Shown: piece by piece, positions 1-48,210 of the stretch
How the letters are laid out: every line of letters begins with the position of its first letter
Numbering within the stretch: the first letter of the stretch is position 1
Assembly: GCA_020847635.1 (NCBI GenBank)
Contig: JADLBQ010000009.1
Location: 1 to 48,210, forward strand
Source: Bacteroidia bacterium
GTDB taxonomy: Bacteria; Bacteroidota; Bacteroidia; AKYH767-A; OLB10
Length of the DNA: 48,210 nt
Direction: 5' to 3'
Translations under genes and position numbers: made by a program
Notes under the pieces: model-generated
Told to the model about the DNA's origin: nothing
Seen by the model: the letters and a program-made list of their open reading frames with translations, nothing else
Databases searched by the model: none

Positions 1-334
1 ATTTTGAATTTTCAATTCCGATATCTTCAAGCTTTTCGCTCAACACATACAATACAATCACAACGGCAGCTTCAGGATATTCTTGCAGATAAAATGCGGC
101 AATCACAGCAATTGTCATCAACAGACTGATGCTGCTGAATTTCAGTCTGAAAAGTGATTTGATTCCTTTCCAAAGAACATTGTAACCAACACCCAGGATA
201 AAGACTCCCAACAGAATAGGTCCAAATGGTCTGGGCAGGTCAATCCCCATAATGGATAAAAATTCTAGGACCAAAACAACGATTACTGCAAAAAGCAGGA
301 GTTGAAAGCGCTTATCTTTTAGCGGAAATTTCAA
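1..334 (-). CDS. Heavy-metal P-type ATPase, N-terminal part (cut by window edge)
   Basis: The minus strand encodes about 111 residues of a P1B-type metal-exporting ATPase; the rest lies left of the window. Visible are the first two hydrophobic segments, each starting after a short basic stretch, then the conserved block MTIAVIAAFYLQEYPEAAVV and the following EKLEDIGIENSK, typical of CadA/ZntA-like Zn/Cd/Pb exporters of Bacteroidota. There is no N-terminal HMA domain, so the protein starts almost directly with its membrane part. No ATG is available: an in-frame TGA lies just upstream, leaving TTG at 334 (chosen) or ATT at 340/352 as starts. It is the last visible gene of the metal-resistance series, 70 bp behind the HMA protein gene. 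The family call is firm; the exact start and metal are uncertain. Confidence 0.85.
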   Translation of the reverse strand, partial: MKFPLKDKRFQLLLFAVIVVLVLEFLSIMGIDLPRPFGPILLGVFILGVGYNVLWKGIKSLFRLKFSSISLLMTIAVIAAFYLQEYPEAAVVIVLYVLSEKLEDIGIENSK

Positions 335-404
335 TTTAATGGTACTTTGAATTCAATCGTATGAACCTGACGGAGCAAATTAAGGCCGGGGCAAAACCGG
401 AATG

Positions 405-758
405 TTATTTCTTTCGGCAACAAGCATCCAGCCGGCTGACAGCCTCAGCTGTAGCCTTCTGTTCATCTGCATCATATCCGGCAGCATTAATGGCTGCTCT
501 GATTTTATCAGGATTTGTCTTTTCACTGTTAAAGGTTACTGTGATTGTGTTGTCTTCCGGTTTTACCACAATCTTACTTATTCCTTTATTTAGATTTCGG
601 ATCTGGCTGTTGATGTTGATTGCACAGCTCCCGCATTGTAGACAATGGTTACAATAAATATTGGTTGCAATGGTGATTGTTTGTTTCTCTGTTTTCTGGC
701 TATAGCTGAAAAATGTAACAGACATGGTTACCAGCAGGGTGATTGTAAGTTTTTTCAT
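405..758 (-). CDS. Secreted heavy-metal-associated (HMA) domain protein
   Basis: This 117-residue protein has a clear signal peptide (residues 1-20, ending FSYSQ) followed by one HMA-like ferredoxin fold, recognisable from the beta-alpha-beta pattern and the C-terminal part NPDKIRAAINAAGYDADE. The metal loop is odd: Cys36, Cys39, Cys42 and Cys45 form two overlapping CxxC-type pairs where a usual HMA domain has one GMxCxxC. Two more Cys sit next to each other near the C-terminus (112-113). It is probably a periplasmic metal-binding or metal-delivery protein working with the adjacent CzcB/CzcA pump and the P-type ATPase, which itself lacks an HMA domain. The gene lies 40 bp downstream of the adaptor gene on the same strand. 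The metal is not determinable from sequence. Confidence 0.8.
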   Translation of the reverse strand: MKKLTITLLVTMSVTFFSYSQKTEKQTITIATNIYCNHCLQCGSCAININSQIRNLNKGISKIVVKPEDNTITVTFNSEKTNPDKIRAAINAAGYDADEQKATAEAVSRLDACCRKK

Positions 759-798
759 GAGGGTAAATTTCTAAAATTCTTTTGAATATGGATGTGTG

Positions 799-2049
799 TC
801 AATGTTCATGTTCTTCACCCTGGTTTGTTATTTTAGCCATGAGAAAGAAAGCCCCGTTGGTTACAATCCAGGAGCCGGGCGGAACATCTTCCAGCAGGGT
901 GATTTCACTGTATCCGACATCTGTTGTTCCTTTTCGGATCAGAATACGTTTAAAGGTAGTTTCTGTATTCAGGTTGACAGGCTGACTGGAAGCCTGATGA
1001 AGGTGACCATCTACGGGCTGATTATGCAGGGATTGAATTGAGAAAGCCGATGAATCTTTAACTATAAAGATATAATCAAGCCCGTCATAATTTACAATTG
1101 CTTTCACCGGAACTGCATCAACAGTTGCCTGGTCAAGACTCACTAATGCAGTGATACTCATTCCGTCAATTAACCCATGCTTATCTCCTTTAACAGTTGC
1201 ATGAACTGCCACAGCTTTGGTATTTGGCTCAAACGTATTGCTGATTGAATAAATATCGGCATCATATTCTTTACCCGGATTATTGGTCAGTGTAAAGTGA
1301 ATCGTCTGGCCAATAGCAAGTTTTTTCAGATCTTTTTCATAAACATAAAGATCCAGGTGAAGCTGACTGTTATCTACTATTTCGGCAATTGAAGTGTTGG
1401 CATCAGCCAGGCTGCCAATATTCACATTTATCTTGCTGATTGCTCCGCTGATGGGGCTCTTAATACTGATAACCGGGCTGATATTTTTTTCCGAAAGGCT
1501 GTCCGGATTCAATCCGGCCAGGATCAGACGAGCCTTCAGACTGGCTTGTTTTGCGTTCAGAGATTTTAGCTCAGACTCGGCTTGCTGAAAGGACTTTAAT
1601 GAAGTGGCGTTTTCTTCTTTCATTGCCAGTTGCCGGTCATATTCCAGTTGGGCAAATTCAGCTTTGGCAACTGTTGACAGATATTCCTCCTGCATGACAA
1701 TAAATTCGGAATTAGCCAGAGTTGCAATAGTCTGATCTTTGGAAACATTGTTACCGGTCTGAACCAGGATAGTGGTAACAATTCCTCCGAAAAGAGAATT
1801 AACGGTTGCTTTATTATTATTCGGTACACTCAACAGGCCGTTTGCTTTTAAGGATGCAGTCAGCTGTTTCTTTTCAATCGTGCCAAGTTCAAGTTGAATA
1901 GCTTTCATCTGAGCTGTAGTCAGTGAAGTGGTACTTGATCTGGCAGTTTCGTGATGACCGGTTTCAGTGTTGAGGTCATCGCTTTTGGGGTTACAGCCTG
2001 AAAGAAGTAAGGCTAGTATGATACTTCTTGAGATGAAAGGATGAGTCAT
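799..2049 (-). CDS. CzcB-like RND efflux periplasmic adaptor lipoprotein
   Basis: The 416-residue protein is a membrane fusion (HlyD/CusB/CzcB-type) subunit that links an inner-membrane RND pump to an outer-membrane channel. A lipoprotein signal ends in LLLSGC with Cys19 as the lipid anchor. The biotinyl-lipoyl-like halves flank a coiled-coil hairpin at about residues 120-190; the second half starts near SPISGAISKI. Beta-barrel and membrane-proximal domains follow, and the C-terminus ends in a short His-containing tail (EEHEH) that could bind metal. The gene starts 6 bp after the stop of the CzcA-TolC gene, so they are almost certainly co-transcribed. Adaptors of this type serve Zn/Co/Cd/Ni or Cu/Ag export; the pump motif next door favours divalent metals. 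Confidence 0.9.
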   Translation of the reverse strand: MTHPFISRSIILALLLSGCNPKSDDLNTETGHHETARSSTTSLTTAQMKAIQLELGTIEKKQLTASLKANGLLSVPNNNKATVNSLFGGIVTTILVQTGNNVSKDQTIATLANSEFIVMQEEYLSTVAKAEFAQLEYDRQLAMKEENATSLKSFQQAESELKSLNAKQASLKARLILAGLNPDSLSEKNISPVISIKSPISGAISKINVNIGSLADANTSIAEIVDNSQLHLDLYVYEKDLKKLAIGQTIHFTLTNNPGKEYDADIYSISNTFEPNTKAVAVHATVKGDKHGLIDGMSITALVSLDQATVDAVPVKAIVNYDGLDYIFIVKDSSAFSIQSLHNQPVDGHLHQASSQPVNLNTETTFKRILIRKGTTDVGYSEITLLEDVPPGSWIVTNGAFFLMAKITNQGEEHEH

Positions 2050-2055
2050 AATTGC

Positions 2056-5000
2056 TTATTTACAGATCAGATTGTTAATGGTAATAATACTTTGATTGAG
2101 TTGATGAACAGTACTCAGGTATCCTAACTGAATTTCGGTTGCAGTCTCAAGAGCCTTCAGGTATTCAATATATCCGATTTCTCCATTCCGGAATCCGCTG
2201 TTTGCTGTGCGGATGATTATTTCTACATTTGGCACAGCAGTATTCTTATAATAGTTGAACTGATACTGGCTGAATTCATATTGCTGAAATGCATTCCATA
2301 ATTGTGTCTGAAGGGATAGCCGGCTATTTTCAGCTTCTTTTTCTAATGATTGTTGTTTGAACCTAAGTGATTTTATTTTAGATGAGTTACTGAAAAAAGT
2401 TAGTGGAATGCTAATTCCCGCATTAACTCCGGTAAACCGCTTATCGCGAGTGAAAAAGATTTCTTCTCCGTTGACAGTTTGCGGACCTGTTAATGACTGA
2501 TTAAAATAGCCAAGTGTAAAATCGGGCAGGGCAGTATTTCTTTCTACTTTTTGATTTATACCGGCAATAACTGCATACTGGTACTGAAGCTGAAGTTTCG
2601 GATTATCTGATATCAGTGATGTGTCAATCTCAATTTCTAAAGTTAACGGGTGCAAAGCATGTGTTGTATCAATAATAAAGTCTTCATCCATATTTAGCAG
2701 GGCTTTTAAGGAGTTGCAGGAGACGGCATATTCAGTTTCATATTGTTTGAGTAAGAGTGTAATCTGACCTCGTTTTGCATCTGCAGTTGTTTTTTCAAGC
2801 AAACTGGATTCACCGGTTGCCAGTCTCAGAGAAGCTGCTTCAGCCAGACCATTGTATAAACTGTCTAACCGGTTCAGCCGGCTGATTGCCAGCTGAAGAA
2901 ATTGCAGTTTACTGAACTCTGACAAAACCCTTGCTTTTACTTCATTAGCTGTAAGTTGAAGCTGAAGATGTGCTTCTTGCGATTCGGCCCGGAGCAGTTT
3001 GGATTTTGCTGAATAATAACCCGGAAAAGGAATGGACTGGTTTACCTGAAAACCCAGATCATAATGAATGCTGCTGTATTGACCGTATTGCAAGCCAAGT
3101 TCCGATTTAGGAAGCTCAAATACCGATCGCTTCAGATGCTCAGATGATTGAATGTTCAGCCACTGCGATTGTAGGCTCAGGTTGTTCCTGAGAGAAAGAT
3201 TCACTGCTTCATTGGCTGTCAGTACCTTTTGAGCATTTGCTTCTCCGAGACTGCATAGCAGCAATGGAATCAGTTTGACTGAACTGAATTTTATTGCTGA
3301 TTTCTCAGAAATTAACAGGTAGAGTACCGGCAGAACAAATAAAGTCAGAAAAGTTGCTGAAATCAATCCGCCAATGACCACTGTTGCCAGAGGTTTCTGG
3401 ACTTCGGCACCCGGTCCATGAGCTAATGCCATCGGGAGAAAACCCAATGAAGCAACTGTAGCTGTCATCAGTACTGGTCGCAGTCGCAGCGAGGTACCTT
3501 CCCGAATTCGCTGAATGATGTTTTTCATACCATTTTTTTCTAATTGATTAAATGTTCCGATTAAGACAATACCGTTGAGAACAGCAACGCCAAACAAGGC
3601 AATGAATCCGATCCCGGCCGAAATACTGAATGGCATATCACGAAATAATAATGCGAAAATGCCACCAATTGCACTCATCGGAATTGCTGTATAAATCAGT
3701 ACTGCCTGTTTTACTGAATGAAAGGTAAAAAACAGAAGAATAAAAATCAAAAGCAGGGCAACCGGAACAGCAATCAGCAGCCGCTGTGATGCTTCCCTGA
3801 AATTTTCAAAGGTCCCACCAAAAGTGTAATAGTATCCGTCAGGTAAACGAATTCGTTCATTGAATTGTTCTTCGATCTCTTCAACCACACTTTCAACATC
3901 GCGGTCTTCTACATTAAATCCAATAACAATTCTGCGCTTACCGTCTTCACGGCTGATCTGTGCAGGCCCGGTGGAGATGCTGATATCTGCAACTTGTGAC
4001 AGGGGAATCTGGGTTCCGTTTTTTGCCGGAATATAAAGCTGGCCAATTTCCTCAATTTCTGACCTGAAAGAACTATCCAGCCTGACAACCAGGGCAAACC
4101 TTCTTTCGTTTTCGTAAACAACTCCCGCCTGACCTCCGGCAAATGCCGTACTAACAATATGATTCACTTGTTCGATTGTCAAATCATAGTTTGCAAGTTG
4201 CGACCTGTTATAATTGATAACAAGCTGAGGTAAGCCGATTACCCGTTCAATACTTGGAGCAGTCACACCTTTTATGGTTTGAATTAGCGGAGTAATTTTA
4301 TTGGCATACGCCAGTAAGGTATCTACATTTTCTCCGAATATTTTTACTGCAACATCCTGCCTGACTCCTGTCATGAGTTCATTAAAACGCATTTGAATCG
4401 GCTGGCTTTTTTCGAAGAATACTCCGGGAATGACTTCTAGTTTTTCCATGATTTCATCTCCAAGCTCAGCATAAGAAATCTTTCTTGTCCATTCTTTAAC
4501 TGGTTTCAGGATAATAATCAGATCAGTGACTTCAGGTGGCATTGGATCCGTTGGTACTTCTGCACTTCCTGTTTTGCCGACCACCATTTGCACTTCATCA
4601 AATTCTTTAATCAGCCGGGATGCCTGCATTGATGTTTCCAGGCTTTGAGAGATGGAGGTGCCTTGCGGAAGAATGCAATGAAAGGCAAAATCACCTTCCT
4701 GAAGTGTTGGTATAAACTCACCTCCCATGCGGGAGAAAAGATAAAGTGAAATTGCAAAAACAAGAATAGAGGCGGTGAGAACACCGCGTTTGAACTGAAG
4801 GGCCTTATTAAGTAACGGTGTGTAAATACCTTGGAGAAAGCTGATAACTCTATCACTGATGTTTTTATGATGTGATGCTTCTCTTTTGAGAAAGAGGGCA
4901 CTCATCATCGGAATGTAAGTAACTGATAAGATGAGCGCACCGGTAATGGCAAAGGAAACGGTTTGTGCCATCGGCCTGAACATTTTACCTTCAATACCGG

Positions 5001-6399
5001 CAAGTGAAAGAACCGGCAGATAGACAATCAGGATGATGATCTGTCCGAAGGCAGCACTGTTCATCATCTGGCTTGCACTCTGAAAAACAGTCTTATCCAT
5101 TTCTGCCCGGGTTATTCTGGTTTTTACCGGCCTTGCATTGATCTGGTAAAATATATTTTCAACAATGATAACTGCACCATCAACAATTAACCCGAAGTCA
5201 ATAGCACCGAGGCTCATCAGATTGGCTGACACACCAAATATATTCATCATTCCAAGAGCAAACAGCATTGAAAGCGGAATTGCAGAAGCAACAATCAGCC
5301 CGGCTCTGAAATTTCCAAGAAAAAGCACCAGAACAAAAATTACAATCAATGCTCCTTCAGTCAGATTGCGCTCAACGGTTGAAATAGCACGACTAATCAA
5401 ATCTGTCCGGTCAAGAAAGGGTTCAATGACAACATCAGCCGGAAGCGATTTCTGAATTACCGGAATTTTTTCTTTAATCCGTTTTACCACTTCAGCACTG
5501 TTAGCACCTTTCAACATCATAATTACTCCGCCTACTACATCTTTTTCACCATTATAAGTCATAGCACCGTAACGGACTGCGCTTCCTAAACGAACTTCAG
5601 CAACATCTTTAATTAGTATGGGAATACCATTTGGATTTTTTTTGACTGCAATATTTCTGATGTCATCAAATGAACTGATCAGTCCAACACCTCGAATAAA
5701 GTAAGCATTGGGTTTTTTGTCAATATAGGCACCTCCGGTATTCTCATTGTTTTGTTCAAGTGCTGTAAAAATTTCAGGAATAGAAACATTCATGGCCAAT
5801 AACCGGTCGGGATTAACAGCCACTTCATATTGTTTTAACCGGCCTCCGAAACTGTTAACTTCGGCAATGCCGGGAGTACCATATAACTGACGGGCTACGA
5901 TCCAGTCTTGCATGGTTCTCAGATCCATGGCCGAGTACTTGTTTTCACTTCCCGGCTGGGGATGAATGATGTATTGGAATACCTCGCCAAGCCCTGTGCT
6001 TACAGGTGCCATCTCCGGCATTCCGACTTCTGCTGGAAGCTGATCAGCTGCTTCCTTTAACCGTTCATTAATGAGTTGCCTGGCAAAGTAGATATCAGTT
6101 GATTCGTTAAAAACAACGGTTATAACCGAAAGACCAAATCGGGAAATGCTTCTTAGTTCTTCTACATCCGGAAGGTTGGTTATGCTTTGTTCAATCGGAT
6201 AGGTGACCAGTTGTTCAACTTCCTGGCTGGCAAGTGAAGGACAAAGGGTTATAATCTGAACCTGATTATTTGTGATGTCAGGAACCGCATCAATCGGAAG
6301 GCGAACGACACTCCACAGCCCCCAGACTATGAGAACTAGGGTCAGGAGCCCGATTAAGAATTTATTTTTAATACTGAATGCAATGATTCTGTTTAGCAT
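2056..6399 (-). CDS. CzcA-type heavy-metal RND pump fused to TolC-like outer-membrane channel
   Basis: This 1447-residue protein combines two parts of a tripartite efflux system. Residues 1 to about 1030 are an HME-RND transporter: twelve membrane segments, two large periplasmic loops, and the charged TM4 motif Asp401-x5-Asp407-x6-Glu414 within DFGLIVDGAVIIVEN. That motif matches the divalent-cation (CzcA) subgroup rather than CusA. Residues from about 1060 to the end are a TolC/CzcC-type outer-membrane factor with its two repeated coiled-coil halves. Between them lies a hydrophobic stretch, KLIPLLLCSLGEANAQ, that looks like the signal peptide of a once-separate outer-membrane protein. Such fusions occur in Bacteroidota; how the C-terminal part reaches the outer membrane is not evident from sequence. 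The adaptor gene follows after 6 bp. The usual length of CzcA alone is about 1040 residues. Confidence 0.93.
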   Translation of the reverse strand: MLNRIIAFSIKNKFLIGLLTLVLIVWGLWSVVRLPIDAVPDITNNQVQIITLCPSLASQEVEQLVTYPIEQSITNLPDVEELRSISRFGLSVITVVFNESTDIYFARQLINERLKEAADQLPAEVGMPEMAPVSTGLGEVFQYIIHPQPGSENKYSAMDLRTMQDWIVARQLYGTPGIAEVNSFGGRLKQYEVAVNPDRLLAMNVSIPEIFTALEQNNENTGGAYIDKKPNAYFIRGVGLISSFDDIRNIAVKKNPNGIPILIKDVAEVRLGSAVRYGAMTYNGEKDVVGGVIMMLKGANSAEVVKRIKEKIPVIQKSLPADVVIEPFLDRTDLISRAISTVERNLTEGALIVIFVLVLFLGNFRAGLIVASAIPLSMLFALGMMNIFGVSANLMSLGAIDFGLIVDGAVIIVENIFYQINARPVKTRITRAEMDKTVFQSASQMMNSAAFGQIIILIVYLPVLSLAGIEGKMFRPMAQTVSFAITGALILSVTYIPMMSALFLKREASHHKNISDRVISFLQGIYTPLLNKALQFKRGVLTASILVFAISLYLFSRMGGEFIPTLQEGDFAFHCILPQGTSISQSLETSMQASRLIKEFDEVQMVVGKTGSAEVPTDPMPPEVTDLIIILKPVKEWTRKISYAELGDEIMEKLEVIPGVFFEKSQPIQMRFNELMTGVRQDVAVKIFGENVDTLLAYANKITPLIQTIKGVTAPSIERVIGLPQLVINYNRSQLANYDLTIEQVNHIVSTAFAGGQAGVVYENERRFALVVRLDSSFRSEIEEIGQLYIPAKNGTQIPLSQVADISISTGPAQISREDGKRRIVIGFNVEDRDVESVVEEIEEQFNERIRLPDGYYYTFGGTFENFREASQRLLIAVPVALLLIFILLFFTFHSVKQAVLIYTAIPMSAIGGIFALLFRDMPFSISAGIGFIALFGVAVLNGIVLIGTFNQLEKNGMKNIIQRIREGTSLRLRPVLMTATVASLGFLPMALAHGPGAEVQKPLATVVIGGLISATFLTLFVLPVLYLLISEKSAIKFSSVKLIPLLLCSLGEANAQKVLTANEAVNLSLRNNLSLQSQWLNIQSSEHLKRSVFELPKSELGLQYGQYSSIHYDLGFQVNQSIPFPGYYSAKSKLLRAESQEAHLQLQLTANEVKARVLSEFSKLQFLQLAISRLNRLDSLYNGLAEAASLRLATGESSLLEKTTADAKRGQITLLLKQYETEYAVSCNSLKALLNMDEDFIIDTTHALHPLTLEIEIDTSLISDNPKLQLQYQYAVIAGINQKVERNTALPDFTLGYFNQSLTGPQTVNGEEIFFTRDKRFTGVNAGISIPLTFFSNSSKIKSLRFKQQSLEKEAENSRLSLQTQLWNAFQQYEFSQYQFNYYKNTAVPNVEIIIRTANSGFRNGEIGYIEYLKALETATEIQLGYLSTVHQLNQSIITINNLICK

Positions 6400-6512
6400 T
6401 GATTAGATCCTGTTTTAAAATGAATGAGTGCTTAGCCGGTTTAGACATTCGCAACATGTTCTTGTCCTGACTATTCAGAACAAATTAAAAGCCCCGGGAT
6501 CAACCGGGTCAG

Positions 6513-6833
6513 TTAACAGGATTTGGGTGGTTGCCAGATATTAAAATAAATTTCTGCCGGGAAGGCTGAATCAAAATCCAAAAAAGAACTGGCAATCGGA
6601 GAATTGTTTATCTGGGAAAAATCTTGAACTAAACTAATACTGCACGGCTGACCGCAACAGGAGCAGCTACAAAAGGGAGCACACTGATCCTGGTGTCCGC
6701 TGTGTTGATACGGAGAAGTATCGGCTAACACATTTTCATCTTTTATTGAATTGCTGCAGTTCTCGTTATCGGAGCACGGCATAAAAGATAATGCCAGAAT
6801 ATAGGAGGCAAGTATCATTACTGCAATTCTCAT
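6513..6833 (-). CDS. Small Cys/His-rich exported protein (DUF6660-like)
   Basis: I chose the ATG at 6833 because the next residues, MRIAVMILASYILALSF, form a proper signal peptide; the ORF could extend to 6872 but those extra residues are unlike a signal. The mature part of the 106-residue protein carries a cluster of His and Cys (HSGHQDQC, then Cys-x-Cys-x-Cys-Cys and another Cys) followed by a hydrophobic-acidic tail. Small proteins of this kind are commonly found just upstream of CzcA/CusA genes in Bacteroidota and may sense or buffer metal. The gene leads the metal-resistance series, about 110 bp before the pump gene. The DUF assignment is from memory of the pattern and is less certain than the metal-binding look. 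Confidence 0.65.
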   Translation of the reverse strand: MRIAVMILASYILALSFMPCSDNENCSNSIKDENVLADTSPYQHSGHQDQCAPFCSCSCCGQPCSISLVQDFSQINNSPIASSFLDFDSAFPAEIYFNIWQPPKSC

Positions 6834-7527
6834 GGGTGTAAAGATAATGGTAATTGGATTAAACGGTATCAACCTCAGTAAGGTTTATTCTTGTTGCGAA
6901 TAATCCTGAAAAGAGTCGGGTTTGGAGGTGATTTAACGAAATAGCTTGGCTGATAAAGTTGACTCAGGGAATCATGTTCAGGTGATGTGATAAGTCATTG
7001 GGTCAATTTAAATTATGTCATCAGTTGAACAATCCATTAAACATTGTGTGTGAACATATAAGACAAGAGTTATTATACGATTCAGATCATGCCTGACTTT
7101 AGAAGCATCCAGCTGTTATCCTAATTATTTACAGATGTAAAGCATGTAGGAGATAGATTCGTTTAAGTCTTACCTGTAGTTTACCTGATCTTCAGACATT
7201 GAAGATCAGGCTGATGTATTCCGAATCCTTTTCTGATATAACTTTTGTGTCTATTGGTGAGTCCGAATTATTGCTATAAAGGGAAATCATAGGTGTGGCA
7301 AGTCACTGAAAAGATTGACGGTGTGACTTAGAAATTCTGGTTATTAAGAGGAAGTTATGAAAGGGGTTAGTAATTCAATTAAGGTATTTGATTGCTTTTA
7401 TTAAAAACTTCTATATTTGCCGAATTGATTGAATCAGTTCTGAATTGGTTCATCAGCCATGAAAACTTTTTAATATTTAGTACAGAACCTTAAGCAAACC
7501 AACTTTTTTAATCTTATAATTCAGATT
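6834..7527. other. Intergenic region between divergent metal-resistance and NO-reductase operons
   Basis: About 690 bp without a convincing gene in any frame. It separates the minus-strand metal operon from the plus-strand CuA/heme-copper operon and should hold promoters for both. A Bacteroidota-type promoter is seen at 7387-7419. A 7-bp inverted repeat (AAGTCAC at 7300-7306, GTGACTT at 7323-7329, 16-bp spacer) lies upstream of it and could be an operator, though a repeat of this size may arise by chance. Nothing else was recognised. Confidence 0.5.
7387..7419 (+). promoter_or_regulatory. Bacteroidota-type promoter for the CuA/heme-copper operon
   Basis: TTTG at 7387-7390 and TATATTTG at 7412-7419 match the -33 and -7 elements of Bacteroidota promoters (TTTG and TAnnTTTG), with a 21-bp spacer, slightly longer than the usual 19-20. 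It lies about 108 bp before the start codon of the CuA subunit gene, leaving room for a leader. Confidence 0.5.
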
Positions 7528-8103
7528 ATGAGCTTACAGCCTAAACTTTTATTGATCTTTCTATTCACAGCAGGAGCAATTGCCATTACGGCCTGGTTTA
7601 TTTATTCGACATCAAAATTGAGCAGCCAGGAGCATGGAGGTATGGAGAATCCATTAAGAAAGCGATTTACTGCCTTTATCATTTTGTTCGCACTTTCAGC
7701 TGTTTTTCTTTCAATTACTATTCCCAAATCACCTTATTTCAGGTTTTCGGGAGAGAATCCTTCTCATGTAGTTTTTATAGCTGCCAAGCAGTATAATTTT
7801 ATAATGTCAAATCAGGCGATTGATCCCAAGAAGCCGGGTGGAGGAGAGGATATTGTAATTCCGGCAGATGAATTGGTAGAATTCCGAGTTACCAGTCTGG
7901 ATGTGAATCATGGATTTGGGATTTATGATTCGAGAGGTGAAATTGTAGCACAAACCCAGGCAATGCCCGGCTATGTGAACCGGCTCAGATGGAGATTTAT
8001 TACACCTGGCCATTATAATATATTTTGCCTTGAATATTGCGGAAATGCACATTCTTTCATGCGGGGCTCTTTGACCGTTACCGAAGCTGCTGCTGAAAAA
8101 TGA
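7528..8103 (+). CDS. CuA-containing subunit II of a heme-copper reductase (probable sNOR small subunit)
   Basis: The 191-residue protein has two N-terminal membrane segments (about 7-26 and 48-66) and a periplasmic cupredoxin domain. All CuA ligands are present: His128 (VNHGFG), Cys167, Glu169, Cys171, His175 and Met178 in CLEYCGNAHSFM. It would take electrons from a soluble carrier, such as a cytochrome c or the azurin encoded at 21255, and pass them to the hemes of the next subunit. The gene is first in a set with the catalytic subunit (39 bp downstream) and a SenC/SCO copper chaperone. In ammonia oxidisers the same order (CuA subunit, catalytic subunit, SenC) is described as norSY-senC, encoding the sNOR nitric oxide reductase. 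A conventional oxidase subunit II is the alternative. Confidence 0.88.
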   Translation: MSLQPKLLLIFLFTAGAIAITAWFIYSTSKLSSQEHGGMENPLRKRFTAFIILFALSAVFLSITIPKSPYFRFSGENPSHVVFIAAKQYNFIMSNQAIDPKKPGGGEDIVIPADELVEFRVTSLDVNHGFGIYDSRGEIVAQTQAMPGYVNRLRWRFITPGHYNIFCLEYCGNAHSFMRGSLTVTEAAAEK

Positions 8104-8142
8104 TTCTAACACTGTTTATCACAAAAAAATAAATTAAGATCT

Positions 8143-9594
8143 ATGATAAATCTGTCTTTAAAAAGAGTCACATCAGTATGGATTATTGCCATACTGGTAG
8201 TGTTCGTAATAACTGCAATTTTCGGAATAACTATGCGCTTTAACCAGGGAGGTGATATTGAACTCTCGCCAGTTACATTTTTCTCATTAATGACTGCTCA
8301 CGGAGTAACCATGGTCGGAATCTGGTCGGTTGCAGGAATGATGGCTGTTAATTATCTGATGGCACGTTATGTGAAAGTATCAACCGCTGTCAATGTTTTT
8401 GCGTTGGTTTTGACAGTGATCGGGCTTGTAATGTTATGGACATCCACCTTTGTAGGTTATTTTCATGCAGGCTGGACATTCCTCTATCCGCTTCCGTTTT
8501 TTGTAGCCTGGGAAAGTTGGGCAACTCCTTTGTTTTTGTATTCAATTGCAATCTTTGGCATTGGATGGACCGTCTGGACAGTTGCAATGCTCATGCAGAT
8601 TTATAAGAAATACTCCTTGGCACAGTCATTTGCCTGGCAGCATTTTAAAAGGGGATACCTGGTTGAAACTCCTCCCTTTATTCTGATTACTACCGTTTCA
8701 TTAATTGGAATCCTGATTTGCCTGATTACGGCTGTTATTCTTTTAGTATTGTTGTTTGCCGAATATTACTCGAACGGAACTTTTACCAATGATGCGTTGT
8801 TAATTAAGAATCTGACCTATTTCTTTGGTCATACGATTATTAATGAAGCATTATACCTTGGAGTAGCAACGCTGTACGAATTGTTCCCAGAAGTGAGCGG
8901 CCGTCCAAAATTTAAAACAACCTGGTATGTTGCATTAGCATGGAACTGCACCCTGGTTTTTGTTCTGACAGCTTTTTTCCACCATCTGTATATGGACTTT
9001 GTTCAGCCGGTTGGCCTTCAGTTAGTTGGTCAGTTTGCATCTTACTTTGCAAGTTTACCCTCGGCAGCAGTAACTGTTTTTAGTATTGTAATACTGGTTT
9101 ATAAAAATCCGATTAAATGGTCTCTTACCAATACTTTATTCTTCATTGGTGTTATTGGCTGGATTATTGGCGGATTCGGTGCTGTAATTGATGCTACCAT
9201 TTCAAATAATTTTGTTCTGCATAATACACTTTGGGTACCTGCTCACTTCCATACCTATAATGCAATGGGTAATGTATTGTTCAGCCTTGCTTTCTTTTAC
9301 TGGGTTGCGAATGAATTTGCTGGGACAAAAGTGGTACCACGGTCAGAAAAGCTGAGAATCGGTCTTCTACTCATTGGTGGGTTTGGCTTTGTCCTGATGT
9401 TTTATATAGCAGGTGCTTACTCGATTCCCAGAAGATATTCGGTTTACCCGGATGAACTTGCTTTAGGCAGAAACCTGGCAAGTTATGGTGGATGGTTTGC
9501 AACGATCTATGTGATTGCTATCCTGCTTTTCCTGGGTGAGATTGTTAATAAATGTCTAAAAGTATTTTCTCCAAGATCATCTGCTGCTGCCTGA
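8143..9594 (+). CDS. Heme-copper catalytic subunit lacking the active-site Tyr: probable sNOR-type nitric oxide reductase
   Basis: This 483-residue polytopic protein keeps all expected metal ligands: His53 and His370 for the low-spin heme, His368 for the high-spin heme, and His230, His280 and His281 for CuB. The helix-VI motif, however, is HTIIN (230-234). In A- and B-type oxygen reductases this reads HPEVY or HPIVY, and the Tyr is cross-linked to the CuB histidine and needed to split oxygen. Here that place is Asn234 (codon 8842-8844). Loss of this Tyr is a hallmark of the NO reductases of this superfamily. Together with the CuA partner and SenC gene it fits the sNOR group of NO reductases (2 NO to N2O). 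The protein is not close to the classical NorB, as it has no cytochrome c partner NorC. The substrate is inferred; sequence alone cannot prove it. Confidence 0.8.
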   Translation: MINLSLKRVTSVWIIAILVVFVITAIFGITMRFNQGGDIELSPVTFFSLMTAHGVTMVGIWSVAGMMAVNYLMARYVKVSTAVNVFALVLTVIGLVMLWTSTFVGYFHAGWTFLYPLPFFVAWESWATPLFLYSIAIFGIGWTVWTVAMLMQIYKKYSLAQSFAWQHFKRGYLVETPPFILITTVSLIGILICLITAVILLVLLFAEYYSNGTFTNDALLIKNLTYFFGHTIINEALYLGVATLYELFPEVSGRPKFKTTWYVALAWNCTLVFVLTAFFHHLYMDFVQPVGLQLVGQFASYFASLPSAAVTVFSIVILVYKNPIKWSLTNTLFFIGVIGWIIGGFGAVIDATISNNFVLHNTLWVPAHFHTYNAMGNVLFSLAFFYWVANEFAGTKVVPRSEKLRIGLLLIGGFGFVLMFYIAGAYSIPRRYSVYPDELALGRNLASYGGWFATIYVIAILLFLGEIVNKCLKVFSPRSSAAA

Positions 9595-10319
9595 TTTTAT
9601 CAGTCGTACAATTTGCTCAGGCTCAGAAAGGCAAGTTTGATTTCTCAGAAGAAAAAAATGTCTATAACCAGATCGCTGATGTTCCTGTTCTGACTAAAGA
9701 CGGTACTCAAAAGTTATCTGTTCTTTACAGCCGGTCTCCGTTAATCGTTGCATTGATCTTTACCCGGTGTACCGGCATTTGTTCACCGTTGCTTCTGAAT
9801 CTCTCGGAGCAGATTAGTCATTTGCATACAGATCCGAAAGAAAACTTTAAGGTACTGGTGATCAGCTTTGATCCGCGTGATCAGTTTGAAGATATGGCAA
9901 GAATGGCAAAGCAGTATGCACGCGAGAATGACCCCAACTGGATCTTTGCAGTGACTCCACAGATTAGCGAATTAACGTCATCTCTTGCCTTTAATCCAGT
10001 ATGGGATGAAGATCGGCAACAATTAGATCATGAGGCACTCTTGTCAGGAATTAACACAGACGGATATGTGACTAAAAATTTAATCGGCTTAAGAGATCAG
10101 CAGGCCATCTATTCGCTGATAAAGAGTATTAACAATGAATTCATATTGTCCTATCCACTTCCAGGAAATAATAATTTTCTTTCATGCTTCAGTTACGATC
10201 CTTCAACAGGAAAGAAAAGCTGGTCATGGGGAATGTTTCTGCTGGTACTCCCGGCTATCATTGCAGCAGGGATTGTTACCATCCTGGTCAATCAAAAGAA
10301 AACACTTCATCACAACTGA
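9552..10319 (+). CDS. SCO1/SenC-type copper chaperone with C-terminal membrane anchor
   Basis: The 255-residue protein has a signal peptide (about 1-24, ending QFAQAQ), a thioredoxin-like SCO domain with the copper ligands Cys73 and Cys77 in TRCTGICSPL and His160 in QLDHEA, and an extra C-terminal hydrophobic helix (about 225-245). SCO proteins load copper into, or reduce, the CuA site of heme-copper enzymes, so it most likely matures the CuA subunit two genes upstream. Its ATG at 9552 lies inside the end of the catalytic subunit gene, a 43-bp overlap in another frame that suggests translational coupling. SenC in the third position is also the order of the norSY-senC clusters. Confidence 0.9.
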   Translation: MSKSIFSKIICCCLILSVVQFAQAQKGKFDFSEEKNVYNQIADVPVLTKDGTQKLSVLYSRSPLIVALIFTRCTGICSPLLLNLSEQISHLHTDPKENFKVLVISFDPRDQFEDMARMAKQYARENDPNWIFAVTPQISELTSSLAFNPVWDEDRQQLDHEALLSGINTDGYVTKNLIGLRDQQAIYSLIKSINNEFILSYPLPGNNNFLSCFSYDPSTGKKSWSWGMFLLVLPAIIAAGIVTILVNQKKTLHHN

Positions 10320-10392
10320 ATTCAATTAAAGTTTATTTACTGATTGATGGCTTGCCGGAAAATCAGCATTATCTTTGGATTCATTTCAGTCT

Positions 10393-11019
10393 ATGGCTTT
10401 TTCCAGAAAAATACATTGGGATAGAATCTATCAATCGATGCAACCTGGCCAGGTAAGCTGGACTCAAAACATTCCTGAAACCTCAATGTCGATGATCCGG
10501 AAATTTAATCTGTTAAAAAGTTCGGCTATTATTGATATTGGAGGAGGTGACAGTAAACTGGTGGATTGCCTTTTGGATGAGGGATATGAAGACATCACGG
10601 TTCTTGATATTTCCGGAGAAGCTATTCAAAGAGCAAAACAAAGATTGGGGAAAAGAGCCGATGTAGTAAAATGGATGATTGGTGATATAACAGAGTTCGA
10701 GCCAACCAGGACTTATAGTTGCTGGCATGATCGTGCAGCGTTTCATTTTCTGACCGAACCTGCAGAAATCAAGAAGTATCTGGAAATAGCCAGAAAAGCA
10801 ATAACCGGGTATTTAGTTTTAAGTACTTTCTCAGATAAAGGTCCCCGGAGATGCAGTGAACTGGATGTTTGTCAATATGCTGAAAGTGAATTAACCGAGC
10901 AATTTCAGAATGGTTTTGATAAAATCTGCTGCCTGAGAGAAGATCATATCACTCCGTTTCAAACCAAACAAAACTTTTTATATTGTTCTTTCAGGCGGCA
11001 GTCAGTTGCTACAGATTAA
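10393..11019 (+). CDS. Class I SAM-dependent methyltransferase
   Basis: The 208-residue protein starts best at the ATG 10393 (MAFSRKIHWDRIYQ), since the upstream in-frame extension has no family character. Motif I is IIDIGGGDSKL at about residues 37-47, followed by an acidic loop (TVLDIS) and the WHDRAAFHFL segment. That segment is typical of a small family resembling thiopurine or trans-aconitate methyltransferases, with a conserved C-terminal EDHITPF..FLYCSFRR. The substrate is unknown. It lies 73 bp after the SenC gene and may be the last gene of the operon; its stop is only 9 bp from the stop of the convergent tyrosine phenol-lyase gene, with no obvious terminator in between. Confidence 0.8.
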   Translation: MAFSRKIHWDRIYQSMQPGQVSWTQNIPETSMSMIRKFNLLKSSAIIDIGGGDSKLVDCLLDEGYEDITVLDISGEAIQRAKQRLGKRADVVKWMIGDITEFEPTRTYSCWHDRAAFHFLTEPAEIKKYLEIARKAITGYLVLSTFSDKGPRRCSELDVCQYAESELTEQFQNGFDKICCLREDHITPFQTKQNFLYCSFRRQSVATD

Positions 11020-11028
11020 TATCATTGG

Positions 11029-12423
<1,395 letters not shown>

Positions 12424-12465
12424 TTAAAGGTAAAATTAGTAATGAAGTAGTTGAATACTTGTTCG

Positions 12466-12473
12466 CAAACATA
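12466..12473 (-). promoter_or_regulatory. Possible -7 element for tyrosine phenol-lyase
   Basis: On the minus strand TATGTTTG matches the Bacteroidota -7 consensus TAnnTTTG, about 55 bp before the start codon. No good TTTG is found at the proper distance upstream, so this is a weak call. Confidence 0.3.
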
Positions 12474-12535
12474 AGCAGTTCAGAATTTTTAATTTAATTG
12501 CACCTCGTTTTTTTACATAAAAAGGATAAAAGACT

Positions 12536-13912
12536 ATGGAATTCAAAACTATCATTGAACCATTTAAGATCAAATCAGTCGAGCCTATTTTTCTTTCAAC
12601 TGAAAGAGAGCGTGAGGAGTACCTGAGGCTAGCTCATTTTAATCCTTTTCTGCTTCGCTCAGTTCATGTTACTATTGATTTTCTCACCGATAGTGGAACT
12701 TCTGCTATGAGCAGTGAACAATGGGCCGGCATGATGCGCGGTGATGAGTCGTATGCGGGAGCACAAAGCTGGGAACGATTGGAGGCTGAAGTGAAAAGCT
12801 TGACTGGATATCCTTATGTTATCCCTACTCATCAGGGCAGAGCTGCTGAGCGAATTCTCTACGGTCACCTCGGAGGTAATGGAAAAACATTTATCAGTAA
12901 TACCCACTTTGATACTACCCGTGCTAATATAGAATTTAGCGGAGCAGAGGCAATTGATATCCCTTGTAAGCAGGCTGAAGACCATGAATCTGATTATCCT
13001 TTCAAAGGGAATATGGATACGGCTAAGTTAGATGCATTACTAAAACAATATGGAAAGGATCGAATTGGTGCGGTTATTCTGACAGTTACCAATAATACCG
13101 GTGGTGGTCAGCCAGTCAGTATGACAAATGCCAGAGAAGTATCAACCCTTTGCAAAAAGCATGGTGTAATGTTTGTCATTGATTGTTGCCGGATTGCAGA
13201 AAATGCGTATTATATCCGTCATCGGGAGAAAGGTTTTGAGTCAACCAGCTATCGCGACATTGCTGTTGAGATGTTTTCATTAGCTGATGGTGCGGTTATG
13301 AGTGCCAAAAAGGATGCCCTGGTGAATATGGGTGGATTCATGGCATTGAAAAATCAGGAGCTTGCTACAGCCTGTACAAACCTTTTGATTATTACAGAAG
13401 GATTTGCAACGTATGGCGGGCTCTCAGGCAGAGATATGGAAGCTATGGCAATTGGCCTTCGGGAAGTCTTTGAAGACGGCTATTTAAAATACCGGGTTAA
13501 AAGTACAGCATATCTTGGGGAGCGGATTCGAGCAAAAGGAATTCCTGTAATGTATCCAATAGGCGGCCACGCTGTTTATGTGGATGCAGGATTACTTTAT
13601 CCGCATATCCCAGCTCATGAATATCCGGGCCAGGCATTAGTATGTGAACTTTACCGGATTGGTGGCGTGAGAGCCGTTGAAATCGGTTCGGTAATGTTTG
13701 GCAAATACGATGCACAAGGGAAATTAATACCTGCTCCGATGGAACTGGTCAGGCTTGCCATTCCGCGAAGGGTTTATACTCAAAGTCATATTGATTATGT
13801 CATCGAAGTATTTGATGAAATAAGTAACAGCCGGTCAGCCGTTAAAGGACTGAAGATTGTTAAAGAACCTCAGTTTCTTCGTCATTTTACAGCTCATTTT
13901 GAAAAACTTTGA
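12536..13912 (+). CDS. tnaA: Tryptophanase
   Basis: The 458-residue PLP enzyme converts tryptophan to indole, pyruvate and ammonia. Diagnostic motifs are [31 protein letters not shown], the PLP lysine in VMSAKKDALVNMGG, and VRAVEIGS and LRHFTAHF near the C-terminus; the Ile in VEIG and the His in RHF are the tryptophanase versions of the tyrosine phenol-lyase residues. It is a clear but diverged paralog of the divergent neighbour. No TnaC-like leader peptide or permease gene lies beside it. Together with its neighbour it lets the cell degrade both Trp and Tyr, releasing indole and phenol. Confidence 0.92.
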   Translation: MEFKTIIEPFKIKSVEPIFLSTEREREEYLRLAHFNPFLLRSVHVTIDFLTDSGTSAMSSEQWAGMMRGDESYAGAQSWERLEAEVKSLTGYPYVIPTHQGRAAERILYGHLGGNGKTFISNTHFDTTRANIEFSGAEAIDIPCKQAEDHESDYPFKGNMDTAKLDALLKQYGKDRIGAVILTVTNNTGGGQPVSMTNAREVSTLCKKHGVMFVIDCCRIAENAYYIRHREKGFESTSYRDIAVEMFSLADGAVMSAKKDALVNMGGFMALKNQELATACTNLLIITEGFATYGGLSGRDMEAMAIGLREVFEDGYLKYRVKSTAYLGERIRAKGIPVMYPIGGHAVYVDAGLLYPHIPAHEYPGQALVCELYRIGGVRAVEIGSVMFGKYDAQGKLIPAPMELVRLAIPRRVYTQSHIDYVIEVFDEISNSRSAVKGLKIVKEPQFLRHFTAHFEKL

Positions 13913-14062
13913 GTTAGTTTTTGAAATAATCTCTGCTTTTTTTTGCAAAGACCGGATGATTACAAAAAAATGTACTTTGACATGAAGCTGTTATGAGAAA
14001 CATTCAGAAGTTGACAGCCTGAAAATGAAAACTGAAATCGAGGTTTATCTGTTAAGGGTAGC

Positions 14063-15316
14063 ATGAAAGCAGGATCGAAAAAGATAGAATTACTTTCACC
14101 GGTTGGTTCCATTGAGAGCCTGATGGCTGCCATTAATGCCGGAGCTAATGCAGTTTATTTTGGAGTGGAGCAACTTAATATGCGGACAAAGTCAGCTAAC
14201 CCGCTTAAGGTGGATGATTTGAAGGAAATCAGTAATCTGTGCCGGGATCATAACATCAGGTCATGTCTTACTCTTAATACTGTCGTGTATGATTATGACA
14301 TGCAGTTAATCAACAATATTCTCCATTCAGTAGTTGAACATAAGATTGATGCTGTGATTGCCTCAGACTTTGCAGTAATTGAAATGTGCAGATCAATGAA
14401 TATTCCATTGCATATTTCAACGCAGGCAAATGTGAGTAATATTGAGGCAGCCCGGTTTTTTGCTCCTTTCTCTGATGTAATTGTATTGGCCAGGGAGTTG
14501 AGCTTAAAGCAGGTTAAAAATATTACAGAAACCATCCGGAGAGAACAGATCAAAGGCCGGTCGGGTGATTTGCTGAAGATTGAAGTGTTTGTTCACGGAG
14601 CTTTGTGCATGGCAGTTTCCGGCAAATGCTACCTGAGCTTACACGAAAAAAACGCATCAGCCAACCGAGGGGCATGTGCACAGGAATGTCGCCAGCCTTA
14701 TAAAGTAACAGACCTCGAAACCAGAAATGAACTGATAATTGACAATGAGTATATCATGTCGCCAAAGGATTTGTGTACAATTGATATTCTCGACCAGATT
14801 GCCGATGCAGGAATTGATATTATTAAAATTGAGGGCAGGAGTAAAGGACCTGATTATGTGTACACCGTAACCAAATGTTATCGTGAAGCCCTGATGGCAA
14901 TAGAAGACGGGACTTATTCAACAGAGAAAGTCAAAGGCTGGATGGCTCAGCTTGAAACGGTTTATAACCGGGGCTTCTGGGAAGGTTATTATCTTGGAAG
15001 AAAATTGGGAGAATGGACCAAAAATCCCGGATCAGCCGCAACAGAGAAAAAAGTATATATCGGAAAAGGATCAAACTTTTTTTCTAAAACAAGAATTGCT
15101 GAATTTAAACTTGAAGCTGGAAGCCTGAAAGCAGGAGATAAAATATTACTGACCGGTAAAAACTATGGAGTCCATCAGTTTCATCTTAACGATTTCAGGG
15201 TTAATGGGGATCAGGCAAGTGAGGCGCATAAAGGCGACCTGATAACTTTTCCTTTTGATCACAAAATCATTGGAACAGATAAGCTCTACAAACTTGTAGA
15301 AGCCAAACATGGCTAA
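14063..15316 (+). CDS. trhP: Peptidase U32-family protein, probably TrhP-type tRNA hydroxylation protein
   Basis: The 417-residue protein has the U32 signature around VFVHGALCMAVSGKCYLS and RGACAQECRQPY. Cys182, Cys189, Cys205 and Cys209 are the likely [4Fe-4S] ligands. Members of this length (E. coli YegQ/TrhP, B. subtilis TrhP1/2) are needed for the 5-hydroxylation of uridine 34 in tRNAs and are not true proteases, despite the family name. The C-terminal domain (from about 330) is the usual beta-barrel. The next gene, a ferredoxin, overlaps its end by 8 bp, pointing to a shared job with electron supply. RlhA, the rRNA-acting relative, is longer and less likely. Confidence 0.85.
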   Translation: MKAGSKKIELLSPVGSIESLMAAINAGANAVYFGVEQLNMRTKSANPLKVDDLKEISNLCRDHNIRSCLTLNTVVYDYDMQLINNILHSVVEHKIDAVIASDFAVIEMCRSMNIPLHISTQANVSNIEAARFFAPFSDVIVLARELSLKQVKNITETIRREQIKGRSGDLLKIEVFVHGALCMAVSGKCYLSLHEKNASANRGACAQECRQPYKVTDLETRNELIIDNEYIMSPKDLCTIDILDQIADAGIDIIKIEGRSKGPDYVYTVTKCYREALMAIEDGTYSTEKVKGWMAQLETVYNRGFWEGYYLGRKLGEWTKNPGSAATEKKVYIGKGSNFFSKTRIAEFKLEAGSLKAGDKILLTGKNYGVHQFHLNDFRVNGDQASEAHKGDLITFPFDHKIIGTDKLYKLVEAKHG

Positions 15317-15530
15317 GATTATTCATTACCGTCAACGGTGTATTGGCTGTGGAATTTGTTATGAACTTCAGCCGGAGTTCTGGCGAATGTCAAAAAAAGA
15401 CGGGAAAGCAACCCTGTTAAAATCAATCCGAAAAAAAGAAATTTACATCTTGGAGATTGATAGGCAACACAAGGAGACATCGGATTTGGTTGCTGAAGCC
15501 TGTCCGGTCAATGTGATTAAGGTTGTTTAA
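15309..15530 (+). CDS. Single-cluster [4Fe-4S] ferredoxin
   Basis: A 73-residue ferredoxin. Cys11, Cys14, Cys17 and the distant Cys65-Pro66 form one [4Fe-4S] site (CIGCGIC and ACPV), the monocluster arrangement. The middle of the protein is basic and lacks a second cluster. The gene overlaps the U32/TrhP gene by 8 bp, so translation is probably coupled, and the obvious guess is that it delivers electrons to that iron-sulfur protein. No other redox partner is adjacent. Confidence 0.88.
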   Translation: MAKIIHYRQRCIGCGICYELQPEFWRMSKKDGKATLLKSIRKKEIYILEIDRQHKETSDLVAEACPVNVIKVV

Positions 15531-15891
15531 AACAGATTAAAAAAAGTTTATAATAGTTAAAACTTTAATTTAAACTCATTGTTGTCTGTTCTTATTGCTA
15601 TGATTCAGATAAATAAAAATGAAATTAGCAAGTAAAGTAAAAGAATTTTGTAACAGATCTGTAAAAATTAAAAACCTGTTACCTTTGCCATCCGATTTGA
15701 ATTAACTTAACTTAACGAAGCAGCTAATGCTGAACCTAATCAAACTATCACCTTATCCGACAGAAAGTTCAAAAATTGCTTTAAGCGGGTTGTTAATTCA
15801 ACCGAAATGCTTCTTACAACAGAACTTAATCAGACTTTTTAGGAATTGATTGTCCAATCTATACTTTGATATAACCGGAAAATAAAAAAAG
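15531..15891. other. Regulatory gap upstream of the cbb3-type oxidase operon
   Basis: This 361-bp AT-rich gap has no convincing ORF. It contains a TACCTTTG (15680-15687) that fits the -7 consensus, but no TTG at normal spacing upstream. Just before it are a 10-bp palindrome ACAGATCTGT (15653-15662) and a wider inverted repeat GTAACAG (15650-15656) / CTGTTAC (15676-15682). These could be an operator for an oxygen- or NO-responsive regulator of the Crp/Fnr family, which is a guess. No terminator for the ferredoxin gene is obvious. Confidence 0.45.
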
Positions 15892-17652
15892 ATGAGGAAA
15901 TTTATAGAATGTACCCGTCAGCAACCAATTATGTTTATCGTGTTGTTACTGCCCTTTCTGATAACCAGTTTAAATGCTTTTGGTCAAAGCACCGATGAAC
16001 CTGCCGGCAGTTGGATGCTGAGCCCAGGCATATTAGGAACCATTATCCTGATTAGCATAGTACTGCTCGTAGCTGCCTTGATTGGATATTATAAAGTATC
16101 AACACTGGTCGACAAGGCAATGAATTCGGGTTCTGACTCAACACTTGATGCCCGATACAGCTCAGCATCTGCTTATAAGTTGAAGGGAGATGAGTTAGGC
16201 AGCGGAATTCCCGCTCAGGATAATAAAGGAGTAGTAACGGCAGTATCACATAGGCCTGAAAATCCGATTGTTGATGAAAAGAAAACCACTTCAATCAGCC
16301 TGGATACTCCCCCTGAACTAAGAAAGGTCATTCTCTGGTACATGGGCGCATCTGCATTCTGGCTGATTTTCGGAACACTTATCGGCCAATACGTTGGGAT
16401 GAAATTTGTATGGCCGGAAATGGATACCATTTCCTGGTTGTCGTTCGGAAGGTTAAGACCGGTCCATACTAACACAGTCTTCTGGGGCTGGGCATCTCTT
16501 ACCATGATTGGACTTGGTTATTTTGTAGTAGCCAGAACTTCCAATACCATCATTCATAGCTACAAACTGGCCTGGAGAGGCTGGTGGCTGATCAATTTGT
16601 CGGTATTGACTGGCAATATATTCTTGATGGCCGGAATTAATAATGGTGGCGGTGAATACCGTGAATACATCTGGCCGGTTGCTTTGTTGTTTGCTCTTGG
16701 ATTAATCATCACATTTATCAATTTTTATAAAACCATTGCCAAAAGAAAAATCAGTGAGATTTATATTTCAAACTGGTATTTATTAGGAGGGCTTGTCTGG
16801 ACAATTAAACTGGCTACAATTGGTTACCTTCCTAATATCCAGAATGGATTGGGTGAAACCGTCATTCAGGGATATTATATGCACCAGGGAGTTGGGATGT
16901 GGTTTATGACATTTACCTTAGGTCTTGTCTATTACTATCTGCCTTCCTCCTTAAACAAGCCGATTTATTCATATTCGCTTGGTGTTCTGGCATTCTGGAC
17001 TCAGATGCTTTTCTATACCCTGATTGGAACTCACCATTTTATTTTCAGTCCGCTACCCTGGTGGCTTCAAACGGTAGCCATTGTCTTCAGTGCGGGTATG
17101 TTTATTCCGGTAGTTGCCGGTACAACCAACTTTCTGATGACAATGCGTGGCAGTTGGAATGAGATTTCAAAAAGTTATGTGCTGCCCTTTTTTCTGGTAG
17201 GTGTGATTTTCTATTTTGTCGGATCAACCCAGGGCAGTTTTCAGGCATTCCGGTTTACAAACTATGTTTGGCATTTTACAGATTTTAATGTTGCTCACTC
17301 ACATATGACCATGTATGGAATCATTACCTTTATTTTATGGGCATGCGTTTATGCCATTGTTCCAAAAATAACCGGTCGTGAACCGAAGCAGTTGTTTGTA
17401 GGTATTCATTTCTGGCTTGCTTTCATTGGCTTATTTGCCTATATGATTTCTATGATGGCTGGTGGTACTTTTAAAGGAATGAGCTGGATCGAAGGAAAGC
17501 CGTTTATTGAATCTGTTATATTGATGAAACCATTTTGGGTATGGCGGGCAATCGGAGGCTCATTGATGTTTTTATCTCACCTTATGTTTGCTTATAATTT
17601 CTATTTGATGGTATCAAAAACTAAAACCGGTCTTAAAACTGCAACTGCCTGA
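15892..17652 (+). CDS. ccoN: cbb3-type (C-family) cytochrome oxidase catalytic subunit with N-terminal extension
   Basis: The 586-residue protein carries the C-family ligands: His192 in RLRPVHTNTVFWGW and His471 for low-spin heme b, His469 for heme b3, and His331 (MHQGVG), His381 and His382 for CuB. Tyr375, six residues before the HH pair (MLFYTLIGTHH), sits where cbb3 enzymes have their cross-linked Tyr in helix VII, so this one should reduce oxygen, with high affinity at low oxygen. The first 140 residues are unusual: one signal-like hydrophobic segment (12-32), another at 46-66 and a polar stretch, before the normal start of CcoN. The cytochrome gene follows after 19 bp. In many Bacteroidota CcoN is fused to CcoO; here it is not. 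Confidence 0.9.
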   Translation: MRKFIECTRQQPIMFIVLLLPFLITSLNAFGQSTDEPAGSWMLSPGILGTIILISIVLLVAALIGYYKVSTLVDKAMNSGSDSTLDARYSSASAYKLKGDELGSGIPAQDNKGVVTAVSHRPENPIVDEKKTTSISLDTPPELRKVILWYMGASAFWLIFGTLIGQYVGMKFVWPEMDTISWLSFGRLRPVHTNTVFWGWASLTMIGLGYFVVARTSNTIIHSYKLAWRGWWLINLSVLTGNIFLMAGINNGGGEYREYIWPVALLFALGLIITFINFYKTIAKRKISEIYISNWYLLGGLVWTIKLATIGYLPNIQNGLGETVIQGYYMHQGVGMWFMTFTLGLVYYYLPSSLNKPIYSYSLGVLAFWTQMLFYTLIGTHHFIFSPLPWWLQTVAIVFSAGMFIPVVAGTTNFLMTMRGSWNEISKSYVLPFFLVGVIFYFVGSTQGSFQAFRFTNYVWHFTDFNVAHSHMTMYGIITFILWACVYAIVPKITGREPKQLFVGIHFWLAFIGLFAYMISMMAGGTFKGMSWIEGKPFIESVILMKPFWVWRAIGGSLMFLSHLMFAYNFYLMVSKTKTGLKTATA

Positions 17653-17671
17653 AGGCTAAAGGAAATTAAAT

Positions 17672-18679
17672 ATGTTAAACTTTCATAAAAACCATAGAAA
17701 CTTAGTTGTTACTTCCCTGCTGGTATTTGTCGGCTTAAGTGTTTTAATAGCAGTTGTACCTGCCAGCGAGATCCAGAGAACAAAGCCATTGCCTTCAATG
17801 AAGGATTTTTCAAAACAGGAAAGAGCAGGACTCAATGTATATGTAGCAGAAAACTGTGTAGCCTGTCATACACAGCAGGTCAGAAACATTGAAATGGATA
17901 ATGTATGGGGCTCACGCCCGTCTATGCCTTCTGATTATTATTTCAGTAAAAAAAGGCTAGATTTTTGGAGGCAGTCACCTTCCATTCTCGGAAGTGAGCG
18001 TACCGGTCCGGATTTAACGAATATTGGAAAGCGGCAGGCAGGTAAAGAATGGCATTTGCTCCATTTATATAATCCGCGGATTGTTGTCAAAGAATCAATT
18101 ATGCCGGGTTACCCCTGGTTGTTTGAGGAGAAAGATGCAAGTCAGGTCTCATCTGATGAGGTAGTTGTAGCTGTTCCAGAACAGTTCCGCAAGGGTTCAA
18201 GCCGGAAAATTGTAGCTACTCAAAAAGCATTAGACCTGGTTGCCTACCTGTTGTCCTTAAAACAGGCAGATATTGAAGGTGAACCGGGAATTAAATTTAT
18301 CCCAGCTAAGAAAAAGAATACTGGTACAGATTCACAAACACAGCCTTCGGGTCCAGACGGGGCAACACTATATACCAATACCTGCGGTGCCTGTCATCAG
18401 GCTGATGGTAAAGGATTGGCAGGTGCTTTCCCACCTCTGGCAGGCAGCACGATTGTTAATGATAATGATCCGGAATTAATGATAAAAATTATTCTGCAGG
18501 GGTATGATGCCCGAGCTGAATATGCTGTAATGGCTCCTTTCGCGGATATGCTCAATGACGATGAAATTGCTGCAATCGCAACCCATGAAAGGTCCAGCTG
18601 GGGTAATAATGCACCGGCTATCACTGCTGAAATGGTTAAGAAAATAAGAGAGTCAATTAAAACTATTAGTCAGAAGTAA
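17672..18679 (+). CDS. CcoO-like membrane cytochrome c fused to a second monoheme cytochrome c domain
   Basis: This 335-residue protein has one N-terminal membrane anchor (about 11-30), a CcoO domain with heme site CVACH (62-66), the family segment NVWGSRPSMPSDYY and axial Met144 in IMPGYPWLF. A linker (about 200-228) leads to a second cytochrome c domain with CGACH (238-242) and probable axial Met287 (VMAPF). The second domain takes the place of CcoP, which normally is a separate diheme protein. The whole could pass electrons from a periplasmic donor to CcoN. No separate CcoP, CcoQ, CcoG or CcoS gene is nearby. The next small gene starts 1 bp after its stop. Confidence 0.88.
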   Translation: MLNFHKNHRNLVVTSLLVFVGLSVLIAVVPASEIQRTKPLPSMKDFSKQERAGLNVYVAENCVACHTQQVRNIEMDNVWGSRPSMPSDYYFSKKRLDFWRQSPSILGSERTGPDLTNIGKRQAGKEWHLLHLYNPRIVVKESIMPGYPWLFEEKDASQVSSDEVVVAVPEQFRKGSSRKIVATQKALDLVAYLLSLKQADIEGEPGIKFIPAKKKNTGTDSQTQPSGPDGATLYTNTCGACHQADGKGLAGAFPPLAGSTIVNDNDPELMIKIILQGYDARAEYAVMAPFADMLNDDEIAAIATHERSSWGNNAPAITAEMVKKIRESIKTISQK

Positions 18680-18680
18680 T

Positions 18681-18917
18681 ATGGAACAAAAAGAAATCTG
18701 GTTAGAATCTTTAATCACTTCAACACCTCAGGAAGGCCGTGAACTGGCAATAAAAATGGCCAGGAAAACAATTGCTGCAATTCAAACTGATTCTGAAGTA
18801 AGAAAAAAACTTCGTAATGAATATGCGAATGATACTACTCAGCTAATTGCTTCAGCTCATGTGGTAGCTGTTGAATTTCAAACTATCGCTCAGGCAAATA
18901 ATTATTGGAAAAAATAG
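18681..18917 (+). CDS. Small helical protein of unknown function in the oxidase operon
   Basis: I do not recognise this 78-residue protein. It has no signal peptide or membrane segment and looks wholly helical and cytoplasmic (GRELAIKMARKTIAAIQ, then a charged stretch). Its ATG comes 1 bp after the stop of the CcoO fusion and it is followed 10 bp later by the next small gene, so it is almost certainly part of the oxidase operon. A role in assembly or as an accessory subunit is only inferred from position. It is too polar to be a CcoQ-like membrane subunit. Confidence 0.6.
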   Translation: MEQKEIWLESLITSTPQEGRELAIKMARKTIAAIQTDSEVRKKLRNEYANDTTQLIASAHVVAVEFQTIAQANNYWKK

Positions 18918-18927
18918 CTGACTGATT

Positions 18928-19188
18928 ATGAAATACATATTTGCTATTCTGCTTTTTCTGATGGTTAGTTCTCCGACAACCTTGTTTGCCTGTGATGTTT
19001 GCCAGAAAAAACAACCCGAATTACTAAAAGGCATTACTCATGGAACAGGACCCCAGGGAAATATTGATTATATCTTGATCTGGTCAGCGGTTGTAATTGT
19101 TGCAGTAACTCTGTTTTTGAGTGTCAAGTACCTGGTAAAGCCTGATGAATCAGCAGCCGGGCATATAAAGAATATCGTTATTGAATAA
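18928..19188 (+). CDS. Small exported CxxC membrane protein in the oxidase operon
   Basis: The 86-residue protein has a signal peptide (about 1-21, ending TTLFA), then immediately CDVCQKKQPELLKGITHGTG with one CxxC and a His, and a single membrane helix (about 48-67) with a short tail. The predicted topology is an N-terminal periplasmic Cys motif anchored in the inner membrane. I do not know the family; position suggests an accessory subunit or a metal/heme assembly factor of the cbb3-type oxidase. Spacing is 10 bp on both sides, consistent with one operon. Confidence 0.68.
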   Translation: MKYIFAILLFLMVSSPTTLFACDVCQKKQPELLKGITHGTGPQGNIDYILIWSAVVIVAVTLFLSVKYLVKPDESAAGHIKNIVIE

Positions 19189-19198
19189 CAGCATAGCT

Positions 19199-19621
19199 AT
19201 GGAAGAAAACAGAACCATTAAAGTATTCCTGGATGATGAACCTGTACCATTTGCAGAGTTTACCCCACCGGTTAAATTTATTCTTGATACAACCAAAATA
19301 CCTGACGGGAAGCATTTGCTTAAGGTAGTTGCTAAATCGAGTAGCAATGTTGAAGGAATCCGTACCATCCCTTTTGAAGTCAGAAATGGCCCGGCTATTA
19401 CCGTACTAGGACTTAATGAAGGCGAAGTTATTAATGACCGGATTCCAATAACCATCAATGCATATGGTAGCGAACGCGGTGACCAGTTTGTAGTTACCGG
19501 ATCAGAAACACCCAAAGGTATTCCGGCCTGGGTTTGGGCTTTGATAATTGCTTTTACCGGCTTTGCCCTGTTTTATTTCATAATGTACTTTAGCCCTGAA
19601 TTTTATCATTCATTTATTTAA
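19199..19621 (+). CDS. Ig-like domain protein with C-terminal membrane helix, last gene of oxidase operon
   Basis: I use the ATG at 19199, 10 bp after the previous stop, rather than the upstream TTG at 19181 that would overlap it. The 140-residue product has two short beta-rich segments resembling Ig-like or cadherin-like strands (HLLKVVAKSSSNVEG, then GPAITVLGLNEGE) and one membrane helix near the C-terminus (about 107-128), followed by a short tail. There is no signal peptide, so the fold may lie in the cytoplasm with a C-terminal anchor, or export uses the tail helix. The function is unknown; operon position links it to the oxidase. Confidence 0.65.
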   Translation: MEENRTIKVFLDDEPVPFAEFTPPVKFILDTTKIPDGKHLLKVVAKSSSNVEGIRTIPFEVRNGPAITVLGLNEGEVINDRIPITINAYGSERGDQFVVTGSETPKGIPAWVWALIIAFTGFALFYFIMYFSPEFYHSFI

Positions 19622-19994
19622 GTGCCTCTTTGATCGGAAGTATTTCCGCTCATGGGTTTATTTTCCTCAGGCCTTTTATTTGGTAATTCCGTGCCTTATT
19701 TGTTACCTGAATACCAGCTCTGACAGATTCTATAAGTGTCAGGTAAATGTAAATTTTGATAAAAACCGCAGTTCACTTATCACCTTAGTAAAGCCAGAAG
19801 CATTGAAGTTGAACACAGCCATTTAAAGAAGGACTTCTTCAATGGAGTAAACATTGATTTTGTAATCAGAAAACCAAAGGTTCATTAAGCCGAAGAGTAA
19901 CATTTCTCAGTATCAGAAAGAAGATAAATTATTTATAAAATTCATTTTCCAATTAGTTCTATTATTAATATTGCAAAAGTTGAATTGTAATTGT
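19622..19994. other. Intergenic region upstream of the RIC gene
   Basis: About 370 bp with no convincing gene. It contains a 6-bp inverted repeat CTGACA (19720-19725) / TGTCAG (19737-19742) with an 11-bp spacer, a possible regulator site, and a poor -7 match TAATATTG (19966-19973) just before the RIC gene. A short CGGAA/TTCCG hairpin (19635-19648) follows the oxidase operon but has no T-run, so it is not a clear terminator. Confidence 0.4.
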
Positions 19995-20720
19995 ATGGAT
20001 ATCTCTAAAGATAGCATTGTAGGAGAACTGGTAGCACAGGATTTCAGAACAGCCTCTGTTTTTTCAGAAAGTAAGATTGATTTCTGTTGCCATGGGAATC
20101 ACTCACTTGAAGAAGCATGTAAAGAGAGGCAAATAGACTGTTCAGAACTAATCCGGAAGCTGGAACAAGTTACCGTTCATACTAAGGATTCATCAGTTGA
20201 CTATAATGCATGGCCACTTGATTTTCTTGCTGATTACATTGAGAAGAATCATCATCATTATGTTGAAAGAAAGATTCAGGAAATCATTCTTTATCTGGAC
20301 AAAATAATAGCGGTACATGGTAACCGGCATCCTGAATTAGCAGAAGCCGGTAAACTGTTTAAACAGACAGCTGGGGAAATGGCTGCACATATGAAGAAGG
20401 AAGAACTGATGGTTTTCCCTGCAATTAAGCGGATGGTCAAAGCCAAACAGGAAGGTACTAAACCGCAAAAACCGGCTGGTTCATTAAAAGCTCGTATTGA
20501 ACCATTGCTGAAAGACCATAACAATGAAGGAGATAACTTGCGAAAAATTGCGGAACTGACTAATAATTATTTAACACCCGAAGATGGCTGTAACACCTAC
20601 AGTATAACCTTAGCAATGCTGAAAGAATTTGAAAATGACCTTCATATTCATATTCATTTAGAAAATAATATTTTGTTTCCGAAATCAATTAAAATGGAAG
20701 AATTAATGCTGTCCGCATAA
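19995..20720 (+). CDS. ric: Iron-sulfur cluster repair di-iron protein RIC/ScdA (YtfE family)
   Basis: Starting at ATG 19995 (MDISKDSIVG), the 241-residue protein has the N-terminal ScdA_N/DUF542 domain with the hallmark FCCHGNHSLEEAC (Cys31, Cys32), then a hemerythrin-like four-helix domain from about residue 75. The latter provides His (86-88, 132, 175, 219) and Glu (136, 178, 223) candidates for a di-iron site. RIC proteins restore iron-sulfur clusters damaged by NO or peroxide, and the family is typically induced by nitrosative stress. Its place between a cbb3-type oxidase operon and an azurin gene, 10 kb from the NO-reductase candidate, supports an NO-related role. The TTG at 19971 would add eight residues of no family character. 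Confidence 0.92.
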   Translation: MDISKDSIVGELVAQDFRTASVFSESKIDFCCHGNHSLEEACKERQIDCSELIRKLEQVTVHTKDSSVDYNAWPLDFLADYIEKNHHHYVERKIQEIILYLDKIIAVHGNRHPELAEAGKLFKQTAGEMAAHMKKEELMVFPAIKRMVKAKQEGTKPQKPAGSLKARIEPLLKDHNNEGDNLRKIAELTNNYLTPEDGCNTYSITLAMLKEFENDLHIHIHLENNILFPKSIKMEELMLSA

Positions 20721-20752
20721 TTGATAAACAGTTAACTTTACTATCTCAGAAT

Positions 20753-21223
20753 ATGAAAAAAATCCTGTTAATTTATATAACCTGCAATTTTATTCTAATT
20801 GCCTGTCAGCAAGATCAAAGTTCTGATTCCGTTAGAACAGAAGAAGTTCACCAGGATGCTAAAATCCATGATCATCAAGTTGAGGCAGTTGGTGGGTTAG
20901 CTCTTAATAATGGTTCAAAATGGGTAATTAATGAAGAAATGAAACCAATCATTCAGAAAAGCAATGATGTTTTAGCTAATCAAGAAAACTTTAAAAAGAA
21001 TGGAAATTATAAAGAACTGGCAGTTGTACTGGATGAGTTGAATACACAGTTAATTAACAATTGCACTATGAAAGGACCAGATCACGATATGCTGCATCAT
21101 TGGCTTGAACCCCATATGAAACTTATAGAATCATTAAAAAATGCTGATACACCTGATGCAGAGTCAGAACTTATTTCAAAGTTAAAAGAGTCATTTCAAA
21201 CATTCAATCAATATTTTAATTAA
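20753..21223 (+). CDS. Putative lipoprotein of unknown function
   Basis: The 156-residue protein has a lipoprotein-type signal with FILIAC and Cys18, then a polar, His-containing linker and a helical domain with MLHHWLEPHMKLIESL, a His-rich helix that could bind heme or metal. I do not recognise the family. It lies 32 bp after the RIC gene and 31 bp before the azurin gene, so the three are probably co-transcribed. A periplasmic or surface role near the electron-transfer proteins is inferred only from position. Confidence 0.75.
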   Translation: MKKILLIYITCNFILIACQQDQSSDSVRTEEVHQDAKIHDHQVEAVGGLALNNGSKWVINEEMKPIIQKSNDVLANQENFKKNGNYKELAVVLDELNTQLINNCTMKGPDHDMLHHWLEPHMKLIESLKNADTPDAESELISKLKESFQTFNQYFN

Positions 21224-21254
21224 ACAAATTCCAAACAACTAAACAATCATCAAA

Positions 21255-21761
21255 ATGAAAAAATCAATTTTATTGTTTGCATCGGCAGCATTGTTCTTCA
21301 CTGCCTGCAATAACAGTTCAACAGAAGAGCAGCCAGCAACTCAGGAAACAACAACAGAAACTACAGCCCCAGCAGTTGATGAAACCGTTGCATTGGTAAC
21401 ATTAGAAGGCAATGACGCTATGCAGTATGACAAAACTGAAATTACTGTTAAAGCAGGACAAACGGTTAAGCTTACACTCAAACATGTTGGCAAGGCACCC
21501 GTTACAGCAATGGGCCACAACTTTGTATTACTTAAACCGGGTGTTGATGCTGAAGCCTTTGCCAATGATGCTATCAATGCAAAAGACAATGATTATATCC
21601 CGGCTGACAGAGAAGGCGAAATCATTGCACATACCAAAATGGTTGGCGGTGGAGAATCTACTGAAATTGAATTTCCTGCTCCTGAACCGGGAACGTATGA
21701 TTTTCTGTGTTCTTTCCCCGGTCATTATGCATTAATGCATGGTAAGTTTATTGTACAATAA
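21255..21761 (+). CDS. Azurin-like blue copper lipoprotein
   Basis: The 168-residue protein has a lipoprotein signal (ALFFTAC, Cys18), a Thr/Glu-rich linker (about 20-45) and an azurin domain. The type-1 copper ligands are His88 in MGHNFVLL, Cys152 and His157 in FLCSFPGHYALMHG, and Met161. Azurins carry single electrons in the periplasm and commonly feed nitrite, NO or oxygen reductases. As a lipid-anchored carrier it is a reasonable donor to the CuA subunit at 7528 or the cbb3-type enzyme at 15892. It is followed by a strong terminator at 21811. Confidence 0.93.
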   Translation: MKKSILLFASAALFFTACNNSSTEEQPATQETTTETTAPAVDETVALVTLEGNDAMQYDKTEITVKAGQTVKLTLKHVGKAPVTAMGHNFVLLKPGVDAEAFANDAINAKDNDYIPADREGEIIAHTKMVGGGESTEIEFPAPEPGTYDFLCSFPGHYALMHGKFIVQ

Positions 21762-21810
21762 TGCTGAAATTGAGTTAACGAAAAACCTTTTTCATTCTAG
21801 ATTGTACTCA

Positions 21811-21848
21811 AAGGCAGGTGTGGAGAGTTTACTCCCGCCTGCTTTTTT
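21811..21848 (+). terminator. Rho-independent terminator after the azurin gene
   Basis: GCAGG (21814-21818) pairs with CCTGC (21838-21842); the inner GGAG/CTCC and one bulged T extend the stem around the loop AGTTTA, and a run of six T follows. It ends the RIC-lipoprotein-azurin unit. Confidence 0.8.
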
Positions 21849-21907
21849 ATTTGAATATAAACTTAAGCTTAAGCAAAAGCGGGTTAACCAGTTTAAAATC
21901 TGTTACT

Positions 21908-22252
21908 ATGAAAATTAAGCGTATCTATGAAGATCCTGAACCGGCAGACGGATACAGGGTACTTGTTGACAGGCTGTGGCCAAGAGGGATTAAAAAGGAA
22001 ACGGCTCAGATTGATGAATGGATAAAAGAAATTGCACCTTCAGCAGAATTGAGAAAGTGGTTTCAACATAAGCCTGAACGATTTGAAGAGTTCAGAAAAA
22101 AATATAAGCAGGAACTGAAAGCTCATCAATCAGAACTTAAACGATTAAAGGCAATTGACTCAAAACAAAATCTCACCTTGCTGTATAGTGCAAAAAATGA
22201 ACAGTTCAATCAGGCTGTTGTCCTGGAAGATGTTCTAAAGAAAATTCAATAA
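21908..22252 (+). CDS. DUF488 family protein
   Basis: The 114-residue protein starts at ATG 21908; the upstream reading frame runs through the terminator and is not coding. It shows the DUF488 pattern: KRIYEDPEPADGYRVLVDRL, then WPRGIKKE, a conserved WF, a basic central helix and LTLLYSAKNEQFNQAVVL near the end. The family is widespread and of unknown function. It stands alone between the azurin terminator and the MgtC-like gene. Confidence 0.88.
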   Translation: MKIKRIYEDPEPADGYRVLVDRLWPRGIKKETAQIDEWIKEIAPSAELRKWFQHKPERFEEFRKKYKQELKAHQSELKRLKAIDSKQNLTLLYSAKNEQFNQAVVLEDVLKKIQ

Positions 22253-22289
22253 GTACTCAGTCTTATCAACAGATTTTTTTAATTGCTGA

Positions 22290-22310
22290 ATCATTCCAAA
22301 CCGGAATGAT
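22290..22310. terminator. Hairpin after the DUF488 gene
   Basis: ATCATTCC (22290-22297) and GGAATGAT (22303-22310) form an 8-bp perfect stem with an AAACC loop. There is no T-run behind it on the plus strand, so it may be a factor-independent terminator of poor quality or an RNA-stabilising hairpin. Confidence 0.35.
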
Positions 22311-22437
22311 CTGTTACTACTGTCCAAATAGGAATTGCGCTTAATTATAAGTAGTTTAGTTAATCTTTTAATTTGAGGAAAGTTAAGACAGCATTAAAAT
22401 CTTTATCTTCGCTAACCAAAAACATAGTTTTCAAAAA

Positions 22438-23109
22438 ATGATTGGCTGGAATGAACTGTTGATCCGATTAACGTTGGCTTCATTATTTGGAGCGTTAATC
22501 GGCTTGGAAAGAGAAAGAAAAGACTGGTCAGCAGGAATGCGAACTCACATGATGGTATGCGTTGGTTCGTGTCTGATCATGGTAGTCTCTGCATATGGAT
22601 TTTCTGATGTCTTAAGTGCAGACAAAGTGGTTCTTGACCCATCCCGGGTAGCTGCTCAGGTCGTGAGTGGAATCGGATTTATTGGTGCAGGTACCATCTT
22701 ATTTTTAAAAAGAGGTGCCGTCAGAGGATTAACAACAGCAGCAGGACTCTGGACAGTAGCTGCTATAGGCCTTGCTACTGGTGGAGGGTTATACTTTGCA
22801 GCTGGTAGTACAACCGTAATTGCACTCATCATTCTTTGGGCGTTACAGCCTTTAGAGCAATTGCTTTCAAAAAAATTCAAGCAGAATACTCTTAGAATTG
22901 TAACAGGTTTATCTTCCAATAACAAACAACTCATTGATAAGCTATTGAACAGAGAGGATCTGATAGTGCAGTCATTCACCTTTGATAAAACAAATGATGA
23001 GTTTATTTATCAGCTTAAGCTTGAACATATGGATTCTGTCAGGCTAGATGCACTGCTAAATGATCTTAAAAGTGATTCTGGTATTAAGGAAGTCCTGTGG
23101 ACTCAATGA
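22438..23109 (+). CDS. MgtC/SapB family membrane protein
   Basis: The 223-residue protein has the MgtC motif near its start (FGALIGLERERKDWSAGMRTH), about four membrane segments over residues 1-140 and a C-terminal soluble domain (about 150-223) of ACT-like appearance. The family is linked to magnesium homeostasis and survival at low Mg2+, and the central GIGFIGAGTI is also typical. It is a single-gene unit between DUF488 and the nucleotide-sugar genes. Function in this organism is inferred from the family only. Confidence 0.88.
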   Translation: MIGWNELLIRLTLASLFGALIGLERERKDWSAGMRTHMMVCVGSCLIMVVSAYGFSDVLSADKVVLDPSRVAAQVVSGIGFIGAGTILFLKRGAVRGLTTAAGLWTVAAIGLATGGGLYFAAGSTTVIALIILWALQPLEQLLSKKFKQNTLRIVTGLSSNNKQLIDKLLNREDLIVQSFTFDKTNDEFIYQLKLEHMDSVRLDALLNDLKSDSGIKEVLWTQ

Positions 23110-23331
23110 ATCTGGCTTAGCATTTTTCTTTTTGATTGAATTATTCGGCACCTTCATGGTTAATGCATAAGGATATATTTTCAGGTTGAAAGCTGAAAGG
23201 AACATCAAGTACGCTGATTCGGGTGAAATTTTTATTCCGTTTAGGGAAATTCCGGAACAAATGGAAGATACCTTAAAAGTTGACTTTTAAGAAGTTACAG
23301 TTGCTTATATTCGCACTCTTATTTTAAAAAC

Positions 23332-24462
23332 ATGAAAAAATTGCAAATGGTGGATCTTGTAGGACAGTACAAGCGCATTCAGCCAGAGGTTGATAAAGCG
23401 ATTTCTGATGTTCTTGAATCTTCAGCATTCATTAATGGGCCGGAGGTCAAATCTTTCGCTGCAGAGCTGGCAACTTACCTGGGTGTAAAGCATGTGATTC
23501 CCTGTGGAAACGGAACAGATGCATTACAAATTGCTATGATGGCATTAGGCTTTAAACCGGGTGATGAAGTTATTACCACAAGTTTTACCTATGTTGCAAC
23601 TGCTGAAGTTATTGCTTTATTAAAGCTAAAGCCGGTTTTAGTAGAAGTAAATCCGGAGACTTTTACAATTGATCCGAATGAATTTGAAAAAGCAATTACG
23701 CCCAGAACGGTAGCTGTTGTGCCGGTTCATTTGTTTGGACAATGTGCTGATATGAATGAAGTCATGCGAATTGCCCGTAAACACAACCTGAGAGTAATTG
23801 AGGATACCGCTCAGGCAATTGGAGCAAACTATAAAATGAAAGACGGAACAGTTGTCAAAGCCGGTACCATAGGTGATATTGGAACTACCTCCTTTTTCCC
23901 CTCTAAGAATTTAGGCTGCTATGGTGACGGTGGAGCAATGTTTACCAATGATGAGGAATTAGCAAAAAAACTTAAAATGCTGGCAAATCATGGCCAGTCT
24001 GTTCAATATGTGTTTGATGATATAGGTTGTAATTCAAGACTCGATTCCATCCAGGCAGCTGTTTTAAGAATTAAACTCAGGCATCTGGATGAGTATGCTG
24101 CTGCTCGTAACAAGGCAGCTGATTTTTATGACTTGGCATTTAAAAATATTACTCAGTTAAAAACACCGGTAAGAAATCCCGATTCAACCCATGTCTTTCA
24201 TCAGTATACGCTTGTAATGAATGGGGTTGACCGGGATAAGCTCCGGGAACATCTTTCATCGAAAGGAGTTCCCAACATGGTTTATTATCCAATCCCGGTT
24301 CATCTGCAAAAAGCTTATAAGCACGACCGTTATGCTCCAGGCAGCATGCCGGTAACAGAACACTTATGCAAAAATGTTTTATCTCTTCCGGTTCATACCG
24401 AAATGACGGAAGAGGATTTAAATTACATTTCTTCTGCAGTTCTTGAATTTGTAAGCAACTGA
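23332..24462 (+). CDS. wbpE: DegT/DnrJ/EryC1/StrS sugar aminotransferase (WbpE-like)
   Basis: The 376-residue PLP enzyme transfers an amino group to a keto-sugar nucleotide. It shows the family blocks CGNGTDALQIAMMALGFKPG, TTSFTYVATAEV, VVPVHLFGQCADM, and the PLP lysine in FFPSKNLGCYGDGGA. The WbpB and WbpD homologs at 27412 and 26831 complete a UDP-2,3-diamino-uronate route: dehydrogenase, WbpB oxidation at C3, WbpE amination, WbpD acetylation. It opens the nucleotide-sugar cluster and is followed by the UDP-glucose dehydrogenase gene after 14 bp. The exact sugar is inferred from neighbours. Confidence 0.88.
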   Translation: MKKLQMVDLVGQYKRIQPEVDKAISDVLESSAFINGPEVKSFAAELATYLGVKHVIPCGNGTDALQIAMMALGFKPGDEVITTSFTYVATAEVIALLKLKPVLVEVNPETFTIDPNEFEKAITPRTVAVVPVHLFGQCADMNEVMRIARKHNLRVIEDTAQAIGANYKMKDGTVVKAGTIGDIGTTSFFPSKNLGCYGDGGAMFTNDEELAKKLKMLANHGQSVQYVFDDIGCNSRLDSIQAAVLRIKLRHLDEYAAARNKAADFYDLAFKNITQLKTPVRNPDSTHVFHQYTLVMNGVDRDKLREHLSSKGVPNMVYYPIPVHLQKAYKHDRYAPGSMPVTEHLCKNVLSLPVHTEMTEEDLNYISSAVLEFVSN

Positions 24463-24476
24463 ACTTTGGTTAAAAT

Positions 24477-25784
24477 ATGAATATAGCAGTAATCGGAACA
24501 GGATATGTTGGCCTGGTAACTGGAACCTGTTTTGCTGAAATGGGCAATCAAGTTGTATGTGTTGATATTGATATAAAAAAGGTTGAAGCAATGAAGGCAG
24601 GGAAGGTGCCAATTTATGAACCACACCTTGACTTGCTCTTTGAAAGGAATACAGCTCAAGGCAGGCTCCATTTTACAACTTTGTTACAGGAAGCAGTAGA
24701 AAAAGCTCACGTAATCTTTCTTGCTCTTCCAACCCCTCCTGATGAAGATGGATCAGCAGACTTAAGTGCTGTTCTGAAAGTTGCTTCACAGTTAGGATCT
24801 CTTATCCGTCAATACACTGTTATTGTCAATAAAAGTACAGTTCCGGTTGGAACTGCTGACCTTGTTAAAAATGAAATTCTGAAATCAGTTAAGGACAAGG
24901 AATTATTTGATGTGATATCCAACCCTGAATTTCTGAGAGAAGGATTTGCAGTAGATGATTTTATGAAACCCGATCGGGTAGTGGTAGGTACTCAGAGTGA
25001 AAGAGCCAAAAAGTTAATGAGTGAGCTTTATGCACCTTTTCTCCGGCAGGGTAATCCAATTTATTTTATGGATGCACGTTCTGCCGAAATGACTAAGTAT
25101 GCGGCAAATGCATTCCTGGCAACTAAAATTACATTCATGAATGAGATTGCAAACCTTTGTGAGAAAACAGGAGCGAATGTCGATCAGGTCAGAATAGGGA
25201 TTGGAGCTGATGAACGAATTGGCAGAAGGTTTCTTTTTGCCGGTATCGGTTTTGGAGGAAGTTGTTTCCCTAAGGATGTAAAAGCCTTAACTCAGATTGC
25301 TGCCCGTCATGATTACGATTTTAAAATACTCCGGTCGGTTATTGCAGTAAACGAAAAACAGAAACGAATCCTTGTTGAGAAAGTGAAAACATATTTTAAC
25401 AACCACCTGAACGGAAAACATATAGCAGTCTGGGGCTTGTCATTTAAACCAGATACCGATGATATCCGGGAAGCTCCCTCACTGTATATGATTGACGAAC
25501 TATTAGCCGCCGGTGCCAGTGTAACCGCTTTTGACCCGGAGGCAATGCCTAACATGAGAAGCAGGTTAGGTAACAAAATAAAGTATGCCGAAAATCCTTT
25601 TCAGGCTTTAGAGCATGCAGATGCATTGATTATAGCAACCGAGTGGTCGGTTTTCAGAACTCCGGAATTTGATAAAATGAAAGCAACCATGAAGTCACCG
25701 GTGATTTTTGATGGCCGTAATCTTTATGATCCGCAACGAATGAAAGAATTCGGGTTTACTTATTTCAGTATCGGACGGCCATGA
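24477..25784 (+). CDS. ugd: UDP-glucose 6-dehydrogenase
   Basis: The 435-residue enzyme oxidises UDP-glucose to UDP-glucuronate with two NAD+. It has the N-terminal Rossmann motif [20 protein letters not shown], the family segment [11 protein letters not shown], the catalytic Cys in [16 protein letters not shown], and the C-terminal [16 protein letters not shown]. This is the Ugd/TuaD type, distinct from the TviB-type dehydrogenase at 28530. Its end overlaps the UDP-xylose synthase gene by 4 bp (ATGA), a direct hand-over of product to the next step. Confidence 0.93.
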
Positions 25785-26764
25785 AAGAAAAAAAGCAGGG
25801 AAGAGTTCTGATTACCGGAGCAGCCGGCTTTCTGGGTTCCCACTTGTGCGACCGGTTTATTCAGGAAGGATTCGAAGTGGTTGGAATGGATAATCTCATT
25901 ACCGGTGATCTGAAGAATATTGAACATTTGTTTAAACTAAGTGAGTTTGAATTTTATCATCATGATGTTTCTAAGTTTGTCTATGTTCCCGGGAGGATTG
26001 ATCATGTGCTTCATTTTGCCTCCCCGGCCAGTCCAATTGATTATTTAAAAATTCCGATCCAGACCTTAAAGGTTGGCTCCTTAGGCACACATAATTTGTT
26101 GGGTTTTGCAAAAGCAAAGGGTGCCAGAATTATGGTAGCTTCAACCAGTGAGGTTTATGGAGATCCGCTTGCTCATCCACAGAATGAAGCTTACTGGGGA
26201 AATGTTAATCCGGTCGGCCCCAGGGGTGTCTATGATGAAGCAAAGCGCTTTCAGGAAGCCATTACCATGGCCTATCATAATTACCATCAGCTCGATACCC
26301 GGATTGTAAGAATTTTCAATACTTATGGACCAAGGATGAGATTAAATGACGGAAGAGCCTTACCGGCATTTATTGGTCAGGCTCTCAGAGGTGAAGATCT
26401 GACGGTTTTCGGAGATGGCTCGCAAACACGGTCCTTCTGTTATGTTGATGACCTGGTTGAAGGAATTTACCGATTGTTGTTTGCTGCTTATTACCTACCG
26501 GTCAATATCGGAAATCCTCAGGAAATTACAATTAAAGAATTTGCTGAGGAAATTATTCAGCTTACCGGAACGAGTCAGAAAATAGTGTACTGTTCATTGC
26601 CGGTTGACGACCCGAAACAACGAAGACCGGATATTTCGAAAGCAAGGCAATTGTTAGGATGGGAGCCTCAGGTCCCCAGAAAAATGGGTTTGCAAGCTAC
26701 ACTCGAATATTTTAAAACTTTGAGTAAAGATGATCTGTATAAAACTGATCACCGTTTTGAATAG
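25781..26764 (+). CDS. uxs: UDP-glucuronate decarboxylase (UDP-xylose synthase), SDR family
   Basis: The 327-residue extended SDR has the NAD motif [14 protein letters not shown], the UXS hallmark [11 protein letters not shown], the Thr-Ser-Glu triad STSEVYGDP and the catalytic YDEAKR. It converts UDP-glucuronate to UDP-xylose with loss of CO2. The start codon overlaps the stop of ugd (ATGA), so the two are translationally coupled and form a two-step path from UDP-glucose to UDP-xylose. A 66-bp gap separates it from the acetyltransferase. Confidence 0.93.
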
Positions 26765-26830
26765 ACCAATAATTTATTTATTTAAATGACTTTTATCTCG
26801 ATTCACTTCTCTCTTTAAGCTAAACCAAAT

Positions 26831-27412
26831 ATGTCAGAAAAAGGATTTTTCGCACATCCTACTTCAATCATTGATGAAGGTTGCCAGATTGGTGAAGGAA
26901 CCAAAATATGGCATTTTACTCATGTTATGAGTAATTGTGTAATTGGCACTCATTGCAACCTGGGGCAAAATGTGGTTGTGTCTCCGGATGTGGTGTTGGG
27001 CAATAATGTCAAAGTGCAAAATAATGTTTCTATTTATACAGGTGTAACCTGTGATGATGATGTTTTCTTGGGTCCGTCAATGGTTTTCACCAATGTTATC
27101 AACCCAAGAAGTGCAGTAAACCGAAGAGGACAATATGCCAAAACTCATGTAGGAAAAGGAGCTTCAATTGGTGCTAACGCAACAATAGTTTGCGGCCATA
27201 ATATCGGGGCTTTTGCATTTATTGGTGCTGGAGCTGTCGTAACGAAAGATATCCCGGCTTATGCACTGGTAATCGGGAATCCGGCTAGGCAAACCGGCTG
27301 GATGAGTGAGTATGGCCATAAACTGAACTTTGACAGTCAGGGCATTGCAATTTGTCCTGAAAGCAACCAAAAATATAAACTTGAAAATAATAAGGTAATA
27401 AGAATTTCCTGA
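26831..27412 (+). CDS. wbpD: WbpD-like hexapeptide N-acetyltransferase
   Basis: The 193-residue protein is a left-handed beta-helix acyltransferase with repeated hexapeptides (VIGTHCNLGQNVVVSPDVVL onward). HPTSIIDEGCQIGEGTKIWHF at its start and FTNVINPRSAVNR are typical of WbpD/WlbB enzymes, which acetylate the 3-amino group of UDP-2-acetamido-3-amino-2,3-dideoxy-uronate. The next gene begins on the last base of its stop codon (TGATG), so it is coupled to the WbpB-like oxidoreductase, which acts in the same path. Confidence 0.9.
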   Translation: MSEKGFFAHPTSIIDEGCQIGEGTKIWHFTHVMSNCVIGTHCNLGQNVVVSPDVVLGNNVKVQNNVSIYTGVTCDDDVFLGPSMVFTNVINPRSAVNRRGQYAKTHVGKGASIGANATIVCGHNIGAFAFIGAGAVVTKDIPAYALVIGNPARQTGWMSEYGHKLNFDSQGIAICPESNQKYKLENNKVIRIS

Positions 27413-28455
27413 TGACACAAGAACGAAAAATAAAATTTGCAGTAATAGGCACTGGCCATATCGGAAAAAGACATGCTGAAATGGTTAAGCGAAATCCCGA
27501 AGCTGAACTGGTTGGTATGTGTGATGTAATTCCCGGAAATAATACCAGTGTTACCGACATTGATGTACCTTATTTTAGTTCCCTAGGTGAGATGCTAAAT
27601 GCTATACCTGATTTTGATGTTGCTGTAATTTGTACACCCAACGGGCTCCATGCTGACCATGCCGTAAAAGCACTTGACAGCCGTAAACATGTTGTCATTG
27701 AAAAACCAATGGCACTGACCAAGGCTGATTGCGAAAAGATTGTATTTAAAGCGCTGCAGGTTCATAAATTTGTCTTCTGCGTGATGCAGAACAGGTTTTC
27801 ACCTCCTTCTATCTGGCTGAAACAGGTTATAAGTCAAAACCTGCTTGGAAAAATATTTATGGTTCAGCTCAATTGCTATTGGAACAGAGATGACCGTTAC
27901 TACGTTCCGGGCGGATGGAAGGGAAGCTCCAATCTGGATGGCGGAACGCTCTTTACCCAGTTCTCGCACTGGATTGATTTAATTTATTGGCTTTTTGGTG
28001 ATATAACTGATATTCAGGCAAAGTTTGATGATTTTAACCATGAACATTCAACTGCTTTTGAAGATTCCGGATTTGTAAGTTTCCGGTTTATTAATGGTGG
28101 CATGGGATGCATTAATTACTCAACATCGGTATGGGATAAAAATATGGAAAGTAGTATCTTGATTATTGGGGAGAACGGAAGTGTTAAAATCGGAGGGCAG
28201 TATATGAATCAGGTAGAGTACTGCCATATTAAGGACTATACCATGCCGAATTTGACTGCTGCAGAGACAGCAGGCGATTATGGGAATTATAAAGGAACAG
28301 CTTCTAATCACCATTTCATTATTAAAAATGTAATTGATACCCTTAAAGGGCGTACCCAGATTACGACCAATGCACTGGAAGGACTAAAAGTTGTTGAAAT
28401 GATTGAGCGGATTTATGCACTACGGAAGCTCAATAAAAAACCCATCATTGTTTAA
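27412..28455 (+). CDS. wbpB: Gfo/Idh/MocA oxidoreductase (WbpB-like UDP-uronate 3-dehydrogenase)
   Basis: The 347-residue protein has the N-terminal Rossmann motif VIGTGHIGKRHAEMVKRNPE, the EKPMAL segment of the family, the Tyr/Trp-rich block YVPGGWKGSSNLDGGTL and the DLIYWLFGD stretch of the C-terminal domain. The long WbpB-type C-terminal region and its coupling to wbpD support oxidation of UDP-GlcNAc-uronate at C3 as its task. The matching aminotransferase is at 23332 and the dehydrogenase at 28530. Confidence 0.9.
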   Translation: MTQERKIKFAVIGTGHIGKRHAEMVKRNPEAELVGMCDVIPGNNTSVTDIDVPYFSSLGEMLNAIPDFDVAVICTPNGLHADHAVKALDSRKHVVIEKPMALTKADCEKIVFKALQVHKFVFCVMQNRFSPPSIWLKQVISQNLLGKIFMVQLNCYWNRDDRYYVPGGWKGSSNLDGGTLFTQFSHWIDLIYWLFGDITDIQAKFDDFNHEHSTAFEDSGFVSFRFINGGMGCINYSTSVWDKNMESSILIIGENGSVKIGGQYMNQVEYCHIKDYTMPNLTAAETAGDYGNYKGTASNHHFIIKNVIDTLKGRTQITTNALEGLKVVEMIERIYALRKLNKKPIIV

Positions 28456-28529
28456 TCAGAGCTGGCGGTTTATCCATCGAATATTCTATCCGGATTTAAG
28501 AATTAACAATCATATTAGTACAAAAAAAA

Positions 28530-29825
28530 ATGAGTATCTATACAGACCTTACAGAAGGAAAAGCAAAACTTGCTGTTATCGGGCTGGGCTATGTAGGCCT
28601 TCCGATCGCACTGGAATTGGCAAAAAAAGTTTCAGTAATCGGATTTGACATAAGCAGCAACCGAATAAAAATGCTGAAAGAGGGAATTGATCCGAGTGGC
28701 GAACTGGGGCCGGAATCTTTTCAAAATACCAATATCTGTTTTACCGATCAGTTGGATGTACTGAAAGAGGCCAGATTTTTTATTGTGGCTGTCCCTACAC
28801 CCATTGACCAGTATAACCAACCGGATCTCAAACCGTTACTTAGTGCCTCAACAACACTTGGAAAAGTCTTGAAAAAGGGCGACTATGTTGTCTATGAATC
28901 AACAGTTTATCCAGGTTGTACTGAGGAAGATTGTATTCCGATTTTGGAAGCAGAATCCGGATTGAAATTCAAAACAGATTTTAAAGTTGGGTATTCTCCT
29001 GAGCGAATCAATCCCGGTGATAAAAAGCATACCTTAACTTCTGTCATGAAAGTAGTTTCCGGATGCGATGAGGAATCGCTGGATCAAATCACCCGGGTTT
29101 ATGAACTGGTCGTAAGGGCAGGCGTTCACAGAGCCTCTTCCATTAAAGTAGCTGAAGCTGCCAAGATTATTGAAAATACCCAGCGCGATGTAAACATTGC
29201 TTTGATGAATGAGTTAAGTATTATTTTTAATAAAATCGGGATTAATACGTATGAAGTTCTTGAAGCAGCCGGTACAAAATGGAATTTTTTAAAGTTTGTT
29301 CCCGGACTTGTCGGAGGCCATTGTATCGGAGTTGACCCGTATTATCTTACTTATAAAGCTCAACAGTTGGGCTATCATGCTCAGATTATTAATTCCGGAC
29401 GGTATGTGAATGACTCCATGGGTTTTTATATTGCTAAGCAGACAGTTAAAAGACTTATTGCAAGAGGGAAGGATCCTTCCAAAACAAAGATTCTCGTAAT
29501 GGGTGCTACCTTTAAGGAAGATGTGGAAGATATACGAAATTCAAAAGTAGCTGATGTGATTAATGAACTTAAATCCTATAATGTTAATGTAGATGTAATT
29601 GATCCGCGTGCTTCTTCCGAGCATCTTAAAAGTGAATATGGCTTCGGACTCGTGAGCGAACCGGCCAATGACTATGATGCAATTATTGTAGCGGTAAACC
29701 ATAAAGAGTATGCTGATCTTCCGGAAGACTATTTTCTTCAGCATTGCAATGATGAAGGTCTTTTGGTTGACCTTAAAGGATTGTACCGTGGCAAGCTCAA
29801 AAAGATGCAGTACTGGAGTTTGTAA
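28530..29825 (+). CDS. Nucleotide-sugar dehydrogenase, TviB/WbpA/WbpO type (UDP-HexNAc 6-dehydrogenase)
   Basis: The 431-residue enzyme has AVIGLGYVGLPIALELAKK, VAVPTPID, ESTVYPGCTEEDC, IENTQRDVNIALMNE, the catalytic Cys in VGGHCIGVDPYYL and ATFKEDVEDIRNSK. These are the TviB/VipA/WbpO marks of enzymes that oxidise UDP-N-acetyl-glucosamine or -galactosamine to the uronate; WbpA has the same overall plan. It can supply the substrate of the WbpB-WbpE-WbpD route and, with the epimerase at 31935, UDP-GalNAcA. It is a paralog of ugd at 24477, not a duplicate. Confidence 0.92.
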   Translation: MSIYTDLTEGKAKLAVIGLGYVGLPIALELAKKVSVIGFDISSNRIKMLKEGIDPSGELGPESFQNTNICFTDQLDVLKEARFFIVAVPTPIDQYNQPDLKPLLSASTTLGKVLKKGDYVVYESTVYPGCTEEDCIPILEAESGLKFKTDFKVGYSPERINPGDKKHTLTSVMKVVSGCDEESLDQITRVYELVVRAGVHRASSIKVAEAAKIIENTQRDVNIALMNELSIIFNKIGINTYEVLEAAGTKWNFLKFVPGLVGGHCIGVDPYYLTYKAQQLGYHAQIINSGRYVNDSMGFYIAKQTVKRLIARGKDPSKTKILVMGATFKEDVEDIRNSKVADVINELKSYNVNVDVIDPRASSEHLKSEYGFGLVSEPANDYDAIIVAVNHKEYADLPEDYFLQHCNDEGLLVDLKGLYRGKLKKMQYWSL

Positions 29826-29843
29826 CTTTACACTCTCCAAATT

Positions 29844-30875
29844 GTGAAATCCAAAGCTGTGATTCTTGTTACAGGAGGTACCGGTTATATCGGTTCCCAT
29901 ACCGTGATTGAACTTCTTCAGTCAGATTTTGAAGTGGTTATAGTTGATAATCTTTCTAATTCATTCGCTGAATCGGTTGACAGGATTAACATGATTACGG
30001 ATAAGAAACCGGTTTTTTATAAAGCTGATTTGTGTGATTCCAGCCAGGTCAGCCAGATTTTTGATAAGCACCAGTTTGATGCAGTTATCCATTTTGCAGC
30101 ACTGAAGGCAGTAGGCGAGTCTGTTGAAAAGCCGTTATTTTACTACCGGAATAATCTTATTTCACTACTTAATCTGCTGCAGGCTTGTAAGATGTATAAG
30201 GTGAATCAGTTGGTATTCTCTTCTTCGTGTACGGTCTATGGACAACCAGATTGCCTGCCAGTTACCGAAGATACCCCCGTTAGCCAGCCTCACTCTCCCT
30301 ATGGAAATACTAAAAAGATTTCGGAAGAAATCCTTTTTGACTGCAGTCATTCATCCGATTTGAAAGTGATCGCATTAAGGTATTTTAATCCTTGCGGAGC
30401 ACATCCATCGGGGCTGATTGGCGAATTTCCGGCCGAAAAACCCAACAACCTGATGCCTGTCATTACCCAGGCTGCTGCCGGATTACTGAAATTCTTTGAA
30501 GTCTATGGCGATGATTATGATACACCGGACGGCTCCTGTATCCGCGATTATATCCATGTAACAGATCTTGCCAGGGCACATGTCAAAGCAATTGACAGGT
30601 TAACAACCGGAGATTCAAAATCGAAATTTGAAATTTTTAATGTTGGAATCGGTCAGGGAATTTCTGTTTTCCAAATGATTCAGACTTTTGAACGGCTGAC
30701 CGGGATCAGGCTGAATTATAAGATTTCAACCAGGCGTTCGGGAGATATTGCCCGGATTTGGGCAGATACGTCAAAGGCTGAAAAAGAACTTGGCTGGAAG
30801 GCAAAATTCACATTGGATGATATGATTAACACAGCCTGGAAATGGCAGCAAAACCTGATTTCAAAACCTGTTTAA
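29844..30875 (+). CDS. galE: UDP-glucose 4-epimerase
   Basis: The 343-residue SDR starts with GTG at 29844, right before the NAD motif LVTGGTGYIGSHTVIELLQ. Typical GalE parts follow: FAALKAVGESVEKPLFYY, SSSCTVYG, the catalytic YGNTKK and RYFNPCGAHPSGLIGE, with the DYIHVTDLA block near the C-terminus. It interconverts UDP-glucose and UDP-galactose. The next gene starts 5 bp after its stop. Confidence 0.93.
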   Translation: MKSKAVILVTGGTGYIGSHTVIELLQSDFEVVIVDNLSNSFAESVDRINMITDKKPVFYKADLCDSSQVSQIFDKHQFDAVIHFAALKAVGESVEKPLFYYRNNLISLLNLLQACKMYKVNQLVFSSSCTVYGQPDCLPVTEDTPVSQPHSPYGNTKKISEEILFDCSHSSDLKVIALRYFNPCGAHPSGLIGEFPAEKPNNLMPVITQAAAGLLKFFEVYGDDYDTPDGSCIRDYIHVTDLARAHVKAIDRLTTGDSKSKFEIFNVGIGQGISVFQMIQTFERLTGIRLNYKISTRRSGDIARIWADTSKAEKELGWKAKFTLDDMINTAWKWQQNLISKPV

Positions 30876-30880
30876 TTACT

Positions 30881-31933
30881 ATGACTAAGAAAATTTTAAT
30901 TACCGGAGGGGCCGGCTTCATCGGATCACATGTTGTCAGAAGATTTGTCAATCATTATCCCGGATATAAAATAATCAATCTTGACTTGCTCACCTATGCC
31001 GGCAACCTGGAAAACCTGAAGGATATTGAAAGGAAACCGAATTACGAATTTATCAAAGGAGATATTGCCGATAGTGGGTTTGTGCATTCGTTGATAGCCG
31101 AACATCAGCCGGATGCCATCATCCACCTGGCTGCTGAATCACATGTTGATCGCAGCATTCTGAATCCGCTTTCCTTTGTCTATACAAATATTGTAGGTAC
31201 TGTCAACCTACTGAATGCCTCTCTGAAAAGACTGGAATCATCACCTGATTTCCTGTTTTATCATATTTCGACCGATGAGGTTTATGGATCACTGGGTAAA
31301 GATGGTTTTTTTACTGAAGTAACCCGCTACGATCCCCGGAGTCCGTATTCATCATCAAAAGCGTCAAGTGACCATCTGGTAAGAGCCTATTTTCATACTT
31401 ATCAGCTACCGGTTGTTATTTCAAATTGCTCAAATAATTATGGGCCGAATCAGTTTCCTGAGAAACTGATTCCGCTGTCATTGAATAATATGCTGCATGA
31501 AAAACCCGTTCCCGTATATGGTAAAGGTGAAAATGTTCGTGACTGGCTTTATGTTGAAGATCATGCAGCTGCAATTGACTTGGTTTTTCACAGGGGGAAA
31601 GCCGGTGAAACCTATAATATCGGTGGCCACAATGAATGGCATAATATTGATCTGGTCAAGTTACTTAGTAAAATAATGGATAAAAAGCTGGGAAAGCCTG
31701 CAGGATTCCATGAACGATTAATCACCTATGTTAAGGATAGGGCTGGTCATGATTTAAGATACGCAATTGATGCCTCAAAAATTAAAAACGAGCTGGGATG
31801 GTTGCCCTCCCTTCAATTTGAAGAAGGATTGGAGAAGACAGTTGACTGGTATCTTGAAAACAGGGATTGGCTGAGCAGGGTTACCAGTGGTGAGTATGCG
31901 AACTATTATCAAACACAATATCACACGAGATAG
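30881..31933 (+). CDS. rfbB: dTDP-glucose 4,6-dehydratase
   Basis: I choose the ATG at 30881 (MTKKILITGGAGFIGSH), since the longer frame lies inside galE. The 350-residue SDR has STDEVYGSLG, the catalytic YSSSKAS, SNNYGPNQFPEKLIPL and WLYVEDHAAAI. Its product is dTDP-4-keto-6-deoxyglucose, the branch point to rhamnose and amino-deoxy sugars. RmlA, RmlC and RmlD homologs are not in the window, so its partner genes must be elsewhere. The next gene starts 1 bp after its stop. Confidence 0.9.
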   Translation: MTKKILITGGAGFIGSHVVRRFVNHYPGYKIINLDLLTYAGNLENLKDIERKPNYEFIKGDIADSGFVHSLIAEHQPDAIIHLAAESHVDRSILNPLSFVYTNIVGTVNLLNASLKRLESSPDFLFYHISTDEVYGSLGKDGFFTEVTRYDPRSPYSSSKASSDHLVRAYFHTYQLPVVISNCSNNYGPNQFPEKLIPLSLNNMLHEKPVPVYGKGENVRDWLYVEDHAAAIDLVFHRGKAGETYNIGGHNEWHNIDLVKLLSKIMDKKLGKPAGFHERLITYVKDRAGHDLRYAIDASKIKNELGWLPSLQFEEGLEKTVDWYLENRDWLSRVTSGEYANYYQTQYHTR

Positions 31934-31934
31934 T

Positions 31935-32936
31935 ATGTATGAACATTGCAGATTTCATTCGGATGAAATTAGAAATAAAAGAATTCTGGTTACGGGTGGA
32001 GCCGGTTTTATTGGCAGTAACATTGTTAATTACCTGCTTCTTCATGGTGCTGAATTTGTCAGAGTGGTTGATGATCTGAGCAATGGATTTACCCATAATG
32101 TTGAGCCTTTTAAGAAATACAAAAACTTTGAATTTATTCAGGGTAGTATTACAGATGAAGCATTTTGCCGGAAGGTCACTTCAGGAATCGGGATTGTAAC
32201 ACATCAGGCAGCATTAGGTTCGGTTCCGCGAAGCATTTCAACCCCATTGGCAACCCATGCGGCAAATGCCACCGGATTCCTGAATATGCTAGTTGCTGCT
32301 CGTGATGAAGGAGTAGAACGTTTTGTTTATGCCAGTTCAAGTTCAGTTTATGGAGATGCTCCTCAGCTTCCAAAGTTAGAACAGAATCTGGGCCGCCCGC
32401 TTTCACCCTATGCAGTTTCTAAATTAACCAATGAGCTTTATGCCAATGTATTTGCATTAAATTATGGATTAAAGGTGATTGGGCTGCGTTACTTCAATGT
32501 GTTTGGCCCCCATCAGGATCCGAACGGACCTTATGCAGCAGCAATTCCTTTATTTATGGATGCTGTCCTGAATCATAAAAAGGCATACATTAACGGAGAT
32601 GGCAATCAGACCCGTGATTTTACGTATGTTGAGAATGCAGTACAAGCAAATATCAAAGCCATGTTTTGCACACAGGATGAAGCTTTTGGTAAAGTGTACA
32701 ATGTAGCTGTGGGTGAGAATGTAACTATCAATCAATTATTTAGAATCATTGCCAAAACGGCTGGTAGCTCACTAAAACCGGTCTATCGCGAAGAAAGGCC
32801 CGGTGATATCAGAGATTCACTGGCGGATATTTCTCTTGCAAAAAAATATTTAGGTTATTCCCCTCAGGTTAAACTTGAACAGGGAATTCACACTACATTT
32901 GACTGGTTCAGGTCTGCTTTTAGAAATCAGATTTAA
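31935..32936 (+). CDS. NAD-dependent epimerase, WbpP/TviC type (UDP-GlcNAc or UDP-GlcNAcA 4-epimerase)
   Basis: Starting at ATG 31935 (MYEHCRFHSDEIRNKR), 1 bp after the rfbB stop, the 333-residue SDR shows the WbpP/TviC pattern: VTGGAGFIGSNIVNYLLLHG, HQAALGSVPRSI, ASSSSVYGD, YAVSKLTNE, RYFNVFGPHQDPNGPYAAAI and GDGNQTRDFTYVEN. These enzymes epimerise UDP-GlcNAc or its uronate at C4. With the TviB-type dehydrogenase it can make UDP-GalNAcA, the Vi-antigen type precursor. It is the last sugar-modifying gene before the phosphatase. Confidence 0.9.
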   Translation: MYEHCRFHSDEIRNKRILVTGGAGFIGSNIVNYLLLHGAEFVRVVDDLSNGFTHNVEPFKKYKNFEFIQGSITDEAFCRKVTSGIGIVTHQAALGSVPRSISTPLATHAANATGFLNMLVAARDEGVERFVYASSSSVYGDAPQLPKLEQNLGRPLSPYAVSKLTNELYANVFALNYGLKVIGLRYFNVFGPHQDPNGPYAAAIPLFMDAVLNHKKAYINGDGNQTRDFTYVENAVQANIKAMFCTQDEAFGKVYNVAVGENVTINQLFRIIAKTAGSSLKPVYREERPGDIRDSLADISLAKKYLGYSPQVKLEQGIHTTFDWFRSAFRNQI

Positions 32937-32937
32937 T

Positions 32938-33681
32938 ATGTTCAGTAAAATAAAATCACTTTTTTCCAATACGCCAAAGAATCTGCCTGATTTCAATACT
33001 CTTCATACCGACATGCACTCACACCTGATTCCCGGAATTGATGATGGTGCAAAAAGCATAGAAGACAGCCTTAAACTGATTAATGAATTATATGGATTAG
33101 GATACCGCAAGCTCATAACGACTCCTCATATTATGAGTGATCATTTCCGGAATACTCCGGAAAATATTCTGTCTGGCCTCCAACAGGTCAAAGAAGCCTT
33201 AAAAACAACTGCCGTTGAAATGGAATTAGAAGCTGCAGCTGAGTATTATATTGATGACTTGTTTGTAAAGAAACTCGAGGAAGAACAGCTTCTCACTTTT
33301 GGTAATAAGTACCTATTGTTTGAAGTATCTTACATTAATTATCCCGAAAATATAAAAGAGATTATTTTTAATATGCAGATCAAGGGATATAAACCGGTAC
33401 TGGCTCACCCCGAACGTTATCCTTTCTGGACCAGAAAGTTTAATGAATATGAGAGCTTTAAAGATTCAGGGGTGTTACTTCAGATTAATCTGAATTCCCT
33501 TGCCGGTTATTACGGGATGGATGCGAAAAAAACTGCTGAGCGGCTGATAGATGCCCGAATGGTTGATCTGGCAGGTACAGACCTGCATAAAATTGAGCAT
33601 ATTACTGGGCTTCAGAATGTTCGGAAGGAAAAATATTTCAGCAAGTTGATAGAGCTGAATCTTTTAAATAAGATCTTATGA
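32938..33681 (+). CDS. CpsB/CapC-type PHP-domain tyrosine phosphatase
   Basis: ATG 32938 comes 1 bp after the previous stop. The 247-residue protein belongs to the PHP metal-dependent phosphatases: HTDMHSHLIPGIDDGAKS, TTPHIM, LAHPERYPF and AGTDLHKI supply the His/Asp/Glu ligands of a Mn or Fe cluster. CpsB-type enzymes dephosphorylate the tyrosine kinase that controls capsule or exopolysaccharide chain length, which agrees with the sugar genes before it. The matching kinase (Wzc/CpsD) is not in the window. The DinB-like gene overlaps its end by 4 bp (ATGA). Confidence 0.9.
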   Translation: MFSKIKSLFSNTPKNLPDFNTLHTDMHSHLIPGIDDGAKSIEDSLKLINELYGLGYRKLITTPHIMSDHFRNTPENILSGLQQVKEALKTTAVEMELEAAAEYYIDDLFVKKLEEEQLLTFGNKYLLFEVSYINYPENIKEIIFNMQIKGYKPVLAHPERYPFWTRKFNEYESFKDSGVLLQINLNSLAGYYGMDAKKTAERLIDARMVDLAGTDLHKIEHITGLQNVRKEKYFSKLIELNLLNKIL

Positions 33682-34154
33682 AGCAACTCGATGAATACCT
33701 AAAATACAATTTGTGGGCTAACCAGATTATTGCAGGATGTATGGAAAAAGCAGGTGATGAGAAACTGGATATTTATATTGAAAGCAGCTTCCCATCAATC
33801 CGTAAAACCTGGTATCATATCTGGGATGCGCAAAGCATTTGGGTGGCACGACTGGAAGCCAGACAACAGATTGTTGCAGCAAGTTTTGAGTTTAAAGGTA
33901 AAACAAGTGAAGCAATTAATCTTTTTCTGAAATCATCTGAAGATCTGATCAAGCTTGGAAATCAACTAGAGACTGACCGTTCACTTACCTATAAAAATAC
34001 TGCCGGCAAGGAATATACAAACCAAGTCTGGCAGATTTTAATGCATGTGGTAAATCACGGGACCTATCATCGCGGGCAACTGATTACTCTGTTAAGACAG
34101 GTTGGGATGACCGGATTTCAACCACTTGATTTTATTGCTTACTGTCGTCTCTGA
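33678..34154 (+). CDS. DinB-like four-helix metal-binding protein
   Basis: The 158-residue protein has the DinB/YfiT pattern: N-terminal YNLWANQII, His47 in WYHIWDAQ, and HVVNHGTYHRGQLITLLRQVG near the C-terminus with two further His, the usual three-histidine divalent metal site. The family includes thiol transferases such as bacillithiol transferases and many unknowns. It overlaps cpsB by 4 bp but has no evident link to polysaccharide synthesis. Confidence 0.88.
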   Translation: MKQLDEYLKYNLWANQIIAGCMEKAGDEKLDIYIESSFPSIRKTWYHIWDAQSIWVARLEARQQIVAASFEFKGKTSEAINLFLKSSEDLIKLGNQLETDRSLTYKNTAGKEYTNQVWQILMHVVNHGTYHRGQLITLLRQVGMTGFQPLDFIAYCRL

Positions 34155-34174
34155 GAGTGTTTAATATTTTGAAA

Positions 34175-34822
34175 ATGGATTTAAAAAGAATCTTTGAGAA
34201 TAATGAGAAGTGGGTTCAACAGAAACTGGATCTCGATAAAAACTATTTCAAAAGACTCAGTGAAGGTCAGTCTCCTGAATTTTTATATATCGGATGCAGT
34301 GACAGCCGTGCTACAGCAGAAGAACTCATGGGATTAACTCCGGGAGAAGTATTTGTACATCGCAATATTGCCAACCAGGTTATTAGTATTGATAATAATG
34401 TGAATGCAGTTATTCAGTTTGCAATTGACATCTTAAAAGTGAAACATATCGTAGTTTGCGGGCATTATGAATGCGGTGGTATAAAAGCTGTATTGCAGCG
34501 CAATGACCTTGGTGAGCTTAACAGCTGGCTTTCAAGTTTGCGTGATGTTTACCGTTTTCATCAAAAAGAGTTGGAAGCCATTACTCAACAAGAAAGAAAA
34601 TACGACAGGCTGGTTGAAATTAATGTACTTGAGCAGTGTTTGAATCTGACAAAGATTGATCATGTCCAGCATTCCTGGTCAACAACGGGTTTACCAAGGA
34701 TTCATGGATGGGTCTTCAATGTCCGTACAGGTAAACTGGAAGATCTGAATTTTGATATCGAAAGAGAGTTCTCATTGCTGAGAAATATTTATGAGTTGAA
34801 TCAGAAGAAAACATCTGATTAG
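34175..34822 (+). CDS. Beta-class carbonic anhydrase
   Basis: The 215-residue enzyme (start ATG 34175; an upstream in-frame GTG at 34157 is also possible) interconverts CO2 and bicarbonate. The zinc ligands are the Cys of IGCSDSRATAEELMGL, with the Asp-Arg dyad behind it, and the His and Cys in VCGHYECGGIKA. There is no signal peptide, so it is cytoplasmic. It ends 10 bp before a strong bidirectional terminator shared with the convergent malate dehydrogenase gene. Confidence 0.93.
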   Translation: MDLKRIFENNEKWVQQKLDLDKNYFKRLSEGQSPEFLYIGCSDSRATAEELMGLTPGEVFVHRNIANQVISIDNNVNAVIQFAIDILKVKHIVVCGHYECGGIKAVLQRNDLGELNSWLSSLRDVYRFHQKELEAITQQERKYDRLVEINVLEQCLNLTKIDHVQHSWSTTGLPRIHGWVFNVRTGKLEDLNFDIEREFSLLRNIYELNQKKTSD

Positions 34823-34831
34823 GTGCAAAAA

Positions 34832-34858
34832 AAAGAGGATCTGCGATGGATCCTCTTT
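34832..34858. terminator. Bidirectional terminator between carbonic anhydrase and malate dehydrogenase
   Basis: AAAGAGGATC (34832-34841) and GATCCTCTTT (34849-34858) form a perfect 10-bp stem with a 7-base loop. The flanking A-run on the left and T-run on the right fit termination from both directions between the two convergent genes. Confidence 0.85.
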
Positions 34859-34879
34859 GAGTAGTTTTGTTCAGAAGAT

Positions 34880-35824
34880 TTATTTTACAGCGGTTGTCTG
34901 CATATTATCCAGTACATTCATGACTTCTTTAACTGCAGCAGCCGAACTGTCGACCAGTCCCATCTCTTCCTTATTCAGCTTAAGCTCAATAATCTGCTCA
35001 ATGCCTTTTCTTCCAATTTTTACCGGAACCCCTAAGTAAATATTCTTTAAACCATATTCACCCTGCAGCCAGGCACAACAGGGATAAATCCTTTTTTGGT
35101 CCCGAACGATTGCTTCAACCATCTGGGCAGCAGCAGCACCTGGAGCATACCAGGCTGAGGTTCCCATCAGATTAACAAGTTCACCACCACCACCTTTGGT
35201 TCGTTTAATTATTGCATCAAGTTTATCCTTTGCAATCAGTTCAGTGACCGGGATTCCTGAAATGGTGGTATAACGCGGAAGAGGTACCATTGTATCACCA
35301 TGTCCGCCTAATAGCAAAGCCTGAATCTCTTTGGGAGAAACATTTAGTTCTTCAGCTAAAAATGCTCGGTAACGTGCTGTATCTAAAATACCGGCCATAC
35401 CAAAAACGCGTGAAGATTCAAAACCTGAAGTCAGGTAGGCACAGTATGTCATCACATCTAACGGGTTACTAACAACGATAATGATTGCCTCAGGTGAATG
35501 TTTAACAATGTTTTCAGTTACACTTCTTACAATTCCGGCATTGGTTGCGATGAGATCATCCCGGCTCATTCCGGGTTTCCTGGGAAGTCCGCTGGTAATA
35601 ACCACTACATCCGATCCAGCAGTTGCAGCATAATCATTAGTGACCCCTTTAATTCGGGTATCGTACTGATGAATAGGTGCCGTTTGCCACATATCAAGTG
35701 ATTTGCCTTCAGCAATTCCTTCTTTTATATCAAGAAGGATGACTTCATTACATAATTCACGGTGCGCAATTGCATGAGCACAGGTTGCACCAACATTTCC
35801 TGCCCCTACTACTGTTACTTTCAT
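34880..35824 (-). CDS. mdh: Malate dehydrogenase (lactate dehydrogenase-like type)
   Basis: The 314-residue NAD enzyme has VVGAGNVGATCAHAIAHR at its start, the substrate-loop motif GLPRKPGMSRDDLI with the Arg residues of malate dehydrogenases, VSNPLDVMTY, and the catalytic His in LLGGHGDTMVPL. It oxidises malate to oxaloacetate in the TCA cycle. A promoter-like element lies 28 bp upstream of the start codon. Confidence 0.95.
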   Translation of the reverse strand: MKVTVVGAGNVGATCAHAIAHRELCNEVILLDIKEGIAEGKSLDMWQTAPIHQYDTRIKGVTNDYAATAGSDVVVITSGLPRKPGMSRDDLIATNAGIVRSVTENIVKHSPEAIIIVVSNPLDVMTYCAYLTSGFESSRVFGMAGILDTARYRAFLAEELNVSPKEIQALLLGGHGDTMVPLPRYTTISGIPVTELIAKDKLDAIIKRTKGGGGELVNLMGTSAWYAPGAAAAQMVEAIVRDQKRIYPCCAWLQGEYGLKNIYLGVPVKIGRKGIEQIIELKLNKEEMGLVDSSAAAVKEVMNVLDNMQTTAVK

Positions 35825-35851
35825 TTGGATTAATTTTTATTATTCAGAAGG

Positions 35852-35881
35852 CAAATATAAACACGATTCAGTTTTTTACAG
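35852..35881 (-). promoter_or_regulatory. Probable mdh promoter
   Basis: On the minus strand TATATTTG (35859-35852) is a perfect -7 element, preceded after 19 bp by CTG (35881-35879) in place of TTG. It lies 28 bp before the mdh start codon. Confidence 0.5.
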
Positions 35882-35919
35882 GAAGTTAAAGAACTAATTC
35901 CGGATAGCACCGTTAACTA

Positions 35920-36594
35920 TCATAAAACAAATCGCACGGTTCTAATGAAGCCTTTTTTGGTAAAATAGGATTTAAGTTCTTCCAACCTTTTTTGGGATTC
36001 AATTCCGGTAATTACCAGGTAATAGAGAGGGGAAGGTGATTTTTTCTTATGGCAAATCAGAATTTTCTCAAAATCCTCCTGGAGGTAAAGATCATTTGCC
36101 ACGTAGATCATATGGGGCAGGTAACGGGTTGACCATAAAGAAAGACTGAACTTTTTTAATGAGGCAGGATTACCCAGGCAATCCATAACCTTTGTTGTCC
36201 GGTAAAGGCTGTCAGTAAGGTCATCAGGCTGATATAATTGAACTTCATCCAGAACAACAGGAATCAGACCTTTTGTATGATCACCCAACATCCGGGCAGC
36301 CGACAAGGACAGGTCAATGATTCTGCCCTTAGCGTATGGTCCACGGTCATTAACCCGAACGATTATAGTCTTTCCGGTTTCCTTGTTTTTCACTCTCAGA
36401 AAAGTACCAAATGGAAGGGTCCGGTGGGCAGCAGTCAGATCAGCCATATTGAAAAACTCTCCGCTGGCTGTCCGGTTGCCATGAAAACGGTGCGAATAAA
36501 ATGATGCTTTACCTTCAGCGTGATAAACTGCTTTACCGGTATCCGCATTTTCAGAAATTATTAAAGCGAAAATAAGGATGATTGCAGTGCGCAT
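35920..36594 (-). CDS. RlpA-family septal lytic transglycosylase-like protein
   Basis: The 224-residue protein has a signal peptide (about 1-20), then a double-psi beta-barrel with SFYSHRFHGNRTASGE, AAHRTLPFGT, VRVNDRGPY and IIDLSLSAARMLG, the RlpA pattern with its catalytic-type residues. The C-terminal part ends in a short SPOR-like segment (LVITGIESQKRLEELKSYF) that in RlpA proteins binds denuded septal glycan. It probably cuts or binds peptidoglycan at division sites. Confidence 0.88.
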   Translation of the reverse strand: MRTAIILIFALIISENADTGKAVYHAEGKASFYSHRFHGNRTASGEFFNMADLTAAHRTLPFGTFLRVKNKETGKTIIVRVNDRGPYAKGRIIDLSLSAARMLGDHTKGLIPVVLDEVQLYQPDDLTDSLYRTTKVMDCLGNPASLKKFSLSLWSTRYLPHMIYVANDLYLQEDFEKILICHKKKSPSPLYYLVITGIESQKRLEELKSYFTKKGFIRTVRFVL

Positions 36595-36678
36595 CAGAAT
36601 TTGAATCTGGTAAATATAACTCTTTCTGCATTCAGCCTTTTCTGAAATAATACCTAGCCAGGATGAACAGAACCTGGA

Positions 36679-37245
36679 TCAGCCCAGCCTTCGGCTGATG
36701 ACCTTGCTGACCAGAGCAAAAAGATGCTGCGGACTAAAGTTTCTCCAGTTTAAGGTATCCAGCTCACCTCCGGTAACAAGATAGGAATCCATATTATTTC
36801 GAGTGAATTCTGCCAGCACATGCCGCCTGAAGTTAATTGCAGCAATCCACCCGTCTTCCACATCATCCATCCATTCACTGTAATAACAATCATCTGATGC
36901 ATGGAAATTCAGAACATTTTCTCCAATCAGTATAAAATGCCGGATTCCTCTGCTCAGCATCTCATCAATAACATCACGCTTGAGAAACATGATGTCGTTA
37001 CTAATGGCATCATTCCATTCACCTAAAAATTCAAGAATGGCAAATTGTTTCAGGTAATCAGTAAATAGGATTTTTGTGTAAAGTGTATTGCTTCCGAAAT
37101 CATCCCACTGCGGATGAATGTAATAGTTGTAAATGGTATGGATACAAACGGTTTCATTGTATTCACGTCCGTAGAACGGTGAATATTCGTCTTCGGCAGC
37201 AATGTATAAATCGCGCCAGGAATAAAAGGGTTCGATATCCTGCAT
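36679..37245 (-). CDS. Conserved-looking cytoplasmic protein of unknown function
   Basis: This 188-residue protein is not one I can name. It is acidic and aromatic-rich, with a repeated pattern of Asp/Glu and Tyr/Trp (DCYYSEWMDDVEDGWIAA), no signal peptide and no membrane segment. The start codon is a clear ATG at 37245 and base composition equals its neighbours, so it is very likely real. It lies 66 bp downstream of rlmB on the same strand and may be co-transcribed with it. Confidence 0.7.
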   Translation of the reverse strand: MQDIEPFYSWRDLYIAAEDEYSPFYGREYNETVCIHTIYNYYIHPQWDDFGSNTLYTKILFTDYLKQFAILEFLGEWNDAISNDIMFLKRDVIDEMLSRGIRHFILIGENVLNFHASDDCYYSEWMDDVEDGWIAAINFRRHVLAEFTRNNMDSYLVTGGELDTLNWRNFSPQHLFALVSKVISRRLG

Positions 37246-37311
37246 GACGCAATTGCAAAATTAAATGCAAATTCTAACTTTCGTAGCAGGAGATCTGAGA
37301 AAAAGTTCAGG

Positions 37312-38058
37312 TTAGATCTGTCGCTGCCGGTTAGCTTCATACAAAAGAATGCCCGCAGCTACCGAAACATTTAATGAGGAAATTTTATTGTTCATTGGAA
37401 TTTTGACCAGACTGTCACACAGCCTGAGAAGTCTTAATTCAATTCCTTTTTCTTCTGAACCCATAATGAAAGCACAGGGATTGGAGAAGTCACTTTTTGA
37501 AATAGGTGTTGATGCCTTTTCCGTACAACCAATGACTGTAATGCCTGATTCTTTAAGAAATTTTACGGTAACAGCCAGATCTTTTTCACGGGCTACCGGA
37601 ATATGGTGAAGTGCGCCTGAGGAGGTTTTAACAGCATCTGCATTAATCATAGCACTGCCTTTTTCCGGAATTATAATAAAATCAACATCCAGGCAAACAG
37701 CACTCCTGCTGAGGGCTCCAAGATTTCTGACATCGGTAATCTGATCAAGAATTAGAATTAAGGGAACTTTGCCGGATTCAAACAGGAGCGGAACCAGGTT
37801 TTCAGTTTTCTGATATTCTATTTCAGAAAGAAAACAAATGACACCCTGATGATGATGTCCGGCTAACCGGTTTAGCTTTTCAACCGGTATATCTGTCCAG
37901 GGAATATGATGAGACTTGAGTACTTGCTTCAACTTTCTGATTGCATCACTTCTGGATTGGCGTTCAATAAAAATTCGTTCGATTTCTTTTCCGGCTAAAA
38001 CCGCTTCGGTAACCGGATTAACTCCATAAACAGGCTTGTTTTTTTTTTCTGACGTCAT
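37312..38058 (-). CDS. rlmB: 23S rRNA 2'-O-methyltransferase RlmB (SpoU/TrmH family)
   Basis: The 248-residue protein has an N-terminal substrate-binding domain (YGVNPVTEAVLAG) and the three SPOUT knot motifs: DQITDVRNLGALSRSA with Asn/Arg, IMGSEEKGI, and IPMNNKISSLNVSVAAGILLYE in pieces. It methylates the ribose of G2251 in 23S rRNA. The length equals the usual 245-250 residues. Confidence 0.92.
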   Translation of the reverse strand: MTSEKKNKPVYGVNPVTEAVLAGKEIERIFIERQSRSDAIRKLKQVLKSHHIPWTDIPVEKLNRLAGHHHQGVICFLSEIEYQKTENLVPLLFESGKVPLILILDQITDVRNLGALSRSAVCLDVDFIIIPEKGSAMINADAVKTSSGALHHIPVAREKDLAVTVKFLKESGITVIGCTEKASTPISKSDFSNPCAFIMGSEEKGIELRLLRLCDSLVKIPMNNKISSLNVSVAAGILLYEANRQRQI

Positions 38059-38115
38059 AAGCTGCTTCGCAAAGGTGAGAAGAAGTTTACAGATTCAGAT
38101 AATTGGCAGGTGAGT

Positions 38116-41100
38116 TTATTTCATTATTTTCCGGGATGCTCGGAATTCACCCTGATTAATCAGCAGGAAATAAGTGCCCCGTGGCAGCTTCGATCCATCC
38201 CTGAATTCAAATTGGTTTGATCCGGCATTTCGGAATGTATTCGCATGATAGACTGACTTACCATTGCCATTGACAAGCCGGATGAGTGTTTCACCATCAG
38301 CTTGAAGAGTGAATTCAACAATAAAGGATTCGCTGAATGGATTGGGTGCAATGGATGAAATTTCAATCTCGGAAGTGCCTATATCATTTCCGAATTCCAC
38401 TTTGGCAATCCTGGAATGAGAGATAGTTCCGTCAAAGTCAACCTGACGTAACCGATAGTAGGAAATACCTTTTAATGGAGATTCATCTGTAAAATGGTAA
38501 AGTTGCATAACTGAAGTTGTTCCTGCACCATTAACTTTCCCGATAGATTCAAATTTGCTTCCGTCTCTTGATTTTTCAACCATGAAATAGTCATTGTTTT
38601 TTTCAGATGCAGTTTTCCATTCAAGTTCAACCAACATGTTCTTTTTTTCTGCTGTAAAGGCAATCAGTTCAACCGGTAATGGAGATGGCTGGCTGACTAA
38701 AACCAAAGGCAGAAAATCGCTGAAGGATGTGACTGTTACAGTTCCGGTTCCGGATGTTACACCGGTTCCGTTACCCTGTGGAGGTAACCACTGGCTTCCG
38801 TTCCATGCCTGAACTGAAAAGATTCCGGTTCGTAAGGAAGGATCACACGTATTCTCGCTTCCGGTATAAGTTAAGCTAAGGTTTCCGGTTAAGCCGGGCG
38901 CTTGAATAACCCACCAGCGGTCAATCACATTACCAACAGAAACATCAACATAGTTCTGATACATATTGGTTACTGCTGCAACATGGCTGAGGCCGGTCCA
39001 GGGAGTATTGTTGGTCATTAAAGTTCTTCTTGTAGAAATTTCTGCGTACCCATTTCCTGAAGTTGGAGTCAGTATCACCGGGATGTATTCTGTTGATGAA
39101 ACTGCAAATGGAAATGTATAACTTCCTGAAGTCAGATTTTCCCATCGGACAATTCCATTATTGATGGCTGAATTAGTTTCACTTTTTATATATCCTGAGG
39201 TTCGGGTAATGGCATTGGTATTTCCTGATTCAATTGTGATTTTGTAGTTGTTCAGAAAAAATTCTCCTTTTACTAAATCCAGCTGCGTCCGGATGTAAAC
39301 ATTATCAGCAACTGGATTAACATATTGTATACCCGTAGTACCATTAAAATTTATTCTGAGGATACCATATTTCTGATTATTTGTAGTGGCAGTTCCGTTA
39401 CCGGTTCCGGTAATGACCTGGTTATTGTTCCCGTTATATTCAATGATACTTGAAGGCTCCAGGTAGTAGGTTAAATTTCCTGTTGCAGAAACAGCTGCAG
39501 TATTGGTGCCGTCATAAAGTCCTTGGGTTCGGGTAGTTGTCAGCAATCCGTTATTTTCAATATAAAAGGACGAAGTGGATTGAGAACCATTACTCATGAT
39601 TTGATTTTGGCCAAGAACCATCGTTCCGCCTGATTCAATTTTGAATAAATTGTTTTGTAAAACAGACGAATGTGAAGCAACCTGGACATTCCCGGATGCA
39701 ATCAATAAGGTATTCCCGGTCTTTACCAGTTGTTTAACCTGTTGAATATAATGAGAACCAGACCGGCTGAAACTGATAACTCCGCTACGGGCAAAAACCA
39801 GGTTCCCGAATTTTGTGTTGGTTCCCGGGCCGGCAGCGGTCATGACACCATATCCTGAGACCGAATAGGATGGACCATTGAGGTTGATAACATGCTCTGC
39901 TGTTGATGGATTACTTTGGTTTGAGAAATTAATAGTTCCACCACTTTGTGTAAAATTTCCGTTGATGGTTATTACACTGGGAACAGTTGTTATAGCCGAG
40001 GCGTTATTATAAACATACATATTACCCCCGGTTTGCACGTAATTGCCATTGATGGTTGTATTTTGTACTCCATTGCCTCCTTTATGTGACATTGTACCTC
40101 CGCTGATGGTTGTATTCCCGTTAATTGTTACATTACTTGAATTGCCAAAAGCTGACAAAAAGAGCGAGCCATTGCTTACAGTTAAATTGTTGTTGAAGTT
40201 TAATGTAGTTGGATGATCTATTCCCGGAGCTCCGTAATTGAAACGGTTATTTCCTCCGGCAACACTTACATTCCCGGAAATTGTTACTGTTTCCTGATTA
40301 TTGGATGCATTGGAAATAAACTCTCCTGAATTATTTCCTGAGATGGTAAGATCACCATTGATAACCCAGGTGAAGGAAGGCGTATTATAGGTTGAGCTGA
40401 GTATTGACAGCCCGACTCCTCTGAATATATCATTTACAGATGTGAAGTTTATGGATACATTGCCGTTCACGGTCAGATAACAGGCATTGCCGTTAACATG
40501 GCAGCCGTATTGTCCCATCCACCATCCTCCGGAGAAATTGATACTCCCAAATACTAAAGTTGATACACCTGCATTGAATGAAGAAAGATTATAAATCCCT
40601 CTGAAATCACTGGCGCTGTTAGACTGGGTATAGGAGCCGTTAACATTCATTTTAAATGTTCCGTTCCCAATACCAGAAACACCATTGTTATAAATACCAA
40701 AAAACTTTCCTGTGTTTACAATATTACCCGAAACATTAATAGTAAGGCTTCCATTACCGTTATAAATACCATTCAACATCCCGTTATTAATTGTTATGCT
40801 TCCAGTTGATAGTGTAAATGATGAATTATGGGTACCACTATGAAGATCCAGATAAGCATTGGAACTGCTTAACGTGATGCTCCCAATAGAAGTATTGGAA
40901 ATGGAGGAGGATTTGTCTAATACGATCCAGCCTGTTTCAATTGTCAGGTTTCCCAGAATCTGGTGAGCCTGAAAGTAATTATCCTGATCCCATTCGTTAA
41001 TAAAAAATCCACCATAATCAAATTCAACATTACCAAAGTTCCCGGTAACCACCGAACCGAGGGGTACAGAAAAATTATACCATTTTTTAATAATAAGCGT

Positions 41101-41544
41101 TGAAGTCGGGTGAAAGTTTTCAATTCCATTCGTAAAGAGTGTAGCACCACTGACTGTATTGGATCTTGGCTCCCATGTAAACGAACCGGTTGCTCCAATG
41201 GTAAATGATTTATTGGCAGAAAAACCAATATCACCACTATTCATTGTCATGGTGCCATTGACAACCAAATTGTTTGAGATTGTTAATTTCCTATTGGCAT
41301 TAAACTTCAATACTCCGCCTGAGTTAACGGTTACATTCTTTATTGTATAATTGTTGTTAACAGTGACTGTATGACCAGCAGCTATGATTACATCATCTCC
41401 TGAAGCCGGAACGCCTGTAGGGTTCCAGGTGGAAGCAGTTCCCCAGTTCCCGGATGCTTTTGAAGTCTTTGTTGCTGAAAATACAGAAGTTGAAAATAAT
41501 GTGACTCCAGTCAGGAGCAAGTACCAGGTAAATAGCTTTTTCAT
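38116..41544 (-). CDS. Large secreted beta-helical surface protein with T9SS sorting domain
   Basis: The 1142-residue protein has a signal peptide (1-23) and a G8-like opening (WNPTGVPASGDDVIIAAGHT). It continues for about 800 residues of Asn/Gly/Ser/Thr-rich repeats with short beta strands (variants of ITINGNFTQSGGT), as in parallel beta-helix adhesins or polysaccharide-binding proteins. From about residue 975 come an Ig-like module (PLPVELIAFTAEKKN, WKTASEKNNDYFMVEKS) and a C-terminal type A sorting domain (APNPFSESF, then GTYFLLI and a final basic RKIMK). The protein is thus exported by the type IX system and likely attached to the surface. No catalytic residues were recognised. Confidence 0.9.
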   Translation of the reverse strand: MKKLFTWYLLLTGVTLFSTSVFSATKTSKASGNWGTASTWNPTGVPASGDDVIIAAGHTVTVNNNYTIKNVTVNSGGVLKFNANRKLTISNNLVVNGTMTMNSGDIGFSANKSFTIGATGSFTWEPRSNTVSGATLFTNGIENFHPTSTLIIKKWYNFSVPLGSVVTGNFGNVEFDYGGFFINEWDQDNYFQAHQILGNLTIETGWIVLDKSSSISNTSIGSITLSSSNAYLDLHSGTHNSSFTLSTGSITINNGMLNGIYNGNGSLTINVSGNIVNTGKFFGIYNNGVSGIGNGTFKMNVNGSYTQSNSASDFRGIYNLSSFNAGVSTLVFGSINFSGGWWMGQYGCHVNGNACYLTVNGNVSINFTSVNDIFRGVGLSILSSTYNTPSFTWVINGDLTISGNNSGEFISNASNNQETVTISGNVSVAGGNNRFNYGAPGIDHPTTLNFNNNLTVSNGSLFLSAFGNSSNVTINGNTTISGGTMSHKGGNGVQNTTINGNYVQTGGNMYVYNNASAITTVPSVITINGNFTQSGGTINFSNQSNPSTAEHVINLNGPSYSVSGYGVMTAAGPGTNTKFGNLVFARSGVISFSRSGSHYIQQVKQLVKTGNTLLIASGNVQVASHSSVLQNNLFKIESGGTMVLGQNQIMSNGSQSTSSFYIENNGLLTTTRTQGLYDGTNTAAVSATGNLTYYLEPSSIIEYNGNNNQVITGTGNGTATTNNQKYGILRINFNGTTGIQYVNPVADNVYIRTQLDLVKGEFFLNNYKITIESGNTNAITRTSGYIKSETNSAINNGIVRWENLTSGSYTFPFAVSSTEYIPVILTPTSGNGYAEISTRRTLMTNNTPWTGLSHVAAVTNMYQNYVDVSVGNVIDRWWVIQAPGLTGNLSLTYTGSENTCDPSLRTGIFSVQAWNGSQWLPPQGNGTGVTSGTGTVTVTSFSDFLPLVLVSQPSPLPVELIAFTAEKKNMLVELEWKTASEKNNDYFMVEKSRDGSKFESIGKVNGAGTTSVMQLYHFTDESPLKGISYYRLRQVDFDGTISHSRIAKVEFGNDIGTSEIEISSIAPNPFSESFIVEFTLQADGETLIRLVNGNGKSVYHANTFRNAGSNQFEFRDGSKLPRGTYFLLINQGEFRASRKIMK

Positions 41545-41586
41545 GGATTTCGGTTTTTAAACTACAATCATTTATTGGTGTCCGGT

Positions 41587-41877
41587 TTATTTTTTAAAAA
41601 GCCTGGCTCTGGGTTTATCGGATGAGGCTATGTTTCGCTGAGTTTCTGTGCTGATTTGTGGCTGGCTAACACTCAGATCTGTACTGGCTGGTAAGTCAGT
41701 CACAATGATGACATCATCAGTCATTGCCTGAGAAGTTTCTGTATCACCAAGATTCATATAGATAAAGGCAGAAATGCCGGCAATCATTCCAATTCCCAGA
41801 GCAATTATGGTTTTATTTAACTTGACTTTTAGCCGCTGGTTTTGTCGTAAACCATGTTGGCCAGATGATCGTTTCAT
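41587..41877 (-). CDS. Small single-pass membrane protein of unknown function
   Basis: The 96-residue protein has a basic N-terminus (about 1-22), one membrane helix (about 23-42) and an acidic, Ser/Thr-rich tail ending in a basic ARLFKK. The family is unknown. It lies 42 bp upstream of the T9SS protein gene on the same strand, so it may be co-expressed with it, perhaps in its display. The start at 41877 is preceded by a run of pyrimidines without a clear ribosome site. Confidence 0.6.
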   Translation of the reverse strand: MKRSSGQHGLRQNQRLKVKLNKTIIALGIGMIAGISAFIYMNLGDTETSQAMTDDVIIVTDLPASTDLSVSQPQISTETQRNIASSDKPRARLFKK

Positions 41878-41940
41878 ATTTTTGGTTTTGAAACACTTTT
41901 ACTTCAGGAGGCACTTTTTGTTACAAAAACAATGAAATTC

Positions 41941-41970
41941 TTGCTATTACAAATTGAAATGCGATCTTTG
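41941..41970 (+). promoter_or_regulatory. Probable rpmB promoter
   Basis: TTG (41941-41943), 19 bp, then GATCTTTG (41963-41970), one base off TAnnTTTG. The spacing is exactly the consensus and the element lies 57 bp before the L28 start codon. Confidence 0.55.
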
Positions 41971-42027
41971 CAACCCTTTGCCAAAACAGGCAGGTGCATT
42001 AGTTATAAACCGTTAACAATCAGGAAT

Positions 42028-42261
42028 ATGTCACGCATATGCGATATCACAGGGAAAAAATCAATTGTTGGAAATAAAGTATCATTTTCTAACAAGAAGA
42101 CAAAGCGCAGATTTAACCCGAACCTGCAGGTTAAGAAATTCTATTTACCTGAAACAGGAGAATGGGTAACACTTAAAGTTTCCACTTCAGCAATTCGCAC
42201 CATCAATAAAAAGGGAATTACCAAAACTATTATTGATGCAATCAGAAAAGGGAAAATTTAA
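42028..42261 (+). CDS. rpmB: Ribosomal protein L28
   Basis: The 77-residue protein begins at ATG 42028 (MSRICDITGKKSIVGNKVSF), with KRRFNPNLQVKKFYL and the C-terminal ITKTIIDAIRKGKI of L28. It has a single Cys near the N-terminus and no paired zinc Cys. The upstream in-frame sequence is non-coding and includes the promoter. The aminopeptidase gene starts inside its last codons, a 26-bp overlap. Confidence 0.96.
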   Translation: MSRICDITGKKSIVGNKVSFSNKKTKRRFNPNLQVKKFYLPETGEWVTLKVSTSAIRTINKKGITKTIIDAIRKGKI

Positions 42262-43738
42262 TCTGAGTTTCGCTAATCTTCCATGCCCGGTTAAAAGCCT
42301 TGTTTTAACCGGGATACTTTTTTCAAGCCTGTTGCTTCCATTCAAAGGCATAAATGCCCAGGGAATTGAAAATAACAGCAAGGAGATTGTTCCGGCTGAA
42401 AGCCTGTATGACACGGATTGGTTACCAGCTTCATTTCATCAATCCAGAAGACAGTTGCTTCGCCAGAAAATGGTTGATAACTCAGTTGCTGTTTTTCTTG
42501 CAGCTCCTGTAAGGGTTCGTTCCAATGATGTTAATTACAAGTATCATCAGAATCCTGATTTTTTCTATTACACAGGCTACAATTTCCCCGATGCATTGTT
42601 AATCATTTTTAAAACTCCTCAAACAATTAATGGGGTTACTTCAGATGAGTTTATATTTGTTGGTAAAAACAATGAACTAACCGAAACCTGGACAGGAAAA
42701 ATCCCTTCTGCGGATGAGGTAAAAGCAGTTTCAGCCATTTCTTCTGTTTTCTATAACACCAGTTTTGATAAAACAGACTGGAAGCTGAATGATTTTGAAA
42801 AGATTTATTTTAAAGTACCTCCTGACATTAATTATTCATCAAGCACAACTGGCAGTACGGGCTGGCTGGCCGGTAAGCTTAAGCAAGTGGCTGAAACCAC
42901 CACGGCCGGTCTTGATCGGGTCAGTATTGCCAAAATCAACGCTGAACTGAGAGAAATTAAAACCCCAGAAGAACTGGAGTTAATGCGAAAGGCAATTAAT
43001 CTCACTTGCAGGGGATTTAATGAGGTCCTTAAAGCTGCTAAACCGGGAATGACAGAATACCAACTTCAGTCAATTAATGAATATTTTTGGTTTACCGGAG
43101 GAGCTGAGTATTCAGGATACCCATCTATTGTTGGTGGTGGCCACAATTCCTGTGTTCTGCACTATGAATCAAATCGGAAAAAACTGGTTGCCGGGGATAT
43201 TCTGGTTATGGATATGGGGGCTGAATATCATGGATATACTGCTGATGTAACCCGCTCTTTTCCGATTAACGGCAAATTCTCTGCCGAGCAAAAAGCCATT
43301 TATGAGATTGTACTAAAAGCTCAGGAAGCTGGTATTAAAGCAGCTTTACCTGGCAATAGTTTTAATGAGCCTCATAAGCAAGCTACCAAAGTCATTGCCG
43401 ATGGTTTGATAAAACTTGGAATCATCCATTCCGAACAAGAAGTAAGCCGGTATTTTATGCATGGTACTTCGCATTATCTGGGTTTAGATGTTCATGATGC
43501 TGGAACATACGGCCCTTTACAACCCAACTCTGTTATTACTGTTGAACCGGGAATTTATATTAAAAACGGTTCTCCTTGTGATTCCAAATGGTGGAATATC
43601 GGAATCCGTATAGAAGATGATATTCTGATTACTGAGAATGAACCGGTTAATCTTTCAGGATGCATTCCTAAGACAGTTCAGGAAATTGAATCAATCATGG
43701 CAGAAGAAAGCCTGTTTGATAGGATATATGACCATTAA
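42236..43738 (+). CDS. Exported M24 aminopeptidase P (Xaa-Pro aminopeptidase family)
   Basis: The 500-residue protein starts at ATG 42236 inside the end of rpmB. Its leader (about 1-42) has a hydrophobic core LVLTGILFSSLLLPF and ends in GINAQ, so it should be exported to the periplasm. The N-terminal aminopeptidase P domain (about 60-200) is followed by a pita-bread catalytic domain with metal ligands in DMGAEYHGYTADVTRSF, GTSHYLGLDVHD, TVEPGIYI and GIRIEDDILIT. It removes an N-terminal residue before proline, and probably serves peptide use. It stands between two ribosomal protein genes. Confidence 0.9.
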   Translation: MQSEKGKFNLSFANLPCPVKSLVLTGILFSSLLLPFKGINAQGIENNSKEIVPAESLYDTDWLPASFHQSRRQLLRQKMVDNSVAVFLAAPVRVRSNDVNYKYHQNPDFFYYTGYNFPDALLIIFKTPQTINGVTSDEFIFVGKNNELTETWTGKIPSADEVKAVSAISSVFYNTSFDKTDWKLNDFEKIYFKVPPDINYSSSTTGSTGWLAGKLKQVAETTTAGLDRVSIAKINAELREIKTPEELELMRKAINLTCRGFNEVLKAAKPGMTEYQLQSINEYFWFTGGAEYSGYPSIVGGGHNSCVLHYESNRKKLVAGDILVMDMGAEYHGYTADVTRSFPINGKFSAEQKAIYEIVLKAQEAGIKAALPGNSFNEPHKQATKVIADGLIKLGIIHSEQEVSRYFMHGTSHYLGLDVHDAGTYGPLQPNSVITVEPGIYIKNGSPCDSKWWNIGIRIEDDILITENEPVNLSGCIPKTVQEIESIMAEESLFDRIYDH

Positions 43739-43742
43739 TCTC

Positions 43743-43772
43743 TTGTTTATTGAGCGGGTTGAATTATATTTG
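43743..43772 (+). promoter_or_regulatory. rpmG promoter with perfect Bacteroidota consensus
   Basis: TTG (43743-43745), 19-bp spacer, TATATTTG (43765-43772). Both elements and spacing match the consensus exactly. It starts just after the aminopeptidase stop and 31 bp before the L33 start codon. Confidence 0.75.
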
Positions 43773-43802
43773 CGCTCCCATAACTAAAATTAACAGAATT
43801 TT

Positions 43803-43985
43803 ATGGCTAAGAAAGGTAACAGGGTACAGGTAATTCTTGAATGTACCGAACATAAAAACAGTGGTATGCCGGGAACTTCCAGGTATATCACTACCAAAAA
43901 CAAGAAAAACAGTACGGAAAGACTGGAGTTGATGAAATACAATCCGATTCTGAAGAAAAAAACACTTCATAAAGAAATAAAATAA
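43803..43985 (+). CDS. rpmG: Ribosomal protein L33
   Basis: The 60-residue protein ([52 protein letters not shown]) is L33 of the type without a full set of zinc cysteines; only one Cys is present. It is followed after 19 bp by the DUF4295 gene, the usual Bacteroidota order. Confidence 0.95.
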
Positions 43986-44004
43986 CAGTTCAACCCGAAT
44001 AATT

Positions 44005-44160
44005 ATGGCTAAAAAAGTTGTTGCAACGTTAAAATCAGGGAAGGGAAAGGATTTTTCCAAAGTCATTAAAATGGTAAAGAATGAAGCTACCGGCTCTTAT
44101 TCGTTTAAAGAAGAAGTGGTTCATAACGACCATGTAAAGGACTTTTTAAAGGGTAAATAA
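44005..44160 (+). CDS. DUF4295 small basic protein
   Basis: The 51-residue, Lys-rich protein (MAKKVVATLKSGKGKDFSKV ... VKDFLKGK) matches the short DUF4295 proteins found between L33 and FtsY genes in Bacteroidota. It has no Cys and its function is unknown, but linkage and basic nature suggest a ribosome association. A terminator follows it. Confidence 0.85.
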   Translation: MAKKVVATLKSGKGKDFSKVIKMVKNEATGSYSFKEEVVHNDHVKDFLKGK

Positions 44161-44181
44161 TTGATGTATTGAACGGCAGAG

Positions 44182-44217
44182 GCTTCTTTCCTGACGGGGA
44201 AGAAGCTTTCTTTTTTA
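44182..44217 (+). terminator. Terminator after the rpmG-DUF4295 unit
   Basis: GCTTCTTTCC (44182-44191) pairs with GGGAAGAAGC (44197-44206) through nine Watson-Crick pairs and one G-U, with a 5-base loop, followed by TTTCTTTTTT. ftsY starts 21 bp further, so read-through may still occur. Confidence 0.75.
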
Positions 44218-44237
44218 CTGTGAATTAATTGAGCATT

Positions 44238-45203
44238 ATGGCATTGTTTGGATTGTTTTCAAAAGAGAAAAAAGAAAGCCTTGATAAGGGGCTTGAAAAG
44301 ACCCGAACCGGTCTTTTTTCAAGACTGGCAAAAGTCATTGCCGGAAAATCTACTGTTGACGACACGGTGCTTGATAATCTTGAAGAAGTATTGCTTTCAA
44401 GCGATGTTGGGGTTCAAACAACATTAAAAATTATTGACAGATTGCAAAAAAGGGTTACCAAGGATAAATATGTCGGAATGGAAGGATTGCAGGCGTTATT
44501 AAAAGATGAAGTCAAACTTTTGCTTACTGAACGCGAAGAAGAAAGTAAATTACAAAATCCATTTGAATCTGCTGTGAAGCCTTATGTCATTATGGTTGTA
44601 GGGGTTAACGGAGTCGGCAAGACAACAACAATCGGTAAACTGGCATTTCAGCTTAAGCAAGCCGGGAAAAAAGTATTACTGGGAGCTGCCGATACCTTTC
44701 GTGCTGCAGCAGTTGACCAGCTTACAATCTGGAGTGAAAGAGCCGAGGTCCCATTGGTGTCACAAGGTATGGGTGCTGACCCGGCATCAGTTGCTTTTGA
44801 TACGGTGAAGACGGGTTTAACACAGCAGGCAGATGTGATTATTATTGATACAGCAGGCCGGTTGCATAACAAAGTCAACCTGATGAATGAACTCTCAAAA
44901 ATTAAAAGGGTGATACAAAAGGTGATTCCTGAAGCCCCGCATGAAGTCTTACTTGTGCTGGATGCATCAACAGGTCAGAATGCAATTGAGCAGGCAAAAC
45001 AATTTACTGCAGCAACTGAAGTTAATGCTTTAGCCTTAACAAAACTTGACGGAACTGCCAAAGGTGGAGTGGTTATTGGTTTGTCAGATGAATTTAAAAT
45101 TCCGGTTAAATACATCGGAGTAGGTGAGAAGAAGGAAGATCTTCAGCTCTTTGATAAAGCTTCTTTTGTAGATGCTTTGTTTAATACCTCAATAAACGGT
45201 TAA
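44238..45203 (+). CDS. ftsY: Signal recognition particle receptor FtsY
   Basis: The 321-residue protein (ATG 44238, MALFGLFSKEKKES) has a short N region and a full NG GTPase domain: GVNGVGKTTTIGKLA (P-loop), DTFRAAAVDQL, DTAGRLHN and TKLDGTAKGG. It docks the SRP-ribosome complex at the membrane for co-translational insertion. The acidic A domain of the E. coli protein is absent, as is usual in this phylum. Confidence 0.96.
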   Translation: MALFGLFSKEKKESLDKGLEKTRTGLFSRLAKVIAGKSTVDDTVLDNLEEVLLSSDVGVQTTLKIIDRLQKRVTKDKYVGMEGLQALLKDEVKLLLTEREEESKLQNPFESAVKPYVIMVVGVNGVGKTTTIGKLAFQLKQAGKKVLLGAADTFRAAAVDQLTIWSERAEVPLVSQGMGADPASVAFDTVKTGLTQQADVIIIDTAGRLHNKVNLMNELSKIKRVIQKVIPEAPHEVLLVLDASTGQNAIEQAKQFTAATEVNALALTKLDGTAKGGVVIGLSDEFKIPVKYIGVGEKKEDLQLFDKASFVDALFNTSING

Positions 45204-45256
45204 CCTTCGATTTAAAATCACCATTCCGGATGGAAACTATATAAAAACAAAATAAA

Positions 45257-45736
45257 ATGGAAGCCAGATCAACAGACACAAAAACTTTTCAATTGACCGA
45301 CAATGGGCAATTATTAGGTGAGCTGATTTACAAAAATTTGTTTTCTGATAAAGCCGTGATCAGATTGACAAACTCAGAAGAGTATGAGATTAAGCCTGTC
45401 GGAATTTTCGGTACAAGTATTACAGTGACAAAAAACGAAACAGAAATTGCCAGTTTGAAAATGAACTGGCGTGGCCAGATTGTGATTTCATTTCAAGACG
45501 GGCAAGCATTTATATTGAAGGCAAAAGGTACATTTTACAATAAATTTATTATTGAAAATAAAGACGAAGAAAGAATGATTCAGTTTGATCCACAATTTAA
45601 TTGGAGTAAATTTAACCTGAACTATGAAATTTCGTTTGACAAAAAGCCGGATGATATTTTATTTATTTTACTCGGTGTATATGCTTCCAATTATTTTATT
45701 GCTACCATGACAGGGGTGGTTGCATGTACCGTGTAA
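45257..45736 (+). CDS. Protein of unknown function with C-terminal hydrophobic helix
   Basis: The 159-residue protein consists of beta-strand-rich sequence in the first 130 residues (QLTDNGQLLGELIYKN, YEIKPVGIFGTSITVTK) and one hydrophobic helix at the end (LFILLGVYASNYFIATMTG). There is no signal peptide. I do not recognise the family; the pattern resembles LURP/tubby-like beta barrels with a tail anchor, which is only an impression. It is the last intact gene before the decayed region. Confidence 0.65.
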   Translation: MEARSTDTKTFQLTDNGQLLGELIYKNLFSDKAVIRLTNSEEYEIKPVGIFGTSITVTKNETEIASLKMNWRGQIVISFQDGQAFILKAKGTFYNKFIIENKDEERMIQFDPQFNWSKFNLNYEISFDKKPDDILFILLGVYASNYFIATMTGVVACTV

Positions 45737-45879
45737 ACAGCAGGATCATATTAAGTACTAATTCAGGCTGCCGGTTCACAAGTGGAAAACAAGAGTAAGG
45801 ATTTTAGAATTGCATTGCTTAGTTAAAACAGAATAATTGTCAATGTAATTTTTAACCATCTTAAATGTAAAGATTAGCT

Positions 45880-46940
45880 ATGAAATCACTATTTGTCAGT
45901 CTAAGTATCCTTATCGTCTTATCATCTTTAAAACTATTATCGATTACAGAAAAAGTTAGCATGATATGTTTTCAGAACACTCAGCTGGAACTGGTCTTGA
46001 ATACGGAGTTAGCTAAAAAAACAAGTAAATTGATCCACTTGTACGCTTCAGTTCTTAATTTTAAGCAAGGCAACCACCTGGTACTTTAACAGATGAGAAA
46101 TCTCATGTCCTTCAAAGAAGAAAGCCAGGTTTGGATAGATGAATATCCTGATCTGAAATCTAATCTTGCCGATGAGTTTAAAATTGCGGATAAGACAATA
46201 GGAATTATCGATCATTACAGTAACTAGGAATAATACTCATCCGTTTATTTAGTAATTCAGGCTGTAATAGAAAACCAGGCTTTGTAGAATGAAATTGCCC
46301 GTATATTTAATTGTTACAGTGATGTCTTTGATACCCATTTTGAAAAATACTACCGCCTTTCCCCGGACTATTTTATAGAAAAATAAGATCAGTGTCAGAT
46401 CTGTATTGACTTCAGTAATGTATTGGTTTAACACTACCAGAAAAATTAATAACTCACTTTAACTGGATTGCTAAACAGGCAGAGAAACTGCTTACCAACA
46501 GCAACTCGGAAGACTATTTAAATTATTGCCAGACCACCAATAAGGTCATGGGTTAGGATTCTATAAACACCACAGATAATGCTACACCTTTTTAACGTAA
46601 TCATTTCAGTAAAACGAAATCACACCTAACATTACTGCGCTGGCTAAACAGAAAGGGTTCGATTTTTCAGAAAGATTAGGATGAAAATTCCGTTCTTTCA
46701 GTCATACCCGTTTCTGAAAGCTAAGGACGCTACCAGTGGGGTATCTGGAGGGCTAAAGGTGGAAATGTTATTCACAAAGCGTATGCCCCCTGAGACAAGA
46801 CTTTATTGTTACTTATAAAAACAATAATACCGGTATTTGCTATGCTGCCAGTATCATTCTTTACCACTTCAACCAGCCGAAATACAGTTTGGCTGCCAGC
46901 AGCCAAATTATATAATTTTGCTGTCAGACAAAAAACATGA
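45880..46940 (+). pseudogene. Decayed gene of unrecognised family
   Basis: Protein-like sequence continues in one frame from ATG 45880, where the start resembles a signal or membrane segment (MKSLFVSLSILIVLSSLKLL). It is broken by stops at 46087, 46225, 46231, 46285 and 46384. A frame change near 46410-46420 links to a second frame with LPEKLITHFNWIAKQAEKLL, QWGIWRAKGGNVIHKAY and WLPAAKLYNFAVRQKT, which has stops at 46554, 46593, 46677, 46722 and 46791. The last stop (46938-46940) overlaps the ATG of the next decayed gene by 4 bp, as in an intact operon. I cannot name the family. The start and the joining of the two halves are uncertain. Confidence 0.55.
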
Positions 46941-47874
46941 AAGAGTGGAAACAAATAGCAATAATTCAGAAGTTTATTTCCTGCTTGCCCCTCAGCAATC
47001 AAATCAATTACTTGTTTTAAAAGTATATTACTTAAGGTGTAAATCTGACAGATGAGTATTTCTTTGACTGGCTTGTACATGTACGGAATCTTCTCTGCAG
47101 TATTCAGAAATATTCAGGTAAAATATTCCTTTAACTTGTCTGGAAATCAGAACTAGCTGGTATCCGATTTTGGCTGTCAGTTGCTTCCTGACTGGTTCTG
47201 ACAAAGTTTATTTAGTTGACACCTCCTTACTGACTTAAAAAAAGCGATTACAAATTACATTACATAAATTTCTTGAATGTAACAATGCTGGCCGGTTAAC
47301 AGACTAAGTTAACATTCTGCCCGAACGGTTAGAAGTCATTACAAGTCTACTAACTGACTTTGACAAACTTTCTTTGGTAGATGTATTGCAAAAATTGAAT
47401 ATTATTTATCTCATTGGAGATGCAGGAAAACATCCATTAAGGAATAATTCCATTGACTTGCTAGGCTCAAATAACACTTTTGAACATATTTATCCTGACA
47501 TACGGATTCCCATTCTTATTGAGTTTAAACAGGTTGGAAAAAGAAAGGGTGGAGTAATGTCACACTTCATTGATATGTCAGACCACCTTGTGCATTCAGA
47601 CAAGTCAATTAATATTTACAATTTTCTTCAGTTCTCCGACAGACCGTGGAAATAGATTGGCAACACCATTCAGCCACAAAGCAGAATGAGAATTTATGCT
47701 TATAAGCGGATTTATCCTGATCTGAAGATTCTCATTTCGAAAGAATCATTCAGAAATGGAAACATAGACGAACTGAAAACAGTTTCACTAGCTGAAAAAT
47801 TTGCTAACAAACCACCTGCATAAATTGCTATAAGCCATTGCTATTTCATTTCTGATATGAATGGCATCAGTTAA
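46937..47874 (+). pseudogene. Decayed SAM-dependent methyltransferase gene
   Basis: About 312 codons of a class I methyltransferase can be read. It starts MKEWKQIAIIQKFISCLPLS at 46937, then GVNLTDEYFFDWLVHVRNLL, the SAM motif region LEIRTSWYPILAVSCFL, LPERLEVITSLL, YLIGDAGKHPLRNNSIDLLG, FEHIYPDIRIPIL, HFIDMSDHLVHSDKSINIYN, and an end at ISHCYFISDM. Six in-frame stops interrupt it (47018, 47033, 47236, 47305, 47653, 47821). One frameshift near 47118-47122 fits loss of one A from a short A-run (GGTAAAATATT). The terminal TAA is 47872-47874. The middle part alone is open from 47308 to 47652. Methyltransferases of this type often sit in polysaccharide loci; the substrate is unknown. Confidence 0.82.
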
Positions 47875-48069
47875 TATGAAACAAAAGCACATACTGCCGG
47901 CAAAGCCTGTTGCTTGCAGAAAGTGTATGGTAAATTCATGTGTTGTTTCCTGTTTTATTTTTGTGCTGCTGACCGGTTAGTAATTTGAAGTCTCAGCCTT
48001 TGCCAGTATGTCTATCATTAGCAGGAAGTATCGGTTAATACAAAAAGAGGAACAAAAGGAAAGTTGATC

Positions 48070-48210
48070 ATGGAATTCAAAATCAGACCATGGAAAATGT
48101 CAGACCTGGCTAGTTTGGTCAGATATGCTAACAATGTGAATATCGCAAAAAATCTGACTGATCAGTTTCCCTATCCTTATACTGAAACAGACGGCAGAGC
48201 ATTTATTGAA
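48070..48210 (+). CDS. GNAT-family N-acetyltransferase, N-terminal part (cut by window edge)
   Basis: The last 47 codons of the window open with MEFKIRPWKMSDLASLVRYA, then NNVNIAKNLTDQFPYPYT, the usual first strand and helices of RimJ/RimL-like GNAT acetyltransferases (a variant of the RPWxxxDAxxLxxYANNxxI pattern). The acetyl-CoA motif would lie beyond the window. A purine-rich stretch (AAAAAGAGGAACAAAAGGAAAG) with possible ribosome site lies just upstream. Confidence 0.8.
   Translation, partial: MEFKIRPWKMSDLASLVRYANNVNIAKNLTDQFPYPYTETDGRAFIE

Follow-up and report, generated by a model that had tools for sequence, protein, structure and literature searches.

A dead methyltransferase gene in a probably acquired, decaying gene block after ftsY in a Bacteroidia genome

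Near the end of contig JADLBQ010000009.1, from a Bacteroidia bacterium (assembly GCA_020847635.1), a methyltransferase-like reading frame is interrupted by a series of stop codons. Is this a gene that has died, an intact gene that was badly read, or one that still works in part, and how did it come to lie a short distance after ftsY? We are confident in the following answer: it is a dead methyltransferase gene in an accessory block that was probably gained horizontally and in which two genes have since been decaying. We refer to the whole stretch of DNA analyzed (48,210 nucleotides) as the window. The features on which the argument rests are, in order along it:

44229 to 45203, plus strand: ftsY (SRP54-type GTPase), intact; the left flank, beyond which synteny with the sister species is lost
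45257 to 45736, plus strand: intact open reading frame of 159 amino acids, function unassigned, found in distant Bacteroidota families
46000 to 46909 as aligned (46915 as outer right limit), plus strand: second pseudogene, of an unrelated uncharacterized protein family, disrupted by nine stops and by two frame changes
46937 to 47874, plus strand: pseudogene of a class I SAM-dependent methyltransferase; its roughly 312 codons contain six in-frame stops and a single net frame change, and the glycines of the presumed SAM-binding motif are lost
48070 to 48210, plus strand: start of a GNAT acetyltransferase-like gene, open; the right flank, cut by the contig end

The methyltransferase frame can still be followed from end to end. 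Its six in-frame stops lie at 47018, 47033, 47236, 47305, 47653 and 47821 (five TAA and one TAG), each exactly where a preliminary description of this DNA had placed it in a single legible frame, and the frame closes at 47872–47874. The closest intact relative that we found, L057, from a Bacteroidales MAG (SLOS01000390.1), shows 56% identity to codons 1–62 of the pseudogene (counted from 46937) and 67% identity to the 252 codons from 47125, the latter without gaps and at 340 bits. The preliminary description had proposed aligning the frame to intact relatives, and the alignment turns out to be collinear with L057 apart from the stops and one frame change. At this frame change, two bases stand opposite one L057 codon, so that one base is lost on balance, as had been described; we place the event at about 47108–47127, an interval in which the exact base is not fixable, and the repair within an A-run that had been put forward is a plausible placement only. 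Both parts of the pseudogene are matched by an intact family member from elsewhere in this genome, with E-values of 2e-53 and 2e-12, which excludes a chance match. Homology to intact genes is thus combined here with a disabled reading frame, as in other bacterial pseudogenes. The relatives also agree with the origins suggested for individual stops. The stop at 47653, attributed to a TGG-to-TAG change, falls on a column that holds Trp in 19 of 23 intact relatives; a CAA-to-TAA change had been expected for at least one of the others, and one further stop indeed falls on a column that holds Gln in all 23.

All evidence on the locus comes from a single assembled genome that is a draft of 94 contigs, with the block close to the end of one of them, a setting that would suit an intact gene broken by sequencing or assembly error. 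The lesions, however, are mostly substitutions that extend over the whole gene and include the loss of invariant residues, and the adjoining gene has nine stops while the nearby ftsY and the 159-amino-acid frame stay open. We regard error as an extremely improbable explanation, in line with the earlier judgment that the lesions are no sequencing artifact, being too many and chiefly substitutions; they are also too spread out.

What the gene encoded can be read from its intact relatives. A scan of genome contigs gave 131 relatives, of which we kept 80; 79 of these are labeled Bacteroidota in the broad sense (one is Kapaibacterium), and the exception, L095, is labeled Thermoanaerobaculia. The family was sampled at 85 loci, with 83 open reading frames that match an intact member; 78 are full-length and intact, 76 of them distinct, and our alignment A3 holds 58 intact full-length members. 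The Pfam domain Methyltransf_11 (PF08241) was found above its cut-off in all six intact relatives scanned. The longest open piece of the pseudogene itself (47308–47652) matches this domain weakly, with an E-value of 0.001 and 20.1 bits versus a cut-off of 21.2. The predicted model of L057, made from alignment A3, has a mean pLDDT of 92.9. Among the 50 PDB matches listed for this model, E-values are 1.6e-8 and weaker, with a probability of 1.00, and TM-scores range over 0.37–0.46 by query and 0.26–0.65 by target; the TM-scores being modest, L057 would share only the methyltransferase core with these structures. The titles of the same 50 listed matches name a methyltransferase in 31 cases and give only a protein name (NNMT, NTMT1, YcgJ and the like) in 19, and none names another enzyme class. 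The nearest solved chain by sequence is 2p8j.

Methyltransferase ancestry is thus indicated twice, by the sequence domain, through the intact relatives, and by the Rossmann-type fold of the predicted L057 model. Homology and this predicted fold identify the ancestor of 46937–47874 as the gene of a class I SAM-dependent methyltransferase; the Bacteroidota family to which it belongs has no curated name. The likeness to class I SAM-dependent methyltransferases (PF08241) lies in the intact relatives, which pass the domain cut-off, and in the methyltransferase-like fold predicted for L057; the differences are that the window copy is dead and that no NCBIfam family stood above the cut-off for the methyltransferase proteins scanned. 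Gene context gives no substrate: open reading frames of at least 100 codons were clustered across 83 loci, many of which have short flanks, and except for the methyltransferase itself no cluster is shared by more than 5 of the 83.

Apart from its stops and one base deletion, the gene had been described as otherwise well preserved, which proves too strong. Our first set of invariant columns was taken from 23 intact rows: two of them, L075 and L078, form the sister pair, and the other 21 come from the pseudogene's own 24-row clade, which has 23 intact rows; the two left out, L090 and L091, are long-branch members of that clade. Of the 88 invariant columns scored with this set, the pseudogene has changed at 16 and no intact row at more than 4 (leave-one-out). 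With the full clade (all 23 intact rows), 13 of 75 invariant columns are changed in the pseudogene, versus 9 of 85 in the most affected intact row, which is L090. Adding L075 and L078 to the full clade leaves the pseudogene at 13 of 75 and puts the most affected intact row at 7 of 83. The pseudogene ranks first in the loss of invariant residues in every row set, by a smaller margin when L090 and L091 are included. Both glycines of GTG in the motif LE(I/L)GTGWYP, which we take to be SAM-binding motif I, are replaced in the pseudogene; every one of the 58 intact rows of A3, among them L090, keeps both. The stretch 46937–47874 has neither the intact reading frame nor the glycine-rich SAM-binding motif of a functional methyltransferase, and it would yield no such enzyme now.

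Could the gene still function, with its stops read through or recoded, and perhaps be a divergent family member such as L090? The family pattern is kept over long stretches between stops, and at conserved bases intact L090 has diverged to a similar degree. Against this, a frame change is present as well, two stop types are in use, neighboring open reading frames end normally under table 11, and the GTG glycines, which even L090 retains, are gone; we give this possibility hardly any credence. A truncated product that is still made and useful could come, for example, from the 115 open codons at 47308–47652, which hold many conserved motifs, are identical to L057 at 80 of 115 residues and include the weak Methyltransf_11 match. 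Invariant columns, however, are lost at 6 of 35 inside this piece versus 10 of 53 outside it (Fisher p = 1.0), and the damaged GTG motif lies outside it. Because the losses do not cluster outside this longest open piece, a retained fragment is very unlikely, and we continue to read the whole frame as that of a dead gene.

The drift at conserved bases bears on how the gene decayed. Where at least 90% of relatives agree on a base, the pseudogene differs from them at 17 of 144 first and 24 of 192 second codon positions when the first set is used, and at 17 of 138 first and 22 of 186 second positions (about 12% each) when the full clade is used. We considered this equal drift at the two codon positions as a proof of neutral decay and rejected it, since it is matched by intact L090, which departs at 20 of 142 first and 28 of 195 second positions (about 14% each); the other intact rows depart at 0–10%. 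Part of the pseudogene's drift may predate the loss of the gene. The chance that a substitution creates a stop is 0.044–0.051 for the methyltransferase (kappa 2), and by hand calculation a drift of about 12% over about 930 bases, if all unselected, would give about five stops, with six seen. The stops are about as many as the total drift at conserved bases would give, which is no proof of neutrality; we infer that the decay was probably neutral. Among first and second positions that are 95% conserved, 33 of 286 are changed, by 21 transitions and 12 transversions. G/C became A/T at 13 of 92 columns and A/T became G/C at 14 of 194, and per available site there is therefore an A+T bias (rates worked by hand). 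Third codon positions differ by 44–53% between the intact pairs compared, so that silent change is near saturation, too near for a formal branch dN/dS.

The tree resolves the pseudogene to its 24-row clade and to no finer position. Its end branch has a length of 0.54, which among the clade's 23 intact rows is exceeded only by L087 (0.60), L091 (0.59) and L090 (1.16); the other 20 have shorter ones. An intact methyltransferase of the same family, L003 (G000:C19:4586-5521), is present in the same genome on another contig and sits on a different branch of the tree. It falls outside the pseudogene's clade (28-row clade, support 99/92) and is therefore not a recent duplicate of it.

The methyltransferase gene is not the only dead gene here. 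Directly upstream lies the second pseudogene, which was overlooked in the earlier reading of the sequence. In a search of 395 genomes, its own included, the piece 45880–46224 matches intact proteins of 346–369 amino acids in G108, G199 and G067, which are distant Bacteroidota of other families of the class. Weak matches of this piece in G383 and G140 (E-values of 0.005–0.008) were set aside as chance. A frameshift-aware alignment of 46000–46909 to the L138 protein has 123 of 291 residues identical, with one codon gap per side, and scores 548 versus 32–43 for ten shuffled proteins. The 5' end of this pseudogene may reach to about 45880. Judged by eye, the N-terminus of its protein resembles a signal peptide and looks secreted; a search for its family in Pfam and NCBIfam gave nothing above cut-off. 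Both reading frames are destroyed, and since the second pseudogene adjoins the first, the locus is a decaying block rather than one killed gene.

The intact 159-amino-acid frame has no match in any of the 15 same-family and 9 same-order genomes tested. It occurs in 16 of the 395 genomes of the class, own included, with 67–69% identity in G388, G067 and G199. Two of these, G067 and G199, hold relatives of both this frame and the upstream pseudogene, and the frame is likely part of the same presumably acquired block. One homolog, L146 (G054:C64:13984-14454), is interrupted by six in-frame stops within the matching part and may be decayed there too. On the left flank, the ftsY gene of the sister species G001 is 86% identical and is followed by a convergent gene, which we take to be nucleoside-transporter-like; the window genome carries its relative on contig C4 (71%). 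G001 gave no match to the methyltransferase, the 159-amino-acid frame or the upstream piece. On the right flank, the GNAT label comes from L039 and L040, which are intact relatives; the 47-amino-acid fragment itself has no Pfam match. We found no Rfam match over 44000–48210, only short imperfect repeats of at least 16 bases over 45200–48210, and no tRNA in the window. Far from this locus, two neighboring and divergently transcribed open reading frames of the window, 11029–12411 (minus strand) and 12536–13912 (plus strand), look to us like tryptophanase/tyrosine phenol-lyase paralogs.

Was the block gained, or did the ancestor of the family already carry it, with loss in every relative sampled? 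The methyltransferase family does occur across Bacteroidota, and one genome of the same order, G039, has a member, as an ancestral block would predict. The gene of the methyltransferase pseudogene, however, is absent from all 23 other genomes of the same family, and the relatives found of the 159-amino-acid frame and of the upstream pseudogene sit in other families of the class; we consider an ancestral block unlikely. Absence in near relatives together with presence in distant ones is the distribution expected of a failed horizontal transfer, and this patchiness, with the break in synteny to the sister species, suggests that the block was gained horizontally. The preliminary description had the methyltransferase gene lose its function by point mutation after acquisition: its death and the predominance of substitutions stand and the acquisition is plausible, but the otherwise good preservation that it claimed does not hold, given the invariant residues lost.

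We therefore favor horizontal gain, which would have proceeded as follows. The lineage would have gained a small accessory block after ftsY, consisting of the 159-amino-acid frame, the uncharacterized gene and the methyltransferase gene, probably by horizontal transfer. Selection on two of the block genes would then have ceased, and these two, unselected, would have collected point mutations and a few frame changes.

Events of this type have been described before. The locus resembles the prokaryotic pseudogenes of failed transfers, as presented by Liu et al. (2004; PMC522871), in its stops and frame change, its patchy distribution and its absence from near relatives; it differs in that two unrelated neighboring genes are dead and that the lesions are mostly substitutions. 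The methyltransferase pseudogene is probably one more failed-transfer pseudogene in their sense. In Salmonella, short indels and premature stops are among the commonest lesions of pseudogenes, and old pseudogenes are reported to be scarce (Kuo and Ochman 2010, PMC2916853). Premature stops and short frame lesions are found here too; in contrast to that scarcity, the lesions of the present pair are numerous, and by their count the two genes may be old.

Taken together, the two adjacent dead genes have 15 stops versus three frame changes. With a rate of about 0.045 stops per substitution, measured for the methyltransferase only, 15 stops would imply some 300 substitutions for three frame changes. 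Frame changes seem few here compared with bacterial pseudogenes in general. This is only a mildly unusual point, from one locus in one assembly. If real, it could reflect an unusually low rate of small indels in the lineage, or a pressure, acting for instance on spacing or transcription, that protects old dead DNA against deletion, a suggestion that we hold to be quite improbable.

Gain and decay of this block would be an event of a known and ordinary kind, a failed horizontal transfer. Neither family has a curated name in Pfam (beyond the general domain) or in NCBIfam, and the locus consequently adds little beyond marking gene gain after ftsY in this lineage. What it offers is a well-delimited case of a probably acquired gene block that is decaying mostly by point mutation.
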